Positions 1 through 64,000 of a DNA stretch of 64,000 nt are shown here, in pieces. How positions within the stretch are numbered: position 1 is the stretch's first letter; each line of letters opens with the position of its first letter. The translations under genes and the position numbers were made by a program. The DNA comes from Actinokineospora enzanensis DSM 44649. GTDB lineage: Bacteria > Actinomycetota > Actinomycetes > Mycobacteriales > Pseudonocardiaceae. The notes beneath the pieces were generated by a model. It was given only the letters and a program-made list of their open reading frames with translations, searched no databases and was not told the DNA's origin. Location of the stretch: NCBI RefSeq assembly GCF_000374445.1, contig NZ_KB894426.1:62001-126000 (forward strand). The letters run 5' to 3'.

Positions 1-1336
1 GTTCCCGCCGGGTCCACACCACCAGGTCGCCCGCCCCGTCCAACGCCAGCACCAACACCCCGCTGACCTCGTCGGCGAGCCCGGCCAGCTCCGGAGCGTG
101 CTCGCCGAGACACTCGCAGCTCCACACCTGACCGGCGGCAAGCTCGGGCAGGTGCTCCCACAGCGCGTCGTCCATCGGCGCGTCGCCGGTCGTTCGGCCG
201 GACAGCCGCAGCGCGACCGCGTCGGCCCGGACCAGCGACGCCAGCTCGGCGCCGTGCGCGAGCAGCGAGCCCGCGATGTCCGAGTGCAGCTCGGTGACCA
301 GCGTCAACAGCGCGGTCCGCGCCTGCTGCCTGGCCTGCGCGGCCTCCGCCTCCTGCACCGCGGCCAGCTGCAACGACAGCGTCACGCCGAAGAACTCGCA
401 GGCCGCGCGCACCTCCGCGCTCAGCCGCCGGGGCGCCAGGCCGTGGCAGGCGATCAGGCCCCACAGCCTGCCGCCGTCGAGCAGCGACACCGACATCGAC
501 GACCGCACGCCGATGTTGCGCAGGTACTCCAGGTGGAAGCCGGACACCGTGCGCAGGGTCGAGTCCGACAGGTCCAGCGGGTCGGCCGCGCCCGGCGGCA
601 CCGGCGGGACGAGCCGGGCGGTGTCGTCGTCCACGTCGTGGATGACCCGGATCCAGTTGCGCTCGTAGAGCCTGCGCGCCTGCGGCGGGATGTCGGTGGC
701 CGGGAACCACAGCCCCAGCCACGGCTCCAGGCCGTCGGCGACCGACTCGGCGAGCACCTCGCCGGGCCCGGCCGGGCCCTCGAAGCGATAGGCCACGACC
801 CGGTCGTAGCCGGTCAGCGCCCGGATCTCGGCCACCGCGGCGGCGCACACGTCCACCACCGTGCGGCCGTGCTGCAGCCTGGTCAGCGCGGTGCGGACGG
901 CCGGGTAGAAGCGGGAGAAGACGAACGGGCGCTCCTCGGTCACGGGCTCCAGCTCGACGACGAGCCGCCCGTCGGCGCGGTGGACGGTGGCGTCGAACTC
1001 GCGCCCGGCCACGGTGAGGGTGAGCAGGCCGCGGTCGCCGGTGGGGGCGTCGAGCGTGCGGTGGATCGCGTCGAGGGCGGCCGCGCCGAACAGGTCGACG
1101 GCGGCGGTGCCGAGCAGGTCGCCGGTGCCGAGCACGGACCCGCAGTTGGAACTGGCGACCGCGACCCGCCCGTCCGCGTCGAGGGCGAGCAGGGCGCCGT
1201 AGGACTGGATGCCGCCGAGCCGGTGGATCGGTTCGCTCAGGCACACCGACAGGTCGAACGGCGTGCCGGACTCGACTTCCGCGGCCCGGTCGCGTTCGCC
1301 GGGCTGCCACGCGCTGTCGTCGCCGCGCACGCTCAC
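1..1336 (-). CDS. Bacteriophytochrome (PAS-GAF-PHY), C-terminus beyond window edge
   Basis: Cytoplasmic red/far-red photoreceptor; about 445 residues are visible. Cys32 lies in VCLSEPIHRLGGIQSYG, the place of the biliverdin-binding Cys in front of the PAS domain of bacteriophytochromes. The GAF domain carries PATDIPPQARRLY (the PASDIP motif with its conserved Asp), FHLEYLRNIGVRSSMSVSL and WGLIACHG. The frame reaches the edge at VVWTRRE, which matches the start of the PHY tongue (WFRPE). The output domain, usually a histidine kinase, is off the window. The start is GTG at 1336; a second GTG two codons later is possible. It is divergent from a PP2C phosphatase and an Rcp1-like regulator, which are likely partners. 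Confidence 0.9.
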   Translation of the reverse strand, partial: MSVRGDDSAWQPGERDRAAEVESGTPFDLSVCLSEPIHRLGGIQSYGALLALDADGRVAVASSNCGSVLGTGDLLGTAAVDLFGAAALDAIHRTLDAPTGDRGLLTLTVAGREFDATVHRADGRLVVELEPVTEERPFVFSRFYPAVRTALTRLQHGRTVVDVCAAAVAEIRALTGYDRVVAYRFEGPAGPGEVLAESVADGLEPWLGLWFPATDIPPQARRLYERNWIRVIHDVDDDTARLVPPVPPGAADPLDLSDSTLRTVSGFHLEYLRNIGVRSSMSVSLLDGGRLWGLIACHGLAPRRLSAEVRAACEFFGVTLSLQLAAVQEAEAAQARQQARTALLTLVTELHSDIAGSLLAHGAELASLVRADAVALRLSGRTTGDAPMDDALWEHLPELAAGQVWSCECLGEHAPELAGLADEVSGVLVLALDGAGDLVVWTRRE

Positions 1337-1433
1337 CGCCTGCTCCCCGTCCCGCCCGCGGGCCGATCCCGCGCCAAGACCATACAGTTGGCCCGGCGCA
1401 TTCGCGGCGCACCGGGACGAGCAGAGTGGGATC

Positions 1434-3212
1434 GTGGAGCCGAACCGACCGGACCGTTGGTCCGACCGATTGCACGCGCTGTGGCGCTCGGCGTTCACGG
1501 CAGCGAGCACCCGCGAGTTCGCGCACGAGCTGTACACCGGCCTGCTGTCGCTGTCGGGCGTCCGCGCCGTGCTCGGGGTCCGGTTCGCCGCCGCGGGCCA
1601 GGTCCTGGTCACCCGCTGGGCCGACGCGGCGGGCCTGCACACCCGGCTGCCCGGCCTGGCCGCCGACGTCGCCGAGCTGGGCCGGGACCTGTCCGCCCAG
1701 CCGGTCGCGGACATCACCGACCCGCACCACAAGACCATGATCGGCCAGATCACCCAGCTGCCCGCGGCGCGGCTGTCCGCCGGGCTCGCCGAGCGCGTCG
1801 CCGGGTGCGGGGCGGACGGGCTGCTGGTGGCCACCCTCGACGTCGCGCGGCGCGGCCGGGGCGTGATGGCGCTTGCGGTCGCCTCCGCCGCGGCCGACCA
1901 GGCCACGCTCGTCACCGCGTTGGGGCAGGCGAGCGAGGTGGTGGTGGCCGCCGACCACCGCATCAGCGAGCAGCGGGACCTGGAGGACCAGCAGGCCCTG
2001 GACGCGCTGCTGGCCGAGGCGTCGCTGCGGATGGACGCCTCGCTGGACATCGCCGACACGCTGCGCGCGGTGGTGCGCATGGTCGTGCCCGCCCTGGCCG
2101 ACGGCGCCGCGATCCACATCCAGCGGGACGGCCGGATGGTCCCGATCGCGGTGGCGCACGTGGACGCGCACCGCGAAGCCCCACTCGCCGACCACCTGCG
2201 CGCGGGCCACTGGGCGGGTGAACCGGTGGTCGACGGCACCGCCCGACCCACCCCCGGCGACGGCCCGCACCCGGCGTGCCTGCCCGCGGCGGTCGGCCTG
2301 GACACCATGACGATCGCCGTGCTGCGCGCCCGCGGCCGGGATCTCGGGCTGCTGACGTTCTTCCACCGCAGGCACTCGACCTGGCGCAACTCCACCCGGT
2401 TCCTGCACGACCTGGCGGGCCGCGCGGCGCTGGCGATCGACAACGCGACGTTGTACGAGCAGCGCAGGCACGACGTGCTCTCGTTGCAGCAGCACCTGCT
2501 GCCCGCCGTGCTGCCCGAGGTCCCCGGCCTGGAACTGGCCGCGGGCTACAACGCCGCCGACCACACCCTGGAGGTCGGCGGCGACTTCTACGGCGTGGTC
2601 GACCAGGGCGGCCCGGTCGTCGCCCTGGTCGGCGACGTGTGCGGCCGCGGCGCCCCGGCCGCCGCGCTCACCGGCCTGGCCCGGCACACCCTGGAGACCG
2701 TCCTGGCGGGCGGCGGCTCGCCCCGGCACGCCCTGGACATCCTCAACCGGAAGATGCGCCGCGACCGCATCTCCCGCTTCCTGACCATCGCCACCGCCAC
2801 CCTCGGCCCGGTGGCGGACGACGTGCTGCGCCTGGAGACCCTGTCCGCGGGCCACCCCCGCCCCCTGATCGTCCGCCGCGACGGCACGGTCGAGGAACCC
2901 CACTGCACCGGCCGCCTCCTCGGCGTCTTCGACGACCTGGCCCTGCACACCGCCACCGACCACCTCTACCCCGGCGACCTGGTCCTGCTGTTCTCCGACG
3001 GCCTGCTGGAGGCCCGCGACACCGACGGCCGCCTCTTCGGCGAGACCGAGCTGGCGGACACCCTCGCCGGACTGCGCTCGCTGCCCGCCGCCGCCCTGGT
3101 CGACGCCCTCGTCTCCGGCTCCGACCGCTACCACGTCAACGACGACGTCGCCGTCCTCGCCATCCGCCACCTCGACCCCAGGAACGGAGCCACGTCGTGG
3201 ACCGGCAGGTGA
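1434..3212 (+). CDS. GAF-domain PP2C (SpoIIE/RsbU-type) serine phosphatase
   Basis: Soluble signalling phosphatase of about 592 residues. Two GAF-like regions (about 20-165 and 190-330) precede a short helix (LQQHLLPAVLP) and a SpoIIE/PP2C domain. Metal-site motifs are VGGDFYG (about residue 382), ALVGDVCGRGAPAAALT, LVLLFSDGLLEARD and the terminal NDDVAVLAIR. Such enzymes usually dephosphorylate anti-sigma-factor antagonists. The start is set at GTG 1434 because the frame is open further upstream without homology. It overlaps the next response-regulator gene and is divergent from the phytochrome. Two STAS proteins lie elsewhere in this window, but both lack the usual phospho-Ser, so the substrate is unknown. 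Confidence 0.88.
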   Translation: MEPNRPDRWSDRLHALWRSAFTAASTREFAHELYTGLLSLSGVRAVLGVRFAAAGQVLVTRWADAAGLHTRLPGLAADVAELGRDLSAQPVADITDPHHKTMIGQITQLPAARLSAGLAERVAGCGADGLLVATLDVARRGRGVMALAVASAAADQATLVTALGQASEVVVAADHRISEQRDLEDQQALDALLAEASLRMDASLDIADTLRAVVRMVVPALADGAAIHIQRDGRMVPIAVAHVDAHREAPLADHLRAGHWAGEPVVDGTARPTPGDGPHPACLPAAVGLDTMTIAVLRARGRDLGLLTFFHRRHSTWRNSTRFLHDLAGRAALAIDNATLYEQRRHDVLSLQQHLLPAVLPEVPGLELAAGYNAADHTLEVGGDFYGVVDQGGPVVALVGDVCGRGAPAAALTGLARHTLETVLAGGGSPRHALDILNRKMRRDRISRFLTIATATLGPVADDVLRLETLSAGHPRPLIVRRDGTVEEPHCTGRLLGVFDDLALHTATDHLYPGDLVLLFSDGLLEARDTDGRLFGETELADTLAGLRSLPAAALVDALVSGSDRYHVNDDVAVLAIRHLDPRNGATSWTGR

Positions 3213-3631
3213 CCGACGACCGGTTGGTCCTCATCGTCGAGGACAACGAACTCGACCGCGAGGCCATCGAACGCGCCCTGTCCCGCTCCCACCCCGAGCT
3301 CACCCTGGAGTTCCTCCCCGACGGCGACACGGTCCTACCGCGTCTGCACGACCCGTCGCGCCCCCGCCCGGCCCTCATGTTCCTCGACCTCACCATGCCC
3401 GCCACCGACGGCTACACGGTGCTCACCACGGTCCGCGCGGACCCGTCCTTCGCGGACATGACCATCATCGTGCTGACATCGTCCACCACGTCCGCGGACA
3501 TCGACCGGTGTTATGCGGCCGGGGCGGACAGCTACATCTACAAGCCGGTGAACTTCGCCCTCTTCCGGACGGTGCTACAGGGCGCGGTGGACTACTGGTA
3601 CTCCCGCCGGACCGACGACCATCCACAGTGA
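3197..3631 (+). CDS. Rcp1-like single-domain response regulator
   Basis: Receiver-only protein of 144 residues with no output domain. LIVEDNELDREAIERAL holds the acidic pair, MFLDLTMPATDGY the phospho-accepting Asp, and YIYKPVNF the conserved Lys. The DNELD start and the tail YIYKPVNFALF resemble the Rcp1 family, which works with phytochrome kinases. Start GTG 3197 is preceded by GGAG at 3186-3189; GTG 3209 would instead give a 4-bp overlap with the phosphatase stop. It is translationally linked to the PP2C gene and divergent from the phytochrome, so a light-driven phosphorelay is likely (inference). Confidence 0.9.
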   Translation: MDRQVTDDRLVLIVEDNELDREAIERALSRSHPELTLEFLPDGDTVLPRLHDPSRPRPALMFLDLTMPATDGYTVLTTVRADPSFADMTIIVLTSSTTSADIDRCYAAGADSYIYKPVNFALFRTVLQGAVDYWYSRRTDDHPQ

Positions 3632-3825
3632 ACAGTGATTCGGCATCCACTGCGGCCGATGGGGCAGTCGTCGCAGCACACCGGTCGACGTATTCCGTCC
3701 AACGAACCCGACGATCCCCACCGAACCGGTCAGCAGGGAGGTCAGCGCTACCGGCCGTGACCGGGGCACCTCAGGGGAGGCGACGGCCAACCGGCCCGTA
3801 CCGGATCGCGCACCGCTCGCCCGGT

Positions 3826-4491
3826 TCACCGGGCCGATTGCCGCTTCCGGTGCAGGAACCACTCCACGCCGATGAGCGGGACGGTCCAGCCGAGCCACGC
3901 CGTGGTGCCCGCGATGGCCTGGCCGAGCGCGACCTCACTGCCGCCGAAGGTCGTGTCCAGGCCGGGGCTCAGCACCACCGCGAGTATCGGCGCCCAGATC
4001 CGGTTGGTGATTGTCGACAGCGTGAGTACATAGCTGCGCAGCATCCATTCCCGATGCCCCTTGAAGTCCCGCGCGCGCACCCGCCGCCAGCCCGTGAGCG
4101 TGCTCAGGAACCACAGTGGTGCCAGCAGCATCGCGCTGGCCTGGTTGGCCGGGCCGAACGGCGAGGTCATGCCGACGAAGAACCCGGCGACCGCGGCCGG
4201 CAGCACCCCGGCGAAGACGTAGACGCGGCCGACGCGGCGGTGCAGTCGCGGATAGTGGGCACGGAACCACGGCCACAGTTGCAGGAACCCCGCCACCATC
4301 GCGACCACCCCGAAGGCGATGTGCGCGATCAGTGCCGGGTAGTGCACCGACGACGTCGCCGGTACCCGGGACCGGGCCGGGTCGAGCCCGACGTACGGCG
4401 GCAGCGAGTAGACCAGGAAGACCACGATCAGTGCGGCGGCCGGGACGAGCCACGGCGTACGCCGGAACGTGCGGACCACGACACTCGACAT
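3826..4491 (-). CDS. DUF2306 multi-spanning membrane protein
   Basis: A 221-residue integral membrane protein with about seven hydrophobic segments, starting just after the N-terminal basic stretch (FRRTPWLVPAAALIVVFLVYSL). Conserved-looking features are IAHIAFGVVAMVAGFLQLWP, HRRVGRVYV and GHREWMLRSYV; the histidines and the GHREWMLR stretch are typical of DUF2306 (YozB-like) proteins. Function is unknown in the family. It stands alone, with its start facing the downstream end of the protease gene. Confidence 0.75.
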   Translation of the reverse strand: MSSVVVRTFRRTPWLVPAAALIVVFLVYSLPPYVGLDPARSRVPATSSVHYPALIAHIAFGVVAMVAGFLQLWPWFRAHYPRLHRRVGRVYVFAGVLPAAVAGFFVGMTSPFGPANQASAMLLAPLWFLSTLTGWRRVRARDFKGHREWMLRSYVLTLSTITNRIWAPILAVVLSPGLDTTFGGSEVALGQAIAGTTAWLGWTVPLIGVEWFLHRKRQSAR

Positions 4492-4569
4492 GACAGAGAA
4501 ACCCCGCTTTCCCGTTGAGTGGTATCACTCACGGTAAGCAGCGGTCCCCGGTCCGGCCATCCGGCAGCC

Positions 4570-4611
4570 ACCAGGGCCGGTGCTGGGGATAACCCCAGCA
4601 CCGGCCCTGGT
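4570..4611 (-). terminator. Perfect 19-bp hairpin after the protease gene
   Basis: The arms 4570-4588 and 4593-4611 are exact reverse complements around an ATAA loop. It lies 59 bp past the stop of the minus-strand M6 protease. No T-run follows, which is common for actinomycete terminators. It may also block read-through toward the DUF2306 gene. Confidence 0.75.
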
Positions 4612-4669
4612 GTCCTCAGTGGACACAGAGGTGGCAGGCATGCCCCGCCGTCACCCCCGGCCCGTCACC

Positions 4670-7060
4670 TCACCTCTTGGTCGGGAAGACCCGAACGGTC
4701 AGCGAGGTGCCCTCCTGCTTGAGCACCTTGATGCCCACGCCCGCGGCCGGGAGCTTGACGCCCGCCGTCGGCTGCGCCGCGTTCCAGTACGACTTGGTGT
4801 CGTCGAACAGCGGCTGCGCGTTCTGGCCCCGGATGTAGCTGGCCCGACCACCCGCGTACAGGGTGAACGAGTCGGCCTTCCGCAGCGAGAACGGCGCGTC
4901 GTACCCGGCGACCCGGGGCCGCCACGCCTGGCCCTGCAGGTTGTAGATCGGGTCCGGGTGCGCGTCCACGATCGACAGGTTCGCCTCGCCGGGGTGCACG
5001 GACGTGTTGTTGTCCGCCTGCGAGGTGTCCCAGTAGCTGACCAGCAGGCCTTCCTGGTACGGGAACCGGGTGGCGAAGTTCGGCTTGTCCGGGTACCCGT
5101 AGTCGTAGGGGCCGGGCTGCAGGTACTTGTCGTACCCGGTGTAGACCCGGTTGGCCGCCACGTAGAAGTTGTCGAACGTGGCCGTCTCGGTGCCGGTGGT
5201 GATGCGGAACCCGGTCGGGGTCCAGCCGTTGTTGCCCGACTCCGCGCCGTCGGTGAACAGCGCGGCGCCGTCGGCGACGACCGAGATCTCGTCGGCGAAG
5301 AACCCGTTGAGCGCCAGGCCGCCGTCGGTGCGGTAGCGCAGGCGCAGCAGGGTGTTCTTGCCCGCCAGGGAGTTCAGCGGCACCGACACGTCCACCCACT
5401 GGTTGTTGGTGGTGTTGGTGATCGCCGGGACCCCCGTGGCGTCCCGGGTGAACGGCTTGCCGTTGGCCACGCCGTCCAGCGCGGTCCAGTTGGCACCGCC
5501 GTCGGTGGACGCCTCGACGAAGAGGAAGTCGCAGTCGCAGTCCTCGATGTCGTAGCGGGCCTTGAGCTTGAGCTCGGCCGACGACTTGCCGGTCAGGTCG
5601 ACCGGGCGGGTGAGCGAGTTGGAGAGGTTGTCCCCCTTGTCGCTCCACCACATCTTCTGGCCCGCGAACGGCGGCCCGTACACGGCGGATTTCACCTTGT
5701 CGGGCAGCACGACCACGACGCCCTGCGCCTTGTCCGTGTTGTACGCGGCCGGGCCGAGGTCGATCTTCCTGTCCTGGCCCGCGACCACGGTCTCGTAGTC
5801 CAGCCAGCCCAGCTGCAGCTTGTCCCACGGGGACAGGTCGTTGGCGCGCAGGCCGATGGGCTCGTTGGCCAGCGAGACGCGGCTCTGGCCCATCAGCGAC
5901 CACCAGTTGATGCCGTTCTCCTGGGCACCACCCGGGCCGACCGTGTCGTAGTTGTCCGGCAGACCGAGGTCGTGGCCGTACTCGTGCGCGAACACGCCGA
6001 GGCCGCCGTTCTCCGGCTGCATCGTGTAGTCGCCGACCCACAGACCGGTGTTGCCGATCTGCACGCCGCCGAGCCGGTTGTCCGCCGGTCCGGTGGTGTT
6101 GCCGGAGAAGGCGTACCAGCGGTGCGCCCAGATGGCGTCCTCACCGTACTGCGGGTCGCCGTCGGACTGGTCCGCACCCGCGTGCACGATCTGGAAGTGG
6201 TCGATGTAGCCGTCCGGCTCGTTGAAGTCGCCGTCGCCGTCGTAGTCGTAGCGGTCCCACTGGTCGTAGGAGGCGAGATCGGCCTTGATGTCGGCGTCGC
6301 TCGCGCCCTGCGCCTTGCGGTCCGTGACCCACTGGTTGAGCGCGTCCTGGACCAGGTACCAGCTGTTGCCGCAGATCTTGCCGGGGCACGGGGAGCCGTC
6401 CGAGCGGCCGTACCGGGCCTCGTTGTAGGGCACCTTCACCCAGTCGGTGACCTGGCCGTCGACCGAGTACCGGCCGGAGGAGGCCTTCTCGTAGAAGGTC
6501 TTCAGCGACTCGACGTTCGACCCCTGGCCGAAGTACAGGTCCTGGTAGTGCTTCTGCGAGTAGTCCGCCTGCCACACGGTCTTGTTGTCGACCGCGCGGT
6601 TGGGCTTGGGGATCTGGTTGTGCCGCGGACCGTCGTAGCGCGTCGGGCCCGGGGTCGCCGGGCTGGTGTCGCGGTCCGGGAAGTCCGGGTGCCGCTGGTC
6701 GCCGAACTCGGCGAGCACGACGAAGATCTTGTCGGTCTTCTCGCGGCCGAGCTCGACGTACTGGTCGCCCGCCTTGCCGTTGTTGCGGTTCTTGGCGGCG
6801 GGCTTGGCGCCGACCTTGACCACGGTGCTGGCCCCGCGCTGTTCGGCGCTGGCCTCTCCGGAGAGGACCTTGGCCAGGCCCTCCTCGCGCAGGGTGCGGC
6901 GCTTGTTCTCCAACGGCGAGACGACCTCGTCGGTCTGGTCCGCCGCGGCCTGGGGTGCTGGCGCGGAGGCGGGCGCGGCCACGGCCGAGCCGTGCACCAC
7001 CACCGCCCCGGTGCCGACCACCGTCGCCGCGGCGAGCGCGACGACCAATCTTCGGCGCAC
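4670..7060 (-). CDS. Secreted M6 metalloprotease (immune inhibitor A family)
   Basis: A 796-residue extracellular zinc protease. A Sec signal peptide covers about residues 1-29 (RRRLVVALAAATVVGTGAVVV, then AVAA). A propeptide follows (NKRRTLREEGLAKVLSG), then the M6 catalytic domain with HEYGHDLGLPDNYD (HExxH zinc site near residue 360). Downstream are a repeated concanavalin-like region (DGGANWTALDGV) and a C-terminal domain typical of immune inhibitor A. Acidic stretches such as DYDGDGDFNEPDGY probably bind calcium. It is monocistronic, with a strong hairpin downstream. Likely roles are extracellular protein degradation or action on competitors (inference). Confidence 0.92.
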   Translation of the reverse strand: MRRRLVVALAAATVVGTGAVVVHGSAVAAPASAPAPQAAADQTDEVVSPLENKRRTLREEGLAKVLSGEASAEQRGASTVVKVGAKPAAKNRNNGKAGDQYVELGREKTDKIFVVLAEFGDQRHPDFPDRDTSPATPGPTRYDGPRHNQIPKPNRAVDNKTVWQADYSQKHYQDLYFGQGSNVESLKTFYEKASSGRYSVDGQVTDWVKVPYNEARYGRSDGSPCPGKICGNSWYLVQDALNQWVTDRKAQGASDADIKADLASYDQWDRYDYDGDGDFNEPDGYIDHFQIVHAGADQSDGDPQYGEDAIWAHRWYAFSGNTTGPADNRLGGVQIGNTGLWVGDYTMQPENGGLGVFAHEYGHDLGLPDNYDTVGPGGAQENGINWWSLMGQSRVSLANEPIGLRANDLSPWDKLQLGWLDYETVVAGQDRKIDLGPAAYNTDKAQGVVVVLPDKVKSAVYGPPFAGQKMWWSDKGDNLSNSLTRPVDLTGKSSAELKLKARYDIEDCDCDFLFVEASTDGGANWTALDGVANGKPFTRDATGVPAITNTTNNQWVDVSVPLNSLAGKNTLLRLRYRTDGGLALNGFFADEISVVADGAALFTDGAESGNNGWTPTGFRITTGTETATFDNFYVAANRVYTGYDKYLQPGPYDYGYPDKPNFATRFPYQEGLLVSYWDTSQADNNTSVHPGEANLSIVDAHPDPIYNLQGQAWRPRVAGYDAPFSLRKADSFTLYAGGRASYIRGQNAQPLFDDTKSYWNAAQPTAGVKLPAAGVGIKVLKQEGTSLTVRVFPTKR

Positions 7061-7353
7061 TAATTCCTCCCGATTCGTGGGGATGACTCCGGGTGAAGCC
7101 TCGCGAAACAGTAGAGGAGGACACGGCGCCCAGATATCACGAGAGGATTACAAGAATCATTCCGGCCATCACATTCCACTATAGGACGGCGTGATGGTCC
7201 GAATGGCCGAAACCTCCGTTGCACCACCCGGACCAGGGCGGTTGCCGGGGGCGACGGCCGACTTCGGGCGAAACGGGAATACCAATCCGGGCTATTCACA
7301 GAATAGAACGGCGACTGGTAACGGCCGGGTGGTGAATACCGACCCGATGTGGA

Positions 7354-7773
7354 TCAGGGTACGACGACCAACTCGCCGCTGATCTGCCGGTGGATGGCCG
7401 CCATGTCGAAGTAGTCGCGCTCGCGCCGGATGAGCCCGTCGCGGACCTCGACGACGTGGCAGGCGTGGCTGACCACGCGGCGGCCGGTGGGCTGGAGCGG
7501 GCCGAGCGGGCCCAGGTGCGTGCCGACGCAGCGGACCTCGACGAACGAGGTGGCGCCGTCGACGCCGGTGTGGAAGTCGGTGTAGCCGAACACCACGTCG
7601 GGGAACGCGGCGTGCAGGTACTTCATCACCGCCACCGGGGTGTCGGTCTCGGCGAACCGGGTGCCGGTGACGTCGGTGTAGACGTACTCCGGGTGGTAGA
7701 GGGCGCGCATGCCCTCCCAGTCGTAGGCGTCGATGGTGGCCCAGTGCCGCCGGTGGACGGTCGCCGCGTTCAT
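7354..7773 (-). CDS. NTF2/SnoaL-like protein
   Basis: A 139-residue protein with the single-domain cone fold of SnoaL/ketosteroid isomerase-like proteins. WATIDAYDWEGMRALYHPEYVY at the N-terminus and SFVEVRCVGTHLGP with VVSHACHVVEVRDGLIRRERDYFD near the end are typical. The substrate cannot be told from the sequence. The start is ATG 7773. The 293 bp between it and the protease gene contain no other gene that I can support. Confidence 0.75.
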   Translation of the reverse strand: MNAATVHRRHWATIDAYDWEGMRALYHPEYVYTDVTGTRFAETDTPVAVMKYLHAAFPDVVFGYTDFHTGVDGATSFVEVRCVGTHLGPLGPLQPTGRRVVSHACHVVEVRDGLIRRERDYFDMAAIHRQISGELVVVP

Positions 7774-7886
7774 GGCGACCACGCTAGGGGCGCGGCCGGG
7801 GCGGGCCGGGTGTCCTGGCCGATCTTCGACGCGAGGTTCACCTGTCCGGGTGGGACGCGCGATGCGGGCGCGCGCCCCGGGACAGG

Positions 7887-8186
7887 TCAGCCCGCGTCGG
7901 GTTGGTCGTCGGCGGCCTTGAGGTAGGCGCGCAGGGTCTCCAACGCCTTGTGCTGGGTGACGCGCACCGCGCGCGGGGACATGTCCAGCAGCACCGCGAC
8001 CTGTTCCGCAGTACGTCCCTCGACAACCCGCATGCGCAGCACGCGCAGCTGCAACGGGGTGAGCGCGGCCATCGGGTCGGCCGTGCCCTGGCGCGGCTCG
8101 GGGATGACGAGCCGGGGGCCGTGGGGCGTCTTGGGGGTCCGCATGCCTGGGGAACGCCCGGGGTCGTCGATCATGACGCGGTTCAC
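7887..8186 (-). CDS. Stand-alone sigma-70 region 4 (HTH) protein
   Basis: A 99-residue protein (GTG start 8186; ATG at 8174 is an alternative). Its only recognisable domain is a sigma region 4 helix-turn-helix: LTPLQLRVLRMRVVEGRTAEQVAVLLDMSPRAVRVTQHKALETLRAYL. No region 2 is present, so it cannot be a complete sigma factor. It may be a DNA-binding regulator or a remnant. Both neighbours are on the same strand but do not overlap it. Confidence 0.7.
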   Translation of the reverse strand: MNRVMIDDPGRSPGMRTPKTPHGPRLVIPEPRQGTADPMAALTPLQLRVLRMRVVEGRTAEQVAVLLDMSPRAVRVTQHKALETLRAYLKAADDQPDAG

Positions 8187-8246
8187 GTCCGAATTTTCCC
8201 AACAACTCCTCAGATTCCGCGCCTGACACGCGGCGTTGCCGACCGG

Positions 8247-9212
8247 TCACCCGGCGGGGTCGGGCCAGGGATCGCCCCAGGCGGTGTCCCGGGCGGACCG
8301 GTAGGCGCCGGGGTCGCGTCTGGTGACGGTGGTGTCGACGAGCCCGTCCGGCCCGCAGACCCGCAGCGCGACGAGCCCCTTGCGCTTGAGCGGGTGCCGG
8401 ACCACCCGGCCCGGCGCGGGCGGCCACTCGGCACGGGTGGCGGCGACGTAGGAGAACTTCTCGTCCTCGTGCCCGAGCGTGGCCGTCTTGACCCGCCGGT
8501 GCACGGCACTGCGCCCGAGCCGTGCGACGAAGTGGCACCAGTCCTGGCCGCGCGGGACGGGACAGGCGTCGTCGTGCGGGCAGGGGGCGAGCACCCGCAT
8601 CCCGGCGGCGAGCAGCTCGTCGCGGGCGGCCAGCACCCGCTCGTACCCGGCGGGCGTGCCCGGCTCCACGACGACCACCAGACCCGCCTTCGCGGCCATC
8701 GCCCGCACGACGTCGGCGCGCGCGGCCTCGGTGAGCTCGCTCAGGACGTAGGAGAGGGTCGCGACGTCGGCGTCCGGGATGTCGGTCCCGATCGCCGCCC
8801 GCCGCCAGTGCACGTCGGGAAGACCGGCCCCCTTGGCCAGCCGCGCCCCCAACGTCAGCGCGGGCCCCGACCGGTCGAGCACGGTCACGTCGGTCAACGA
8901 CGGCCACCGCTCCGCCGCCGCCCACACCGCCGCCCCGGTCCCACCCCCGACATCGACCATCCGCGCCGGCGCGAACCCCGGCGCCAGGTCCGCCACCCGC
9001 CCCAGCACGGACGCCACCGCCGCGTGCGTGGCGGGCATCCGGTAGGCGGCGTAGGCGACGGCGGCGAGATCGGCGTCGAGCACCACGTCCCCCGGGTCGA
9101 CCCCGGTGCGGTACCGCTCGATCAGCCCCCGCACGGCGTCGGCGACGCGCTTCTCCGGAAACCGCCCGACCTCGCCGTCGAGCGCCGCCTGCAGAACGAC
9201 CAGTGTGGACAC
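8247..9212 (-). CDS. Rsm22-like ribosome-associated methyltransferase
   Basis: A 321-residue SAM-dependent methyltransferase of the Rsm22/mitochondrial S15-like family. The SAM motif is MVDVGGGTGAAVWA, followed by ATLSYVLSEL. A Cys cluster, APCPHDDACPVPRGQDWCHF (about residues 206-225), is the metal or Fe-S site of this family. The C-terminal RKGLVALRVCGPDG is a small beta domain. The probable role is small ribosomal subunit assembly or rRNA modification. The start is ATG 9212. Confidence 0.85.
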   Translation of the reverse strand: MSTLVVLQAALDGEVGRFPEKRVADAVRGLIERYRTGVDPGDVVLDADLAAVAYAAYRMPATHAAVASVLGRVADLAPGFAPARMVDVGGGTGAAVWAAAERWPSLTDVTVLDRSGPALTLGARLAKGAGLPDVHWRRAAIGTDIPDADVATLSYVLSELTEAARADVVRAMAAKAGLVVVVEPGTPAGYERVLAARDELLAAGMRVLAPCPHDDACPVPRGQDWCHFVARLGRSAVHRRVKTATLGHEDEKFSYVAATRAEWPPAPGRVVRHPLKRKGLVALRVCGPDGLVDTTVTRRDPGAYRSARDTAWGDPWPDPAG

Positions 9213-9462
9213 GACCGGCCATCATGCCCGACCCGGCACCCGCGCCCGACCCCCAGGTCACACTCCCGAGCCGCCGTACACCCGCCATCCCCAGGCAAGA
9301 TCATCCGCCGCCGGAACCGTCGTACCCCCGCCCTGGGATGGATACGGGGGCCAAGGGCCGCCCAAGATCATCCACTCCCGGCCGCCAGGCGCCCGCCACC
9401 CCTCTGCCCGGCGCCACAGCCCGCCGGTGAACAGCGGGCCAGGCGCCACCTCATGGCAAAAG

Positions 9463-9504
9463 GCCGGAGGCCGGTCCGAGCGGGTGCTCGAACCGGCCTC
9501 CGGC
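9463..9504 (-). terminator. Two-part hairpin after the chemoreceptor gene
   Basis: The 13-bp outer arms 9463-9475 and 9492-9504 are exact complements, and an inner 5-bp stem (CGAGC/GCTCG) lies between them. It is 15 bp past the stop of the minus-strand chemoreceptor. I see nothing else in the remaining 250 bp (9213-9462) of this gap. Confidence 0.75.
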
Positions 9505-9518
9505 TGTGGGGACGCGGG

Positions 9519-11144
9519 TCAGTAGCGGAACTTGGCGACCAGGTCGCGCAGGTGGGCCGACAGCTTCTCCAGGTCGACGGCGGCCTGGCGGCTCTCGTCG
9601 ATCTCGTTGGCCGCGACGCTGGTGGCGTCGGCGACGTGCCCGATGCTGCCCGCGATCTCCGAGGAGCCGGAGGCGGCCTGGGCGATGTTGCGGCCCATCT
9701 CGGCGGTGGTGGCGGTCTGCTCCTCCACCGCGGAGGCGATCACCAGCTGGTAGTCGTTGATCTTGGCGATGATCGAGCTGATCTCGCCGATGGTGCCGAC
9801 GGCCTGGGCGGTGTCGGACTGGATGGCCTCGACCTTGCGGACGATGTCCTCGGTGGCCTTGGCGGTCTCCTGGGCGAGCTCCTTGACCTCGGAGGCGACC
9901 ACGGCGAAGCCGCGGCCCGCCTCACCGGCGCGGGCGGCCTCGATGGTGGCGTTGAGGGCCAGCAGGTTGGTCTGCTCGGCGATCTCGGTGATGACCTTGA
10001 CCACGTTGCCGATCTGCGCCGAGGAGTCGCCGAGCTTGGCGACCACGTCGGTGGTGGAGGCGGCGACCTCGACCGCGTGCGAGGCCACGGTGGCACCCTC
10101 GTTGGCGCTGTGCGCGATCTCCTTGATGGAGGAGCCGAGCTCGTCGGCGCCGGTGGCGACGGTCTGCAGGTTCAGCGACACCCGGTCCGCGGCCGAGGCG
10201 ACCTGGGTGGCCTGGGTGTTGGCGCCGGTGGTGCCGGTGAGCAGCCGGTCGCTGACCTGGACCAGGCGGGTGGAGTCGTTCTGCAGGGTCTCCGCGGTGT
10301 TCGCCAGCGCGGACACGGCGGTGCCGAAGTTCTCCCTGGCCTGGTTGAACGCCACGCCAAGCTGGCCGACCTCGTCATTGCCCTGCACGATCGCGGCCCG
10401 GCTCAGGTCGCCGTCGGCCATGTGCTTGGCCACGCCGGTGATCTGGCGCAGCGGACGCACGATGCGGCCCGCGATGATCACGCCGAGGGCCAGCGCGGCG
10501 GCCAGGCCGAGGATCATCGCGATCAGCACGATGGTCCACGCGGTGGTGTAGGCGCTCTCGCCGTCGGCGGCCGCGCGCTCGGCGCTGGTGCGCTCGATGG
10601 TGGCCAGGTCGGCGATGCCGTTGTCGATGCCCATGATCAGGTCGGTGAACTTGCTCATGTCGTTCATCGGCGTGTAGCCGGCCGGGGCCGGGTCGCCGTA
10701 GCTCATGTCCCGCTCGATGCGGAAGGTCTTCTGGTCGGCGAGCAGCTTGGCGGCCTTGTCGCGGCCCTCCTGCTCGGTGGTGTGCGCGAGGTAGCTGGTG
10801 ATGGACTTGTCGATCTTGCCGTCCGCCTCGTGCTGGCCGTCGCGGGCGGTCTTCTTGCCCTCCGGGGTCGGGATGACGTACCACATCGCGGCCCAGTGGT
10901 TGATGTCGCCCTGGGCGCCGCGGATGTCGCCGAGGTCGCTCAGCGCGGCCGCGTTGCGGGTGGCCACGGTGTTGAGGCGCTTGTCCAACCGGGACATCTG
11001 GATCATGGCCAGGACGCCGATGACCACCGCCACCGCGACCACGGCGGTCAGCGCCACCATGATCTTCGCCCGGATCCCCCAGTTGGCGAAGCGCACCCCG
11101 GAGGCGCGCGGGGGCTTGTTGTCTGTCGCGTTAGCCGCAGCCAT
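9519..11144 (-). CDS. Methyl-accepting chemotaxis protein
   Basis: A 541-residue membrane chemoreceptor. A first membrane segment ([18 protein letters not shown]) is followed by a helical sensor region and a second membrane segment ([20 protein letters not shown]). A HAMP domain ([20 protein letters not shown]) and the signalling domain come next. The CheA/CheW-contacting hairpin is [20 protein letters not shown], then [19 protein letters not shown]. The start is ATG 11144, which has GAGG about 8 bases upstream; GTG 11162 is possible. No chemotaxis genes are nearby, so its signalling partners lie elsewhere. Confidence 0.92.
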
Positions 11145-11273
11145 CGGTAACCTCACGTCCACTCAGTCCCAGGGCATCACCTGCCACCTACTTCGAGTGG
11201 TTGGTCGGCATGTTCCGGACGAACCTGAGGAATCCCCATGAGCGACCCGTGAATGGGCCGTGAGGTCACCCGC

Positions 11274-11798
11274 TCAGGTGATCAATCGGCCCTTGGTGCG
11301 GCGCCAGGCCAGCACCAGGAAGACCACCAGACCGACCAACGGCAGCGAGCTGACCGCCCAGCTCAGCCCCAGCGGCGGGCCCGGCTGGTCGAGCACGTGC
11401 AGGTCGGCCAGCTCGCCGACGCCGGGACCCGCGGGTCCGTCGATCAGGAACCGCATGGCGTAGTCGCCCGGCTCGTCCATGGCCCGCACGTCCAGCCCCC
11501 ACACCTCGCGTTGGCGCGGGTGCCGGGCCAGCGGCTCGTCCCAGGCCTCGCGCGGGTCCGCGGCGGGCAGGAACACGATGGAGCCGGACTTGCCCGCGAT
11601 GCCGCCGTCGACGGCGAAGGTGAAGTCGAGCGACTGCATGGCCCGCACCGGCCAGGCGCTGAACCCGACGGTGACCGCGTACGGGCCCGCCTGCACCTTC
11701 TCCGTGTGGACCACGTTGACCGGCTCGTAGGCGAGCGCGGCGGGCGCGGTGGCGACGAGCAGGCCCGCGGTGGCGAGCAGGACGGCGAGCTTGCGCAT
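11274..11798 (-). CDS. Secreted, C-terminally anchored protein of the YtkA-like operon
   Basis: A 174-residue protein with a signal peptide (MRKLAVLLATAGLLVATAPAALA), a beta-rich extracytoplasmic domain and a C-terminal membrane anchor (VSSLPLVGLVVFLVLAWRRTK). No named family is recognised. It is the last gene of a four-gene minus-strand operon (14581 to 11274), starting 1 bp after the stop of the multi-spanning protein. Context suggests it takes part in the same envelope, perhaps metal-related, process as the two upstream beta-domain proteins. Confidence 0.7.
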   Translation of the reverse strand: MRKLAVLLATAGLLVATAPAALAYEPVNVVHTEKVQAGPYAVTVGFSAWPVRAMQSLDFTFAVDGGIAGKSGSIVFLPAADPREAWDEPLARHPRQREVWGLDVRAMDEPGDYAMRFLIDGPAGPGVGELADLHVLDQPGPPLGLSWAVSSLPLVGLVVFLVLAWRRTKGRLIT

Positions 11799-11799
11799 G

Positions 11800-12873
11800 T
11801 CAGTTCCTTTCCGGGGTGCGGTCGCCCGCGAGACGGAGCATCCGGCCGAAGCGCCTGCCCGCGGGGGCGGCGACCAGGCCGACGACGGCGCCGACGAGCG
11901 CGGTGAGCAGCACGCGCTGCAGCGGCGGCAGGGGCCCGTCGAAGACCCAGGAGCTCTGCGGGCGCTGCAGGCCCGCGAGCAGACCGCCCGCGATGGCGCC
12001 CGCCAGCGGCGCGGCCCACCGGGACCGGCTGGTGAGCAGCGGGTGGACCAGCAGCGCGACCACGACCAGGGACATCGGGATGAGCGCGGGCAGCTGCGGC
12101 TCCTGCCCGGCGTAGTCGCGCATCGGCAGGCCGACGGCCTCGGCGTAGACGCGGCTGGCCCAGGGCGAGAACCACCAGGTGACGGCCTGGATGACGGCCA
12201 GGCCCAGCGCCATCAGCACGCCGCCGTACCGGGTGAACGCGGTCGCGCAGGCCAGCACCAGCACCATCAGCGCGGCCATGGCCACGTGCATGGCGTTGAC
12301 CTGGCCGTTGAGGGACTTGAACGCGAACACGATGACGGTGTCGAACGCGCCGAGCACGGCCAGCGACACGAGCGCGCCGATCCGGCCCCACCGGTGCTCG
12401 TCCGCGGCGCCGAACACCACGACGGTGCCGACCAGGGTGGCCGAGATGGACAGCAGCAGCCCGATGTGCGGCGGCGAGTCGATCACCGCGTCGAACCCGT
12501 AGAGGCCGTGCCACCACTGGTCCCAGAGGCCGTAGAGCAGGAAGGACGCGGCGCCGCAGCCCGCCACCAGGTAGCCGAGCGGGGCGGTGAAGGCGCGGCC
12601 GAAAACCCGGATCGGCGGGCCGCCCAGGCTCGGGTCGGGGACGGCGCCCGCCCGGTGCGCGGCGGTGGTGGCAAGCACGGCGGTGAGCGCGGCCAGGCCG
12701 GAGATGGCGCTGCCCGCGTAGAGGAAGAGGTGCGGCAGGGTGAAGAAGGTGTCCGGCCCGACGTCGGAGTGCCACTGCACGTCCCAGGTCAGGCCGATGA
12801 GCGAGAACACTGTGCCGGTCAGCAGCACGACAGCGGCGGGCAGCCCGCGCGCGCGGCTCGCGGTGATGGCCAT
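11800..12873 (-). CDS. Multi-spanning membrane protein of the YtkA-like operon
   Basis: A 357-residue integral membrane protein with about nine hydrophobic helices (for example LPAAVVLLTGTVFSLIGL and GLAVIQAVTWWFSPWA). Notable motifs between helices are WDVQWHSDVGPDTFFTLPHLFLY and YGLWDQWWHGLYGFD, with several His and Trp residues on loops that could bind metal. No family is recognised. It is the third gene of the operon, with 29 bp to the previous gene and 1 bp to the next. Confidence 0.7.
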   Translation of the reverse strand: MAITASRARGLPAAVVLLTGTVFSLIGLTWDVQWHSDVGPDTFFTLPHLFLYAGSAISGLAALTAVLATTAAHRAGAVPDPSLGGPPIRVFGRAFTAPLGYLVAGCGAASFLLYGLWDQWWHGLYGFDAVIDSPPHIGLLLSISATLVGTVVVFGAADEHRWGRIGALVSLAVLGAFDTVIVFAFKSLNGQVNAMHVAMAALMVLVLACATAFTRYGGVLMALGLAVIQAVTWWFSPWASRVYAEAVGLPMRDYAGQEPQLPALIPMSLVVVALLVHPLLTSRSRWAAPLAGAIAGGLLAGLQRPQSSWVFDGPLPPLQRVLLTALVGAVVGLVAAPAGRRFGRMLRLAGDRTPERN

Positions 12874-12902
12874 GGTTCCTCCTTGCTGGAGCGGGGACGG
12901 GC

Positions 12903-13307
12903 TTAGACGACGAGGGTGAAGACGGCGTGCGCGCTGGTCCGGTCGCGGCGCACGGTGACGGTGAGCTCCCAGAGCCCGGCCATGGGCAGGTCGGTGGGCG
13001 CGGCGGTGTACCGGCCGGGCCCGTCGGGGGTCGCGGTGACCGGGGCGAGCGCGTGCCCCATGTCGGCCATCACGGGTTCGACGGTGACCTCGTCGGCGGC
13101 CACCGGCCCGCCTGCCTGGTCGGTGACCTCGACCCGCACGGTGTTGGCGCCCACCCGCGGGTCGTCGACGGTGAGCCGCAGCGCGTAGTCACCCGCCGAG
13201 GCACGCAGGTCGACGCCGCGGCCCGAGCTGGGCCAGAGCAGCACGGCGAGCCCGACGACCAGCACCGCCGCCACGCCCGCGAAGGCCCACCTGGTTCGGG
13301 TCGTCAT
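12903..13307 (-). CDS. YtkA/FixH-like membrane-anchored protein
   Basis: A 134-residue protein with an N-terminal membrane anchor (WAFAGVAAVLVVGLAVLLW) and a YtkA-like beta-sandwich: DYALRLTVDDPRVGANTVRV, MADMGHALAPV, PGRYTAAP and MAGLWELTVTVRR. This pattern is shared by FixH/YtkA domains tied to copper or cytochrome oxidase biology. The start is ATG 13307, which overlaps the previous stop as ATGA, so translation is coupled to the upstream gene. Confidence 0.8.
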   Translation of the reverse strand: MTTRTRWAFAGVAAVLVVGLAVLLWPSSGRGVDLRASAGDYALRLTVDDPRVGANTVRVEVTDQAGGPVAADEVTVEPVMADMGHALAPVTATPDGPGRYTAAPTDLPMAGLWELTVTVRRDRTSAHAVFTLVV

Positions 13308-14581
13308 CGCGCACCGCCGTCCGCGGCGATATCGACGACGGTGGAAATGGTGCGAATGCGGTAATCGCGTTCGGCCTGGAACCACAGCCGATAACGGCCG
13401 GGTTCCGGAAAGGTGAAGGTGAACGGCACTCGCGCCGGATAGGCCGCCACGGTCTCGTCCGGCTGCCCGCCCGCCGCGGCAGGCGTCAACGCGTGCAGAT
13501 GCGCCCAGACGCGTTCCCCCGGCCCGACGATGAACAGGTGCCCGCGCATCCCCAGCCACGGTTGCAGATCGTCCGCGCCCCCGAAATCCGCCGTCAGCTG
13601 AACCGGCCGGTTCGCGACGAGCGCCCCGGTCTCCACCCTGCCCTCGGCGGACGGCTCCGGACTGTCCACAGTGGTCCCACCGACGGCCAGTTCGGCCCGG
13701 ACGAGCTGTGACCCGCCACCGGCGCGGGCGATCTCGGCCCCCAGCGCGTAACGCCCGGCCTCGCGCGGCGTGAACCGCACCCGGTAGTCGCCCTGGGCGA
13801 CCCGGACGGGGTGGACGTGGGCGAGCACGCCGCCCGGACTGATGATCTCCAGGTGCACCAGGGCCCCGTGGTGCACGAGCAGGTCGTCCACCGGCCGCCC
13901 GGTGCCGCTGTCGCCGAACCGCAGCTCCACCGCCGTCGGCCGCCCCGCCACCGGTGCGCCGTCGGTGGTGACGACCAGGTTCGCGGGCGGCCGCCCGGTG
14001 TCCGAATTGGACACTCTAGACACTGTCGACGGAGCGGGAATGGTCGGGGACAACAACGCCGCCGTCACCGCGACGGTCAACGACACCACGATCCCGCCGA
14101 CCGGCACCCACACCACCCAGCCACGCCGCGCAGCGAGCGGCAGCGCGACCAGGAGAAAGGCGCCTGCCGCCACGAACCCCCCGTAGGCGGCGCGCTCCCA
14201 CGCGGGCGTGACCCGCTGCAACACCTGGAACGGCACCCGCGCGGCGTCCACCCCGTCGTCCAGTTCGAGCTCCCAGGCCCCGAACCGATCCACCGACAAC
14301 CGGGTGTCCGCGACCCCCACGGCGGGAACGTCGAGCGCGGTCTCACTCGTCGCCCGCCCGCCCGCGGGCAGCACGCGCAGCCGCAGCCCCCCGCCCACAC
14401 CGTGCCCCACCACCTCGACCTGCACCGGCCCCGGCGCGTCGACCCGCCGCACCACCACGGTCAACTCACGCTCCCCCAACGTCTGCGCCACCACCACATC
14501 GGCCCCCACCGGCCCGGAGTCGGCCAGGGCGGGCGAACCGGTCGCCACGAACAGCAGCACCACGGCCAACAGCAACCGCAT
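13304..14581 (-). CDS. Secreted/membrane protein with two His-rich beta domains
   Basis: First gene of the operon, 425 residues from ATG 14581. A signal peptide (MRLLLAVVLLFVATGSPALA) is followed by a beta domain, a central pair of membrane helices (GGFVAAGAFLLVALPLAA and VPVGGIVVSLTVAVTAALL) and two further extracytoplasmic domains. These carry HHGALVHLEIISPGGVLAHVH and LQPWLGMRGHLFIVG, the second followed by WAHLHAL. The paired HxH and GH...HLH motifs are those seen in proteins that accompany FixH/YtkA domains and suggest metal, perhaps copper, binding. It is coupled by a 4-bp overlap to the YtkA-like gene. Confidence 0.75.
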   Translation of the reverse strand: MRLLLAVVLLFVATGSPALADSGPVGADVVVAQTLGERELTVVVRRVDAPGPVQVEVVGHGVGGGLRLRVLPAGGRATSETALDVPAVGVADTRLSVDRFGAWELELDDGVDAARVPFQVLQRVTPAWERAAYGGFVAAGAFLLVALPLAARRGWVVWVPVGGIVVSLTVAVTAALLSPTIPAPSTVSRVSNSDTGRPPANLVVTTDGAPVAGRPTAVELRFGDSGTGRPVDDLLVHHGALVHLEIISPGGVLAHVHPVRVAQGDYRVRFTPREAGRYALGAEIARAGGGSQLVRAELAVGGTTVDSPEPSAEGRVETGALVANRPVQLTADFGGADDLQPWLGMRGHLFIVGPGERVWAHLHALTPAAAGGQPDETVAAYPARVPFTFTFPEPGRYRLWFQAERDYRIRTISTVVDIAADGGAR

Positions 14582-14941
14582 CCCTCGCACCCCCCGGAGA
14601 CCAGGCCCGCGCACCCCCGGATTCGGACCGTCCCCAGGGGATCCCCATCCCTCGCGAGAGGGACTTCCGCCCAGTCTCCACAAAACTTCCCCGACCCCCA
14701 ACCGGATGAACCTTGTCCCTTAACGACGCTACCGGATTTCCGCGCCGGTCAATACCCCCGGGACAAGGGTCCATGAACGAATCCGCCGGATGTGGACCGA
14801 TGCCCGCGAGTCCTACCAGCGACGCGACGGAATATCACCGAGAAACGTCCCCAGGTCCGTTTGGCCGCCGGGGTCGAACCCGACATAACACACAAGCCAC
14901 TCCCGCCGGACCCACCCGGACCGCCACCCCACGCCTGCACC

Positions 14942-15049
14942 TGTGGACAAATCCAACGGATGTGGACAACTGGTGAGAGGGACCCCCGAATTCCATTCTA
15001 CCGGGGTGCACCGACAGAAACGAAGATCGACAATCCGGCCTGTGGACAA
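14942..15049. other. Three exact DnaA boxes (left group)
   Basis: TGTGGACAA, the reverse complement of the actinomycete DnaA box TTGTCCACA, occurs at 14942-14950, 14961-14969 and 15041-15049. The 594-bp gap 14582-15175 otherwise shows no convincing gene. A near-match TGTGGACCG lies about 150 bp upstream. Three further boxes lie on the far side of the amidohydrolase gene, in opposite orientation. Confidence 0.6.
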
Positions 15050-15175
15050 CCGCCCGCACTCCACGACGTCAAGCCGGGCAAGCTCCGACAGGGCAGATCA
15101 TGTCCAGCGTGCAAAATGCGAACGACAACATGATTGGACCAGTCCACCGGTCTCGGAGTATTCCGCGCGGACAGG

Positions 15176-15430
15176 TCACCGTTTACGGCGCCGGGAGGCG
15201 ACGAACACCAGGACGGCGAGGGAGCTCGCACAGGCAGCGGTGGCGGGACCGTAAGGGAGGTATCCGTCGGCGGTGATGGGGGTGCATCGGGGGTCGTTGG
15301 TGTCGTTGAGGCAGCGGGTGGCGGGGACGACCGTCACGGTGGGCCGGTCGGGAATTATTACCGTCGCCGACCTCGCGCCGGACAGCAGTGCGAGCAATAC
15401 CGCGATTCTCGCCGCGCGTCCGGACAACAC
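15176..15430 (-). CDS. Small secreted or membrane protein
   Basis: An 84-residue ORF with a hydrophobic N-terminus (ARIAVLLALLSGA), a short Cys-containing middle (ATRCLNDTNDPRCTPITADG) and a C-terminal membrane anchor ending in basic residues (ASSLAVLVFVASRRRKR). This layout is sensible for a small envelope protein, but I do not recognise a family. It lies between the left DnaA-box group and the amidohydrolase gene. Confidence 0.45.
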   Translation of the reverse strand: MLSGRAARIAVLLALLSGARSATVIIPDRPTVTVVPATRCLNDTNDPRCTPITADGYLPYGPATAACASSLAVLVFVASRRRKR

Positions 15431-15539
15431 CGTGCACCACCCCCGTCTCGATATCGAGACGAATGGAAACGGCGCTACCGAATACTCCGATCCTCACCCA
15501 TTCGCGACAAACATCCGCCGAATACCGGGGCGGCGGTTT

Positions 15540-17102
15540 TCACCAGAGGTGCGCACCGTGCACGATTCGACCACCGATGGCGGTGGCGATCACCGGGATG
15601 TCGCCGATCCGGTCCGGTTCGGTGGTGTGCGGATCGCCGCCGAGAACGACCAGATCGGCCAGCCTGCCCTCGGCGATGGACCCGACCGCGTCCTCCATGC
15701 CGCAGGCCCAGGCGGCCTCGGTGGTGTACGCGCGGAGGGCCTCGGCGACGGTGACGGACTCGGCCGGGCCGACGGTGTGGCCGGAGTTGGTACGGCGGGT
15801 GGTCATGAACTGGATGGACCGCAATGGCGCGCTCGGCGTGACCGGTCGGTCGGAGCTGCCCACGAGCCGGACGCCGTGGTCGAGGAACGCGCGGCCCCGG
15901 TAGAGCCAGTCGGCGCGGTCGGGGCCCATGACGGCGGCGTAGTCGTCGCCGTTGTAGTAGAGGAAGTTCGGTTGGACGACGGCGCTGATGTCGTGGTCGG
16001 CGAACCGGGGCAGCTGGTCGGGGCGGACGGCGCCCGCGTGCTCGATTCGATGTCGGGCGCCGGGTCGCGGGTACGCGCGCTGGGCGTCGGCGATGGCGTC
16101 GAGGGCCAGGTCGACCGCCCGGTCGCCGATCGCGTGCACGGCCAGCTGCCAGCCCGCGCGGTGGCCGTCGATGATCAGGGCGCGCAGCTCGTCCTGGTCG
16201 GCGTAGAACTGTCCACTGTGGTCGGATCCGGCGTACGGGTCGGTCAGCGCGGCGGTGCGGGCCATCATGCCGCCGTCGGTGAACACCTTGAGGGCGCCGA
16301 TGCCCAGCCGGTCACCGCCGAAACCGCTGGTCAGGCCCAGGTCCATGGCGCGCGGCAGGCCGTCGGCCCGGTGTGCGCCGAGATCACGGAGCAGGCTCGC
16401 GGCGACCATCAGCCGGACCCGGATCGGCAGGTCGGCGCGTTGGTAGGCGGCCAGCTCGACCGGGCTGTGGCTGATCAGCCCGCCGCCGATGCCCGCCTCG
16501 GCGACGGTGGTGACGCCCTCGGCGAGGCAGGTCGCCGCGGCTCGGTGCAATGCGGTGGTCAGCTCGGACAACGAGTACGGCTGGCGCAGTGCACGGGCGG
16601 CGGCCATCCCGCCCTCGGCGAGGAAGCCGTGGTCGTGTTCCACGCCCGCGGGCAGCTCGGCGAGCACCGGACTGTTGACGACGCAGGCGTGGCCGGAGTC
16701 GTGCAGGAGCAGCACTTTGCGCCCACACGCGACCCGGTCCAGCTCAGTGGCCGTGAGGTGTCTGCCGAGCGGGCGCTGGTCGTAGCCGACGACATCGAGC
16801 CATTCGTCGTCGGAGGCCGCTGCCGCCGCGCCGATGGTCGCGAGCACGGCGGCGATGTCCTCGCTGGGCGCGACCGAGACCGCGCCTGCGCCGAGCCCGG
16901 CCCAGGCGAGGTGCACGTGCGCGTCGACGAACCCGGGGAGCACGACCGCCCCACCGAGATCGACCTCCCGGCGCGCGGGCAGGTCCGCCACGGCGTCGTC
17001 CACGCCGACGATCCGCCCGGCCCAGATGCCCACTTGGCGGGCGGTGGGGTGCGCGGGATCCATGGTGTGGCAGGCGAGGCCGGTCAGGCGGAGATCCAAC
17101 AT
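15540..17102 (-). CDS. YtcJ-type amidohydrolase (amidohydrolase 3 family)
   Basis: A 520-residue metal-dependent hydrolase from ATG 17102 (an upstream TTG is less likely). The first metal site is GFVDAHVHLAW with His62 and His64. Further motifs are GHACVVNSPVL, FTDGGMMARTAALTDPYAG, QLAVHAIGDRAVDLALDAI, HRIEHAGAVRP, and the terminal GSSDRPVTPSAPLRSI with GSIAEGRLADLVVLGGDP. It belongs to the same broad family as exoenzyme regulatory protein and long-chain N-acyl amidohydrolases; the substrate is unknown. It is monocistronic and flanked on both sides by DnaA boxes. Confidence 0.88.
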   Translation of the reverse strand: MLDLRLTGLACHTMDPAHPTARQVGIWAGRIVGVDDAVADLPARREVDLGGAVVLPGFVDAHVHLAWAGLGAGAVSVAPSEDIAAVLATIGAAAAASDDEWLDVVGYDQRPLGRHLTATELDRVACGRKVLLLHDSGHACVVNSPVLAELPAGVEHDHGFLAEGGMAAARALRQPYSLSELTTALHRAAATCLAEGVTTVAEAGIGGGLISHSPVELAAYQRADLPIRVRLMVAASLLRDLGAHRADGLPRAMDLGLTSGFGGDRLGIGALKVFTDGGMMARTAALTDPYAGSDHSGQFYADQDELRALIIDGHRAGWQLAVHAIGDRAVDLALDAIADAQRAYPRPGARHRIEHAGAVRPDQLPRFADHDISAVVQPNFLYYNGDDYAAVMGPDRADWLYRGRAFLDHGVRLVGSSDRPVTPSAPLRSIQFMTTRRTNSGHTVGPAESVTVAEALRAYTTEAAWACGMEDAVGSIAEGRLADLVVLGGDPHTTEPDRIGDIPVIATAIGGRIVHGAHLW

Positions 17103-17141
17103 GGTGCCCACAGTAGCCGTGGTCGCCGACAATTCCCTGAG

Positions 17142-17350
17142 TTGTCCACAGGGTTGCGCTGGTTGTCCACAGTTCTCGATCGGGCGATCTTGACAGGCGG
17201 CGAAATCGGGTAATGTCAGTGCCGGGGGACGTTCCCCGGGTGGGCGGGGGTCTGCCTACCCGAGGGCGGAATGGGCCGGGATGAGCCGGCGTTCACCGGA
17301 TCGAGACGCCCGGGTACGGAGTTGTCCACAATGCTCGGCAATCATCCACA
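17142..17350. other. Three exact DnaA boxes and one near-match (right group)
   Basis: TTGTCCACA occurs at 17142-17150, 17163-17171 and 17322-17330, and TCATCCACA (one mismatch) at 17342-17350. All are in the + orientation, opposite to the left group at 14942-15049. This is the actinomycete DnaA-binding consensus. The 547-bp gap 17103-17649 also holds a tandem repeat and a terminator. Confidence 0.6.
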
Positions 17351-17420
17351 AGCCACGGGCACGGGGTATTGACAAAATCCTGGGACCGTTAGATTCAGAA
17401 ATGGGCCGGCCCCCGGGTGG

Positions 17421-17477
17421 GTGGGGACTGTCTTTCGGAGGCGCGGGTGGGGACTGTCTTGCGGAGGCGCGGGTGGG
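17421..17477. repeat. 26-bp tandem repeat
   Basis: A unit starting GTGGGGACTGTCTT and ending CGGAGGCGCGG occurs at 17421-17446 and 17447-17472 with one difference, followed by the first five bases of a third copy. There is no coding frame of interest here. Confidence 0.8.
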
Positions 17478-17597
17478 CAGCGCGGGGACGACGTTCGCCG
17501 GATCGGGATGGCTGGGCGGGGGATCGTTCGCGAGAGTCGGTGACAGTCGTGGACTTGGGGGACGGCCGGAAGCCGGGAATGGGCGTGCAGAGCGGGA

Positions 17598-17638
17598 ACC
17601 GGCTACTCGATGAAGTCGGGCCCCATCGAGTAGCCGGT
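17598..17638 (-). terminator. 15-bp hairpin after the O-methyltransferase gene
   Basis: The arms 17598-17612 and 17624-17638 are exact complements with an 11-base loop. It starts 12 bp after the stop of the minus-strand O-methyltransferase gene. Confidence 0.75.
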
Positions 17639-17649
17639 CGAGAACGAGG

Positions 17650-18651
17650 TCAGACGGGGCGGGCCTCCAGGACGTACAAGCCGAGTTCGGCTTCCGCGAG
17701 TGCGACGCGTTCCAGTGCGAAGCCGGTGCTCGCGAGCAGTTCGGTGAACTCGGCCTCGGTGCGTTCACGACCGCCGAACATGGCGAGCATGCTGACGTCC
17801 ATGCGCACGGCGGCCGGGGCGTCGATGGCGCGTTCCGGGAGGAGGGCCTCGACGAGGACGAGGGTGCCGTGGTCCGGGATCGCCTTGCGGCAGGCGGTGA
17901 GGATGGTGACGGCCTCGGCGTCGTCCCAGTCGTGGATGACGCGGGAGAGGAGGTAGGCGTCGGCGCCTGCCGGGATGTCGCCGAAGAAGTCGCCGCCGAT
18001 GACCTCGCAGTTGGCCGGGAGGTCGGTGGCGCGGGCGACGACGTCGGGCTGGTCGAACAGGACGGCGCGCAGGTCCGGGCTGGCGGCCGCGATGGCCGCG
18101 AGCAGGACGCCCTCGCCGCCGCCGACGTCGACCAGGCTGTCGAAGCGGCCGAAGTCGTAGGCGGCGGTGACGCCGATGGCCTCGTGCCGGGAGCGGGCGG
18201 TCATCGACAGCTGGAACACCTCGCCCGTCTCCGGGTGGTCGTTGAGGTAGTCGAAGAACTTGCTGCCGTAGAACCGTTCGAACGCGGTTCCCCCCTCGCG
18301 CACGGACTCGCGGAAGTGGTCGTACGAGCGGTAGTACAGCCCGCCGCGGACCAGAAGCAGACCGTGGACGGAACCGGGTGCGTCCGCGCGCAGCAGGTGA
18401 CCGAGCTCCCCCAGACCGAACCTGCCCTCGCCGAGCTCCTCGAACACCCCGAGCGCGGCCAGCCCGCGTAACACGCGGTGCAGGGTGCCGGGTGCCACGC
18501 CGGTCTCGGGCGCGATCTCGGCCGCCGTGCGCGGACCGGCCGCGAGCCGTTCGGCGAGGTCGAGGTCCACCGCCACGAAGAGCAGCTGGGTGGCTTGGTA
18601 TCCATCCACCAATCGGGCGATCCGGGCCCTGGGCGACTGATCGGTCTCCAT
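17650..18651 (-). CDS. SAM-dependent O-methyltransferase (winged-helix class)
   Basis: A 333-residue small-molecule O-methyltransferase of the plant/polyketide type. A winged-helix dimerisation domain (about 1-100, TAAEIAPETGVAPGTLHRVLRG) precedes the Rossmann domain with the SAM motif DVGGGEG (175-181). SRVIHDWDD (His240) holds the likely catalytic base of the family. Such enzymes usually act on phenolic hydroxyls in secondary metabolites, but no pathway genes are adjacent. The start is ATG 18651; the frame is open further upstream without homology. Confidence 0.87.
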   Translation of the reverse strand: METDQSPRARIARLVDGYQATQLLFVAVDLDLAERLAAGPRTAAEIAPETGVAPGTLHRVLRGLAALGVFEELGEGRFGLGELGHLLRADAPGSVHGLLLVRGGLYYRSYDHFRESVREGGTAFERFYGSKFFDYLNDHPETGEVFQLSMTARSRHEAIGVTAAYDFGRFDSLVDVGGGEGVLLAAIAAASPDLRAVLFDQPDVVARATDLPANCEVIGGDFFGDIPAGADAYLLSRVIHDWDDAEAVTILTACRKAIPDHGTLVLVEALLPERAIDAPAAVRMDVSMLAMFGGRERTEAEFTELLASTGFALERVALAEAELGLYVLEARPV

Positions 18652-18751
18652 AGCGCCACATGATGCCCGATCACGGTCGGCAGCCGGGACCGGTTGCCCG
18701 GGACCCGCGACGGTGGGGAAATCGCGGGCGGCCGGTGACAGTATGCCGACC

Positions 18752-19240
18752 ATGTCGAGCGTGCGGATGAACGATGTGGCGGTCGCGGCCCTCGGCCGGG
18801 ACCTGTGCCCGGTGGACCTCTCCCCCGGCCTGCGCGCGCTGGTCGCCGAGGGCATCGTCGTCCACGGCGAGCACGTCCTGTTCGCCCGGTACGCCGACCT
18901 GGTGGTGCCGGAACGGTACCGGGACGACCCGATCGGTTGGGAGTGCGACGTCAACTCCTTCCACCTGGAGGACGTGGTCCCGGTGCACGTCGAGGTGACC
19001 GACTGCGTGCCGCACGTCGGCGAGGCCGAGCAGGTCGTCCTGTTGCGCCAGGGCTTCACGTTCGCGGTGGAGATCGCCCGGCTCGCCGACGAGGTGTCCC
19101 TGCCGGTGCGGTGCATCGTGAGCGTGAACGACACCAACGGCACGTTCCGCTTCCACCGCCACCGGCCCGGCGCGGGGTGGACGTCCGACGACCTGGACGG
19201 GTACGCGGACTCGAAGGTCATCGTCGTCGAGCAGGACTAG
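18752..19240 (+). CDS. Uncharacterised acidic protein
   Basis: About 162 residues with no recognised family. Visible features are WECDVNSFHLEDVVPVHVEV, the VPHVGEAEQVVLLRQGFTFAVEIARL stretch and RCIVSVNDTNGTFRFHRHRPGA. The composition is acidic with no signal peptide or membrane segment, so a soluble protein is expected. It is divergent from the O-methyltransferase gene. In-frame ATGs at 18743 and 18767 make the start uncertain. Confidence 0.6.
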   Translation: MSSVRMNDVAVAALGRDLCPVDLSPGLRALVAEGIVVHGEHVLFARYADLVVPERYRDDPIGWECDVNSFHLEDVVPVHVEVTDCVPHVGEAEQVVLLRQGFTFAVEIARLADEVSLPVRCIVSVNDTNGTFRFHRHRPGAGWTSDDLDGYADSKVIVVEQD

Positions 19241-19330
19241 CGGTGCGACCCAGAACGAGTCGCACCACTGGCTCGCCCCGGAACGTCGGCCGTGTACCGG
19301 CGGATCCGGACGCGATCGACGTCGCAGGGC

Positions 19331-20545
19331 TCAGACCACCACCTCCGCCGGGGCCACCCGGATGTCGAGCGCGGCCACGGCCGAGGCCAGCGCCGCGGGC
19401 AGGCCGTCGTGGGTGTCCGCGGTGACGACGAGCCAGCCGAGTTTGCGGCCCGCCTCCGTGAACGGCTGCACGATGTCGCCCGGCCGGGCGAACACGTCGA
19501 CCTCGCTCACCTGGGGCATCGCCCGCACCGCGGCCAGATCGCCGATCGAGGCCAGCTCCCCCGGCACGGGCAGTGGCGAGGCGAGCACCTGCAACCGCGC
19601 GTAGCGGGCGTGCACGGCGCGCAAGGTGAACGGCACACCCACCGTGAGGTCCACCAACGCGCGCACGCAATCCACTCCCGCGACGGCGTGGGCCAACCGG
19701 GGGAAGCCGTTGCCCGACATGCGCGCACCGACCTCCAGGAAGTAGCGGGTGCCGTCGGCGGCGATGATCACGTCGAAGTTGGCCGGGCCGTCGGTCAGCC
19801 CCATCGCCAGACACAGCGTGTGCGCGTCGGCGATCAGGGCGCTCTCCACGCCCGGGTCGAGGTCCGCCGGGGCGGTGTGCCCGCCGATGAGGAAGCGCGG
19901 CCCCGGCAGGATGTCCTTCTCGGTCACCAGGGCGAGGGCCATGTTCCCGTTCCGCAGGAACACGTTCACCGTGTAGTCCTGCCCGGAGAGCAATTCCTCC
20001 ACGATGACCTGATTGCTCGGCGAATGCCCCGCCGCGTTGCGCAGCGCGGCGTCCAGTTCGGACGGTGAGTCGACCCGCAGGACGCCCCGGCAGCCCGAGG
20101 CGTCGGTCGGCTTCACCACCAATGGCCCGCCGAACCCGCGGGCCACCTCGGACAACCGCGCGAGATCCTCCGACTGCGCCCACCGGTACGTCGGAACACC
20201 GACGGACGCCGCGAGCGCGTGGAAGGCGGACTTGTCCATCGACACCTCCGCCGCCCGCTCCGGGTACACCCACGGCGTGCCGAAGTGGGCCGACAGCCGG
20301 TGCCACGAGGCGAGGCAGGTGTCCGCCGCCGTCGACACCACCCCGGCGACCGCGCGTCCGGCCAACGCCGCCGCGATCCCCTCGTGGTCGGTCGTGGACA
20401 TCGAGAGGAACTCGTCGGCCAGCGGGATGCCCGGCCGGTCGGAGCGCATATCGACCGCCACCGTCGGCATACCCCGACGTCGTGCCTCCTGGTAGAGCAC
20501 GACCTGTTCCTCGCCTGCCCCGAGCACCACCAGCACCGGTGTCAT
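19331..20545 (-). CDS. ATP-grasp ligase
   Basis: A 404-residue ATP-grasp enzyme of the carbamoyl-phosphate-synthase-like/biotin-carboxylase-like type. The N-terminal pre-grasp domain is LVVLGAGEEQVVLYQEARRR. DKSAFHALAASVGVPTYRW, GPLVVKPTDASGCRGVLRV (ATP-binding Lys and Gly loop), VIVEELLSGQDYTVNVFL and YFLEVGARMSGNGFPRL (metal-binding Glu and Asn) follow. It forms an acyl-phosphate and joins a carboxylate to an amine or thiol; substrates are unknown. It is the last gene of a coupled epimerase-GT2-ATP-grasp operon (ATGA overlap). Confidence 0.85.
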   Translation of the reverse strand: MTPVLVVLGAGEEQVVLYQEARRRGMPTVAVDMRSDRPGIPLADEFLSMSTTDHEGIAAALAGRAVAGVVSTAADTCLASWHRLSAHFGTPWVYPERAAEVSMDKSAFHALAASVGVPTYRWAQSEDLARLSEVARGFGGPLVVKPTDASGCRGVLRVDSPSELDAALRNAAGHSPSNQVIVEELLSGQDYTVNVFLRNGNMALALVTEKDILPGPRFLIGGHTAPADLDPGVESALIADAHTLCLAMGLTDGPANFDVIIAADGTRYFLEVGARMSGNGFPRLAHAVAGVDCVRALVDLTVGVPFTLRAVHARYARLQVLASPLPVPGELASIGDLAAVRAMPQVSEVDVFARPGDIVQPFTEAGRKLGWLVVTADTHDGLPAALASAVAALDIRVAPAEVVV

Positions 20546-21522
20546 GACGCGACCTCCAACGTGGGCCGACGTCCCGGCGGCGGCACCGCGGGCTCACCCT
20601 GGTCCAGCAGATCCTCGGGCAGCACGGCGATGTTCGACTCCCGGATGTAGTAGGCGCGGCACGGCCGGACATCCAGCATGCGCCGGTGCAGATAGCGACC
20701 CACCAGCGCCACCGACCCCATCCCGAGCGCGCCGACCAGCAGCGCCGCCACGAGCATCGTCATCGCGGACACCACACCGATCGCACCGAGCACCGCCAGC
20801 GCCAACGCGACCGAGAACACCGACGCCGCGAGGCCGTAGAGCATGTTCAACGGCCGCCACGAGAACCCGAACAACAGCTCGAACGCGTCCCCGGCCAACC
20901 GCCCGAACCGGAACTTCGACCGCCCGGCCGTGCGCGGCGCGTGCGCCACCGGCACCGAGGTGTACCGGGCGCCGATCTGCGGGGCCTTGGCCACGAAGTG
21001 CGAGTTCCCGGTCGGCAGGTTCACGATCGTGCGCCCCACCGCGGTCCGGACGACCCGGAACGAGCTGGCCCCCTGCGGCACCTCGATGCCGAGCAGGCCG
21101 CGCGCGACCCGGTGCGTCATCGCCGCCCCGGTCCGCCGCACCCAGGAGTCCCGTCGGTCGCGCCGCACGCCGAACACCACGTCGTACCCCCGCGCGGCGG
21201 TCTCCAGCAGCGGCCAGGTCTCGGCGGCCGGGAACTGGAGGTCGGCGTCCAATTGCACCGACCAGGGCCTGCCCGCGTACCGGAAGCCCGCGGTGACCGC
21301 CGCCGCCAGGCCGAAGTTGCGCGCGAACGACAGGTAGTGCACCCGACTGTCCTTTTCGGCCAGTGCGCGAATGCGGTCCAGGGTGTCGTCCCGGCTGCCG
21401 TCGTCGATGAACAGCAGCTCCAAACCGTCTATATCGGACAGCGCGGCGCACACCGAGCCGTAGGCGACGTCGACCTGCTCGCCCTCGTTGTAGCAGGGCA
21501 CGATCGCGGTCAGGCCGCTCAC
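20542..21522 (-). CDS. GT2 glycosyltransferase (polyprenyl-phosphate type) with C-terminal membrane helices
   Basis: A 326-residue protein from GTG 21522, which overlaps the epimerase stop as GTGA. The GT-A domain has TAIVPCYNEGEQVDVAYGSV, LLFIDDGSRDDT, ARNFGLAAAVTAGFRYA and VQLDADLQFP (DxD-type metal site). Two C-terminal membrane helices follow (AASVFSVALALAVLGAIGVV and MTMLVAALLVGALGMGSVAL). The layout resembles DPM1/GtrB/ArnC enzymes that load sugars onto polyprenyl phosphate. It is flanked by a sugar epimerase and an ATP-grasp enzyme, so it probably makes a lipid-linked modified sugar for the cell surface. Confidence 0.88.
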   Translation of the reverse strand: MSGLTAIVPCYNEGEQVDVAYGSVCAALSDIDGLELLFIDDGSRDDTLDRIRALAEKDSRVHYLSFARNFGLAAAVTAGFRYAGRPWSVQLDADLQFPAAETWPLLETAARGYDVVFGVRRDRRDSWVRRTGAAMTHRVARGLLGIEVPQGASSFRVVRTAVGRTIVNLPTGNSHFVAKAPQIGARYTSVPVAHAPRTAGRSKFRFGRLAGDAFELLFGFSWRPLNMLYGLAASVFSVALALAVLGAIGVVSAMTMLVAALLVGALGMGSVALVGRYLHRRMLDVRPCRAYYIRESNIAVLPEDLLDQGEPAVPPPGRRPTLEVAS

Positions 21523-22526
21523 ATCAGCCTGCTCGACCAGGTCCGCGGGGTCAGCTCGTTGACGATCTCCAGTTCCAGGTTGTAGTGGAACTCCTTCGGC
21601 CCGACCTTGGCGACCCACTCGACCATCTCGGTCAGTCCGTCGCGCAGCGCCACCTCGGTGCGATAGCCGAGCAATCGACGGGCCTTGTCCGAGCTGCAGG
21701 TCGCGTGGTGCACCTCCAGCGGCCGCGCGGGCATGAAGACCGGGTCGAAGTCCAGGCCCGCGATGGAGCAGATCTCCCTGGACAGGTCCAGCACGGTCAC
21801 CTCGCCCTCGTCCGGGCCGACGTTCACGATCTCGCCGCGGATGTCCGGCTCGGTGCCCAGCCTGGTCAGGCAGGACACCACGTCCGAGACGAAGCTGAAG
21901 CAACGGGTCTGGCTGCCGTCGCCGTAGATGATCGGCTGCTTGCCGCGCAGCACCCGGTTGATCATGATCGCGGCGACGTTGCGGTAGGGGTCGTCGTAGC
22001 GCTGCCGGGTGCCGATGATGTTGTGCGGCACGGCGATGTTGTACTCCATGCCGTGCACGTCCGCGATCGCGCGCACCTGCAGGTCGGCGGCGTACTTGGC
22101 GATGCCGTACGGCGTCAGCGGCGCGGGCGTGAGATCCTCGGTGAACGGCGGTACCAGCGCGCCGTAGCGCGACATCGACGAGCAGTGCACGAACCGACCC
22201 ACCCCGGCGCGCACGGCCGCGGACAGCATCGCGACGGTGGCGCTGGTCGTGTGCTCGTGCACCAGGAACGGGGAGAACACCGACAGTCCCTCGTACGGCG
22301 CCGCCGCGCAGTGGAACACCATGGCGACGTCGGCGAACAGGTCCGGGTGGCCGAGCGCGTCCCGGCAGTCGAGCTCGTGGAACTCGACCCCGTCCGGAAT
22401 ATTCTCCTTGAATCCGTCGATCATGTTGTCGATACCGCGAACGGAGTAGCCGCGACCGAGCAAATCGTCCGCGAGATGACTGCCCAGAAAACCCGCCACC
22501 CCGGTTATCAGGACCGGTTGCGCCAT
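21519..22526 (-). CDS. NAD-dependent sugar epimerase/dehydratase
   Basis: A 335-residue extended short-chain dehydrogenase. VLITGVAGFLGSHLADDLLGRG is the GxxGxxG cofactor loop, CSSMSRYGALVPPF contains the active-site Ser region, and TPYGIAKYAAD gives the YxxxK pair. It resembles UDP-glucose/GlcNAc 4-epimerases and decarboxylases; the substrate is unresolved. It is the first gene of a three-gene coupled operon with GT2 and ATP-grasp. The 291 bp upstream (22527-22817) presumably hold the promoter; I see no other gene there. Confidence 0.87.
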   Translation of the reverse strand: MAQPVLITGVAGFLGSHLADDLLGRGYSVRGIDNMIDGFKENIPDGVEFHELDCRDALGHPDLFADVAMVFHCAAAPYEGLSVFSPFLVHEHTTSATVAMLSAAVRAGVGRFVHCSSMSRYGALVPPFTEDLTPAPLTPYGIAKYAADLQVRAIADVHGMEYNIAVPHNIIGTRQRYDDPYRNVAAIMINRVLRGKQPIIYGDGSQTRCFSFVSDVVSCLTRLGTEPDIRGEIVNVGPDEGEVTVLDLSREICSIAGLDFDPVFMPARPLEVHHATCSSDKARRLLGYRTEVALRDGLTEMVEWVAKVGPKEFHYNLELEIVNELTPRTWSSRLM

Positions 22527-22817
22527 GACGACGACCCCTTACATCGTTGCCGGACCAGCCGTCGGTCACGCCTGGTCATGCGGTGCGGTCCGGGTGTGGA
22601 CCGGCACCGGCCCCGTGGTTCGCGGCTCGCCGGACACACCCGACCGCGGGCGGTCCACCGGCCGAGGTGGGCACGGTGGACCGCCACCGGAGGGTGTTCG
22701 GTGGTGATCGGCGAGTCGGACTTTGCCACGAAGTGAGCGGACTATAACAACGCTTATCGTGGGGCAAAAGAGTTGTCGTCACCGGAATTCACGCAGGTGA
22801 ACGGGAACGGCGGAGAA

Positions 22818-23210
22818 CTAGTCCGGACGGAGGACAGTGCACTGGTCGTGAATGAGTAGCCAGCGCCCGGACACCGCGGTGAACGTCAGTCCCATGAGGA
22901 ACTCCGAGGGCTCCGCCCCGGGTTCCCCGACCACCCGCACCCGGAGCACCCGGGTCGCCGTGCTGTCCGTGGTGCTGCCCGAGACCGGGTCGGCGGTGTA
23001 GGTCCAGGCGCGGTCGGCGAACCACTCGCGGTGGAACCCGATGACCTCTGCCGCGCCGCGCAGCATCCGTCCGGATGGGATGATCACGGTGACGTCCTGG
23101 TGCACGGTGGCGGCGTAGGTGTCGAGATCGCGGCCGACGACGGCGCCGAGGTGCGCGGCGACGGTGGCGTCCGCGTCCCGCTGCCAGTCCTGGACATCCT
23201 GGACATCCAC
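22818..23210 (-). CDS. SnoaL/DUF4440-like protein
   Basis: A 130-residue cone-fold protein: DADATVAAHLGAVVGRDLDTYAATVHQDVTVI at the start, then FHREWFADRAWTYT and FTAVSGRWLLIHDQCTVL. No catalytic assignment is possible. The GTG start at 23210 is supported by GGAGG six bases upstream. It is divergent from the first acyltransferase gene (75 bp apart), so the two may share regulation. Confidence 0.75.
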   Translation of the reverse strand: MDVQDVQDWQRDADATVAAHLGAVVGRDLDTYAATVHQDVTVIIPSGRMLRGAAEVIGFHREWFADRAWTYTADPVSGSTTDSTATRVLRVRVVGEPGAEPSEFLMGLTFTAVSGRWLLIHDQCTVLRPD

Positions 23211-23284
23211 GGTGGTCCTCCGGGAGAGTGAGGGGCGACGCGGGTGTCTCCCGCGGTGTGGCCGTGGAGCGTAGCGGGGAGATC

Positions 23285-24268
23285 ATGCGCGCGGAACTCG
23301 TCGACCCGCTGACCGAGGCCGTCCCGCCCGCGTGGGACCGGTTCGTCGCCGAGCAGCGGCTGCCGGTGCTGTGGGGTTCCGGCCCGCTGACCGCGGCGGC
23401 GTGGTCGGCGCAGAGCACCCCGGTGCTGGCGGTGGTGTCCGATGGCGACACTGTCGTCGCCCTGCTGCACGGCCGTTTCCACGGCCCGCGCGACTTCCGC
23501 CGGTTCGTGCGTCCCGGTGAGATTCCGCCGCTCGGCGTGTTCGAGTGCAGGCTCGCGCCCGCCTCGCTGGCCGGCCACCGGTTCGCCGCTGGTCTGGACC
23601 AGGCGGGCAGACGGGCCGCCGTCGGGGCGTTCGAACGGGCCGTGCGGGCGAGATACCGAGCGCTCGGTTTCTGTTACCGGCATGTGGAAACCGCGGACCT
23701 CCCCGCCATGACCGGCCGGACCCGGCGGGTCGTCCGGGTCTCCCCGGACTCGCTGCTGGCGACCGAATGGTCCACTGTGGATGAGTACGTTCGGTCGCTG
23801 TCCGGCAAGTGGCGCTCGCAGCTGCGCAAGATCCACTCCGGCCTGGCGACCCGCGTCCGGCGCGCGATCACCGACACCGTCCCGATCGCCGACGCGGCCC
23901 GGCTGGTGAACCAGGTCCGCTCCCGACACCAGCGACCCGGCCTGGTGCTGCCGCCCATCTCGGAGCAATACCTCACCCACCTCAACGCGGACCCGCACAC
24001 CCGCTTCGCGACCTACTCCGACGCGGCGGGCCTGCTCGCCCTGTCCACCCTGCACGACGACGGCACGGGGCTGATGATGAGCTACTGGGGCAATCGGGAC
24101 CGCACCGAGGGCGGACTGGCCAATCTCTATTTCGACCACTACGTCGACGTCGTCGCGCACACCATCGACCTGGGCCGCGCGACATTGCGCCCCGGCAAGG
24201 GGATGACCCGCATCAAGGAGCGGTTCGGCGCGCGGCTCGTACCGAACCACCTGGTGGTGGGCCGGTGA
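23285..24268 (+). CDS. BioF2/FemAB-like GNAT acyltransferase, copy 1
   Basis: A 327-residue protein of the GNAT acyltransferase type found in peptidoglycan cross-bridge and lipid or glycan acylation enzymes. Typical are EYVRSLSGKWRSQLRKIHSGL (basic helix), GLLALSTLHDDGTGLMMSYW and the terminal RPGKGMTRIKERFGARLVP. Its N-terminus (RAELVDPLTE) matches that of copy 2 at 27895-28914 (RAEILDPRTD), so the two are paralogues. It is coupled by a GTGA overlap to a zinc-ribbon gene. Substrate and acceptor are unknown. Confidence 0.7.
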   Translation: MRAELVDPLTEAVPPAWDRFVAEQRLPVLWGSGPLTAAAWSAQSTPVLAVVSDGDTVVALLHGRFHGPRDFRRFVRPGEIPPLGVFECRLAPASLAGHRFAAGLDQAGRRAAVGAFERAVRARYRALGFCYRHVETADLPAMTGRTRRVVRVSPDSLLATEWSTVDEYVRSLSGKWRSQLRKIHSGLATRVRRAITDTVPIADAARLVNQVRSRHQRPGLVLPPISEQYLTHLNADPHTRFATYSDAAGLLALSTLHDDGTGLMMSYWGNRDRTEGGLANLYFDHYVDVVAHTIDLGRATLRPGKGMTRIKERFGARLVPNHLVVGR

Positions 24269-25041
24269 CCTGGCTGGATGACCTGCGCCGCTCGGCCGCC
24301 GTCGCAGTGGGCCGTTCGCCGGATCGCGAGGGGTTGGCGGCACGATGCCCCCAGTGCGGGCGCGACGACACGACCGTGGTGCACTACCTCGACCGACGAC
24401 ACGCCGAGTTCTGGTGTGTCCACTGCGGAGCTGTCGTGTCCACTCGCGACCTTGCTTCCCTACGTCCCGCCCCGGCCCCGGCACCACCCGACCCGCACGC
24501 AGGCGTGCTGGCTCCGGCGGTGCTGTCGTGGGCCCGGTCGGCGGCGGGGCGGGTGCCCGCGGAACTGGATCGTGCGGCGTACCTGCAACTGCATTCGCGT
24601 TTCGACCGGGCGGGTGTGTTGCCGGGATTGCCCGCGGTGTCGGCGGTGATCGGGAAGCTGCACGATCATGGATACCGAATCGATCCGGTGCTGGCCGAGC
24701 TGGGCTGTTCGACTCCCGCCGCACGCGAACGGGCGGTGTACGCGCGGCGGTGGTTGGCGGGGCCGGGGCGTGGGCATTGCTGGATCGTGAGCCGGGAGAC
24801 GGCGGATCGCCCTGCGGTGTCCGGGGTGGAGTCGGCGGCCGAGGCGTTCCTGGGTGGGGGTGAGGTGTCGCGGGAACAGCTCGGTGACCTGCGCGCGGCC
24901 CTGTTCGGCACCGACGGCGGGCCCGGCGCTCGACGGCTGCTCGGGCTGTTCACGGCGGCGGAGATCGAGGCGGCGGTGACCGCGTATGGCGAGGGGCTGC
25001 GACCTCTGCGTGATGCGGTGTTGCGGGAGCTGGAGTCCTGA
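24265..25041 (+). CDS. Zinc-ribbon protein of unknown function
   Basis: A 258-residue protein from GTG 24265, which overlaps the acyltransferase stop as GTGA. Residues about 28-55 form a zinc ribbon (ARCPQCGRDDTT, then WCVHCGAVVS). A Pro/Ala linker follows, then a helical domain (SAVIGKLHDHGYRIDPVLAEL; RRWLAGPGRGHCWIVSRE). The ribbon recalls the CHC2/primase type but no catalytic motif is present. I do not recognise a family. Coupling to an acyltransferase suggests a joint role. Confidence 0.6.
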   Translation: MTWLDDLRRSAAVAVGRSPDREGLAARCPQCGRDDTTVVHYLDRRHAEFWCVHCGAVVSTRDLASLRPAPAPAPPDPHAGVLAPAVLSWARSAAGRVPAELDRAAYLQLHSRFDRAGVLPGLPAVSAVIGKLHDHGYRIDPVLAELGCSTPAARERAVYARRWLAGPGRGHCWIVSRETADRPAVSGVESAAEAFLGGGEVSREQLGDLRAALFGTDGGPGARRLLGLFTAAEIEAAVTAYGEGLRPLRDAVLRELES

Positions 25042-25102
25042 GGCCTGCCTCCGGCGCCCCGATCCTGCGGAGAGTTGTCGATCTTGGCTGTGGACAACCG
25101 GT

Positions 25103-25831
25103 TCAAGCCTTGATTACCGGTGTCCGGTGTCGGGGGCATAGGCCGATCGAGCCCCGAGCCGGGACCAGGATCCGAACCAGGGTCGGGCGGCGGCGACGGA
25201 GGGCGGTCACCAGCAGTCCGTCCGCGCCGCCCTCCACATGGAACCGACGCCACGGGATGTGCCAGTGTCCGCAGGTCGGGGCGAGGGCCGCGAAGTAGCC
25301 GACGCGCGGGTCGTGCAGGACGGCGGGGATGTCGCCGGATGGTGTCGTCAGGCGGTGGATCACCGGGCCGTGCCGGGCCGTTCGGCGGACCACGTCGGCG
25401 ACCTCGTCGGGTGGGGCGATCAGCACGGTGCGCCGTCCGGCCGCCAGCTCGCGGGCGCGGGTATCCAAAGCGGACACATCGAGTGCCACCGCGGACGCCG
25501 ACAGGACGGGGGCGTAGTCGCGCGGGCCGAGGCGGGTCCAGGGGACCAGGGACTGCCGGACCTCCAGGACCGGGGTGTTCCCCGTCCCCGAAATCCGCAG
25601 TACGGCGGAAAGATCGGCCGGGTCGCCGGTCCACAACGTAGGCTCCCGGGCGGGTGAGTAGGGGTGGGCGATCGGGCACAGCGACCACAGGCGGTCGGTC
25701 AGCTCGGCCGACGGGACCGGTGACAATCCCAGGCCGACCGCGTATCGCCCGCGGTAGAACGGGACCTCCGCGATGGCCCGCGCGCCGACCGACGCGGCCG
25801 ATCGTTCCCAGGCCAACTGGGAAAAACTCAT
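25103..25831 (-). CDS. Short PaaK/CapK-like protein, copy 1
   Basis: A 242-residue protein related to the 217-residue product at 28911-29564. The N-terminal IAEVPFYRGRY resembles the VPFYR motif at the start of phenylacetate-CoA ligase/CapK-type adenylating enzymes. The C-terminal CGHWHIPWRRFHVEGG and LCPRHRTPVIKA resemble their GxxHl...CxCGRt..pvi region. The central ATP-binding core of a complete ligase (over 400 residues) is missing or unrecognisable. Cys and His in CGHWH and CPRH could bind a metal. It is convergent with the zinc-ribbon gene; a DnaA box (TGTGGACAA, 25089-25097) follows its stop. Confidence 0.55.
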   Translation of the reverse strand: MSFSQLAWERSAASVGARAIAEVPFYRGRYAVGLGLSPVPSAELTDRLWSLCPIAHPYSPAREPTLWTGDPADLSAVLRISGTGNTPVLEVRQSLVPWTRLGPRDYAPVLSASAVALDVSALDTRARELAAGRRTVLIAPPDEVADVVRRTARHGPVIHRLTTPSGDIPAVLHDPRVGYFAALAPTCGHWHIPWRRFHVEGGADGLLVTALRRRRPTLVRILVPARGSIGLCPRHRTPVIKA

Positions 25832-25966
25832 GGTCGCCTCCCGTGCTCCGGTGGTCCGAACGGCCCCACGGCTTGCGCCGAGTCGCCGAAACCCCTTCCC
25901 GGCAACGATTTCCCGCGTAGTATGCCCATTCTGGATTCGGGGCGACATCGGGCTGGAGTTCCTCGC

Positions 25967-26710
25967 ATGGCGGACAATCGCGCGGGCGTGCGCGCGCACA
26001 CCACCTTCATCATCCTCTTGGTCGCGGCGCTCGTGGCGGCCGCCGCGGTCTGGTTCGGATTCCCGCACGAGAAGGCGATCCCGAACATCTGGGTGTTCCT
26101 GGCGAAGCTGGCGCCGTTCGTGATCGCGGTCGAGGCGATCGCGGCGATGCGGTTCGGTCCGCGCACCATGCAGCTGGCCGCGCGGGTGGTCGTGCCGGTG
26201 TGCTTCCTGGTGTTCTTCGCCTACTTCGTGCCGCAGATCTTCTTCGCCGCGGCCAACGACAAGAGCTTCTACTACCTGGTGCTCACGCTCACCCCGTTCG
26301 TCATCCTGTCGCTCACGCTGAGCCACCGGCTCGGCGGCGGCACGCCCGGCGGGGCACGCAGGCTCGGGTACGCGATGATCCTGTTGCAGCTGTCCGGCAT
26401 CGAGGACCTGGCCTTCCTCACCGTCAACCCGCACACGGACCCGGCCTGGACGCCGATCCCGGAGGTGTGGACCTGGGCCGACCACATGACCGTCGTGCTG
26501 GGACACGCGGCGACCAAGTACGAGGCGTACGCGTTCATCGCGGTGCACGTGGTGCTCGCGGTCCTCATCCTCACCCTGCCCGACCGCTTCTGGCGGCGGA
26601 TCGTGGGGCGCCGGGCCGAGAGCACTTCGGCCGGGAGCACTACATCGGTGCAATCGGACACCGACGCGGGCGCGTCGTCGGAGGAATCGGCCGCTGCCGT
26701 TCGGAGCTGA
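25967..26710 (+). CDS. Multi-spanning membrane protein
   Basis: A 247-residue integral membrane protein with about seven helices (TFIILLVAALVAAAAVWFG; VVPVCFLVFFAYFVPQIFF; YYLVLTLTPFVILSLTL; AYAFIAVHVVLAVLILTL) and a Ser-rich hydrophilic tail. Start ATG 25967 is chosen because GGAG sits eight bases upstream; ATG 25922 would add 15 residues. No family is recognised. It is 4 bp upstream of the flippase-like gene, so they form an operon that probably belongs to the same surface-molecule pathway. Confidence 0.7.
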   Translation: MADNRAGVRAHTTFIILLVAALVAAAAVWFGFPHEKAIPNIWVFLAKLAPFVIAVEAIAAMRFGPRTMQLAARVVVPVCFLVFFAYFVPQIFFAAANDKSFYYLVLTLTPFVILSLTLSHRLGGGTPGGARRLGYAMILLQLSGIEDLAFLTVNPHTDPAWTPIPEVWTWADHMTVVLGHAATKYEAYAFIAVHVVLAVLILTLPDRFWRRIVGRRAESTSAGSTTSVQSDTDAGASSEESAAAVRS

Positions 26711-26714
26711 CCCG

Positions 26715-27911
26715 GTGCGGGCCGCGCTCCGGGTGATCGCGGGCCGGGGCGCGGCCCGCGCGGGCATCCAGCTGTCATTGCTCGCGCTGCTGCCGGTGTG
26801 GGGAGCCGACGACTTCGGTCGCTATGTCGCGGCGGTCGGGACGTTCTCCTGGTTGCAGATGTCGGTCGCGGGGGTGGAGAAGGCCGCGTTGACGGCCGTC
26901 CCGCGGGCTCGGTCGCTCGGCGGTCAGGTCACGTGGATGTTGCTGCGGCGCGCGGCCACGCCGTTCGTGGTGACCGGTGTCGCGGCCGTCGCGCTGGCCC
27001 CGGCAGGTGGACCGCTCGGTCTCTACGCGGCGGCCGCGGCCAACGCCGCCGGGCTCGGGCTGCTGTCGGTGTCGGCGGCGATCCACCGTCTGCTCCAGCG
27101 GCCGGGCCGGGACTCGGTCGCGTTCCTCGCCTACGCGGTGTGGGTGGTCGCGGCGGCGGCGTTGGCCTTCGCCGACGTGCTGCGACCGAACGGCTACGCC
27201 CTGATGTTGACCGGCGGGCTGGCGGTCGTCTGCGCGGTGCTGGTGGCGCTGGTTCCCCGTGACCGTCCTCGGATGATCCGATCGGGACTGTCCGGAGTGA
27301 TCAACCGGCGCGTGCTGTTGCTCGGGTTCTCCGACGTGGCCGACGCGGCGGGGGTGTCGGTGCTGTACATCCTGCTCGCGGCGATCGCGGCGCCCGCCGA
27401 GGCAGCCTTGGTATATGTGCTGGTATTGATTTCCAGCACGCTCGGCGCATTCGGTGTATTGGTGCTCCGCCTGATCCAGCCGTCGATCTCGTTGCGGCTG
27501 CGTGGCCCTTCCGGCGAGGGCGGCCGCGCGCTGGCCCGGCGGGTGAGCGGCTGGACCGCGGTCGTGGCGGGGTCGGCGGCCCTCGGGATCGGGGCCGGTG
27601 CACTGACCGCAGGCGCGGACAACCGGGTCCTGCTCGGTGCGATCGTGGCCGTGGAGATGACCTCGTTCTGTGCCGTGGTCTACGCGGTGTTCCTGCTGGA
27701 GAACACCAATGGCGCGGTGCTGTCGCTCACGACCGCGGCCGCGTTGGCCGCGCTCCTGGCGACCGTGGCCACGGCGATGGTCGCGACCGGTCCGCTCGGC
27801 GCGATCGGCGCGTTCCTGGCGCTCACCGCCGGGCTGGTCACCAAGGCCGCGATCCTCCACACCAGACTGTCCACCGGCCGCGGCCCGGTCCCGGTCACCA
27901 CGGCCGGATAG
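26715..27911 (+). CDS. Polysaccharide flippase-like (MOP superfamily) membrane protein
   Basis: A 398-residue protein with about 12 hydrophobic helices. The N-terminus GRGAARAGIQLSLLALLPVWGADDFGRYV resembles the opening of Wzx/MurJ-type exporters (helix, then G..FG.Y). It is therefore a candidate lipid-linked glycan flippase. It is shorter than most Wzx proteins (over 420 residues). It is in an operon with the preceding membrane protein and overlaps the convergent acyltransferase gene end by 17 bp. Confidence 0.6.
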   Translation: MRAALRVIAGRGAARAGIQLSLLALLPVWGADDFGRYVAAVGTFSWLQMSVAGVEKAALTAVPRARSLGGQVTWMLLRRAATPFVVTGVAAVALAPAGGPLGLYAAAAANAAGLGLLSVSAAIHRLLQRPGRDSVAFLAYAVWVVAAAALAFADVLRPNGYALMLTGGLAVVCAVLVALVPRDRPRMIRSGLSGVINRRVLLLGFSDVADAAGVSVLYILLAAIAAPAEAALVYVLVLISSTLGAFGVLVLRLIQPSISLRLRGPSGEGGRALARRVSGWTAVVAGSAALGIGAGALTAGADNRVLLGAIVAVEMTSFCAVVYAVFLLENTNGAVLSLTTAAALAALLATVATAMVATGPLGAIGAFLALTAGLVTKAAILHTRLSTGRGPVPVTTAG

Positions 27912-28914
27912 GCACCGCCATCGCCAGCTGCTCGCTCGGCTCGGCGCCCAGGGACTTCTTCTCCGCGGACTTGCCCTTGCCCAGCTCGACCCACTCGCGG
28001 CCGTGCCCGACCGCCCACTCGACCTGCTTGGCCAGGTGGTAGAAGTACAGGAACTTCGCCCCGCCCTCGGCCGCGGGCCGCTGCGTCCAGGACCGCACGA
28101 TCGGCGTCGTCGGGTGGTCGAACACCATGCCGAACGCGATCAGCTGACCGGTGGAACGCTCGGTGTAGGTGTAGGAGTACACGTCGGGCTGGCGCATCAG
28201 GGCACGCATGTACTCGTTGAGGACGCGGATACGCGGGGCGATACCGCCCGCGTACTTGTCGTCGTTCCAGCGCATCGCCTCGATGACACGCACCTCGTCG
28301 ATCTCCTCGGTGGCCCGATGGCTCCGGACCTCCAGGTCCTCGTTCTCCGCGACCTTCCGCAGGATGCCCCGCAGGTTGCTCCGCCTGCTGCGGGTCAAGG
28401 ACATCAGCCATTGCTCCTTGTCGGCCCACCTGTGCGTCGGCAGCCGCCACACCGGCTCGGTCACCCGCACCAGCTTCCGACTCCGCACCGTGGCGGCCTG
28501 TTCGGCGGTGACCTGTCGGAGAACCAGGGCCAGGCAACCCGCGCCGAGTTCGCGACGCATCGCCCGCGCGTACGCGTCGGTGAGCACCGAGAGAGGCACA
28601 CCGTCCGCCAGCCACCAGCCGGGCACAGCGCCCGATCCCGGCCCGCGGACATGCACCGCGCCCAGCCACGGCCTTGATCCGGCGGCGTTGAAGCTGAATC
28701 GGTGCACTGGGGCACCCAACCAGGCCGCGTTGACGACCGCGACCGGGGCGTCGCCGTCGAAGAGCACGGTGATCAGCTGGATCGTGCGCGCGCCCCACGC
28801 CTGGGCGGCGAGCACCCGCCAGTCCCAGTCGGCGCGCAGCCCGGCGGTCGCCCGCAGCCGCGGCCAGTAGTCGGGCTCCGGGTCGGTGCGCGGGTCGAGG
28901 ATCTCCGCCCTCAC
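27895..28914 (-). CDS. BioF2/FemAB-like GNAT acyltransferase, copy 2
   Basis: A 339-residue paralogue of the protein at 23285-24268. The opening is RAEILDPRTDPEPDYWPRL, followed by LMSLTRSRRSNLRGILRKV (basic helix), YSYTYTERSTGQLIAFGMVF and a C-terminal WVELGKGKSAEKKSLGAEP. GNAT acyltransferases of this class move acyl or aminoacyl groups onto envelope precursors. Start GTG 28914 overlaps the stop of the upstream CapK-like gene as GTGA, so the two are translated together. Confidence 0.7.
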   Translation of the reverse strand: MRAEILDPRTDPEPDYWPRLRATAGLRADWDWRVLAAQAWGARTIQLITVLFDGDAPVAVVNAAWLGAPVHRFSFNAAGSRPWLGAVHVRGPGSGAVPGWWLADGVPLSVLTDAYARAMRRELGAGCLALVLRQVTAEQAATVRSRKLVRVTEPVWRLPTHRWADKEQWLMSLTRSRRSNLRGILRKVAENEDLEVRSHRATEEIDEVRVIEAMRWNDDKYAGGIAPRIRVLNEYMRALMRQPDVYSYTYTERSTGQLIAFGMVFDHPTTPIVRSWTQRPAAEGGAKFLYFYHLAKQVEWAVGHGREWVELGKGKSAEKKSLGAEPSEQLAMAVPIRPW

Positions 28915-29564
28915 ACGATCACCGGGGTCCGGTGCCGCGGGCATGATCCGATCGTGCCGTCCGCGCCGTCCGGGACGATGTCGACCAGGCGCGGGGAATG
29001 CTGTCGTAACAGGGTGCACGCCAATCCGATGGGGGTCTCGCGAACATGCACCTGGTCATCGTCGAGGTGCCAGTGGCCGCATTCCCGCGTATATCCGATG
29101 ATGCCGAGCGTGTCGTCGACGAGCAGGCCACGCTCGGCGGCGTGGCGCTCGGCCAGCGGGACGAGGGCGACTCGGGTGGCCGCGAGTCCGGGGTCGAGGC
29201 GGGCGAGCTGCTTCGCGGTGCCGAGGACGATCACATCCCCGGACAGGTCGTCACCACCGTCGCCGAGCACGACGACCCGGGTGCGGCGGCCGATCGGAAC
29301 GTGGTCGGGGAGCGTGGTCCGCAGGCCGCGCAAGGGATCGATCCGCATCGGGCCGCCCGCCAGCGGTACGAGGTCGGGCACCCGCCCCGCGATGTCGGCC
29401 CAGGCCACCGCTCCCCCGTCGACACCGGTACGGCCGGGCACGACGGTCGGGTCGGTGCGGCCGGAGAGGGCCCAGTGCTCCCGGTAGAAGGGCACGGTCG
29501 CGAACGAGGACCGCACGACCCGCCGATACCGCCCCGTACTCCACACAACCGGCGAGTCTGCCAC
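28911..29564 (-). CDS. Short PaaK/CapK-like protein, copy 2
   Basis: A 217-residue paralogue of the protein at 25103-25831, sharing the C-terminal pattern CGHWH...CPRHRTPVI. FATVPFYREHW near the N-terminus and LGIIGYTRECGHWHLDDDQVHV plus TIGSCPRHRTPVIV near the end match parts of the PaaK/CapK-type adenylating fold. No full nucleotide-binding core is seen. It is coupled by a 4-bp overlap to acyltransferase copy 2, which argues for a shared function such as presenting or activating the acyl donor (inference). Confidence 0.55.
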   Translation of the reverse strand: MADSPVVWSTGRYRRVVRSSFATVPFYREHWALSGRTDPTVVPGRTGVDGGAVAWADIAGRVPDLVPLAGGPMRIDPLRGLRTTLPDHVPIGRRTRVVVLGDGGDDLSGDVIVLGTAKQLARLDPGLAATRVALVPLAERHAAERGLLVDDTLGIIGYTRECGHWHLDDDQVHVRETPIGLACTLLRQHSPRLVDIVPDGADGTIGSCPRHRTPVIV

Positions 29565-29717
29565 GCGCGATGCCGAAATCCCGCCACCCCGGCCAGGATT
29601 CGGCCGAGCGGCCTATCGGTGGACGCCGTTCGTCCACATGCGAGACAGCGTCGTCCGCGAGCACGGCCCCACGGGCGCAGGCACGGCACCGGGAAGTACA
29701 CGCGGGAAAGAAAACGA

Positions 29718-29745
29718 CACCAAGGGCCCGAAGGCGGCCTTGGTG
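29718..29745 (-). terminator. Terminator after geosmin synthase
   Basis: CACCAAGG (29718-29725) pairs with CCTTGGTG (29738-29745), and on the minus strand the hairpin is followed by a T-rich stretch. It lies 21 bp past the geosmin synthase stop. Confidence 0.75.
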
Positions 29746-29765
29746 CCGTTGTGGGGAATGGACTC

Positions 29766-32132
<2,367 letters not shown>

Positions 32133-32188
32133 TCATACACTCAGCGTGTCCGAAGTCGAGTCGGGACCGGCCGGTAGTGTGGGCTGTC

Positions 32189-33391
32189 GTGCCCACTCCG
32201 ACCAGCGCCGATACGCGAGCCCGACTCGCGGTGGCAGGTGTGTTCCTCACCAACGGCGCGCTGCCCGCCACCGTCGTGCCGCGCCTGCCGGAGATCAAAG
32301 CGGCGCTCGCGTTGAACAACACCGAGCTGGGCACCGCGATAGCCGCGATGCCCTTGGGCGCTCTGCTCGCCGGATTGTTCGCGCCCGCGCTGATCTCCCG
32401 GCTGCGGTCGGCGCGGGTGGCGGCGCTGGGCATGGCCGTGCTGGCCGCGACGCTGGTCGGGGTCGCGTTCGCGCCGTCCTGGTTCGCGCTCGCGGCCGCG
32501 TGGTTCGCCGCCGGGGCCGCTGACTCGATCATCGACGTCGCGCAGAACACGCACGGCCTGCGGGTGCAGCGCCGCTACGGCCGGTCCATCGTGAACTCGT
32601 TTCACGGACTGTGGAGCGTGGGCGCGGTCGCGGGTGGACTGCTGGGCTCGTTCGCGGCGGGGACCCGCCTTCCGCTGACCGTGCACGTGATCGCCGCGGC
32701 CGTGTTCTTCACCGCGGTGGCGTTCGTCTGCTACCGGTTCATGCTGCCCGGCCACGACGACACCGAACGCGAACCGGCCTCTCATCCGCCGGGCAGGCGG
32801 TCGGGCGCGGCGATCCGACTCGTGCTCGTGTTCGGCGTGCTGGCAGCGTGCGGCGCGCTGGTCGAGGACGCGGGCTCGTCCTGGGGCGCGGTGTATCTAT
32901 CGGGGTCCTTGGGCGCGGGCGGGGCTGTCGCCGGGCTGGCGTTCGTGGGCCTGCAATCGGCGATGACCGTGGGACGGCTGGCGGGCGACCGGGTCACCGA
33001 CCGGTTCGGACAACGCCGCGTGGTGCGGGTGGGCGGCGTGGTGACCGCGGCCGGGCTGGGTTTCGCACTGGCGTTCCCGGCGGTGTGGACGACCATCGCC
33101 GGGTTCACCGTGGCCGGGCTGGGCGTGGCGACCCTGGTCCCGGCCGCCATGCACAGCGCCGACGAGGTGCGCGGCCTGCCGCCCGGGGTGGGGCTGACGG
33201 TGGTGAGCTGGCTGCTGCGGATCGGCTCGCTGGTGTCCCCGCCCCTGGTCGGCGTGGTCGCGGACGCCGCGAGCCTGCGTGTGGGCCTGCTCGGCGTGGT
33301 GGTGGCGGGCCTGGTGGTGACCTGGCTCGGCGGCGTGCTCGCGAACGGGGCTCGGGCAGGCGCGGACAGCACGTCATCGAGCGGCCCGTAG
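32189..33391 (+). CDS. MFS transporter
   Basis: About 400 residues with 12 predicted helices in two halves. The opening TNGALPATVVPRLPEIKAAL and the AGRLAGDRVTDRFGQRRV-like loop (VGRLAGDRVTDRFGQRRVVR) are typical of the fucose/YbjJ-like branch of the major facilitator superfamily. The substrate is unknown. GTG 32177 is an alternative start. It is divergent from geosmin synthase and 132 bp before a monooxygenase gene on the same strand. Confidence 0.82.
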   Translation: MPTPTSADTRARLAVAGVFLTNGALPATVVPRLPEIKAALALNNTELGTAIAAMPLGALLAGLFAPALISRLRSARVAALGMAVLAATLVGVAFAPSWFALAAAWFAAGAADSIIDVAQNTHGLRVQRRYGRSIVNSFHGLWSVGAVAGGLLGSFAAGTRLPLTVHVIAAAVFFTAVAFVCYRFMLPGHDDTEREPASHPPGRRSGAAIRLVLVFGVLAACGALVEDAGSSWGAVYLSGSLGAGGAVAGLAFVGLQSAMTVGRLAGDRVTDRFGQRRVVRVGGVVTAAGLGFALAFPAVWTTIAGFTVAGLGVATLVPAAMHSADEVRGLPPGVGLTVVSWLLRIGSLVSPPLVGVVADAASLRVGLLGVVVAGLVVTWLGGVLANGARAGADSTSSSGP

Positions 33392-33523
33392 CTCTTCCCG
33401 GCGCCCACAGCGATGCCTATGCGGGTCCGGGGCCGCGAACGTGACGCTGGGCCGGTCCACCCTGGGCCCCGTGGTTGCTCGACCGGGAGGTTGCCCACTC
33501 CGGAACGTGAGGCGGTATCAGGA

Positions 33524-34819
33524 TTGATCAGCCCGGTGGTCGTGGTGGGCGCGGGACCGGTGGGGCTCACCGCGGCGCTGCTGCTCACCCGCCGTGGGAT
33601 CCCGACCGTGGTGTTGGAACGGCACGAGCGGCCGTACCCACTCCCCCGCGCCGTGCACCTGGACGGGGAGGTGCTGCGGGTGCTGCAGGCCGCGGGCGTG
33701 GCGGGGCGGTTCCGCGCGATCAGCCGTCCGATGCCCGGTCTGCGCCTGGTCTCGCCGACCGGGCGGGTGCTGGCGGAGTTCCGCCGGGACGCGATGGTCG
33801 GACCCGACGGTCATCCCGAGTCGTCGATGTTCGACCAGCCGATGCTGGAACGGCTGCTCGCCGCCGCGCTGCCGGTGGAGATCCGGCGCGGGGTGACGGT
33901 CACCGGTCTGTCGGACGGCGTCGTGCACACCGACGCGGGCCCGGTCCCCGCCCGAGCGGTGCTCGCGTGCGACGGCGCGGACAGCACGGTCCGACGGCTG
34001 CTGGGAATCGGCCACCGGCGCCTGGGACGTTCCGAGACGTGGCTGGTGGTGGACGCGCGTTCGACGGTTCGACTGTCCGATTGGGACGGTGTGCACCAGG
34101 TGTGCGACGCCCGGCGGCCGACGACGTTCATGCGGGTGGCGGGCGACCGTTACCGGTGGGAGTTCCGGCTGCGGGAGGGGGAACGGGCGGACCCGCGCTT
34201 GTTACTGCCGGGTTTCGCCGAGCTGGAGGTGCTGCGCGCGACGACGTACACGTTCCACGCGCGCGTGGCGGAGCGGTGGCGGGTGGGGAACGCGTTCCTG
34301 TTGGGGGACGCGGCGCACGAGACGCCGCCGTTCATCGGACAGGGGCTGGGGGCGGGGTTGCGGGACGCGCACAACCTGGCGTGGAAGCTGGAACATGCTT
34401 CCTTACTGGACAGTTACGAGTCCGAACGGCGGCCACACGTCACCCGAACGATCCACGCGGCCCGGGTGGTCGGCTGGGCTCTGACCGGCGGACCTGCTCG
34501 ACGGGGCGCGATCCGGGCGGCGGCACGGGTTCCCGGGGTGTCGACGGCGGCGTTGCGGTTGTCGTCGCCTCGGTTGGGGCGGGGGGCGTTGGTGGGGCGG
34601 GGGCGGTTGGCGGGGACTGTGTGTCCGCAATGGGATTGGTCGGATGAGATGTTGGGCGACGCACCGGTGGTGGTCGGATTGGACTCGCCGTTCGGTGAGT
34701 GGTTGCGGGGGGCGGGGGTGGTGGCGGCGTTGATCCGGCCGGATCGGATCGTGCTGGACACGGCTCGGACATGGGCGGACGTGGCCGCCCTGCATGACTT
34801 GGCGGACTCCCTGACGTGA
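33524..34819 (+). CDS. FAD-dependent aromatic monooxygenase (PheA/TfdB type)
   Basis: A flavoprotein hydroxylase of about 431 residues. VVVVGAGPVGLTAALLLTRRG is the FAD Rossmann loop, VLACDGADSTVRRLLGI the DG motif, and GNAFLLGDAAHETPPFIGQGLGAGLRDAHNLAWKLE the second FAD motif (GDAAH). Substrates are usually phenols or polyketides. TTG 33524 is chosen because it lies four codons before the first beta strand; the frame is open back to ATG 33413, so the start is uncertain. It follows the MFS gene and may be co-transcribed. Confidence 0.82.
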   Translation: MISPVVVVGAGPVGLTAALLLTRRGIPTVVLERHERPYPLPRAVHLDGEVLRVLQAAGVAGRFRAISRPMPGLRLVSPTGRVLAEFRRDAMVGPDGHPESSMFDQPMLERLLAAALPVEIRRGVTVTGLSDGVVHTDAGPVPARAVLACDGADSTVRRLLGIGHRRLGRSETWLVVDARSTVRLSDWDGVHQVCDARRPTTFMRVAGDRYRWEFRLREGERADPRLLLPGFAELEVLRATTYTFHARVAERWRVGNAFLLGDAAHETPPFIGQGLGAGLRDAHNLAWKLEHASLLDSYESERRPHVTRTIHAARVVGWALTGGPARRGAIRAAARVPGVSTAALRLSSPRLGRGALVGRGRLAGTVCPQWDWSDEMLGDAPVVVGLDSPFGEWLRGAGVVAALIRPDRIVLDTARTWADVAALHDLADSLT

Positions 34820-34894
34820 GCGCCGAGTCGTCCACAGGCGCTCGCGCGGGCCGCCCGTTGACCCCGCCCCGGTCCGTCCATAAGAGACGATCGA

Positions 34895-35242
34895 CTACCA
34901 GGCCACGTCCCGGGTCGCGGTGAGGGCGTCGGTGATGGAGTGGTACAGGGTGGTCGTGGCCTCGACGCCCGCCAGGGCCAGGGTGCGGTAGGCCGGACAG
35001 GCGGGCGGTGCGACCACGACGACGGTGGCGTGGCCGTCGCGGCAGGCGGCGTTGAGGACCACGTCGACGCCCGCGCCGCTAAGGAACCGGACGCCGGTGA
35101 GGTCCAGGACGAGGATGTCGCCGGGGGACTCGCGCACCGCCGTGTCGAGCAGGTGCGCGCAGGACATGTCGACCTCGCCGTGGACCTCCAGCAGGACGCA
35201 GTCGTCCAGGGTGGAGCGGGCGAAGGTGAGCAGTGTTCTCAT
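34895..35242 (-). CDS. STAS-domain (anti-sigma antagonist-like) protein
   Basis: A 115-residue single STAS domain: TLDDCVLLEVHGEVDMSCAHLLDTAV, ILVLDLTGVRFLSGAGVDVVLNA. In SpoIIAA the loop reads FMDSSG with a phosphorylated Ser; here it is FLSGAG, with Ala at the phospho-Ser position. It is therefore probably not switched by kinase and phosphatase in the standard way. ATG 35242 is chosen; the frame extends four codons further. No kinase gene is adjacent. Confidence 0.8.
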   Translation of the reverse strand: MRTLLTFARSTLDDCVLLEVHGEVDMSCAHLLDTAVRESPGDILVLDLTGVRFLSGAGVDVVLNAACRDGHATVVVVAPPACPAYRTLALAGVEATTTLYHSITDALTATRDVAW

Positions 35243-35325
35243 CGGGGGCGACACCCCGCGCGCGGCCGCATGGGTCCCGAGTGTATCGCGGATCGCGGGG
35301 TGACGAACGTGTCCTTAATGGATTA

Positions 35326-35739
35326 TCACGACAAGCAGAACTCATTCCCCTCCGGATCGGCCGGCACCACCCAGCGGCCCGGGAAGTCCGCGAGGCGGGT
35401 GGCGCCGATGGCGACCAGGGCGTCGGCGACCGAGATGACGCGGGACCAGTCGGGATCGCCGGACAGGGACACGTCCAGGTGCAGGCGGAGCTTGCCCGGC
35501 CGGGGCTCGGGGACCTGTTGCAGGAACAGGTCCGGCATCACTCCCGCCGGGTGGCACAGCCAGGCGCCACCCTCGTCCGGGTCATCGCCGACGGAGGCGA
35601 CCCACTCGGCGCGGGTGGCGAAGGGGGCGGGCACCGGTTGGTCCGCGTAGCCGAACGCCGCACGGTAGAAGTCGGCGAGGCGGTCGGCGTCGGCGCAGTC
35701 GAGGGTCAGGCCGACGCCGGACACGGTGGCGATCGTCAT
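35326..35739 (-). CDS. VOC (glyoxalase-like) protein
   Basis: A 137-residue protein with two beta-alpha-beta-beta-beta halves: LTLDCADADRLADFYRAAFGY, LFLQQVPEPRPGKLRLHLDVSL and RWVVPADPEGNEFCLS. It belongs to the glyoxalase/bleomycin resistance/dioxygenase superfamily, in the subgroup often paired with small regulators. The function is not predictable. It is divergent from the ArsR-SRPBCC pair and shares a 74-bp control region with it. Confidence 0.8.
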   Translation of the reverse strand: MTIATVSGVGLTLDCADADRLADFYRAAFGYADQPVPAPFATRAEWVASVGDDPDEGGAWLCHPAGVMPDLFLQQVPEPRPGKLRLHLDVSLSGDPDWSRVISVADALVAIGATRLADFPGRWVVPADPEGNEFCLS

Positions 35740-35777
35740 GTCGCGCACGGTAGCGGCGGGCACCGACAGACAAAGCC

Positions 35778-35791
35778 TTGACTTATATAAG
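35778..35791. promoter_or_regulatory. -35-like element and palindromic operator for arsR
   Basis: TTGACT (35778-35783) overlaps CTTATATAAG (35782-35791), a perfect 10-bp palindrome that is AT-rich against a GC-rich background. It lies between the divergent VOC and ArsR genes, 22 bp before the ArsR start. It is a likely binding site for the ArsR protein (inference). Confidence 0.5.
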
Positions 35792-35813
35792 CTGCACCTA
35801 GACACTTGCCGCC

Positions 35814-36164
35814 ATGCACGCGTTCGACGTCCTGGGCGACCCGGTGCGTCGTCGGATCCTCGAACTGCTCGCCGAGGGCGAACAGGCCTCCGGGGCGATC
35901 ACCGAGATCGTCCGGGCGGAGTTCGGCATCTCCCAGCCTGCGGTGTCGCAGCACCTGCGGGTGTTGCGGGAGCACGGTTTCACCACCGTGCGCGCCGAGG
36001 GAACGCGCCGCCTGTACGCCGTGGACGGGGCGGCGCTGCGCGAGGTCGACGAGTGGCTCGGGCGGTTCCGGCGGTTCTGGGACCGACACCTCGACGCGCT
36101 GGCCACCGAGCTGGCCCGGGGGCGACGCGAGCGCCGACCCACCACCGACAAGGAACCCTCATGA
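35814..36164 (+). CDS. ArsR-family transcriptional regulator
   Basis: A 116-residue winged-helix regulator: FDVLGDPVRRRILELLAEGE, ISQPAVSQHLRVLREHGFTTVRAEGTRRLYAVDG (recognition helix and wing). No Cys metal site is visible, so it is of the non-metal class that usually precedes SRPBCC genes. The stop overlaps the SRPBCC start (ATGA). A palindrome lies just upstream, which suggests autoregulation. Confidence 0.9.
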   Translation: MHAFDVLGDPVRRRILELLAEGEQASGAITEIVRAEFGISQPAVSQHLRVLREHGFTTVRAEGTRRLYAVDGAALREVDEWLGRFRRFWDRHLDALATELARGRRERRPTTDKEPS

Positions 36165-36766
36165 TGGATATAGCCGCCCAGATCGCCGCCGTCACGCGCG
36201 CCGTCCAGCAGACCGGGGAGAGCGTGGGCGTGCTGCTCACCCGCCGCTACCGGGCCGACGCCGCGGACGTGTGGGACGCCATCACCGACCCCGACCGGGT
36301 CGCGCGCTGGTTCCTGCCGCTGTCCGGCGACCTGCGCCCCGGCGGCACGTTCCAGCTGGAGGGCAACGCGGGCGGGGACATCCTGCACTGCGAGCCGCCG
36401 ACCCTGCTGCGCGTCACCTTCGGCGGCCCGACCAGCGTCGTCGAGGTGCGACTGTCCACCCACGGCGACGAGACCGAGCTGGTGCTGGAGCACACGGTGC
36501 CGATCGAGCTCGCGGGCGGGGCCGCGGGCTCGCTCTACGTCGGCCCCGGCTGGGACGGCGCGGTCCTCGCTCTGGGCCTGTATCTCGCAGGCGAGGTCAT
36601 CGACGACCCGGTGGCCGCGGGCAACTCGGCCGAGGCGCAACAGTTCAGCCTCGCCTCGATCGAGGCGTGGACCGCCGTCGCGGCGGAGACGGCGTCCGCC
36701 GAGGAGGTCGCGGCCGCCCGCGCCGCGGCCGTGGCCCAGTTCTCCCCCGATCTCAACGCCTCCTGA
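36161..36766 (+). CDS. SRPBCC (AHSA1-like) protein
   Basis: A 201-residue START/AHSA1-like hydrophobic-ligand-binding fold: LLTRRYRADAADVWDAITDPDRVARWFLP, GDLRPGGTFQLEGNAGG and HGDETELVLEHTVPIE. It is translationally coupled to the ArsR gene (4-bp overlap) and has AAGGA upstream. Such pairs are common in actinomycetes; the ligand is unknown. A 16-bp hairpin follows. Confidence 0.87.
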   Translation: MMDIAAQIAAVTRAVQQTGESVGVLLTRRYRADAADVWDAITDPDRVARWFLPLSGDLRPGGTFQLEGNAGGDILHCEPPTLLRVTFGGPTSVVEVRLSTHGDETELVLEHTVPIELAGGAAGSLYVGPGWDGAVLALGLYLAGEVIDDPVAAGNSAEAQQFSLASIEAWTAVAAETASAEEVAAARAAAVAQFSPDLNAS

Positions 36767-36771
36767 CGACC

Positions 36772-36811
36772 CGGTCTCCGGTTGCCGTGAGCAGGCGGCA
36801 ACCGGAGACCG
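36772..36811. terminator. 16-bp perfect bidirectional terminator
   Basis: The arms 36772-36787 and 36796-36811 are exact complements with an eight-base loop. It lies between the convergent SRPBCC and TROVE genes and can serve both. Confidence 0.8.
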
Positions 36812-36863
36812 TCGGCACGTCCCAGGCAGTCGGTGCTGCCGAAACCCTTGCCGGACAACGAGG

Positions 36864-38417
36864 TCAGAACGGCCAGTCGGCCGTCCGACCCGACTCCAGC
36901 AGCGGGATCGCGCGGAACGCGGCGTCCGACAGACCACCGAAGGTGTGTCGGTTGTCCATTCCGGACTGTGCATGGCCGACGCCGTAGCCCACCAGGTTCC
37001 AGGTGTAGACCGGGATGTCCGCGGGCACCAGCAAGGTCGGGTCGTATCCGTTCGTGTACTGCTCATCCGTCACGATCACCACCCGGTCGTGCCCCCGGTA
37101 GTGCTCCCGGATCGCCGACGGCGTGTCGGTGCCGCCGAGATCGTGGAAGCGACCGTCGACCGCGCGCAGCAGGGACTCACGCGGACGGAGGTGCACGGGC
37201 TGACTGGTCGACCCGAACTCCACCAGGTCCGCGTGCGCGGCCCGCAGTGCCAGGGCCGAGCCGAACAGGGCGCCGGTGTCGGCCCAGGTGAGCTCGGAGC
37301 GGCCGGAGGTCCGGGACCAGAACATCGACCCGGAGCGGTCCACCAGCACCAGCGTCCGCCCCGGCAGGGCCGGGACGTTGGCCAGTGCCGACTCCAGCGC
37401 GCGCTCCAGCGGGTACGCCCATCGCGCCGACGCGGCCCGGTAGGCCGACAGGAACCGCATCGGCAGCTGGCGGGAGCGGGCGACCTCCGCCGGGTCGGCG
37501 AGCCGGGCCGCGACCCGGGCGGCGGCCTCGTCGGAGACCTCCGCCGCGTCGAAGTTGCGGAGGTTGCGCAGCAGGGCCATGTATCCCATCGACGGGATGA
37601 GCGACTCCCACACCCGCGCGGTCAGCGGACCCTGCAGCCAACCGGCCACCGATTCCCACGTCATACCCGCACTTCGTAACGTCTCCACGGCGTCGTCGCG
37701 CGCGAACAGCTCCGCGCGCTCCGCCACCGGTACCGCCATCAGCGCGGCGCGCGCGGTCAGCACGGGCAGCCCTGCCGGTACACCGTCCGCATTGTCGTGC
37801 CGCAGATCCAGCGCGTGCCGGAACAGCTCGCCCTGCCACGGCGCGCGCGGCGACGGGTGGGCGAGGTCGAGCACGTCGGCGAAGCGGAACGCGTGGCTGT
37901 CGCCGTCCCACTTCAGCAGCGCGCGCTCGTCGTACAGGCGCGCGGCCGCGTCGGCGATACCGCGCTTGACCGGCTTGGGCACCGCGCGGCCGCACGTGGA
38001 GATCCAGTACGCGAGCAGCTCCCCCGGCTCGTCGGCGCGCAGCAGCACGGAATCGATCACCTGCCGGGACCGGCCGGGCAGGCCCGCGTCCAGGCGCGCC
38101 TTGGCGAACTCGGCCGCGCCCACCAGGGACGCGGAGCGCAGGCTGGCCTCGGCGCGCAGCCAGCGCAGCAGGCGCGCGGTCCAGTCCGGGTCGGCGACCG
38201 TCGCCGCGCGCACCAGCTCCGCGTAGCGCTCGTCGCGGGAACCGGCCGACTCGTGGAAAGTACGCTCGCCGGCCATGTTGGACACAGCCAGCAGGAACAG
38301 CTCGCCGCGCAGGTCGCGCGCGTGGCCGGGACGGCCCGCGTGGTTGGGCTCGCGGTCGGTGGTGACGACCGGCGAGCGGACGGCCGGGCGCACGCCGACC
38401 TTGTTGAACTTGGACAT
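36864..38417 (-). CDS. rsr: TROVE-domain Ro60 orthologue (Rsr)
   Basis: A 517-residue ring-shaped RNA-binding protein. The N-terminal TROVE region is made of helical repeats (RLLRWLRAEASLRSASLVGAAEFAKARL; VIDSVLLRADEPGELLAYWISTCGR; MGYMALLRNLRNFD). The C-terminal von Willebrand A domain has the MIDAS motif LVDRSGSM (about residue 359) and a TDEQY segment. Bacterial Rsr binds Y RNA and works with exoribonucleases in RNA quality control and stress survival. Start ATG 38417. A Y-RNA-like sequence lies 60 bp upstream on the same strand, the arrangement known for rsr-yrlA loci. Confidence 0.93.
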   Translation of the reverse strand: MSKFNKVGVRPAVRSPVVTTDREPNHAGRPGHARDLRGELFLLAVSNMAGERTFHESAGSRDERYAELVRAATVADPDWTARLLRWLRAEASLRSASLVGAAEFAKARLDAGLPGRSRQVIDSVLLRADEPGELLAYWISTCGRAVPKPVKRGIADAAARLYDERALLKWDGDSHAFRFADVLDLAHPSPRAPWQGELFRHALDLRHDNADGVPAGLPVLTARAALMAVPVAERAELFARDDAVETLRSAGMTWESVAGWLQGPLTARVWESLIPSMGYMALLRNLRNFDAAEVSDEAAARVAARLADPAEVARSRQLPMRFLSAYRAASARWAYPLERALESALANVPALPGRTLVLVDRSGSMFWSRTSGRSELTWADTGALFGSALALRAAHADLVEFGSTSQPVHLRPRESLLRAVDGRFHDLGGTDTPSAIREHYRGHDRVVIVTDEQYTNGYDPTLLVPADIPVYTWNLVGYGVGHAQSGMDNRHTFGGLSDAAFRAIPLLESGRTADWPF

Positions 38418-38476
38418 CGTTTTCCCCCAAGGAATCCCGAGGGAGGAACCCTGGGCGCGATCCGAGATCAAGGGTC

Positions 38477-38579
38477 GGCGACGGCTTCGTGCTCTGCCGC
38501 TGAGCTACACCTCCACCTTGGTGGAGGTGGTGGGGATCGAACCCACGACCCCGTCGTTAGAAGCGAAGTAGCCGTTGCC
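38477..38579 (-). ncRNA. yrlA: Y RNA (YrlA-like) with a circularly permuted tRNA-like domain
   Basis: Read on the minus strand, the order is permuted relative to a tRNA. T-stem and loop come first (GTGGG 38546-38542, TTCGATC, CCCAC), then the acceptor 3' strand CACCTCC, then A and CCA. After a short AGGT the acceptor 5' strand GGAGGTG follows (38514-38508), then TA, then the D-arm GCTC-AGCGGCA-GAGC (38505-38491). The ends pair with each other: CGAAG (38489-38485) with CTTCG (38568-38564), CCGT with ACGG, and GCC with GGC, leaving a CTA bulge. This end helix is where Ro/Rsr is expected to bind. Boundaries are the paired ends; the transcript may be longer. Bacterial Y RNAs mimicking tRNA next to rsr are established; the assignment here is from structure only. 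Confidence 0.85.
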
Positions 38580-39138
38580 TGCGCACCGGATCGCGTCCGG
38601 GCCCTCCCGAGTTCACCGGACACCCTACGGTCGTTTCCTCTTGCAGAAGTATCCGTCGGGCCTCGCACCGGGAGTGCGCGCCGAGCGTAGGTCGGCGAAC
38701 CCCGTTGCGGCGAGCGAGTTTCCCCGGACACCGTCCGGCGAAGACGATCTTGGTACCCGAATTGATCATAACGCGGGGCTATGAGGGATTGGGATGGGTG
38801 CGCCGCGCGGGGATCCGGCATGCTCAAGTCACCCTGCACCACTCCGATCGGAGCGTGGACGGCCGCCGCGGAAACCGGCCGTCGGCTCCGGGCCCCGGGC
38901 CACCCGAATGGTGGGTCGGCCACGGGTACGGGCCGGACACGCGACCTACGCCCTGCGTGTCCGGCCTCGCCGGGTTCCTCCCCCAGTACCGCAGGACACC
39001 GCCGGGTGATCACCGCACGCGACCGTCAACCGTCGTAGACCAACACGCGTGGCCGCGCGGATCACCGGATCGGACCAATCCGCATCAGAGCGTCGCTTGA
39101 ACACCGTGCAAAATCGTTCGCCGTACGGTTGGCGTGCG
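38580..39138. other. Upstream region of the Y RNA, with a partly duplicated segment
   Basis: A gap of about 560 bp with no gene I can support. On the minus strand, the stretch around 38600-38570 (GGTGCG-AGGC-ACGGCTACTTC) and one about 85 bp upstream (38675-38640, GGTGCGAGGC...ACGGATACTTC) are alike. GTGTCCGG-GAA-ACTCG is also found twice. This suggests a degenerate duplication of the Y RNA 5' side. The region probably holds the promoters of the Y RNA and rsr. Confidence 0.5.
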
Positions 39139-39170
39139 CGGACTTCCGGACACTCGTGTCCGGAAGTCCG
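39139..39170 (-). terminator. 15-bp hairpin after the double-SRPBCC gene
   Basis: The arms 39139-39153 and 39156-39170 are exact complements; the real loop is wider than the two central bases. It lies 20 bp past the stop of the minus-strand SRPBCC gene. Confidence 0.8.
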
Positions 39171-39190
39171 CCCCGCGCAAGGGAAGCAGG

Positions 39191-40048
39191 TCAGCCCACC
39201 TGTTCGAGGTCGACCCAGGTCGAGCGCCAGGCCGCCTGCTCCAGGTAGCGGCGCAGCTCGGCGATGCCGCTGAGCCAGCCGCACCAGCCGCCGTACGGCG
39301 GGTTCGCCGGGTCGAAACCGCTCTGCACCATGGTCAGCCGGGTGCGGCCGTCGGACTCGGCCAGCTCCCAGGAGGTCACGCCGAAACCGGACCCGAAGTC
39401 GAGGGTCAGCCCGTGTCCCGGTTCCAGCACGGTGATGGTCGCCGGGTTCGGGTTGACGTCGAGGCCGCCCATCGCCCACCGGCCGCCGACCCACGGCTCG
39501 ATGCCGACCGCGTGGCCGAACCACTCCTCGAACCGCGCCGGGTCGACCAGCGCGTCGTACACGCGCGCCGCGTCCGCCGCGATGACGACCTCCGCGCGCA
39601 GCTCGGACGAGGTCAGGTCCTGGCGCGGGGTCAGCGGCCGCCCCTCGACGTACTCGACCAGGTTGGCCAGCACCAGGCCCCAGATCGTGCCGAGCAGGGC
39701 GAGCACGCCGCCCTCGCGCGACGCGGCCACGGCCCAGCCGGGGAAGTGGCTCTGCGTCAGCGTCAGCGAGGTCCCGCCGTCCGCCGCCTCGGCCAGCACC
39801 AGCGACACCGTGGTGTCCTCGCCGCCCACCCGCCACCCGAAGGTGAGCTCGGTCGGCGTGCGCGTGATCAGCCGCTGGTGCGGGGCGTCGCCCTCGGGGA
39901 TCGTCGGCCCCCAGAAGGCGAAGGTCGCGGCGTCGGACTCGACGTGGTCGGCCAGCCAGCCGCGCAGCTCGGCCGGGTCGGTGATGGCGCGGCTGACCCG
40001 CTCGGGGTCGGCGGCGATCCGGGCCTTGAGCACCAGCGGCTCACTCAT
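39191..40048 (-). CDS. Tandem SRPBCC (AHSA1-like) protein
   Basis: 285 residues made of two START/AHSA1-like folds. The first (about 1-140) is ARIAADPERVSRAITDPAELRGWLADHVES with TPTELTFGWRVGGEDT. The second (about 145-285) is AEVVIAADAARVYDALVDPARFEEWFGHAVG with GGWCGWLSGIAELRRYLE. Fused pairs of this kind are less common than single domains. Start ATG 40048 overlaps the upstream regulator gene by 8 bp, so they are co-translated. Confidence 0.85.
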   Translation of the reverse strand: MSEPLVLKARIAADPERVSRAITDPAELRGWLADHVESDAATFAFWGPTIPEGDAPHQRLITRTPTELTFGWRVGGEDTTVSLVLAEAADGGTSLTLTQSHFPGWAVAASREGGVLALLGTIWGLVLANLVEYVEGRPLTPRQDLTSSELRAEVVIAADAARVYDALVDPARFEEWFGHAVGIEPWVGGRWAMGGLDVNPNPATITVLEPGHGLTLDFGSGFGVTSWELAESDGRTRLTMVQSGFDPANPPYGGWCGWLSGIAELRRYLEQAAWRSTWVDLEQVG

Positions 40049-40592
40049 CGGTCGTCTCCTTCGGGTAGCAGGCGACGACGAGCGCGAACGGGTCGCCCTC
40101 GGCACCGCCGTAGCGGGTGAACAGGTCCTGGAGGGTGGCGCGCAGGTCGGCGAAGAACTCCTGGCGGCGCTCCGGGGGCAGCCGGATGGCACCGGAGACC
40201 CCCAGCGACGGCAGCTCGGGCGCGGCCCGGTCCAGCGCGCCGATATCGGCCTGGACCTGCTCCATCAGGTCCACCAGGTAGCCCAGCGCGAGATCGTCGC
40301 CGCGCGGGGCGACCCGGCCGACCAGCCGGGGCGAGAGCCAGTAGGCCCGCGCCGCCGCCTGGTAGACCCCCTCGCCGATACCGCGCACCCTGCGCTCGGC
40401 GACCTGGGTCACCAGGCCCACCTCGACCAGCTTCTTGACGTGGTAGTAGACGCGCTGCGGGGTCTGGTCCAGCCTGCTCGCCACCTCGGTGCACGAACGG
40501 GGCTCGGCCAGCTGTCGCAGCACCTCGACGCGCTGCGGTTTGAGCAGGGCCTCGGCCTGCTCCATCCGCTCCAGGTACAGGACATCTCTCAT
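40041..40592 (-). CDS. Winged-helix transcriptional regulator (ArsR-like)
   Basis: A 183-residue regulator whose N-terminal HTH is LLKPQRVEVLRQLAEPRSCTEVASRLDQTPQRVYYHVKKLVEVGLV, followed by a helical domain (GYLVDLMEQVQADIGALDRAAPEL). It is translationally linked to the double-SRPBCC gene. The start is ATG 40592. The 80 bp upstream are AT-rich (around 40600-40640), unlike their surroundings, and probably hold its own operator. Confidence 0.85.
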   Translation of the reverse strand: MRDVLYLERMEQAEALLKPQRVEVLRQLAEPRSCTEVASRLDQTPQRVYYHVKKLVEVGLVTQVAERRVRGIGEGVYQAAARAYWLSPRLVGRVAPRGDDLALGYLVDLMEQVQADIGALDRAAPELPSLGVSGAIRLPPERRQEFFADLRATLQDLFTRYGGAEGDPFALVVACYPKETTDE

Positions 40593-40693
40593 GGCAAAAA
40601 CGAGTTTGTACGTAAAACAGAATTTTGTCAATGACTGTGTGCGACGCCCGTCACCGGGGCCGCGAGGGGTCCACTGTGGCAAGATTCCGGCGC

Positions 40694-41551
40694 GTGACCA
40701 CGCTACGGATCGCCGTGCCCAACAAGGGGTCGCTCAGCGTCCCCTCCGAACAGCTCCTGTCCGCCGCCGGGTACCAGGTCCATCGCGCCAACCGCGAGCT
40801 CATGATCGACGACACGCGCAACGGCGTGGCCTTCTTCTTCCTCCGCCCGCGCGACATCGCGCTCTACGTCGGCAGCGGCACGCTGGACGCGGGCATCACC
40901 GGCCGCGACCTGCTGATCGACGCCGACACCGGCGCCGAGGAGGTCATGGAGCTCGGTTACTCCGCGTCGACCTTCCGGTTCGCGGCCCGCCCGGACGAGA
41001 TGCGCGCCGTCGAGGACCTGCGCGGCAAGCGGGTGGCCACCAGCTACCCCGGCCTGGTCGGCCAGTACCTGGCCCGGCACGGGGTGGAGGCTCGGCTGGT
41101 CCGGCTGGACGGCGCAGTGGAGACCTCGGTGCAGCTGGGCATCGCGGACGCGGTGGCCGACGTGGTGGAGACCGGCACCAGCCTGCGCAACTCCGGGCTG
41201 GCCGTGTTCGGCGACCCGATCCTGCGGTCCCAGGCGGTGCTGGTGCGCAGGCCCGACCTGGACGAGACGGCCGCCAACGCGATCGAGCGGGTGCACCGCA
41301 GGCTCAAGGGCGTGCTGATCGCCCGGCAGTACGTGATGATCGACTTCGACTGCCCGGCCGACGTGCGGGAGGCCGCCTGCGCGCTGACCCCGGGCATCGA
41401 GTCGCCGACGGTGTCGCCGCTGGCCCGCGAGGGCTGGGTGGCGGTGCGCTCGCTGGTGCCGCGCGACCGCGCGCCGTTGGTGATGGACGAGCTGTGGGAC
41501 GTGGGCGCACGCGCGATCCTGGTGACCCCGCTGGAGTCCAGCCGGATCTAG
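40694..41551 (+). CDS. hisG: ATP phosphoribosyltransferase (long form)
   Basis: A 285-residue enzyme joining ATP and PRPP in the first step of histidine synthesis. LRIAVPNKGSLS, FFFLRPRDIALYVGSGTLDAGITGRDLLID and DVVETGTSLRNSGLAVFGDP (PRPP loop) are diagnostic. The C-terminal region (VMIDFDCPADVREAACALTPGIESPTV) is the ACT-like histidine-binding domain of the long form. GTG 40694 fits the family start; GTG 40676 has a better ribosome site (AGGGG, six bases upstream) and would add six residues. hisE, its usual actinomycete neighbour, is absent here. Confidence 0.92.
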   Translation: MTTLRIAVPNKGSLSVPSEQLLSAAGYQVHRANRELMIDDTRNGVAFFFLRPRDIALYVGSGTLDAGITGRDLLIDADTGAEEVMELGYSASTFRFAARPDEMRAVEDLRGKRVATSYPGLVGQYLARHGVEARLVRLDGAVETSVQLGIADAVADVVETGTSLRNSGLAVFGDPILRSQAVLVRRPDLDETAANAIERVHRRLKGVLIARQYVMIDFDCPADVREAACALTPGIESPTVSPLAREGWVAVRSLVPRDRAPLVMDELWDVGARAILVTPLESSRI

Positions 41552-41563
41552 TGGTAGGCCCGT

Positions 41564-41598
41564 CCGATCCGACCGTCCGTCCGAGACGGTCGGATCGG
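41564..41598. terminator. 14-bp bidirectional terminator
   Basis: The arms 41564-41577 and 41585-41598 are exact complements with a seven-base loop. It lies between the convergent hisG and ferredoxin genes. Confidence 0.8.
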
Positions 41599-41608
41599 GC
41601 GGGGGTCC

Positions 41609-41827
41609 TCAGGGGCGCGGGCCGAGCTCCGTGCCCGCCTCGTCCCGCACGGTGATCGCCGCGGCCGGGCAGGTGTCGGCCAGGTCCAGCACGTCCTCGT
41701 CCGGTTCGATCCGGTCCACGACCGGCTCCGATGCGGTGCCCGCGAGCCGGAACACGTCCGGCCGGGACCCGGCGCAGATGCCCGAGCCCATGCAGGTCCC
41801 GCGGTCGACGGTGATCGTCCAGCTCAT
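41609..41827 (-). CDS. [3Fe-4S] ferredoxin
   Basis: A 72-residue electron-transfer protein. Cys12, Cys18 and Cys53 (CMGSGIC and DTCPAAAI) form a three-Cys cluster site; the missing fourth Cys indicates [3Fe-4S], as usual for actinomycete P450 partners. It lies 19 bp after the P450 gene on the same strand, so it probably delivers electrons to it. Confidence 0.92.
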   Translation of the reverse strand: MSWTITVDRGTCMGSGICAGSRPDVFRLAGTASEPVVDRIEPDEDVLDLADTCPAAAITVRDEAGTELGPRP

Positions 41828-41846
41828 GGTTCCCTCGTCTCTCGGC

Positions 41847-43040
41847 TCAGCCCCAGGCCACCGGCAGCTCGCGGGGGCCGCGCACCAGCATCTGCGTCTT
41901 CCACACCGGGTCGCCCGCCAGCCGCAGGTCGGGCAGGGTGATCAAGGCCCGCAGCGCCTCCTGCAGCTCCAACCGGGCCAGCGGAGCGCCCAGACAGTGG
42001 TGCACGCCGTGGCCGAAGCCCAGGTGCTGGGTCTCCTGGCGGTCGAACCGCAGCTCCTCCGGTTCCTCGAACCGGCCCTCGTCCCGGTTGGCCGAGGCGA
42101 CCGCGCACAGCACCGGCTCCCCCGCCCGCACCGGCACGTCGCCGACCAGCACGTCCTCGGTGGCGTAGCGGGCGAACCCGGCGCCCGCGCCCAGCGGCAC
42201 GAACCGCATCAGCTCCTCGACCGCGGCCGGGATCAGGTCCGGGTCGGCACGCAGCTGGTCGAACCGCTCCGGGTGGGCGAGCAGCACGTGGGTGAAGTTG
42301 GGGATCTGGGTGGCGGTGGTCTCGTGCCCGGCGACCAGCACGCCGATGCACAGCTCGACCAGCTCCTCCTCGGTGAGCCGGTCGAGGTTCTCCGCGCGGG
42401 CGGCGATCAGCGCCGACATCAGGTCGTCGGCGGGCCGCTCGCGGCGCTGCGCGACCAGCCCGGCCATGTAGGCGTTGAGCTCGCGCTCGTTGCGCACGAA
42501 CTCCTCGGCGGTGAGGCTGGAGGTGGACAGCATGGCGTCGCTCCAGGCCCGGAACAGGTGCCGGTCCTCGGCCGGGACGCCGAGCAGCTCGCAGATCACC
42601 TGGACCGGCAGCGGCAGCGCGAACGCGTCGACCAGGTCGGCGGGCGGACCCGCGGCCACCAGGTCGGCGACCAGCCCGGCGGCGATCTGCCGGACCCAGG
42701 GCCGCAGCTTCTCCACCCGCCGCACCGTGAACGCGCCCGCGACCAGCACGCGCAGCCGGGTGTGGTCAGGCGGATCCATGGCCAGGATGCCGCCGGGGCG
42801 CCGGTAGGACTGGTTGCGCGGCTCGTCGCTGCGCGCGGCCAGCGCGCGGCTGAACCGGCGGTCGCCGAGCACGAAGCGGACGTCCTCGTAGCGGGTGGCC
42901 AGCCAGGCGGGCTCGCCGAACGGGAGCCGCACCCGGATCATGCCGGGGGCGACCCGCGCGTCCCGGTAGGCCGGGGACAGCTCCAGTCCTTCCGGCCGGT
43001 TGAACGGATAGGTGTGCACGCGCTCGTCGGCCGTGGTCAT
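41847..43040 (-). CDS. Cytochrome P450
   Basis: A 397-residue soluble haem monooxygenase of the bacterial CYP105/107 type. GHETTATQ is the I-helix oxygen motif, AAVEELMRF the ExxR motif, and LGFGHGVHHCLGAPLARLE the haem loop with ligand Cys349. LAMDPPDHTRLR is the C-helix motif. The substrate is unknown and no biosynthetic cluster is adjacent. The start is ATG 43040. It forms an operon with the downstream ferredoxin. Confidence 0.95.
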   Translation of the reverse strand: MTTADERVHTYPFNRPEGLELSPAYRDARVAPGMIRVRLPFGEPAWLATRYEDVRFVLGDRRFSRALAARSDEPRNQSYRRPGGILAMDPPDHTRLRVLVAGAFTVRRVEKLRPWVRQIAAGLVADLVAAGPPADLVDAFALPLPVQVICELLGVPAEDRHLFRAWSDAMLSTSSLTAEEFVRNERELNAYMAGLVAQRRERPADDLMSALIAARAENLDRLTEEELVELCIGVLVAGHETTATQIPNFTHVLLAHPERFDQLRADPDLIPAAVEELMRFVPLGAGAGFARYATEDVLVGDVPVRAGEPVLCAVASANRDEGRFEEPEELRFDRQETQHLGFGHGVHHCLGAPLARLELQEALRALITLPDLRLAGDPVWKTQMLVRGPRELPVAWG

Positions 43041-43222
43041 CGTCTTCCCCTCGCGATCGGCACCGGGTGACCCGGTCCCCACCCGGGCAGGCCCGATCGA
43101 CCGCGCGCCTGGTGGGCGCCGGACACCGGTGGGGATTCGGTTGACATTCACAACCTACGACCTGGTTGCGCGGACCGTCAACGACCAGTGGCGGAGGGTG
43201 ACCGACGGACCGGTGCGGCAGG

Positions 43223-43825
43223 ATGGCCCGCGTGAACCGGACCCGCGCCCTGCACCACCTGCGTGCCCTGGCCGAGACCTGCGCCGACATGACCACCCGG
43301 CCGATCGCGATCCACCCGCTGCGGGTGGACGGGCTGTGGGTGGCGGGCGAGCTGCTCGGCCCGGCGGGCGAGGTGGAGGCGGTGACGGTCGCGTTGACCG
43401 TGGACGTCCCCGAGGTGCCGTGGCGCACCGAGCCGCACGGGGCCCGGCACTGGGCGCAGGCGACCCGGTTGCCGCAGCTGCCGTTCACCGCGTACTGGCG
43501 GTCGGCGCGCGCGCCGGTGTGGAACCACGTGCTGCACCGGCCCCTGCCGGTGTGGTCGGCGGACGGTGTGCGTGAGGACGTGCTCGACGCGTTGGCGGCC
43601 GGGGACGTGGAGGCGTTGCGCGAGCCCGCACCCTCGGAGGAGGAGACGGCCGCGCGGCTGCGGGACGAGCTTGACGTGAGCCTGCGGGCGCTGACGGAGC
43701 GCACTGCCGAGTACGAGCGGCGACGGTGGAAGCCGGGGAAGCTCGAACCGTTCTCGGACGCGTTGTGGCAGGCCAGCGCCGGTTACCTCGACCTGCTGCG
43801 GGCCACATCGGGCGATACTGAATGA
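43223..43825 (+). CDS. Conserved-looking protein of unknown function
   Basis: A 200-residue soluble protein with no recognised family. An N-terminal alpha/beta part (ALHHLRALAETCADMTTRPIAIHPLRVDGLWVAGELLGP) is followed by a middle (VPWRTEPHGARHWAQATRLPQLPFTAYWRSARAPVWNH) and a helical C-terminus (YERRRWKPGKLEPFSDALWQASAGYLDLLRAT). The dense conserved-type Trp and His residues suggest an enzyme or ligand-binding role, but this is only a guess. It is divergent from the P450. Confidence 0.65.
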   Translation: MARVNRTRALHHLRALAETCADMTTRPIAIHPLRVDGLWVAGELLGPAGEVEAVTVALTVDVPEVPWRTEPHGARHWAQATRLPQLPFTAYWRSARAPVWNHVLHRPLPVWSADGVREDVLDALAAGDVEALREPAPSEEETAARLRDELDVSLRALTERTAEYERRRWKPGKLEPFSDALWQASAGYLDLLRATSGDTE

Positions 43826-43954
43826 TCTTCGACTATTGCGAACCGGCAACTGTCACCCGATCGGAGGTGTGCGGGGAAGACGATTTGGATACACAGCGTT
43901 GAACAGACCAGCAGTCGATCACCATTCGACCTAGTCCCCAGGAGACCGAGGACC

Positions 43955-44047
43955 GTGCCGGACACCGACCCGACCCCGATCTACACCGCGCTGCTCGAAG
44001 AGCAGGGCGTCACCCCCCTGCCGGAACCCCAGGAGCAGGACCAGTAG
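43955..44047 (+). CDS. 30-residue small protein
   Basis: A GTG-started ORF with GGAG at 43941-43944 and GAGGA nearer the start. The product opens PDTDPTPIYTALLEEQG and ends in a Glu/Gln-rich tail. It lies in the gap between the unknown gene ending at 43825 and the convergent malQ, and its stop is 10 bp from the malQ stop. It has no signal sequence, Cys or obvious leader-peptide motif. The function is unknown. Confidence 0.5.
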   Translation: MPDTDPTPIYTALLEEQGVTPLPEPQEQDQ

Positions 44048-44057
44048 GCCGTCCGAG

Positions 44058-45908
44058 TCACCGGGCCCGCAGACGGGCCACCGCGGCGCGCACCGCCGGG
44101 TGGTCGAACAGCTCGTCCACCGTCACCGGCAACGGCAGCCGCCAGTTGGGGTACTGGTCGACCGTGCCGGGCAGGTTGGGCTGTCGGAGCTCACCGACGA
44201 GATCCGGCGGCGCGGCGAAGACGAGCGCACACGGCGTTAGCGCGATGAACTCGTGCAACGCGAGCACGATCTCCTCGGTGGTCGCGGTTTCCCCCACCAA
44301 ACCTTCATCGGCGAGCATCTTCACGATCGCGGCGCGCTCCTCGACGGCGGCGCGCGCCTCGCGTTCGGGGTCGGTGAGCAGCCCGAGCTCGGTCCGCACC
44401 CGTACGTGCTCGCCCGCGAGAAACCCGGGCGCGGTCGGCAGGTCGTGGGTGGAGATGCTGGCGGCGGCCTGCGCGGGGTAGCGGTCCGACGGCAGCGGGT
44501 CCCCTTCCCGGTCGCGCTGGAACCACGCGACCGCGCAGCTGAGCACGCCACGTTCCTGCAGGGTGTCGGTGACGTACTCGGGCACGGTCCCGAGATCCTC
44601 GCCGATCACCACCGCGCCCGCCCGGTGCGCCTCCAGCAACAGCACGCCCAGCATGGCCTCGGCGTCGTAGTGCACATACGTCCCACGATCGGGCGACTCG
44701 CCCGGCGGGATCCACCACAGCCGCCACAACCCCGCCACGTGGTCCACCCGGATGCCGTCGCCGTGCGCGAGGATGGCCCGGATCATGTCCCGGAACGGCA
44801 GGTACCCGGCCTCGGCCAGGGCGTTCGGCCGGAACGGCGGCAACACCCAGTCCTGCCCCAACGGACTGAACGCGTCCGGCGGCGCGCCGACTGTGCACCG
44901 GGTCGCGAGGACGTCCTGGAGTGACCACCCGTCGGCACCGCCCGGGTCGACCCCCACCGGCAGGTCATGGATCACTCCGACCGACATACCCCGAGCGGCG
45001 GAGTGCACGGCGGCGAGTTGTTCGTCGGCCCGCTGTTGCAGCCACGCGTGAAACCCCACCCGATCGACGAGTTCACGCCGAGCCCTGGCGACATGCTCGC
45101 TCGCGGGGTGGCGCAGCTCGGCCGGCCAGGCACGCCAGTCGGGACCGTGCCGTTCGGCGAGGGCGCTGTAGGTGGCGAAGTCGCGGAGCGCGGGATCGAG
45201 GGTGTCCAGATCGGGGATCCGCGGCTGGAGCAGGTCGAAGGCGGCGGTCTTGGCCTGCCACACCGCGTCGTGGTCGATCCGGGCGCCAAGGTCGGGCTTG
45301 AGAGCGCGAACACGGGCCTGGGTGTCGGGGTCGGCGCCACGGAACTCGTCGATGTCGGCGACGGACAGGTGCAGGGCGTTGAGGAAGCGCCTGCTGGACG
45401 GCGAGTAGGGGGACTTGCGCACGGGATGGGTGAGCGCGCCCGCCGAGACGGGACTGACCAGGACCGCGCCCGCATCGTCCCGGGCGGCGCGGGTGACGAA
45501 CGCGCGCAGGTCGGCGTAGTCGCCGATCCCCCAGGAGTCGGATGTGTGCAGGGCGTAGAGCTGGGTCATCCATCCCCAGGTCCGAGCGACCTGAGGCAGC
45601 CCGTTCGGGGCGACGGCCAGCGAACGCTCCCGGCCGTCCGTGCGGAGGGTGTGCCAGCCAGGAGGGAGGTCCGGAAGTGCGCCGTCGACCGGACGGATAT
45701 CGCCGTCCTCCAGGAGGATCTCGCCTCGGCCGACCTCGACACGGGTTCCCTGGCGCACGACCGAGGGTGGGGCCGGGGTCGGGTCCCCCAGCTCGTCGAG
45801 GATGGCTTGCACCACCGCCGGGTCGACCACCACCCGCTCCCGCGCGCCGTTCTCATACTCGGTCGCAACCCCGAGCGCGGCAGCGCGCTCGATCAGACGA
45901 TCGTCCAC
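44058..45908 (-). CDS. malQ: 4-alpha-glucanotransferase
   Basis: A 616-residue GH77 amylomaltase that transfers alpha-1,4-glucan segments in maltodextrin and glycogen use. Characteristic motifs are GWMTQLYALHTSDSWGIGDY, SPYSPSSRRFLNALHL, GDGIRVDHVAGLWRLWWIP (nucleophile Asp), VVIGEDLGTVP (acid/base Glu) and SISTHDLPTAPGFLAGE. GTG 45908 is chosen because AAAGGG lies just upstream; GTG 45923 is possible. A C-run/G-run tract lies 78-144 bp upstream. Confidence 0.93.
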   Translation of the reverse strand: MDDRLIERAAALGVATEYENGARERVVVDPAVVQAILDELGDPTPAPPSVVRQGTRVEVGRGEILLEDGDIRPVDGALPDLPPGWHTLRTDGRERSLAVAPNGLPQVARTWGWMTQLYALHTSDSWGIGDYADLRAFVTRAARDDAGAVLVSPVSAGALTHPVRKSPYSPSSRRFLNALHLSVADIDEFRGADPDTQARVRALKPDLGARIDHDAVWQAKTAAFDLLQPRIPDLDTLDPALRDFATYSALAERHGPDWRAWPAELRHPASEHVARARRELVDRVGFHAWLQQRADEQLAAVHSAARGMSVGVIHDLPVGVDPGGADGWSLQDVLATRCTVGAPPDAFSPLGQDWVLPPFRPNALAEAGYLPFRDMIRAILAHGDGIRVDHVAGLWRLWWIPPGESPDRGTYVHYDAEAMLGVLLLEAHRAGAVVIGEDLGTVPEYVTDTLQERGVLSCAVAWFQRDREGDPLPSDRYPAQAAASISTHDLPTAPGFLAGEHVRVRTELGLLTDPEREARAAVEERAAIVKMLADEGLVGETATTEEIVLALHEFIALTPCALVFAAPPDLVGELRQPNLPGTVDQYPNWRLPLPVTVDELFDHPAVRAAVARLRAR

Positions 45909-45985
45909 AAGGGACCCTTTCACCCGGCCGGTCGGATCGCCCCCTATTGAACCCGACCCGCACACGTTCCGCCGCAGACCCGGCT

Positions 45986-46052
45986 CCCCCACCCCCCTCT
46001 ACCCCCCAACCCAGCCACCCCCACCCCAACCACCACTAACCCAGCCACCCCC
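45986..46052 (-). other. G-run tract upstream of malQ (G-quadruplex candidate)
   Basis: On the minus strand there are runs of 5, 6, 6, 3, 5 and 4 guanines separated by one to five bases (45986-46027), and a further run of 5 up to 46052. This lies 78-144 bp before the malQ start, on its coding strand, so the runs would also be in the mRNA leader if transcription begins upstream. Confidence 0.6.
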
Positions 46053-46082
46053 AACTCGACCACCCCTGGCTGGACCACCACG

Positions 46083-46174
46083 CGGGATCGCGCCGGTCTC
46101 TTCCCACCCGATCGCGTTCGGCCCCCCGGGCCGCACGTGATCGGGTGGGAAGAGACCGGCTGAAGGCGATCCCG
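46083..46174. terminator. Very long inverted repeat after the STAND gene
   Basis: The arms 46093-46113 and 46139-46159 are exact 21-bp complements. Outside them, CGGGATCGC (46083-46091) pairs with GCGATCCCG (46166-46174). The 25-bp centre contains a second short palindrome (CCCCCCGGG). It lies 57 bp past the STAND gene stop and before malQ, so a terminator is the simplest reading. Confidence 0.7.
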
Positions 46175-46230
46175 CCGCCGAGGCGAAGTCGAGGCCAACA
46201 AACACAGCAGCAGCCGCTATACATCAGTGC

Positions 46231-48297
46231 TCAGGACTCGACCACCACCGACCAGCGACCTATATCAGCACGAGTGGCAAGGGCGGCCGGATGATCCACT
46301 CCCAGGACCCGGTGTTGGTCAGCAAGCAAGGCTTGCAGATCGGCCAGCGCACCGACAACATCCCCGGTCTCACCACGAAAAGCAGCGATGGCGGCGCGAG
46401 TGACGAACGTGTTCGGATTGTCCACCCCCATCACGCGAGCGCGGTCGGGCAGCAGGGCTAGCAGGTCGGCAAGGGCACCCTCAGGGTCACCGGAGCGGCC
46501 GCGCCAGTAGGCGACGTTGTTGCGGGTAAGCAGGGTGTCAGGGTGATCGGCGCCGAGCAGATGCAACTGGTCGGGGAGCAGCAGCCGAAAGTCGGCCAAG
46601 GCACCTGCCGGATCGCCGGACCAGCCACGCCAGTAGGCGATGTTGCTGCGGGTGAGCAGGGTCTGGGGGTGGTCGGCGCCGAGCAGCCGGATCTGGTCGG
46701 GCAGCAGAGAGCGGAACTCGACCAGCGCGCCCGCCGGATCACCGGACTCACCACGATAATGGGCGATGCAGGCACGGGTGTTCACGATGGCCGGATCATC
46801 CTCGGACAGCACCCGCACGCGGTCGGCCAGGAGTGTCTCGTAGGCGGCCATCGCGCCTGCCGCGTCCCCGGCCCTCCCCTGCCAGAACGCGACCTCATGG
46901 CGGACGGACAGCGTGTCGGGGTGATCGGTCCCGAATGCCTCGACCGCACGGAGGTGCAGCTCGGTGAAATACCGGTGCGCCACCCGAACCTGCCCCGACA
47001 CGCCCAGACTCTGTCCCACCCGCACCAGCACCGGATGCACTCCCATAGTCCACAATGGACCATCCGGCAGCGCGGCCGCGTTGGCCCGCAATGAATCCCC
47101 GAGTGTCGGGTCGTTCTGCACGCTGGGCCAGATCGACATCAGTGCGTCCGCGGCCACGCGAGTCTGCACAGTGACACGTTCCGGGGAGGCGTGTTCGCGG
47201 GTGGCACGCTGGACCAGGGCGTGTACTCGGATCCCGACCGCGCTCGCCTCGGGCCGGGTGTCCATCGCGATCAGGTTCAGGCGCGCCAGCGAGCGTGCCG
47301 CGTCCCACACCTGTTCCTCGGTGACCGGCGTGTCGCGGCCGGTCGACAGGTAGTCCCGGACACGCCGCGCCGCGAGCAATCCGGTCGGGATTCCGTTGGG
47401 ATCCAACACGGACAGCACGTGCATGAGCGGCCGCGCCACCCCGACCGGCTCCCGTTCATCCGCGCGCGTGAGGGAGATCGCCCACGTCAACGCGACCACC
47501 CGGTCGAGCCCCTCGGGCAACTCGTCGGCGTCGGGGAACAGGTCCGACAGCCGCCTCTCGCGAAACCGCCGGCGATAGTCCACACAGGAGATGCCCCGGT
47601 CCGCCAGGTAGGCACCCGCCTGACCGACCGCCAACGGCAACCGCCCCAGCTCCGCCACCAACTCGTCCGCGCCGTCCAGGAGATGGGGCTCCCGAGCCAG
47701 CCAGGCGGTGAGGCACTCGCGGGCCTGCTCCGCGCTGAACAACCCGACCTCCACCACCTGTCGGTCGAACGTCCGCCACGCCACCCCGCGATGCCGCGTG
47801 GTCACCACCACCCGCCCGGTCGGGGTCGCGGCCGGGACCAACCCGCGCACCTCGTCCGGCGACCCCGCGTCGTCCAGCACCACCAGCCACGACGGCGCCG
47901 TGTCCAGCCAGCCCAGCAGCCACGACACCGCGTCGTCCGGCGCCCGTTCCACCCCGCTGATCCGATGCGCCAACTCCGTGTAGGCGGTGATCACCCGGTC
48001 CCGCGACGCCGCGTTCACCCACGCGACCACCTCCGTCCCGGCTTCCCGGGCGGCGTGCGCGAGATCGGCGGCGATCTGCGTCTTCCCCGCGCCGCCCATC
48101 CCCACCAGCACCAGGCCGCCGCCCGCCACCGGACGCGGCTGGAACCCGGCCACGCGCGGCGGCACCTGGCCGAACCGGCATCGCGCCCGCTCGGCGGCGG
48201 CCCCGGCGTGCAGGTGGACGTCGCCGTGGATCTCCCCGGCCTGCACCGCCCGCCCGACATCACCCGCGATCCGGTTCACCCCGTCCCCAGCGGTCAT
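46231..48297 (-). CDS. STAND NTPase with C-terminal TPRs
   Basis: A 688-residue regulatory ATPase. The N-terminal VGRAVQAGEIHGDVHLH is a short element common in actinomycete STAND proteins. The NB-ARC part has Walker A LVGMGGAGKTQIA (about 66-75), LVVLDDAG (Walker B, about 140) and GRVVVTTRHR (sensor), then a winged-helix region. From about residue 490 there are at least four tetratricopeptide repeats with the near-identical core LLGADHPQTLLTRSNIAYWRG. Such proteins act as ligand-triggered switches in signalling or phage defence; the effector domain here is not obvious. It is monocistronic. Confidence 0.85.
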   Translation of the reverse strand: MTAGDGVNRIAGDVGRAVQAGEIHGDVHLHAGAAAERARCRFGQVPPRVAGFQPRPVAGGGLVLVGMGGAGKTQIAADLAHAAREAGTEVVAWVNAASRDRVITAYTELAHRISGVERAPDDAVSWLLGWLDTAPSWLVVLDDAGSPDEVRGLVPAATPTGRVVVTTRHRGVAWRTFDRQVVEVGLFSAEQARECLTAWLAREPHLLDGADELVAELGRLPLAVGQAGAYLADRGISCVDYRRRFRERRLSDLFPDADELPEGLDRVVALTWAISLTRADEREPVGVARPLMHVLSVLDPNGIPTGLLAARRVRDYLSTGRDTPVTEEQVWDAARSLARLNLIAMDTRPEASAVGIRVHALVQRATREHASPERVTVQTRVAADALMSIWPSVQNDPTLGDSLRANAAALPDGPLWTMGVHPVLVRVGQSLGVSGQVRVAHRYFTELHLRAVEAFGTDHPDTLSVRHEVAFWQGRAGDAAGAMAAYETLLADRVRVLSEDDPAIVNTRACIAHYRGESGDPAGALVEFRSLLPDQIRLLGADHPQTLLTRSNIAYWRGWSGDPAGALADFRLLLPDQLHLLGADHPDTLLTRNNVAYWRGRSGDPEGALADLLALLPDRARVMGVDNPNTFVTRAAIAAFRGETGDVVGALADLQALLADQHRVLGVDHPAALATRADIGRWSVVVES

Positions 48298-48382
48298 CCC
48301 CCCATGATCGCGCAGGGGCCGCCCGCTCGCGCCCGAGCGCCGCAGCCGGCACCGTCACATCCATCCGCCGCAGGTGGTGACA

Positions 48383-48415
48383 TATAGTCTGCGCACAGAT
48401 AGTCTCTGCGCAGAC
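48383..48415 (+). promoter_or_regulatory. Promoter -10 and operator of the SRPBCC-marR operon
   Basis: GTCTGCGCA (48387-48395) and TGCGCAGAC (48407-48415) form a 9-bp inverted repeat with an 11-bp spacer. A -10-like TATAGT (48383-48388) overlaps the left arm. It is 19 bp before the SRPBCC start. A MarR protein, the second gene, is the natural candidate to bind it (inference). Confidence 0.65.
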
Positions 48416-48433
48416 CAACTGAGAGGCACCCGC

Positions 48434-48838
48434 ATGTGGACCCACGAACACTCCGTCGACACCACCGCCACCCCGGCCGCCGTCTTCGCCCTGTGGGCCG
48501 ACGTCCCCGGCTGGCGGGCCTGGAACGGGGACGTCACCGCCAGCGTGCTCGACGGCCCGTTCGCCACCGGCAGCACCATCGCCATGACCACCCTGGACGG
48601 CGACCGGATCCCGCTCACCCTGGCCGACGTGCAGGCGGACCGCTCGTTCACAGACGAGGCCCGCTTCCCCGGCCTGCTGGTGCGCACCCACCACCTGCTC
48701 ACCCCCACCCCGACCGGCACCACCGTCACCTACCGGATGGAGATCACCGGCCAGGCCGGGCCGGACCTGGGCCCCACCATCTCCGGCGACTTCCCGGAGA
48801 CCATGGCCGCGCTCGTCGCGCTGGCCGAGCGGCGGTGA
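48434..48838 (+). CDS. SRPBCC (polyketide cyclase-like) protein
   Basis: A 134-residue hydrophobic-cavity protein: EHSVDTTATPAAVFALWADVPGWRAWNGDV, FATGSTIAMTTLDG and RMEITGQAGPDLGPTISGDFPETM. Ligand unknown. ATG 48434 has GAGAGG upstream. Its stop overlaps the MarR start (GTGA), so the regulator is made together with it. Confidence 0.85.
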   Translation: MWTHEHSVDTTATPAAVFALWADVPGWRAWNGDVTASVLDGPFATGSTIAMTTLDGDRIPLTLADVQADRSFTDEARFPGLLVRTHHLLTPTPTGTTVTYRMEITGQAGPDLGPTISGDFPETMAALVALAERR

Positions 48839-49260
48839 GCAGGCATCCGGCCGCCAGCCCGGGGCTGCTGCTGTGGCGGGCGACCCTGCGCTGGCAACGC
48901 GACATCGCCGCCGCGCTCGCGCCGCTGGACCTGACGCACGTGCAGTTCGTGCTGCTGGCGAGCACCTGGTGGCTGGACGGACAGGGCGAGGTGCCCAACC
49001 AGCTGAGCCTGGCCCGCTTCGCCGGGGTGGACATCAAGATGGCCTCCCAGGTGCTGGCCGGGCTGGAGCGCAAGGGCCTGGTCGAGCGCGCCCCGGACCC
49101 GTCCGACCTGCGGGCCAAGCACGTCCGGATCACCGCGGCAGGCCGGGCGGCCGCGCCCGAGGCGGTCGCCGCCGTGGAGGCCGTGGACGCCGCGTTCTTC
49201 CGTCCGGTGTCCGAACGCGACGCGATCGCGTTGCTCAGCGCGCTGGCCGACGAGGGCTGA
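48835..49260 (+). CDS. MarR-family regulator
   Basis: A 141-residue winged-helix regulator: LDLTHVQFVLLASTWWL, LARFAGVDIKMASQVLAGLERKGLVERAPDPSDLRAKHVRITAAG (recognition helix and wing), with flanking dimerisation helices. It is coupled to the SRPBCC gene and probably represses this operon through the inverted repeat at 48387-48415. Its 3' end overlaps the convergent SDR gene by 26 bp. Confidence 0.87.
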   Translation: MSRHPAASPGLLLWRATLRWQRDIAAALAPLDLTHVQFVLLASTWWLDGQGEVPNQLSLARFAGVDIKMASQVLAGLERKGLVERAPDPSDLRAKHVRITAAGRAAAPEAVAAVEAVDAAFFRPVSERDAIALLSALADEG

Positions 49261-50605
49261 GCGAGCGCTCGGCCGACCACGCGACGCCCTGGGCCATCAG
49301 GCCGAACACCAGCTCGTGCGCGGGTTTCTGGCTGTACCAGTACAGCTTGCCGAGCATCCCGTCCGGCGCGAAGGTGACCGTCTGCTCGTAGCCGCTCTCC
49401 CCCGGCCGCTCCCCCTCCACCGCGCGCAACGTCAGCCACGCCCGGCCGGGCAGCCGCATGTCCGTGCGCAGCACCAGGGTCCGGTCGGCGTCGCTACGGT
49501 CCACCACGCTCCAGCTGTCCACCACGTCGCCCGGCGTCAGCCGCGCCGGGCGGCCGCGGTGCAGGCCGACGCCGCCGAGCAGGTGGTCGACGCAGCCGCG
49601 CAACGCCCACGCGCCGGGCAGGGTGTGCCAGCCCGCGTCACCGCCGATGTCGGTGATCACCCGCCACAGCGCCCGCCGCCCCGCGCGCACCCGCAACCGC
49701 CGGTGATCGCACAGCACGGCCACGTCGTCCGGCGGCCCCACCGGCACGGGCACGCCCAAGGCGCTGCGCATCGCGCAGTCGAGGCTGGTCGACCCGCCGG
49801 GCGGGGGCGGCAGCACGGAGGTGGGAACCAGGTCGTGCCGCAGCGAGTCCAGCAACGCCCGCACCAGCGGCTCCGGCAACGGGCTCACCGCGGCGGCGAG
49901 CGCGATCGGGACCTCCGGCACCGGCACCGACAACCGGCGCGGCAGCCCGAGCACGCGCGCGCAGCGTTGCACCAGCTCCAGGTAGGTGACCACCTCCGGG
50001 CCGCCGATGTCGGCGACCCAGTCGACCGGTTCCGCCTCGGCCGCCTCGACCAGGTAGTGCAGCACGTCGTCGATCGCGATCGGTCTGCTGCGGTTGGCCA
50101 TGTACGCGGGGCTGGGCAGCACCGGCCCGCCGCGCGCGGCCCTGGTCAGCAGCGTGAAGCTCGCCGACCCGGCACCGATGACCATCGACGCCTGCAGCAC
50201 CAGCGCGGGCGTCGGCGAGTCCAGGAAGATGTCACCCACCCTGGCCCGCGACGCCAGGTGATCGGACACCTCGCCGTCCCACGGACGCGGGCCGCCCAGG
50301 TAGACCAGCTGCCGCACACCCGCGCGGAAGGCCTCGTCCGCCACCGCGTAGGCGATCTCCTCGTCGGCACGCGCGAAACCGGTCGCCACCATCGAGTGCA
50401 CGAGGTGGTAGACGACGTCGGCACCGTCCATCGCCTCGCGCAGCGCGTCGGCGTCGCGCACGTCCGCACGCACGACCACCACCCCGGCGGGGGCGTGCTC
50501 GATGCCCCGCGACAGCGCCCGCACCCGGTGCCCCGCCGCGGCCAGCGCCTCCACCAGCAGGGCGCCGACGTAGCCGCTCGCGCCGAGGACGAGACAGGTC
50601 GACAC
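49235..50605 (-). CDS. Fused NAD(P)-binding (SDR) and DUF2867 protein
   Basis: A 456-residue protein. An N-terminal atypical SDR domain (LVLGASGYVGALLVEALAAAGH; DVVYHLVHSMVATGF; LASRARVGDIFLDSPTPALVLQAS) resembles YbjT-like NAD(P)H-binding proteins. A C-terminal DUF2867/SRPBCC-like domain (RALWRVITDIGGDAGWHTLP; KLYWYSQKPAHELVFGLMAQG) follows. This fusion is known in bacteria but has no assigned reaction. The start is ATG 50605. Confidence 0.83.
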   Translation of the reverse strand: MSTCLVLGASGYVGALLVEALAAAGHRVRALSRGIEHAPAGVVVVRADVRDADALREAMDGADVVYHLVHSMVATGFARADEEIAYAVADEAFRAGVRQLVYLGGPRPWDGEVSDHLASRARVGDIFLDSPTPALVLQASMVIGAGSASFTLLTRAARGGPVLPSPAYMANRSRPIAIDDVLHYLVEAAEAEPVDWVADIGGPEVVTYLELVQRCARVLGLPRRLSVPVPEVPIALAAAVSPLPEPLVRALLDSLRHDLVPTSVLPPPPGGSTSLDCAMRSALGVPVPVGPPDDVAVLCDHRRLRVRAGRRALWRVITDIGGDAGWHTLPGAWALRGCVDHLLGGVGLHRGRPARLTPGDVVDSWSVVDRSDADRTLVLRTDMRLPGRAWLTLRAVEGERPGESGYEQTVTFAPDGMLGKLYWYSQKPAHELVFGLMAQGVAWSAERSLSPRRPAR

Positions 50606-50670
50606 GGCCGCTCCCGAGGGCTGGGGACGAGGACCCGCCCACTATCGCAGCGATCCCCCGGCCCCGCGCG

Positions 50671-51201
50671 TCAGTGCGAGCCCTGCCGGTGGCGCAGCAC
50701 GCTGGCCGGGTCGGCGCCCGGCGTGGCCAGGCAGCGGCGCACGCCTGCGGGGTCGCGGCGTTCGAGCTCGTCCAGGCAACGCTGCCGGTCGCGCACGATC
50801 GCGGCCGCCGCGACGGCGGAGGGGGCGGCGCGCAGCCCGGCCAGCCCGGCGGTCCAGCGCTCGCACAGCTGGTCGGTGGTCAGCCCGCGCAGCCCGACCA
50901 GCGGATACGCGGCCACCACCAACGCCACGACAATGCCGACCGCGACCCACTCGACCAGCATCACCAACCCGGACATACCCACCAGGGCGGTGGAGATCAC
51001 CAGCGTCAGCGGCACCGCGCCGGGCGCCGTGCCGTGCTGCTCGGTCAGCGCGGCGGCCGCGGCCATGGCCAGGCAGACCGCGGTGATCGCGATGAACACC
51101 AGGGTCCACGACCGCAGCAGCACCGCGCCGGTGCCGACGCCGGTGAAGGCCACCAGGGCGGCCACGGTCGTCCAGCCGAGTCGGTAGCAACGCCGCAGCA
51201 T
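50671..51201 (-). CDS. Small integral membrane protein
   Basis: A 176-residue protein with two pairs of membrane helices (WTTVAALVAFTGVGTGAVLL; WTLVFIAITAVCLAMAAAAAL; LVISTALVGMSGLVMLV; VAVGIVVALVVAAYPLVGL) and a helical cytoplasmic tail (RDRQRCLDELERRDPAGVRRCLAT). No family is recognised. It stands alone, upstream of the SDR gene on the same strand. Confidence 0.65.
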   Translation of the reverse strand: MLRRCYRLGWTTVAALVAFTGVGTGAVLLRSWTLVFIAITAVCLAMAAAAALTEQHGTAPGAVPLTLVISTALVGMSGLVMLVEWVAVGIVVALVVAAYPLVGLRGLTTDQLCERWTAGLAGLRAAPSAVAAAAIVRDRQRCLDELERRDPAGVRRCLATPGADPASVLRHRQGSH

Positions 51202-51387
51202 GCGTCCTCCCTAGTACACCGGTGAACATGACCTACCACTGCATCGTCACACCCAATCGCCGGACATCGCCCGCTCCGGCGGACTTCCTGCGCCCATCGG
51301 GCGAAGCGGACGCGCGGACCTTGCCCGCGCGCGGGGGTGCTCTATGCTTCGAAGACTTCCCACCCGCGTCCCGGAACCGAGGCCGAC

Positions 51388-51807
51388 ATGGCTCCTCGCA
51401 CATGGACACCCGCGACAGTTCCCGAGATCCCTCTGCCCCGCGGCGCGCGCGATCCCGGGGCCGCCGTCCGGGTCACCCGGGCGGGCCGCTGGGCCGCGCT
51501 GGCCCGGGTGCGCGGGGAGGTCGACCTGAGCACCGCGCCCGCCGTGGAGCGCGCGCTGGCGTCGGTGCTGGCCGGGCCGGACCTGCTGGTGCTGGTGGTC
51601 GATCTGTCCGAAGTGGACTTCATGGCGGCGGCCGGGCTCACCGCGCTGGTGCACACGCGTGAGCAGGCGCGCGTGCGCGCGGTCGACCTGCGGCTGGTGG
51701 CGACCACGCGGGCGGTGTTGCGGCCGTTGGACATCACGGGGCTGCGGCAGACGTTCCGGGTGCACGCGGACACCCGGGTGCTACTGGCCCCGCACGTCCG
51801 GGCCTGA
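51388..51807 (+). CDS. STAS-domain (anti-sigma antagonist-like) protein
   Basis: A 139-residue protein with one STAS domain: WAALARVRGEVDLSTAPAVERAL, LLVLVVDLSEVDFMAAAGLTALV. The SpoIIAA phospho-Ser loop FMDSSG is FMAAAG here, so the phosphorylatable Ser is absent. ATG 51388 is chosen (GAGG upstream); the frame is open 17 codons further. Its end overlaps the convergent exchanger gene by 27 bp. No kinase is nearby. Confidence 0.82.
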   Translation: MAPRTWTPATVPEIPLPRGARDPGAAVRVTRAGRWAALARVRGEVDLSTAPAVERALASVLAGPDLLVLVVDLSEVDFMAAAGLTALVHTREQARVRAVDLRLVATTRAVLRPLDITGLRQTFRVHADTRVLLAPHVRA

Positions 51808-53061
51808 GCGCGCGAGGTCGCGGTAGGACGTGCGGAACCCGTCCCGCAGGAGCGTGCGCACGTGCGCCCGCGACCGGACGCCGACGACGATCGCCCCGAG
51901 CAGGTAGGCCACGGACAGCGCGATCACCTCGACGCCGCGCACCGAGTCGGGCAGCACGGCGGCGAGCACGAACTGCGCGACGAACAGTCCGAGCAATACG
52001 AGCGCGGCACGGACCGTGATCGACAGACTCACCAGCAGTGTCACCGCGAACAGCGACTGCGCGGCGGTGAGCAGCAGCTCGTCGCGCTGCGCGGCGTCCA
52101 ACGGCAGCCCGGCGGTGCTTCCGGCGGCGACGGCGAAGACCACCGGCAGGGTGCCGACGAGCAGCGTCCACTGGTTGACCTTGGACGAGACGAGCGTGGC
52201 CAGCGCGTCGGTGGTCTTCAACCGCCACGCGAACAGGCAGGCGACGAGCAGCTCGGGCGCCTCGGAGGCCACCGGCGCGACCCACTGGACGAGCAGGAAC
52301 CTGCTGACGCCGAGCTTCTCGCCGGTCTCCACGAGGGCGTGCGCGAAGTTCTCGGCCACGAGCAGGATCACCATGGCGGAGAACGCGAACAGCGCCGTGC
52401 AGGTGAGCCGCCTGCGCTGCCGGGGTTGCCTGCCGATCAGCTCGGCGACGCCCGCCAGGTCGGGATCGCCCGCGGGCGCCTTGGCCACACGGACGGCGTA
52501 GAGGACGAAGATGGCGACGAGGACGGTGGTGTCGACGATCGTGACGCTGTGGCGCAGCGGCAGGGTGAGCGAGTAGACGGTGGCCAGGGCGAGGAAGGCG
52601 AGCGGGACGGCGTCGGTGCGTTCCAGGGTGACGGTGCGGGAACCGCCTTTCCGGGTGCGCCATGCGGCGAGCAGGACGACGGCGGCCCAGCCGATGCCGA
52701 CGAGGATCCGGTTCGCGCCGGTCATGTTCGCCAGTGCCAGCCCGCAGCTCCCCGCGCTGCACGCGGGCCCGTCGGTGGCGAACGCGTGCCCGCCCTCCCA
52801 GGCGAACACGAAGTCGACGGCGTACTCGGGCAGCACGGCGATGAGCGCGAGCACCGTGATAGCCAGCCCGGCGGAGATGTCCACCTGGATCGCCTCGGCC
52901 ACCCACCCCAGCACGAAAGCGGCCCCCACGACAGCGATGCCGTAGAGGGCCGCGGCGACCGGGGGCGCGATGTGCGCGCCGGTCGCGCCGAGATATATCC
53001 CGGGGAGGGTGCAGGCGACGGCGACCCCGAGCGGCACCGCCGCCCGCACCCACGTCCTCAA
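51781..53061 (-). CDS. CaCA-family (sodium/calcium exchanger-like) membrane protein
   Basis: A 426-residue protein with about 11 membrane helices and the two inverted alpha-repeats of the Ca2+/cation antiporter superfamily. The first is ALIAVLPEYAVDFVFAWEGG, the second WVAPVASEAPELLVACLFAWR; each contains the P-E pair that binds cation. Specificity for Ca2+ rather than other cations is inferred. It is coupled by ATGA overlap to the upstream membrane-protein gene. Confidence 0.85.
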   Translation of the reverse strand: MRTWVRAAVPLGVAVACTLPGIYLGATGAHIAPPVAAALYGIAVVGAAFVLGWVAEAIQVDISAGLAITVLALIAVLPEYAVDFVFAWEGGHAFATDGPACSAGSCGLALANMTGANRILVGIGWAAVVLLAAWRTRKGGSRTVTLERTDAVPLAFLALATVYSLTLPLRHSVTIVDTTVLVAIFVLYAVRVAKAPAGDPDLAGVAELIGRQPRQRRRLTCTALFAFSAMVILLVAENFAHALVETGEKLGVSRFLLVQWVAPVASEAPELLVACLFAWRLKTTDALATLVSSKVNQWTLLVGTLPVVFAVAAGSTAGLPLDAAQRDELLLTAAQSLFAVTLLVSLSITVRAALVLLGLFVAQFVLAAVLPDSVRGVEVIALSVAYLLGAIVVGVRSRAHVRTLLRDGFRTSYRDLARSGPDVRGQ

Positions 53062-53768
53062 TGCTCCTCCGGCCCCACCGAACCGCCCCGACGCGCCACG
53101 GCCTCCGTACCGAGCTCGGGCCGCACGGCGCGACGTTGCTGCACCGGCACTTCCTGCCCCGGCACCGCCTGCCCCGCGACAGCGGTCGACGGATCGTTCG
53201 CGGTACGCCCGGCATTGCCCCGAGCACCCGCGTCGCCGGTGTTGACGGTGCCGTCGGCCGCCGCCGGAACCGTGCCGATCCCCGGCTCGGCCCCGGGCGC
53301 CCGCGACAACCGCGTCTCGGAGTTCCCGTTTGCCCGCGCGATGGCCTCGGAGTCGATCGCCCCCTGCGGCGGCGTCGACGAGTCCAGCGGGACACCGTGG
53401 GTCTGCAGGTGGTCATAGCGCTGCTTGGTCAGGTTCTCCGCGTCCAGCCGGTCGCGCATCCGGGTGAGCATCCGGATGGTGAACGCGTGCGCCAAGGCCA
53501 GCAGGAGCAGCACGACCCCCAGCTTCCGCACGATGGCCTCCAGCGGGGTGTCACCCCCGAGCCCGATCGCGGAGATCAACGCGAGCACCCCGAGCACGGT
53601 GAAGTGGAACAGCACCGACACCAGCCGGGCCATCGACCGCGCGGACTGCGCCTCGCCGTAGGAGTCGGACAGGTACCGCAGCCCGCTCCGGTAGATGATC
53701 TGGCCGTCCACCACCACGAGCGCGATGCCGAGGACCAGGAACAAGACATAGGTGCCGTCGTCCACCAC
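53058..53768 (-). CDS. Membrane protein with a long hydrophilic tail
   Basis: A 236-residue protein with three to four N-terminal helices (TYVLFLVLGIALVVVDGQIIY; LFHFTVLGVLALISAIGL; LGVVLLLLALAHAFTI) and a Gly/Ala/Pro-rich tail of about 110 residues that looks disordered. No family is recognised. Its stop overlaps the exchanger start, so the two form an operon and the protein may be an accessory subunit. Confidence 0.7.
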   Translation of the reverse strand: MVDDGTYVLFLVLGIALVVVDGQIIYRSGLRYLSDSYGEAQSARSMARLVSVLFHFTVLGVLALISAIGLGGDTPLEAIVRKLGVVLLLLALAHAFTIRMLTRMRDRLDAENLTKQRYDHLQTHGVPLDSSTPPQGAIDSEAIARANGNSETRLSRAPGAEPGIGTVPAAADGTVNTGDAGARGNAGRTANDPSTAVAGQAVPGQEVPVQQRRAVRPELGTEAVARRGGSVGPEEH

Positions 53769-53937
53769 TGACCCCTTCCCACACCCATCAGGTCACCCGT
53801 TGGGTACCACCGACGGCCCCGCCCGAAACGACCGTCCCCCATCCCCCGAGTGAGTGAACCTGCCCGCTCCCAACCGACATCCCCAGCTCCACCCGGATGT
53901 CGATCGTCCCAACAGGACACTCAAGGAGGGATCCCCC

Positions 53938-54093
53938 ATGTCTCGATCATACCGCGAACGACGAAGATCCCGCGCCGTACATGATCTTGCCTGTGGACAA
54001 CCGCCGGGCGAGCGCGAACCCGCCCGGCGCCCCGATCTCACCGGAGCCAACGCGGCGCCTTCACGCCCAGCAGCTGCCTCCACGCGCGCGTGA
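53938..54093 (+). CDS. Possible 51-residue basic protein
   Basis: ATG 53938 is preceded by a perfect AAGGAGG (53923-53929) at eight-base spacing. The product opens SRSYRERRRSRAVHDLACGQ and is basic. It contains a DnaA box (TGTGGACAA, 53992-54000), and its last 56 bp overlap the end of the CHAD gene on the other strand. The first codons (TCT, CGA, TCA, AGA) are unlike the GC-rich usage around it. Apart from the ribosome site there is no support. The rest of the gap 53769-54037 is empty. Confidence 0.3.
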   Translation: MSRSYRERRRSRAVHDLACGQPPGEREPARRPDLTGANAAPSRPAAASTRA

Positions 54094-55525
54094 AGTCGGC
54101 CTCGGCGCGTTCCGCGCGTGCGTCCTGGCGCGCGTGCAGCACTCCATACGTGAACCCGTTGTCCCCCGACAGATGCGCCCGCACACCCATCTCCCGCAGC
54201 CGCCCACGGGCCACCACCGCGTCCTGGTGCGTTCCCAGCGCGGTCTGGGTCTTCTTCACCCGCTTCCGCCACCGGTCCAGCTTCCGCCCGAAGACCGGCG
54301 CCACCGCCTCCGCCGCGTACCGGACCTTCTTCGCGTCCTTGCGCACCTGGTGCAACGCGACATCGCGCTCATCCGCGTCGTCCAGCGCCGCGACCGAGGC
54401 CGCCAACCGCCGCCAGGCCTTGCGCACCGGCTTCCGCAGTTCCGACACCGCAGGCCGAGAAGCACGATCGGTCCACGGTGGATCGGAAATGAAAGCGTCC
54501 AAGTCCTTCAGCAGAGCCAAATACCGGTCACTATCCGCTGCGGACAGCACAGCCGTGCGGGCATCCGCCGCGGCGCGGGCGAGTTCGGCGGTGATCTGCG
54601 CGGGAACGGCACCCAGCACGTTCTCGCTGGGCAGCCGTGCGAGTTCCAGCGTCAGCTCCTCCCCCAGCACCTCGGTGTCCCGCGCGGGCGACGCCTCCGC
54701 GCCCAGCCACTTCAGTTCGGCGCGCAGCGCACCGACCCGGGCATGGTCGAGTAAAGGGCGGAACGCGCGCAGTGCGCTGCGCAACCGCCGACACGCGACG
54801 CGGAACTGGTGGACCGCGTCGTCCGTGTCGAGCCGCACGCCCGTGTCGTTCGCGCGCAGTGCCGAGACCTGCGCGCGCAGATACGTCAGCGCGACCTCCC
54901 CCGCAGTGGGGTCTGCCGACAGTTCCGGCAGCGGGTGCACCTTCGCCCGCGTCCCCAGGGCCTGGGCGAGCTTCGACGTCGACTTCGCGGGCTTGGCGCC
55001 CAGGGCCGCGCCGACGGCGGTCAGCACGTCCCGGTCGGTGGCCTCGACCTCCAGCTCCCGCCAGCTCCGCGGCTCCTCGTCGAGCGGGTGGGCGGTCACC
55101 CGGTCGTCGGCCAACAGCGCGATCGTGGTGCCGTCGGCGGACCGGAGCTCCCACTCGTCACGCTCGGTGGTGATCCGCACGACCGGGGTGAGCGGCTCCC
55201 CGAGGGTGTGCGCGCGGACCAGCGCGGCGAGGTCGTCGGGCACCTTCGTCCTGGCCCGGCCCAGCGGCACCCGGATCTCGTCGCGCACGTCCGGGGCGAC
55301 CGGGAGCTTGGCGTGCCAGCCCGCGTCGCCGCCGCCGGTGCGCCTGCGCAGCGTGATGCCCGCGCGGGCGAGCCGCAGGTCGGCGGTGTCGAAGTAGGTG
55401 GCGTCCAGTTCGGACCGGACGGGGCCCGCGCAGCTGTGCACCGGATCGGCCGCCGTCAGGTCCGGCAGCTCGAAGTCCGCGGGCGCCTGGTACTTGCGTT
55501 CGGTCTCGCGCACTCGGGTAGGCAT
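54038..55525 (-). CDS. CYTH-CHAD protein
   Basis: A 495-residue protein. The N-terminal CYTH (triphosphate tunnel) domain (about 1-210) has ETERKYQAP (the ExExK pattern), TYFDTADLRLARAGITLRRRTGG and ELEVEATD. The C-terminal CHAD domain (about 220-495) has VHQFRVACRRLRSALRAF and VALHQVRKDAKKVRYAAEAV, the His/basic pairs that bind polyphosphate. The family binds inorganic polyphosphate or triphosphates; the exact activity is unknown. The start is at 55525. Confidence 0.9.
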   Translation of the reverse strand: MPTRVRETERKYQAPADFELPDLTAADPVHSCAGPVRSELDATYFDTADLRLARAGITLRRRTGGGDAGWHAKLPVAPDVRDEIRVPLGRARTKVPDDLAALVRAHTLGEPLTPVVRITTERDEWELRSADGTTIALLADDRVTAHPLDEEPRSWRELEVEATDRDVLTAVGAALGAKPAKSTSKLAQALGTRAKVHPLPELSADPTAGEVALTYLRAQVSALRANDTGVRLDTDDAVHQFRVACRRLRSALRAFRPLLDHARVGALRAELKWLGAEASPARDTEVLGEELTLELARLPSENVLGAVPAQITAELARAAADARTAVLSAADSDRYLALLKDLDAFISDPPWTDRASRPAVSELRKPVRKAWRRLAASVAALDDADERDVALHQVRKDAKKVRYAAEAVAPVFGRKLDRWRKRVKKTQTALGTHQDAVVARGRLREMGVRAHLSGDNGFTYGVLHARQDARAERAEADFTRAWRQLLGVKAPRWLR

Positions 55526-55678
55526 CCGTCAACTATGACACCGAATGCCCCGACCGGTAGACGGGTACATCCGGGTGGAATCAGGACAGGCCTGCCCGGA
55601 GGGAATGCCGCACCCCCGCCGACTGATCGGTCCGAGACGCCTCGGAACGGTCACGGTGAGTAGTGTCGCCGGAGCGCC

Positions 55679-56794
55679 TCAGGGTGACCGTGAACCGCAC
55701 ACGCGCGTGCCCTCCGTCTGGGCGGCGAGCATCGCCACCACACCGTCGAGCCCCGCTGCCCGCTGCCGGGTCGCCCCGTCGCCCGTCTCCGCCAATGATG
55801 ACAACGTCGACCGCACAAGCTCCAGCTCTCCCGAGCGACGCAGCGCGGGCGCGTGCCTGGCGACCAGGTCGGCGAAGATCTGCGGCGCGGGACGGTAGCC
55901 GTCCGACAACGGGTCGGGCACGACCGCGCCCCAACCGTCCTTGGCCGCCCGCCACTGGGCCGCGCGCACGATCTGGGTGGGCACGCGGGGAAAGTCCCGT
56001 TCGCTGTCGAGCGCCTCGGCCACGATCGAACGGATCAGCACGGCCAGCAGCGCGGCCTCGCGCGGGGTGGGTGCGACGTCGCTGATCCGGGTCTCCACAG
56101 TGGGCTGGTCCTCCGACGGACGGACGTCGAAGTAGACCATCTTGCGGTCGAGAATGGCCCCCGTGGCCAGCAGGCCCTCCACCAGTTCCTCGTACTGCTC
56201 CACCGAGTCCAGATAGGGCGGTGGGCCCGCGGACGGCCAACGCTCCCAGAGCAGGTGCCGGGTGCTGGCGTAGCCGGTGTCGCGGCCGTCGTGGAACGGC
56301 GAGTTCGCGCAGACGGTGATCAGCGCGGGCAACCACAGGCGCAGATGGTTGGCCGCGCGCAACGCCGCCGCGGTGTCCTCCACGCCCACATGCACGTGGC
56401 AGCCGCAGGTCATCCCGGAGAACATGAACTCGCCGACGTGGGCGGTGATCCGCCGGTAGCGCGCGCCGGGCCCTGCCTGCGTGAAGTCGGGCTGCTGATG
56501 CGGCGCCGTACCGGTGGCGACCAGCAGCGCCCCTTGTTCGCGCGCCGCACCGGCCAACGCACCGCGCAGCTCGGTCAGTTCCTCGACGACCTGGTGCGCG
56601 CTCCGACAGATGCCGGTGGCCGACTCCACCATGGCGCGCAGCAACTCCGGTTTCAGGTCGGGATCACCGTCGACGGCGGCGATACCGCGCTCGGCGGTCT
56701 CCGGCCCTTGATCCACCAACCTGCCCTTCGGGTCGACGAGCAGGAACTCCTCCTCGACTCCCAGGGCCAGCGCGGTCGAGTCGTGTGTCGCCAA
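55679..56794 (-). CDS. YbdK-type carboxylate-amine ligase (glutamate-cysteine ligase 2 family)
   Basis: A 371-residue ATP-dependent ligase. LGVEEEFLLVDPKGRL is the opening acidic metal motif, SGMTCGCHVHVGVED the substrate/ATP region, and NSPFHDGRDTGYASTRHLLWERWP plus TVETRISDVAPT later core motifs. The family has weak glutamate-cysteine ligase activity, and actinomycete relatives make gamma-glutamylcysteine for ergothioneine or other thiols. No ergothioneine genes are adjacent, so the role is open. Confidence 0.88.
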   Translation of the reverse strand: MATHDSTALALGVEEEFLLVDPKGRLVDQGPETAERGIAAVDGDPDLKPELLRAMVESATGICRSAHQVVEELTELRGALAGAAREQGALLVATGTAPHQQPDFTQAGPGARYRRITAHVGEFMFSGMTCGCHVHVGVEDTAAALRAANHLRLWLPALITVCANSPFHDGRDTGYASTRHLLWERWPSAGPPPYLDSVEQYEELVEGLLATGAILDRKMVYFDVRPSEDQPTVETRISDVAPTPREAALLAVLIRSIVAEALDSERDFPRVPTQIVRAAQWRAAKDGWGAVVPDPLSDGYRPAPQIFADLVARHAPALRRSGELELVRSTLSSLAETGDGATRQRAAGLDGVVAMLAAQTEGTRVCGSRSP

Positions 56795-56948
56795 TCGGTC
56801 CTCCTCGTACGTGCCTGCCGGACGGGAGTACCCACTCGACGACCGACCTGACCAGCGTCTTCCGCGTGGCTCGAACGGCTCTCAAGAGCATGCTGTTACA
56901 ACGGAGCGGCCGGACTGTTCTGCTCGGCTCTGCGGAGAGGGGCTTGTG

Positions 56949-57002
56949 GTGGACGAGGAGATCTTCGACGACAACGACAACATCGTCCGCGGGTACGACT
57001 AG
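56949..57002 (+). CDS. Possible 17-residue acidic peptide
   Basis: GTG 56949 (or GTG 56946) is preceded by GGAGAGGGG at 56934-56942, a strong ribosome site. The product is DEEIFDDNDNIVRGYD after the start residue and ends at TAG 57002. It lies in the 373-bp gap between the divergent ligase gene and the DUF5709 gene, which otherwise holds nothing I can support. It is too short to prove by sequence alone. Confidence 0.3.
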   Translation: MDEEIFDDNDNIVRGYD

Positions 57003-57167
57003 GACGTCCCATATGGACGGAGAACGGGACGGCTCCCGTGGGCGCCGCCCCGTTTCCCGGTGCTCTCCCCACCGCGGGCGCGAGACGTTCACCGGCACGG
57101 GCCGGGTAGACGGGTGCTCGCCGCGCGGACGAGTTTGCCCCGGGGCACCGCCGGGTAGCACAGCGGC

Positions 57168-57506
57168 ATGAGCACCGACGGTTACCTGAGCCCGGCGGAG
57201 AGCCTGGACGAGGACAACCTGAGCGTGGACCCGCTTGAGGAGGGCGTCGAGCCCCCGGAGCACTGGGCGGAGTCCGACCGCCACGGGATGACCGCGGCGG
57301 AGGAGCGCGCGGGCGAGGATCTCGACCACCGGCTGGCCGCCGAGGAGCCGGACGTGGCCGTGCCCGACGCGGACCGCCCCGGCCCGACCTCGCCGCTGCC
57401 CGATCTCGACGACCGGGTGGACGAGCCGTCCGACGACGTGGCGAACCCGGCCCCGCCGGAACCCGAGTCGGCGGCGGAGCGCGAGGGGCCGAGGGCGGAG
57501 CGGTGA
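57168..57506 (+). CDS. DUF5709 acidic protein
   Basis: A 112-residue, strongly acidic, probably disordered protein: GYLSPAESLDEDNLSVDPLEEGVEPPEHW, then EERAGEDLDHRLAAEEPD. This opening is that of the actinomycete DUF5709 family, whose function is unknown (often stress-related). Its stop overlaps the F420 oxidoreductase start (GTGA), so the two are co-translated. Confidence 0.8.
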   Translation: MSTDGYLSPAESLDEDNLSVDPLEEGVEPPEHWAESDRHGMTAAEERAGEDLDHRLAAEEPDVAVPDADRPGPTSPLPDLDDRVDEPSDDVANPAPPEPESAAEREGPRAER

Positions 57507-58477
57507 CCCGCTTCGGTTACACGCTGATGACCGAGCAGGCTGGTCCGAGCGCCCTGGTTCGGCACGCGGCGGGCGCGGAGCAGGCCGGGTTCGATTTCGA
57601 GGTGATCAGCGACCATTACTCGCCGTGGCTGTCCGAGCAGGGGCACGCCCCGAACGCCTGGGCGGTGCTGGGCGCGGTGACCCAGGTGACCGGGCGCGTC
57701 GAGCTGATGACCTACGTGACCTGCCCGACCATGCGCTACCACCCGGTGCTCGTCGCGCAACAGGCCGCCACGGTGCAATCGCTGTCCCACAACAGGTTCA
57801 CGCTGGGCGTCGGCGCGGGCGAGAACCTCAACGAACACGTGCTCGGCCGCGGCTGGCCGCCGGTGAACCTCCGCCACGACATGCTGGTGGAGGCCGTGGA
57901 CATCATCGCCGCGCTGTTCGACGGCGGTCACGTCGACTATGTGGGCGAGCATTTCCAGACGGACTCGGCGAAGCTGTGGGACCTGCCCGACACGCGGGTG
58001 CCGATCGCGGCGGCGGTGTCCGGCGACCGGTCGGTCGGCAGGCTGGCACCGCTGGCCGACCACATGATCGCGGTCGACCCGGACGCCGGGCTGTGCCGGG
58101 CGTGGGACGGGGTGGCGCGGGCGGAGAGTCGCAAGATCGGCCAGTTCCCGATCAGCTGGGACACCGACCGGGACGCGGCGGTCGCCCGCGCCCACGACCA
58201 GTTCCGGTGGGCGCTGGGCGGCTGGAAGGTCAACGCGGAGCTCCCGGGCCCGTCGGCGTTCGCGGCCGCGACCCGGTTCGTGCGACCGGACGACGTCGCG
58301 GCGCACATCCCGTGCGGCGCGGACGTGGACGCGGTGGTGCAGGCGGCCGCGGCGTACTGGGAGGCGGGGTTCACCGACCTCGCCCTGATCCAGGTCGGTG
58401 GAACCCATCAGGATCACTTCCTCGCGGCCGCCCGGCAGGAACTCCTGCCCGCCCTGCGCGCGGCCGCTCCGAACTGA
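57503..58477 (+). CDS. F420-dependent LLM-class oxidoreductase
   Basis: A 324-residue TIM-barrel enzyme of the luciferase-like, F420-using group. [36 protein letters not shown] is the N-terminal core with [24 protein letters not shown] the next strand, and [22 protein letters not shown] the cofactor loop. It resembles the F420 glucose-6-phosphate dehydrogenase-like branch (TIGR03557 type); the substrate is unknown. GTG 57503 is coupled to the DUF5709 gene. Confidence 0.87.
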
Positions 58478-58479
58478 TC

Positions 58480-58530
58480 TTGTCAGGCACACCCTGACGC
58501 GCGTAAGGTCGCCCCTGACACCACGTCAGG
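58480..58530 (+). promoter_or_regulatory. Promoter flanked by two palindromic dyads
   Basis: A -35-like TTGTCA (58480-58485) and -10-like TAAGGT (58504-58509) are 18 bp apart. GTCAGG-N5-CCTGAC lies at 58482-58498 and the reversed CCTGAC-N5-GTCAGG at 58514-58530, so the two dyads bracket the -10. The distal arm of the second is 11 bp before the start codon. This is a paired operator for a dimeric regulator, probably the next gene product. Confidence 0.6.
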
Positions 58531-58541
58531 GAGGTCCTTAC

Positions 58542-58895
58542 ATGTCCGCGATCGCGAATTGCTCCTTCTGCGCCAAGCCCAGCCCCGAGGTCGGCAAGCT
58601 GGTCGCGGGCCCGGGGGTCTTCATCTGCGACGGCTGCGTCGCCCTCGCCGCCGAAGTGATCCGCGAGGCCACCGGCGCGCCGGACTCCCCCGTGGCGCCC
58701 TGGGACCGGGACATGTCCCTGACCGAGGTCCTCACCGCGCTCGGCCCGGTGGCCGCCGCGGGCGCGCAGGCGGAACGCAACCTCGCCCTCTGGGTCGCGA
58801 AGGCCCGCGCGCTGGGCGGCACGTGGACCCAGATCGGCCAGGCCCTGGGCGTCACCCGCCAGTCCGCCTGGGAGCGGTTCTCCGGCGAGGACTGA
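58542..58895 (+). CDS. ClpX-type zinc finger plus HTH protein
   Basis: A 117-residue protein. Residues about 7-35 form a ClpX-like C4 zinc finger ([17 protein letters not shown] and FICDGCVAL). A helical linker follows, then a C-terminal HTH ([20 protein letters not shown]). No AAA+ domain is present. A small regulator that senses metal or redox state is plausible. ATG 58542 sits just after two palindromic dyads, which suggests autoregulation. Confidence 0.8.
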
Positions 58896-58898
58896 TAC

Positions 58899-58931
58899 TT
58901 GCAGCCAGTGCATATCTTGCATACTCTGCAA
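58899..58931. promoter_or_regulatory. Putative operator upstream of the TetR gene
   Basis: TTGCAG (58899-58904) and CTGCAA (58926-58931) form an inverted repeat, with two TGCATA-type direct repeats between them. The right arm ends two bases before the TetR start. Such placement suits autorepression. Confidence 0.45.
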
Positions 58932-58933
58932 AT

Positions 58934-59533
58934 ATGACCGCTGGGGACGCCCGCCGCGAACGCCGCCGGATCGCGCGCCGAGTCGCCATCCGCGGCGCCG
59001 CGGTCCGCTTGGCCCTGTCCAACGGCGGCCCCGACGCGGTGACGGTGGAGGAGATCAGCGCGGCCGCCGACATCGCCCCGCGCACGTTCTTCAACTATTT
59101 CCCCACCAAGGACGCGGCCTTCTCGATCGAACCGCACCAGTGGACCACCGAGGAGATCGTCGGAGAACTCCGAGCCCGCCCCCCCGACGAACCTCCGGCC
59201 ATCGCGCTGCGCGAGGTACTCAAGGCGATGGCCCTCGCGGCCGACTTCGCCCACCTGGCGGAGGAATGGGAGCTGCTGCAACAGCTCTACCGACGCCACC
59301 CGGAGCTGTTCTCCCGCCTTCGCCTCGACCAGGCCGACCTCACCATCGCCGCCCTGTCCGCCGAGATCGCCACCCGCGTCGGCCCGCCCAGGTCCGCCGG
59401 TCTCTACCCGACAGTGCTGGTGGGCGCCGCCTTCGCCGCCCTGCAGGCCGCCGAGAACCGCGGCCGCGCCGACCCCCGCCCCCTGGACGACCTCATCGAC
59501 GAGGCCTTCGCCGTCCTGATCGAGGGCCTGTGA
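58934..59533 (+). CDS. TetR-family regulator
   Basis: A 199-residue one-component regulator. The N-terminal HTH is AIRGAAVRLALSNGGPDAVTVEEISAAADIAPRTFFNYFPTKDAAF, the typical TetR recognition segment (FFNYFPTK). The rest is a helical ligand domain. ATG 58934 is chosen. It is coupled by a GTGA overlap to the DUF3703 gene and follows a symmetric site. Confidence 0.9.
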   Translation: MTAGDARRERRRIARRVAIRGAAVRLALSNGGPDAVTVEEISAAADIAPRTFFNYFPTKDAAFSIEPHQWTTEEIVGELRARPPDEPPAIALREVLKAMALAADFAHLAEEWELLQQLYRRHPELFSRLRLDQADLTIAALSAEIATRVGPPRSAGLYPTVLVGAAFAALQAAENRGRADPRPLDDLIDEAFAVLIEGL

Positions 59534-59841
59534 ACCGGAGGACCCCCTTGCCCGACACCGACTACGACATCGAGATGGCCCACGGCAGAACCGCCCTGGC
59601 CGCCCGCGACTTCCGCGCCGCCTACCGCCACTTCGGCCGCGCCCACAACCTCGGCCACGACACCCTGGCCCACCACCTCGCCGCCCACCGCGGCCTCCTC
59701 ACCACTGCCTGGCGCCACCGCCGCCCGCACCGCGCCATCGCCCAGCTGACCCTCATGGCAGCCGCCGCCTTCTTCGACCGCAACCGCCAACCCACCCCAC
59801 CCGACCCGATTTCCCACACCCCACCCCCACCGCACGCCTGA
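59530..59841 (+). CDS. DUF3703 protein
   Basis: A 103-residue protein with the DUF3703 pattern: GRTALAARDFRAAYRHFGRAHNLGHDTLAHHLAAHRGLLTTAWRHRRPHRAIAQL. The His-rich helical core suggests metal binding, but function is unknown. It is co-translated with the TetR gene (4-bp overlap), so TetR probably regulates it. Confidence 0.8.
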   Translation: MNRRTPLPDTDYDIEMAHGRTALAARDFRAAYRHFGRAHNLGHDTLAHHLAAHRGLLTTAWRHRRPHRAIAQLTLMAAAAFFDRNRQPTPPDPISHTPPPPHA

Positions 59842-59884
59842 CCTGCCAATCCCCCTGCAAACCCCCCAGGTTTTCACCCACCCC

Positions 59885-60191
59885 AGCGACAAAAGTTATC
59901 CACAGCCCCCACCCCACCACCCCCTTCCCAAGATCCACTGTCGCCCCCGCCGACTAGAATGGGCCCTGGGGGATCCCCCTGGGAGCGGCGGGTCATGCGG
60001 CGGGACCGTTTGCCGCGAAACACATCCCGGCAGACTCGCGGCGGCGCGGCCACCCCCACGTCTACCAATCCCCATCCCGGACGACTTTCCCGCCCAGCTC
60101 CCACTCACCCCTCCCGCCCGCTCAACCCCCTGGTAGACAAGCAACCCCCCACATCCGACTCCACCCATCCGAGCGACAGAAGTTATCCACA
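59885..60191. repeat. Two 20-bp direct repeats carrying DnaA boxes
   Basis: AGCGACAAAAGTTATCCACA (59885-59904) and AGCGACAGAAGTTATCCACA (60172-60191) differ at one base and lie 287 bp apart. Each ends in TTATCCACA, the general DnaA box. They lie in the 410-bp gap 59842-60251 between the DUF3703 gene and the integrase. That gap shows no gene, tRNA or obvious attachment core. Confidence 0.6.
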
Positions 60192-60251
60192 TTCTTTCCG
60201 ATACCTCGCCTGAACTGGGGAGATGCGTTTAGTGATCACCGTGGGCCGTCC

Positions 60252-61529
60252 TCAGGCCGTGAGATGAGGGCTTGGCAGCCATGCCTCAGTCATGGCCCGG
60301 CGGATGCGGTGGGGGCTTTCGGGGATGAGGTGGGTGTAGGTGCGGGCGGTGAAGGCCGGGTCAAGGTGGCCCAGGAGGTTCGCCAGCTCGATGAGGCTCA
60401 CGCCGTGGGCCAGGAGGTTGGATGCGAAGGTGTGGCGTAGGGCGTGGAAGCCGTCGATGCGTTTGCGGTAGGGGGTGGCGGTGGTCTGGAAGGCGGGTAC
60501 CCAGATGTCCCGGGCGAAGTTGTTCCCGCGCCACACTGGGGGCGGGAAGGGGTGGCGTTGCGACGGCGGAGGTCCGGGGACGAGTAGTCGCACGGTGATG
60601 AGGTCTCCATCCGGGACCAGCCACGGCAGGGTGACGTCATATGGTTCGTGAGCGGTGGTGTGGTCGTCAACCATCGTGATGAAGTCCTCGGTGATGAAGA
60701 CTTCGCGTGTCTTGCGCCGCTTGGGCAGTCCGAACACGGGCTTCCCGTTGATCCAGCGGATTTGCCGTTGAATGTGAAGCTTGAGGTTATTTCGGTCCAT
60801 GTCGTCCGGGCTGAATGCGAGTGCTTCCATTTGGCGGTGTCCGGCACGCAGGGCGATGTCCATCAATGGTCGATACTCCGGAGGGAGGCCGCTACGGATA
60901 GTGAGGCACTTTTCCCGAGGCCAGGGCTCCGGCCGGTATTCCTCGGGAACCGGCCTGCGGACGCTGTCAGCCTTGCAAGGGTTTCGTTCGAGCAACCCGT
61001 CAAAGACGGCTGCTTGCAGAAATCCCGAGATCGTGTCGAAAATCTGCGCCCGGTAGGAATCCTTTACGCCTCTTCCGCTTGACCAGTCCAGCCACTCTCG
61101 CATAGTGCTGGTTGTGAAGTGCTGGACAGGCACGTCGCCGAGGTAGGGCAGGACCATGGTGTTCAACCTGGTGTCCACACTGGCCACGGCGATCGGGTCT
61201 TTGGATCGACCTTTGCGCACTTCCGTTGTGTAGTCCCGGAAGGTGATCAATTTCGGTTCCGGCTTCTCCTCAGGCTTAGAGGCCGGCAGCAGCTTCACAA
61301 GCGGGCTTACCTGGTGCAACGCCAGGAACTTCTCGGCTTCACCCAGGCTGCGGTCCGGGAAGCTCTTGGACCGCTCGCTGCCGTCTGCGTAGTAGCGGAC
61401 ACGATAGCGCATACCCGTGCCGTGCAGCGCGGTCTTGTCTTTGAGGGGACGGCCGTTCTTTCCGACAATGACGTTCCCGGTCGCATCTTTCCTGTCCTTG
61501 TACCAGCGATCCTCAACGTGTCCGGCCAT
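60252..61529 (-). CDS. int: Tyrosine recombinase (integrase)
   Basis: A 425-residue site-specific recombinase. An N-terminal arm-binding domain (YRVRYYADGSERSKSF) precedes the core-binding domain (VASVDTRLNTMVLPYLGDVPVQHFTTSTMREWL). The catalytic domain has AGHRQMEAL (first Arg), KRRKTREV (Lys), HALRH (His362, Arg365), LLGH and the nucleophile Tyr at about residue 398 in TYTH. All catalytic residues are present, so it is probably active. It follows the excisionase by 44 bp. Confidence 0.92.
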   Translation of the reverse strand: MAGHVEDRWYKDRKDATGNVIVGKNGRPLKDKTALHGTGMRYRVRYYADGSERSKSFPDRSLGEAEKFLALHQVSPLVKLLPASKPEEKPEPKLITFRDYTTEVRKGRSKDPIAVASVDTRLNTMVLPYLGDVPVQHFTTSTMREWLDWSSGRGVKDSYRAQIFDTISGFLQAAVFDGLLERNPCKADSVRRPVPEEYRPEPWPREKCLTIRSGLPPEYRPLMDIALRAGHRQMEALAFSPDDMDRNNLKLHIQRQIRWINGKPVFGLPKRRKTREVFITEDFITMVDDHTTAHEPYDVTLPWLVPDGDLITVRLLVPGPPPSQRHPFPPPVWRGNNFARDIWVPAFQTTATPYRKRIDGFHALRHTFASNLLAHGVSLIELANLLGHLDPAFTARTYTHLIPESPHRIRRAMTEAWLPSPHLTA

Positions 61530-61573
61530 GGGAGTACCCCGTTTTCCTTTCGTCGTGATTGCTGAAATATTGG

Positions 61574-61777
61574 TCAGGCGGCTAGCTGGCCCTCGGTGCT
61601 GGCGTCAAGCCATGCGGCGATATCCTCCGGCCGATAGCGGACATGTTTGCCCATGCGCACGAAGGCCGGACCGGTGCCCTTGTGGCGCCATTCGGCCAGC
61701 GTCTTCTCCGGCAGCCGCAATAGTTCGGCCAGCTCTTCCGTGGTCCACAATCGGGTCGGTAATCCGCTATCATCCAT
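61574..61777 (-). CDS. xis: Excisionase-like HTH protein
   Basis: A 67-residue MerR-like winged-helix protein: LWTTEELAELLRLPEKTLAEWRHKGTGPAFVRMGKHVRYRPEDIAAWLD. This is the HTH_17 excisionase pattern. It lies between rep and int, as in other actinomycete integrative elements, and probably sets the direction of recombination. Confidence 0.87.
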   Translation of the reverse strand: MDDSGLPTRLWTTEELAELLRLPEKTLAEWRHKGTGPAFVRMGKHVRYRPEDIAAWLDASTEGQLAA

Positions 61778-61797
61778 GGTCTATCCCCCCAGTCCGG

Positions 61798-63408
61798 TCA
61801 CGCCGCAGTCGCGGTTGCTGAAACACCCGGCCCGCCTGGTGGCCCGGCAGCGGCCAACAACGCCGTGTCGTATTCGGCCCGCCAGGTCACGCGTTCGGCT
61901 ATGGCCCGCATGATCAGGTGGTCTCTCGGCGGGGCGTTACGGTCGCCGGGGGCGAGCCTCCGCCAGGCCCAGGCCGAGGTATCCCGGGCGGGTTTGACGA
62001 TCCCCACCGCCGCCAGGGCCTGGGCGACGAACGCGGCCCGGTCGGCCTTGTGATCGGCCAGCGTCTTGCCCGACCACTTCCGGGACACCAGCACCCGCCG
62101 ACCTGGCAGGCCGAGGGTGGTGCGTCGGTGAGCGCGTCCCTTGCAGTGCCCGGGGATGGTCCTGGAGGTGGTGCCCTGGGGGTGGACGCCGTAGAGCAGC
62201 CACACCGCGCACCGGGGCGAACAGGGCGTGATCGCGAGTTCGGCGTGGAGTCGTTCGTGGTGGTCACGCTGGCCGGGAGTGGTGGCGGTGATGATCTCGC
62301 CGGTGGACTTCGTGAGGTACTTGGTCAGGTAGCCGATGTGGCGTCCGGCTTCCTCGGTGCCGCCGAGGACGCCCTTGGAGTGCACCTGGGCGCCGAAGGT
62401 GGCGACGTGGGCGGGCTCGTCCACCAGGTCGACCGCGTCCGCCCAGGTGGTGAGCGGTTTCCGAGTCTCCGGGTCGACGAACGCGGCAGTGTGCGCGTCC
62501 CACACCGGCAGCCTGTCGCCGCCGTAGACCGGTTCGTCGTGCGGGGGCCACCACACCTGGAGATAGGTAGCGGCCGTTACCTGTCGGATCGTGTCGTGCG
62601 GGATGGCCCCGCGGATTCCCGCGTGCAAATGAGGTGCTGTTCTGCGCTGGGGTTCGACCGTGGCGAAGTACTGCACATCCCACCCGACGACGCGGCGTAG
62701 GTTCTGCCACCACCGGTCCACCAGCGAGGCGAAGTGCACCGCGTCCCGGGCCGCCCGCCGATAGTCATAGGTGCCCGGGTCGACCGGGGAACCATCGGAG
62801 CGGACGGGGCCGTAGGTGTCGCAGGTGAGGGTGACGAACATCGAGGGCCGGAACCGCCCAGCGAACTCACGGCCCACAGTGCGCTTCTCGACCTTGCGCC
62901 GGGGCAGGTTCGGGGCATCCTGCCGCCGCCTGGTCGAGCGCACCGGCGCCCTCTTCACCGGGGCCGTGTCCGGCGACGGCAACCGACCCCGGACACCGAG
63001 CCGCTGAAGCTCGGCATCCACCGAGCGGATCTCCTCCCGCAGATCGTCCGCATCGGCCCCGGCGGTGTCCCGGTACGCGGCCACCAGGTCCGCGCGCAGC
63101 TCGACCAACGCCGTGTGATCCCCGGTCGGGGCGGTGTCGCGCGTCTGCGGTTCCTCGGTCAGGTGCCACCCCTCCCGGCACTGGGCGATCCGCAACGCAC
63201 GCGCCTTACGGGCACACGGCAGACACACCGACTCGACCGTGGACCCACACGGCACACCCACATAGCGGACCGCGCCATCGGTGGTGTCGGTGACCTCCAT
63301 CGTGAACGGCCGCACGCACACCCCGTGCTGTTCGGCGGTGACACGCACGACCTCACGCGCCAGCGGCCCCCGGGTCCGGGTGGCGATGTCGACGATGTCT
63401 GCGGTCAT
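61798..63408 (-). CDS. repSA: RepSA-like rolling-circle replication initiator
   Basis: A 536-residue initiator. The HUH-type motif HLHAGIRGA (metal-binding His) and YLTKYLTKS (catalytic Tyr region) are seen, plus FVTLTCDTYGPVRSDG upstream of them. A Cys pair (VESVCLPCARKARAL) lies near the N-terminus. It makes the circular element replicate after excision. The start is ATG 63408, overlapping the upstream stop by 4 bp. Confidence 0.85.
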   Translation of the reverse strand: MTADIVDIATRTRGPLAREVVRVTAEQHGVCVRPFTMEVTDTTDGAVRYVGVPCGSTVESVCLPCARKARALRIAQCREGWHLTEEPQTRDTAPTGDHTALVELRADLVAAYRDTAGADADDLREEIRSVDAELQRLGVRGRLPSPDTAPVKRAPVRSTRRRQDAPNLPRRKVEKRTVGREFAGRFRPSMFVTLTCDTYGPVRSDGSPVDPGTYDYRRAARDAVHFASLVDRWWQNLRRVVGWDVQYFATVEPQRRTAPHLHAGIRGAIPHDTIRQVTAATYLQVWWPPHDEPVYGGDRLPVWDAHTAAFVDPETRKPLTTWADAVDLVDEPAHVATFGAQVHSKGVLGGTEEAGRHIGYLTKYLTKSTGEIITATTPGQRDHHERLHAELAITPCSPRCAVWLLYGVHPQGTTSRTIPGHCKGRAHRRTTLGLPGRRVLVSRKWSGKTLADHKADRAAFVAQALAAVGIVKPARDTSAWAWRRLAPGDRNAPPRDHLIMRAIAERVTWRAEYDTALLAAAGPPGGPGVSATATAA

Positions 63409-63851
63409 GGGGTCACGTCCATCGGTGACCCGCCGCCCCAGACGTGGAGCTGTTCCGAACCGAACGTCCTGCGCTGGTGGGGTTCCATGCCCAGCGTGCC
63501 GTCCACGCCCGCCCACACCCTCACCCGTGCACGGCCGTCGGTGAGCGTGCCGATGACCGCCACGTGTGCCGATTCGTCGTTGTCCGGCCGCCACACGGAC
63601 ACCACGCAGTCCACCAAGGTGTCGGACCACTCGACGAGATCTCCCACGGTGTCGATCAACCGGCCCCCGTGCAACTGCACACTGATGTGGGTATCGTCGC
63701 CGGATGCGTACCCGGAGACACACAGGTAGGCCGGAACGGGCAGGTCCGCGAACACCACCAGGTGCTCACGAAGAGAGTCCATGATGGACAGATAGTCGGG
63801 GATGTCCACGAGCGCCGTGGGACTGCCGTACACGAGGGTAGTGGTGTTCAT
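63405..63851 (-). CDS. Element protein of unknown function
   Basis: A 148-residue soluble protein: YLSIMDSLREHLVVFADL, AYLCVSGYASGDDTHISVQLHGG and DCVVSVWRPDNDESAHVAVIGTLTDGRARVRVWAGVDG. The repeated beta strands suggest a small beta-rich fold; no family is recognised. It is coupled by 4-bp overlaps at both ends, to rep and to the next upstream ORF. Such small genes upstream of rep are common in these elements. Confidence 0.65.
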   Translation of the reverse strand: MNTTTLVYGSPTALVDIPDYLSIMDSLREHLVVFADLPVPAYLCVSGYASGDDTHISVQLHGGRLIDTVGDLVEWSDTLVDCVVSVWRPDNDESAHVAVIGTLTDGRARVRVWAGVDGTLGMEPHQRRTFGSEQLHVWGGGSPMDVTP

Positions 63852-64000
63852 GCTGCTGTTCCTCCGGAGGTGAAGTCGTCTGTGTCGGGGAACGGGACGA
63901 TCACGGCAGACCCGCCGGTGATCTCGTTCCGTAGTTCGATCAGGTTCGTGTCGGTGACCAGGAACGCCCTCGCTCGCACGGGTTCGCGTTGGCCGTCGTG
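63848..64000 (-). CDS. C-terminal end of an element gene, cut by the window edge
   Basis: An open frame enters from the right edge and ends at 63848, overlapping the next start as ATGA. The visible end reads LVTDTNLIELRNEITGGSAV, then a short hydrophilic tail (DTDDFTSGGTAA). A strong ribosome site (GGAGGA) for the next gene lies inside it. There is too little sequence to name a product. Confidence 0.5.
   Translation of the reverse strand, partial: HDGQREPVRARAFLVTDTNLIELRNEITGGSAVIVPFPDTDDFTSGGTAA

Follow-up and report, generated by a model that had tools for sequence, protein, structure and literature searches.

What kind of RNA lies in front of the Ro60-type gene of Actinokineospora enzanensis DSM 44649, and how much of a tRNA does it copy? 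In the present study, we analyzed a window of 64,000 nucleotides (contig NZ_KB894426.1, positions 62,001 to 126,000), in which a first-pass annotation had noted a permuted tRNA-like structure next to an rsr gene and had taken it for the Y RNA of the encoded TROVE protein. The position of the structure, its co-occurrence with rsr and its covariation supported this assignment, and the stretch 38447-38603 is very probably, as judged from sequence comparison, the Y RNA of the adjacent TROVE protein. We consider it likely that the locus is a two-RNA Y RNA locus of a Ro60-type protein, of which the longer RNA is a complete circularly permuted tRNA mimic that probably serves as an effector module of Rsr.

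The rsr Gene and Its Protein

The rsr gene (36864-38417, minus strand, ATG at 38417) encodes a Ro60-type protein of 517 amino acids that contains the stretch DRSGSM. The reading frame from 38471 matched the TROVE domain PF05731 with 61.4 bits (cut-off 23) over 63 residues, and the cut-off of the NCBIfam Rsr equivalog was missed (31.2 bits versus 900). It was observed that this gene is the sole TROVE match in the 8.1 Mb genome. At E<=1e-40, rsr was found in 8 of 396 genomes of a phylum sample and in 40 of 397 genomes of an order sample; at E<=1e-20, it was found in 39 of 200 family genomes. The rsr locus of one family genome (G141) was 100% identical to an Amycolatopsis record, and that of another was 89% like a Saccharothrix locus.

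Structure of the tRNA-Like Element

The whole element spans 157 nt (38447-38603, minus strand) and scored 122.1 bits with model R2 and 120.4 bits with model R1, the window copy itself being among the training sequences. Its relatives were compared in alignment A1, which holds 37 of 60 elements; the 23 omitted were mostly proximal (open-type) Streptomyces copies plus some others, so the A1-based pairing counts lean to the closed type. The 5' and 3' ends of the element pair into a bulged basal stem. In the basal helix P1, the 5' strand CGCGAUCCG (38587-38595) pairs with the 3' strand CGGAUCGCG (38456-38464); in A1, 76% of its cells were paired, and 10 of 12 pairs changed on both sides. Next to P1 lies an internal loop, of which the 5' side GUGCGCA (38580-38586), largely invariant in A1, is presumed to be the Rsr-binding element. 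Its 3' side GACCCUUGAUCU (38465-38476) includes GAUCUC, which was kept in most A1 rows and in most rows of the small elements described below. Helix P2, formed by the strands before tRNA position 29 and after position 28, pairs GGCAACGGC (38571-38579) with GCCGUCGCC (38477-38485), with one A-C mismatch; both-sided changes were found at 9 of 11 pairs in A1, two of the pairs lying outside these strands. The pairing of the outer ends noted by the first-pass annotation was thereby borne out, as P1 and P2 both exist and covary.

Within this stem, the parts of a tRNA follow one another in permuted order on the minus strand. In tRNA numbering, the anticodon hairpin comes first (29-41, UCG-CUUCUAA-CGA, 38554-38566), with UCG at 29-31, the loop CUUCUAA at 32-38 and the letters UCU at 34-36; C42 and G43 (38552-38553) complete CGACG at 39-43 and pair with positions 28 and 27 behind the D-arm. 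The variable loop GGGUC (44-48, 38547-38551), whose position 48 pairs with position 15, is followed by the T-arm (49-65, loop UUCGAUC, 38530-38546). Then come the 3' strand of the acceptor stem (66-72, 38523-38529), the closed acceptor end ACCAAGGU (38515-38522), which consists of A73, CCA and the linker AGGU, and the 5' strand of the acceptor stem GGAGGUG (1-7, 38508-38514), which covaried in A1, 6 of 7 acceptor pairs having changed on both sides. U8-A9 lead into the D-arm (10-25, 38491-38505), whose stem was invariant in A1 and is thus conserved there without offering a covariation test. A26 and the positions C27 and G28 (38488-38489), which belong to the nicked anticodon stem and showed compensatory changes, close the module. 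The T-arm, the acceptor 3' strand, A73 with CCA (38522-38519), the acceptor 5' strand and the D-arm (38546-38530, 38529-38523, 38514-38508 and 38505-38491) agreed with the first-pass annotation in order, strand and core coordinates; the extent proved longer than it had given, covering 38447-38603 plus a tandem element at 38604-38674.

When re-ordered, the window element gave a cloverleaf of 72 nt in which five anticodon pairs are Watson-Crick. The structure exceeds what chance would give, as shown by the fold of the single strand 38421-38620 (z = -3.5) and by the covariation in A1 described below. The minimum-energy helix UUCG/CGAA behind the D-arm was not common to the relatives, a 4-bp Watson-Crick version being possible in 1 of 67 dereplicated elements.

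Anticodon Arm Formed by a Nicked Stem

Positions 27-28 follow the D-arm and positions 29-31 precede the anticodon loop, which places the opening of the chain, in tRNA numbering, between 28 and 29. The first-pass annotation had held that no anticodon loop closes, which turned out to be wrong, since a nicked stem of five pairs showed compensatory changes throughout. These changes were counted by parsimony as paired-to-paired double changes on a tree of rsr proteins from 84 loci. The double changes (one-sided changes in parentheses) numbered 11 (0) for 27-43, 7 (3) for 28-42, 11 (3) for 29-41, 7 (0) for 30-40 and 18 (0) for 31-39; the 84 loci had been picked for the upstream-reading pairing of 27-31 with 39-43, which biases the counts for pairs 29-41 to 31-39 and leaves those for the nicked pairs 27-43 and 28-42 free of bias. 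With positions 29-31 taken from behind the D-arm, 1, 0 and 1 double changes were counted, and shifted controls gave 2, 2 and 0. These results indicated, at the level of sequence comparison, that an anticodon arm is present, with exact tRNA spacing and five pairs backed by compensatory changes. An arm closed wholly from the 5' strand (break 26/27) was rejected, as the upstream partners for 27 and 28 gave 1 and 2 double changes versus 11 and 7. The earlier statement that a normal tRNA cannot be built held insofar as ARAGORN made no tRNA call within the window, and the element as it lies was absent from the 53 tRNA (RF00005) matches of the genome; it failed insofar as the anticodon arm does close, using 27-28 behind the D-arm.

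The position of the break was examined in 188 elements, which remained after 15 of 203 model matches without a recognizable module were dropped. Perfect five-pair stems were formed in 69 of the 188 with the break after 28, in 61 with the break after 27 and in 20 with the break after 30 (slid controls 2-25). When stems lacking one pair were counted as well (4 or 5 of 5 pairs), the break after 30 exceeded that after 28 (110 versus 94 of 188; 53 versus 40 of 90), a lead that may be caused by the mix of open and closed forms; the mean number of pairs in the 90 dereplicated elements was equal for breaks 28 and 29 (3.39 and 3.40). Among these 90 elements, dereplicated at 85%, the arm was closed in 38, the stem was open (the form as read in Rfam YrlA) in 31, and neither form was seen in 21. 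Streptomyces loci often carry both forms, with the closed one farther from the gene.

The loop of the arm resembled that of a tRNA. In the 69 elements with all five nicked pairs, which were chosen by the stem alone and not dereplicated, we found U33 in 68, C32 in 66, A38 in 66, a purine at 37 in 63, U36-A37 in 44 and A34 in 0, and the 15-48 pair was present in 69 of 69. The letters U36-A37 are those of t6A-type loops. The 38 dereplicated closed-form elements had U33 in 33, C32 in 32, A38 in 35 and the 15-48 pair in 35. This tertiary (Levitt) pair was G-C in 68 and A-U in 50 of 120 elements (together 118 of 120), and ten G-C to A-U changes were counted on the rsr tree. The 5-nt variable loop mostly read NGGUC among the elements. 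On the same tree, position 34 changed 24 times and position 35 changed 32 times, while position 33 changed ten times and position 38 six times; the anticodon as a whole changed 54 times over the 84 loci, with 24 different anticodons. A loop that is tRNA-like with an anticodon that is free to vary speaks against a role in decoding, and equally against one partner that recognizes a particular anticodon.

Energy folding with ViennaRNA did not favor the anticodon arm. The upstream-closed inner anticodon pairs exceeded a probability of 0.5 in only 6 of 38 elements, and forcing the arm in the window cost 2.3 kcal/mol above the minimum for the inner pairs and 8.1 kcal/mol for the whole nicked stem, in calculations without tertiary terms and, for the latter figure, also without coaxial terms. 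In the same folding, the T-arm and D-arm reached mean probabilities of just 0.68 and 0.49. ARAGORN read the re-ordered window copy as tRNA-Arg(UCU), and it called 80 of 90 re-ordered closed-class elements; calls were nearly as many with the letters 27-43 shuffled (70-79) and in the open class (71 of 98), so a call on a re-ordered element proves nothing. The anticodon position agreed in 74 of 80 closed-class calls versus 4 of 71 open-class calls. On the elements as they lie, tRNA genes were called in 30 of 90 of the closed class versus 3 of 98 others.

Comparison with YrlA

The window RNA resembles YrlA (RF02553; Salmonella YrlA, structure 6CU1) in that it adjoins rsr, has a bulged basal stem and carries permuted tRNA arms (T-arm, acceptor with a closed end, D-arm); the accessible parts of PMC11472068 and PMC8394870 describe YrlA as circularly permuted with respect to tRNA. 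A covariance search with the Rfam YrlA model, suggested in the first-pass annotation, gave a full-length alignment in the window, but its 31.9 bits fell 37 bits short of the gathering score of 69, a score reached in 0 of 16 relatives and in none of 8 further loci. The Rfam consensus passes from the stem to the T-arm without an anticodon hairpin and is read as open at the anticodon, whereas the window RNA opens at 28/29 and has a complete anticodon arm. A stem that continues directly to where the anticodon stem would be, with no loop, was not seen in the window and was found in the open-form relatives. In the accessible parts of the literature searched, which did not extend to the primary papers, no bacterial Y RNA was found to have an anticodon arm, a result that does not prove novelty.

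It is unlikely that the element is an ordinary YrlA-type Y RNA, in which only the T-, D- and acceptor arms matter and the hairpin belongs to the Rsr-binding stem. Such an RNA would be consistent with the full-length alignment, with the open and neither-form elements, with the energy folding and with the UACUUC before the hairpin, a sequence shared by small Y RNAs that lack the tRNA module. It would leave the tRNA-exact spacing, the length of the variable loop and the conservation of U33, A38 and C32 beside the fast-changing positions 34-35 without an explanation; moreover, the pairs 27-43 and 28-42 close the stem against the D-arm, and the Rfam consensus has no room for an arm between the stem and the T-arm.

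Conservation and Linkage to rsr

A pattern script applied to the sequence upstream of rsr in 110 loci (the duplicate L001 excluded) detected modules scoring at least 15 in 95 of them, with 120 modules in all. At E<=1e-8, model R1 matched 96 of 99 and 44 of 47 loci, that is, 140 of 146; 145 of the 146 loci had been fetched by their rsr and one (L127) by model R1 itself, all R1 training sequences come from tested loci, and some loci are near-duplicates. No R1 match at this threshold was obtained in six loci (L003, L079, L094, L139, L142 and L152), among which L079 and L094 had weak matches of 34 bits. At several rsr loci (L131:3929-4048 and, similarly, L016, L021, L022, L023 and L028), the Y RNAs were shorter, measuring about 120 nt; the alignment of L131 kept the T-arm and acceptor, with little or no D-arm.

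In the family genomes, full-length matches of at least 85 bits were found in 31 of 39 rsr-positive and 0 of 161 rsr-negative genomes. Eight rsr-positive genomes remained under 85 bits; in five of them, the match at the rsr locus scored 54-60 bits. Among the rsr-negative genomes, G030 scored highest, with a full-length match of 63.3 bits (L128:5180-5336) where no tRNA was called; it may be an orphan Y RNA or a case in which rsr is too distant to be found. It was one of three R1 matches opened in rsr-negative genomes; another lay on two adjacent tRNA genes, and the third overlapped a called tRNA-Asp. The results showed that the element is encoded beside the Ro60/Rsr gene and that the two occur together.

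Compensating changes in the stems of relatives, the lack of which the first-pass annotation had named as grounds for abandoning the assignment, were plentiful. With the nicked anticodon stem, A1 contained 44 pairs, of which 88.8% of cells were paired and 32 pairs changed on both sides. The 278 double-change cells compared with a mean of 92.5 in shuffles (reached in 0 of 500) and 50-82 in slid versions. Similarly, the covariation score was 0.457 versus 0.138 in shuffles (0 of 500 reached it) and 0.049-0.099 when slid.

A cis-acting leader, that is, a 5' UTR structure through which Rsr would control its own mRNA without a separate RNA being made, is quite improbable in our estimation. The element runs from 38603 down to 38447 and ends 29 nt before the rsr ATG on the same strand, and no terminator-like site was found in 38200-38900, as a leader would have it. 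A sigma-70-like promoter was not found either, and a loose promoter pattern was equally rare near the elements and in the control (1 of 188 versus 1 of 188); the missing promoter and terminator patterns count against a free Y RNA. A leader would not account for modules as distant from the gene as about 600 nt, for two or three model matches in 60 of 140 loci, or for a copy in this genome on a contig without a TROVE match. The Y RNA that we favor would instead be transcribed as a free RNA.

Small Tandem Y RNA

Directly upstream of the tRNA-like Y RNA, a small element of 71 nt (38604-38674, minus strand) carries the Ro-stem hallmarks GGUGCG, UACUUC and CUCGG and no tRNA module. Of 188 tRNA-like elements, 70 had the hallmark pattern in the 220 nt upstream, compared with 0 on the opposite strand and 0 in each of 5 shuffles. 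Among 65 distinct small-element finds, 55 were at most 76 nt long, and 10 were longer, several with T-arm-like letters. A consensus fold built from 27 of 32 small elements had 4 of 13 pairs changed on both sides. Because the small elements had been searched for by these hallmarks, finding them shared adds no evidence; additional proof comes from GAUC ahead of CUCGG and from the covariation of the upper pairs. Together with a Bifidobacterium plasmid, in which only the basal stem matched, behind its gene, the small tandem elements suggested a modular build. Two Y RNAs with rsr are likewise found in Salmonella rsr-yrlBA-rtcBA, according to the accessible part of PMC7790460; here, by contrast, the only RtcB match of the genome lies on a different contig than rsr.

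Closed Acceptor End and Possible Origin

The first-pass annotation had given weight to the encoded CCA as a handle for tRNA enzymes. Of 188 acceptor linkers, 14 contained N73 plus CCA, and the window CCA was drawn into the acceptor hairpin, extending it, in the energy fold. The CCA/RNase P idea was rejected because the encoded CCA is not conserved. The acceptor linker measured 2-8 nt in 175 of 188 elements.

A second tRNA-like copy was detected in the genome on contig C14 (71646-71816, minus strand; L127:7647-7817) with 110.6 bits. It keeps all five anticodon pairs with different letters, reads GCA at 34-36 and has a Glu-like D-arm; the ORFs just after it are presumably egtA/egtB.

It is highly improbable that the element, as a circularly permuted tRNA gene, yields a working tRNA after processing. 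It does possess complete tRNA parts, the window encodes A73-CCA before G1, and the non-discriminating ARAGORN call on the re-ordered copy would agree. Against it stand the 54 changes of anticodon, the normal tRNA-Arg(UCU) and tRNA-Cys(GCA) already present in the genome, and the CCA that is not kept. The permuted tRNA genes of algae and archaea share with the element a complete tRNA in permuted order; they differ in their junction sites (20/21, 37/38, 50/51 and 59/60), their BHB motifs and their mature tRNA product, as given in the accessible part of PMC3978253.

A remnant of tandem tRNA genes or a permuted tmRNA has a negligible chance of being correct: several blastn matches of the element in phage records sit on the junctions of neighboring tRNA genes and tmRNA_permuted (RF04321) gave 29.5 bits in the window, yet the latter is below the gathering score of 47, the genome carries a normal tmRNA (127.3 bits), and the covariation extends over many genera. 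This covariation refutes a decaying remnant and leaves tandem tRNA genes as a possible origin. An origin from neighboring tRNA genes would explain both the permuted order and the occasional CCA. No clear parent was found among the tRNAs of the genome, the nearest being 69-70% identical.

Proposed Role of the tRNA Mimic

For the complete tRNA mimic, we propose that Rsr would hold the basal stem, in which the conserved internal loop lies (GGUGCG..G / GAUCUCGG). The chain would enter at tRNA position 29 and pass through the anticodon loop, variable loop and T-arm to the acceptor, where it would turn in a short loop with no free CCA and return via the D-arm to position 28. The upper part would fold like an L-shaped tRNA with the anticodon loop exposed, and charging would be impossible. 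With all tRNA parts permuted and the amino-acid end sealed, the RNA looks like a tRNA decoy outside protein making.

By analogy with other systems, the RNA would most likely be the effector module of the Rsr ribonucleoprotein, binding tRNA-handling proteins or PNPase next to Rsr. As for other bacterial Y RNAs, its role would be the tethering or gating of RNA decay or repair; by its anatomy, the RNA should act like these Y RNAs, the anticodon arm offering one more surface for recognition. The accessible parts of PMC7790460 and PMC8394870 report that the Deinococcus Y RNA tethers Rsr to PNPase, and a similar role is presumed here by analogy. In addition, YrlA is modified by tRNA enzymes (PMC8394870, accessible part), and Mycobacterium smegmatis has a Y RNA (PMC4726728, a review, accessible part). 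It is possible, though doubtful, that the RNA serves as bait, attracting anticodon nucleases, loop modifiers or other enzymes that recognize the anticodon loop, and thereby senses or buffers attacks on tRNA.

Bacterial Y RNAs were previously known to copy part of a tRNA. A copy of a whole tRNA with the anticodon arm makes the target of the mimicry directly testable, and any protein that requires the anticodon loop becomes a candidate partner. The models made here detect a group that is missed by the Rfam gathering score.

Copies on Phages and Plasmids

An rsr match was present in 48 phage records. Seven of them were opened (Streptomyces, Gordonia and Arthrobacter phages), and each had at least one full-length model match. 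In GiJojo, Atuin and BRock, rsr and such RNAs lie beside tRNA arrays. These elements can be mistaken for tRNA genes in annotation, and two phage records list them as tRNA-Arg. GenBank and ARAGORN both give a Y RNA-like element of Gordonia phage VanLee (L113:2204-2275) as tRNA-Arg(tct) and one of Streptomyces phage GiJojo (L112:2269-2343) as tRNA-Arg(cct). Streptomyces phage FlowerPower (L213:1498-1571), whose record is absent from the 13 of Streptomyces phages that matched rsr, carries an unannotated permuted T-arm, acceptor and D-arm within a tRNA array (38 bits). In Streptomyces phage Kela (L116:1729-4165), an RNA ligase gene adjoins rsr, and a permuted element lies upstream.

Five plasmids were opened. 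The Allomeiothermus plasmid locus had no model match, and a Streptomyces plasmid had a weak one (28.4 bits). Strong matches were found in the Deinococcus taeanensis and Rhodococcus plasmids; in the former, a relative of the structure lies upstream of a TROVE gene with 90.8 bits.
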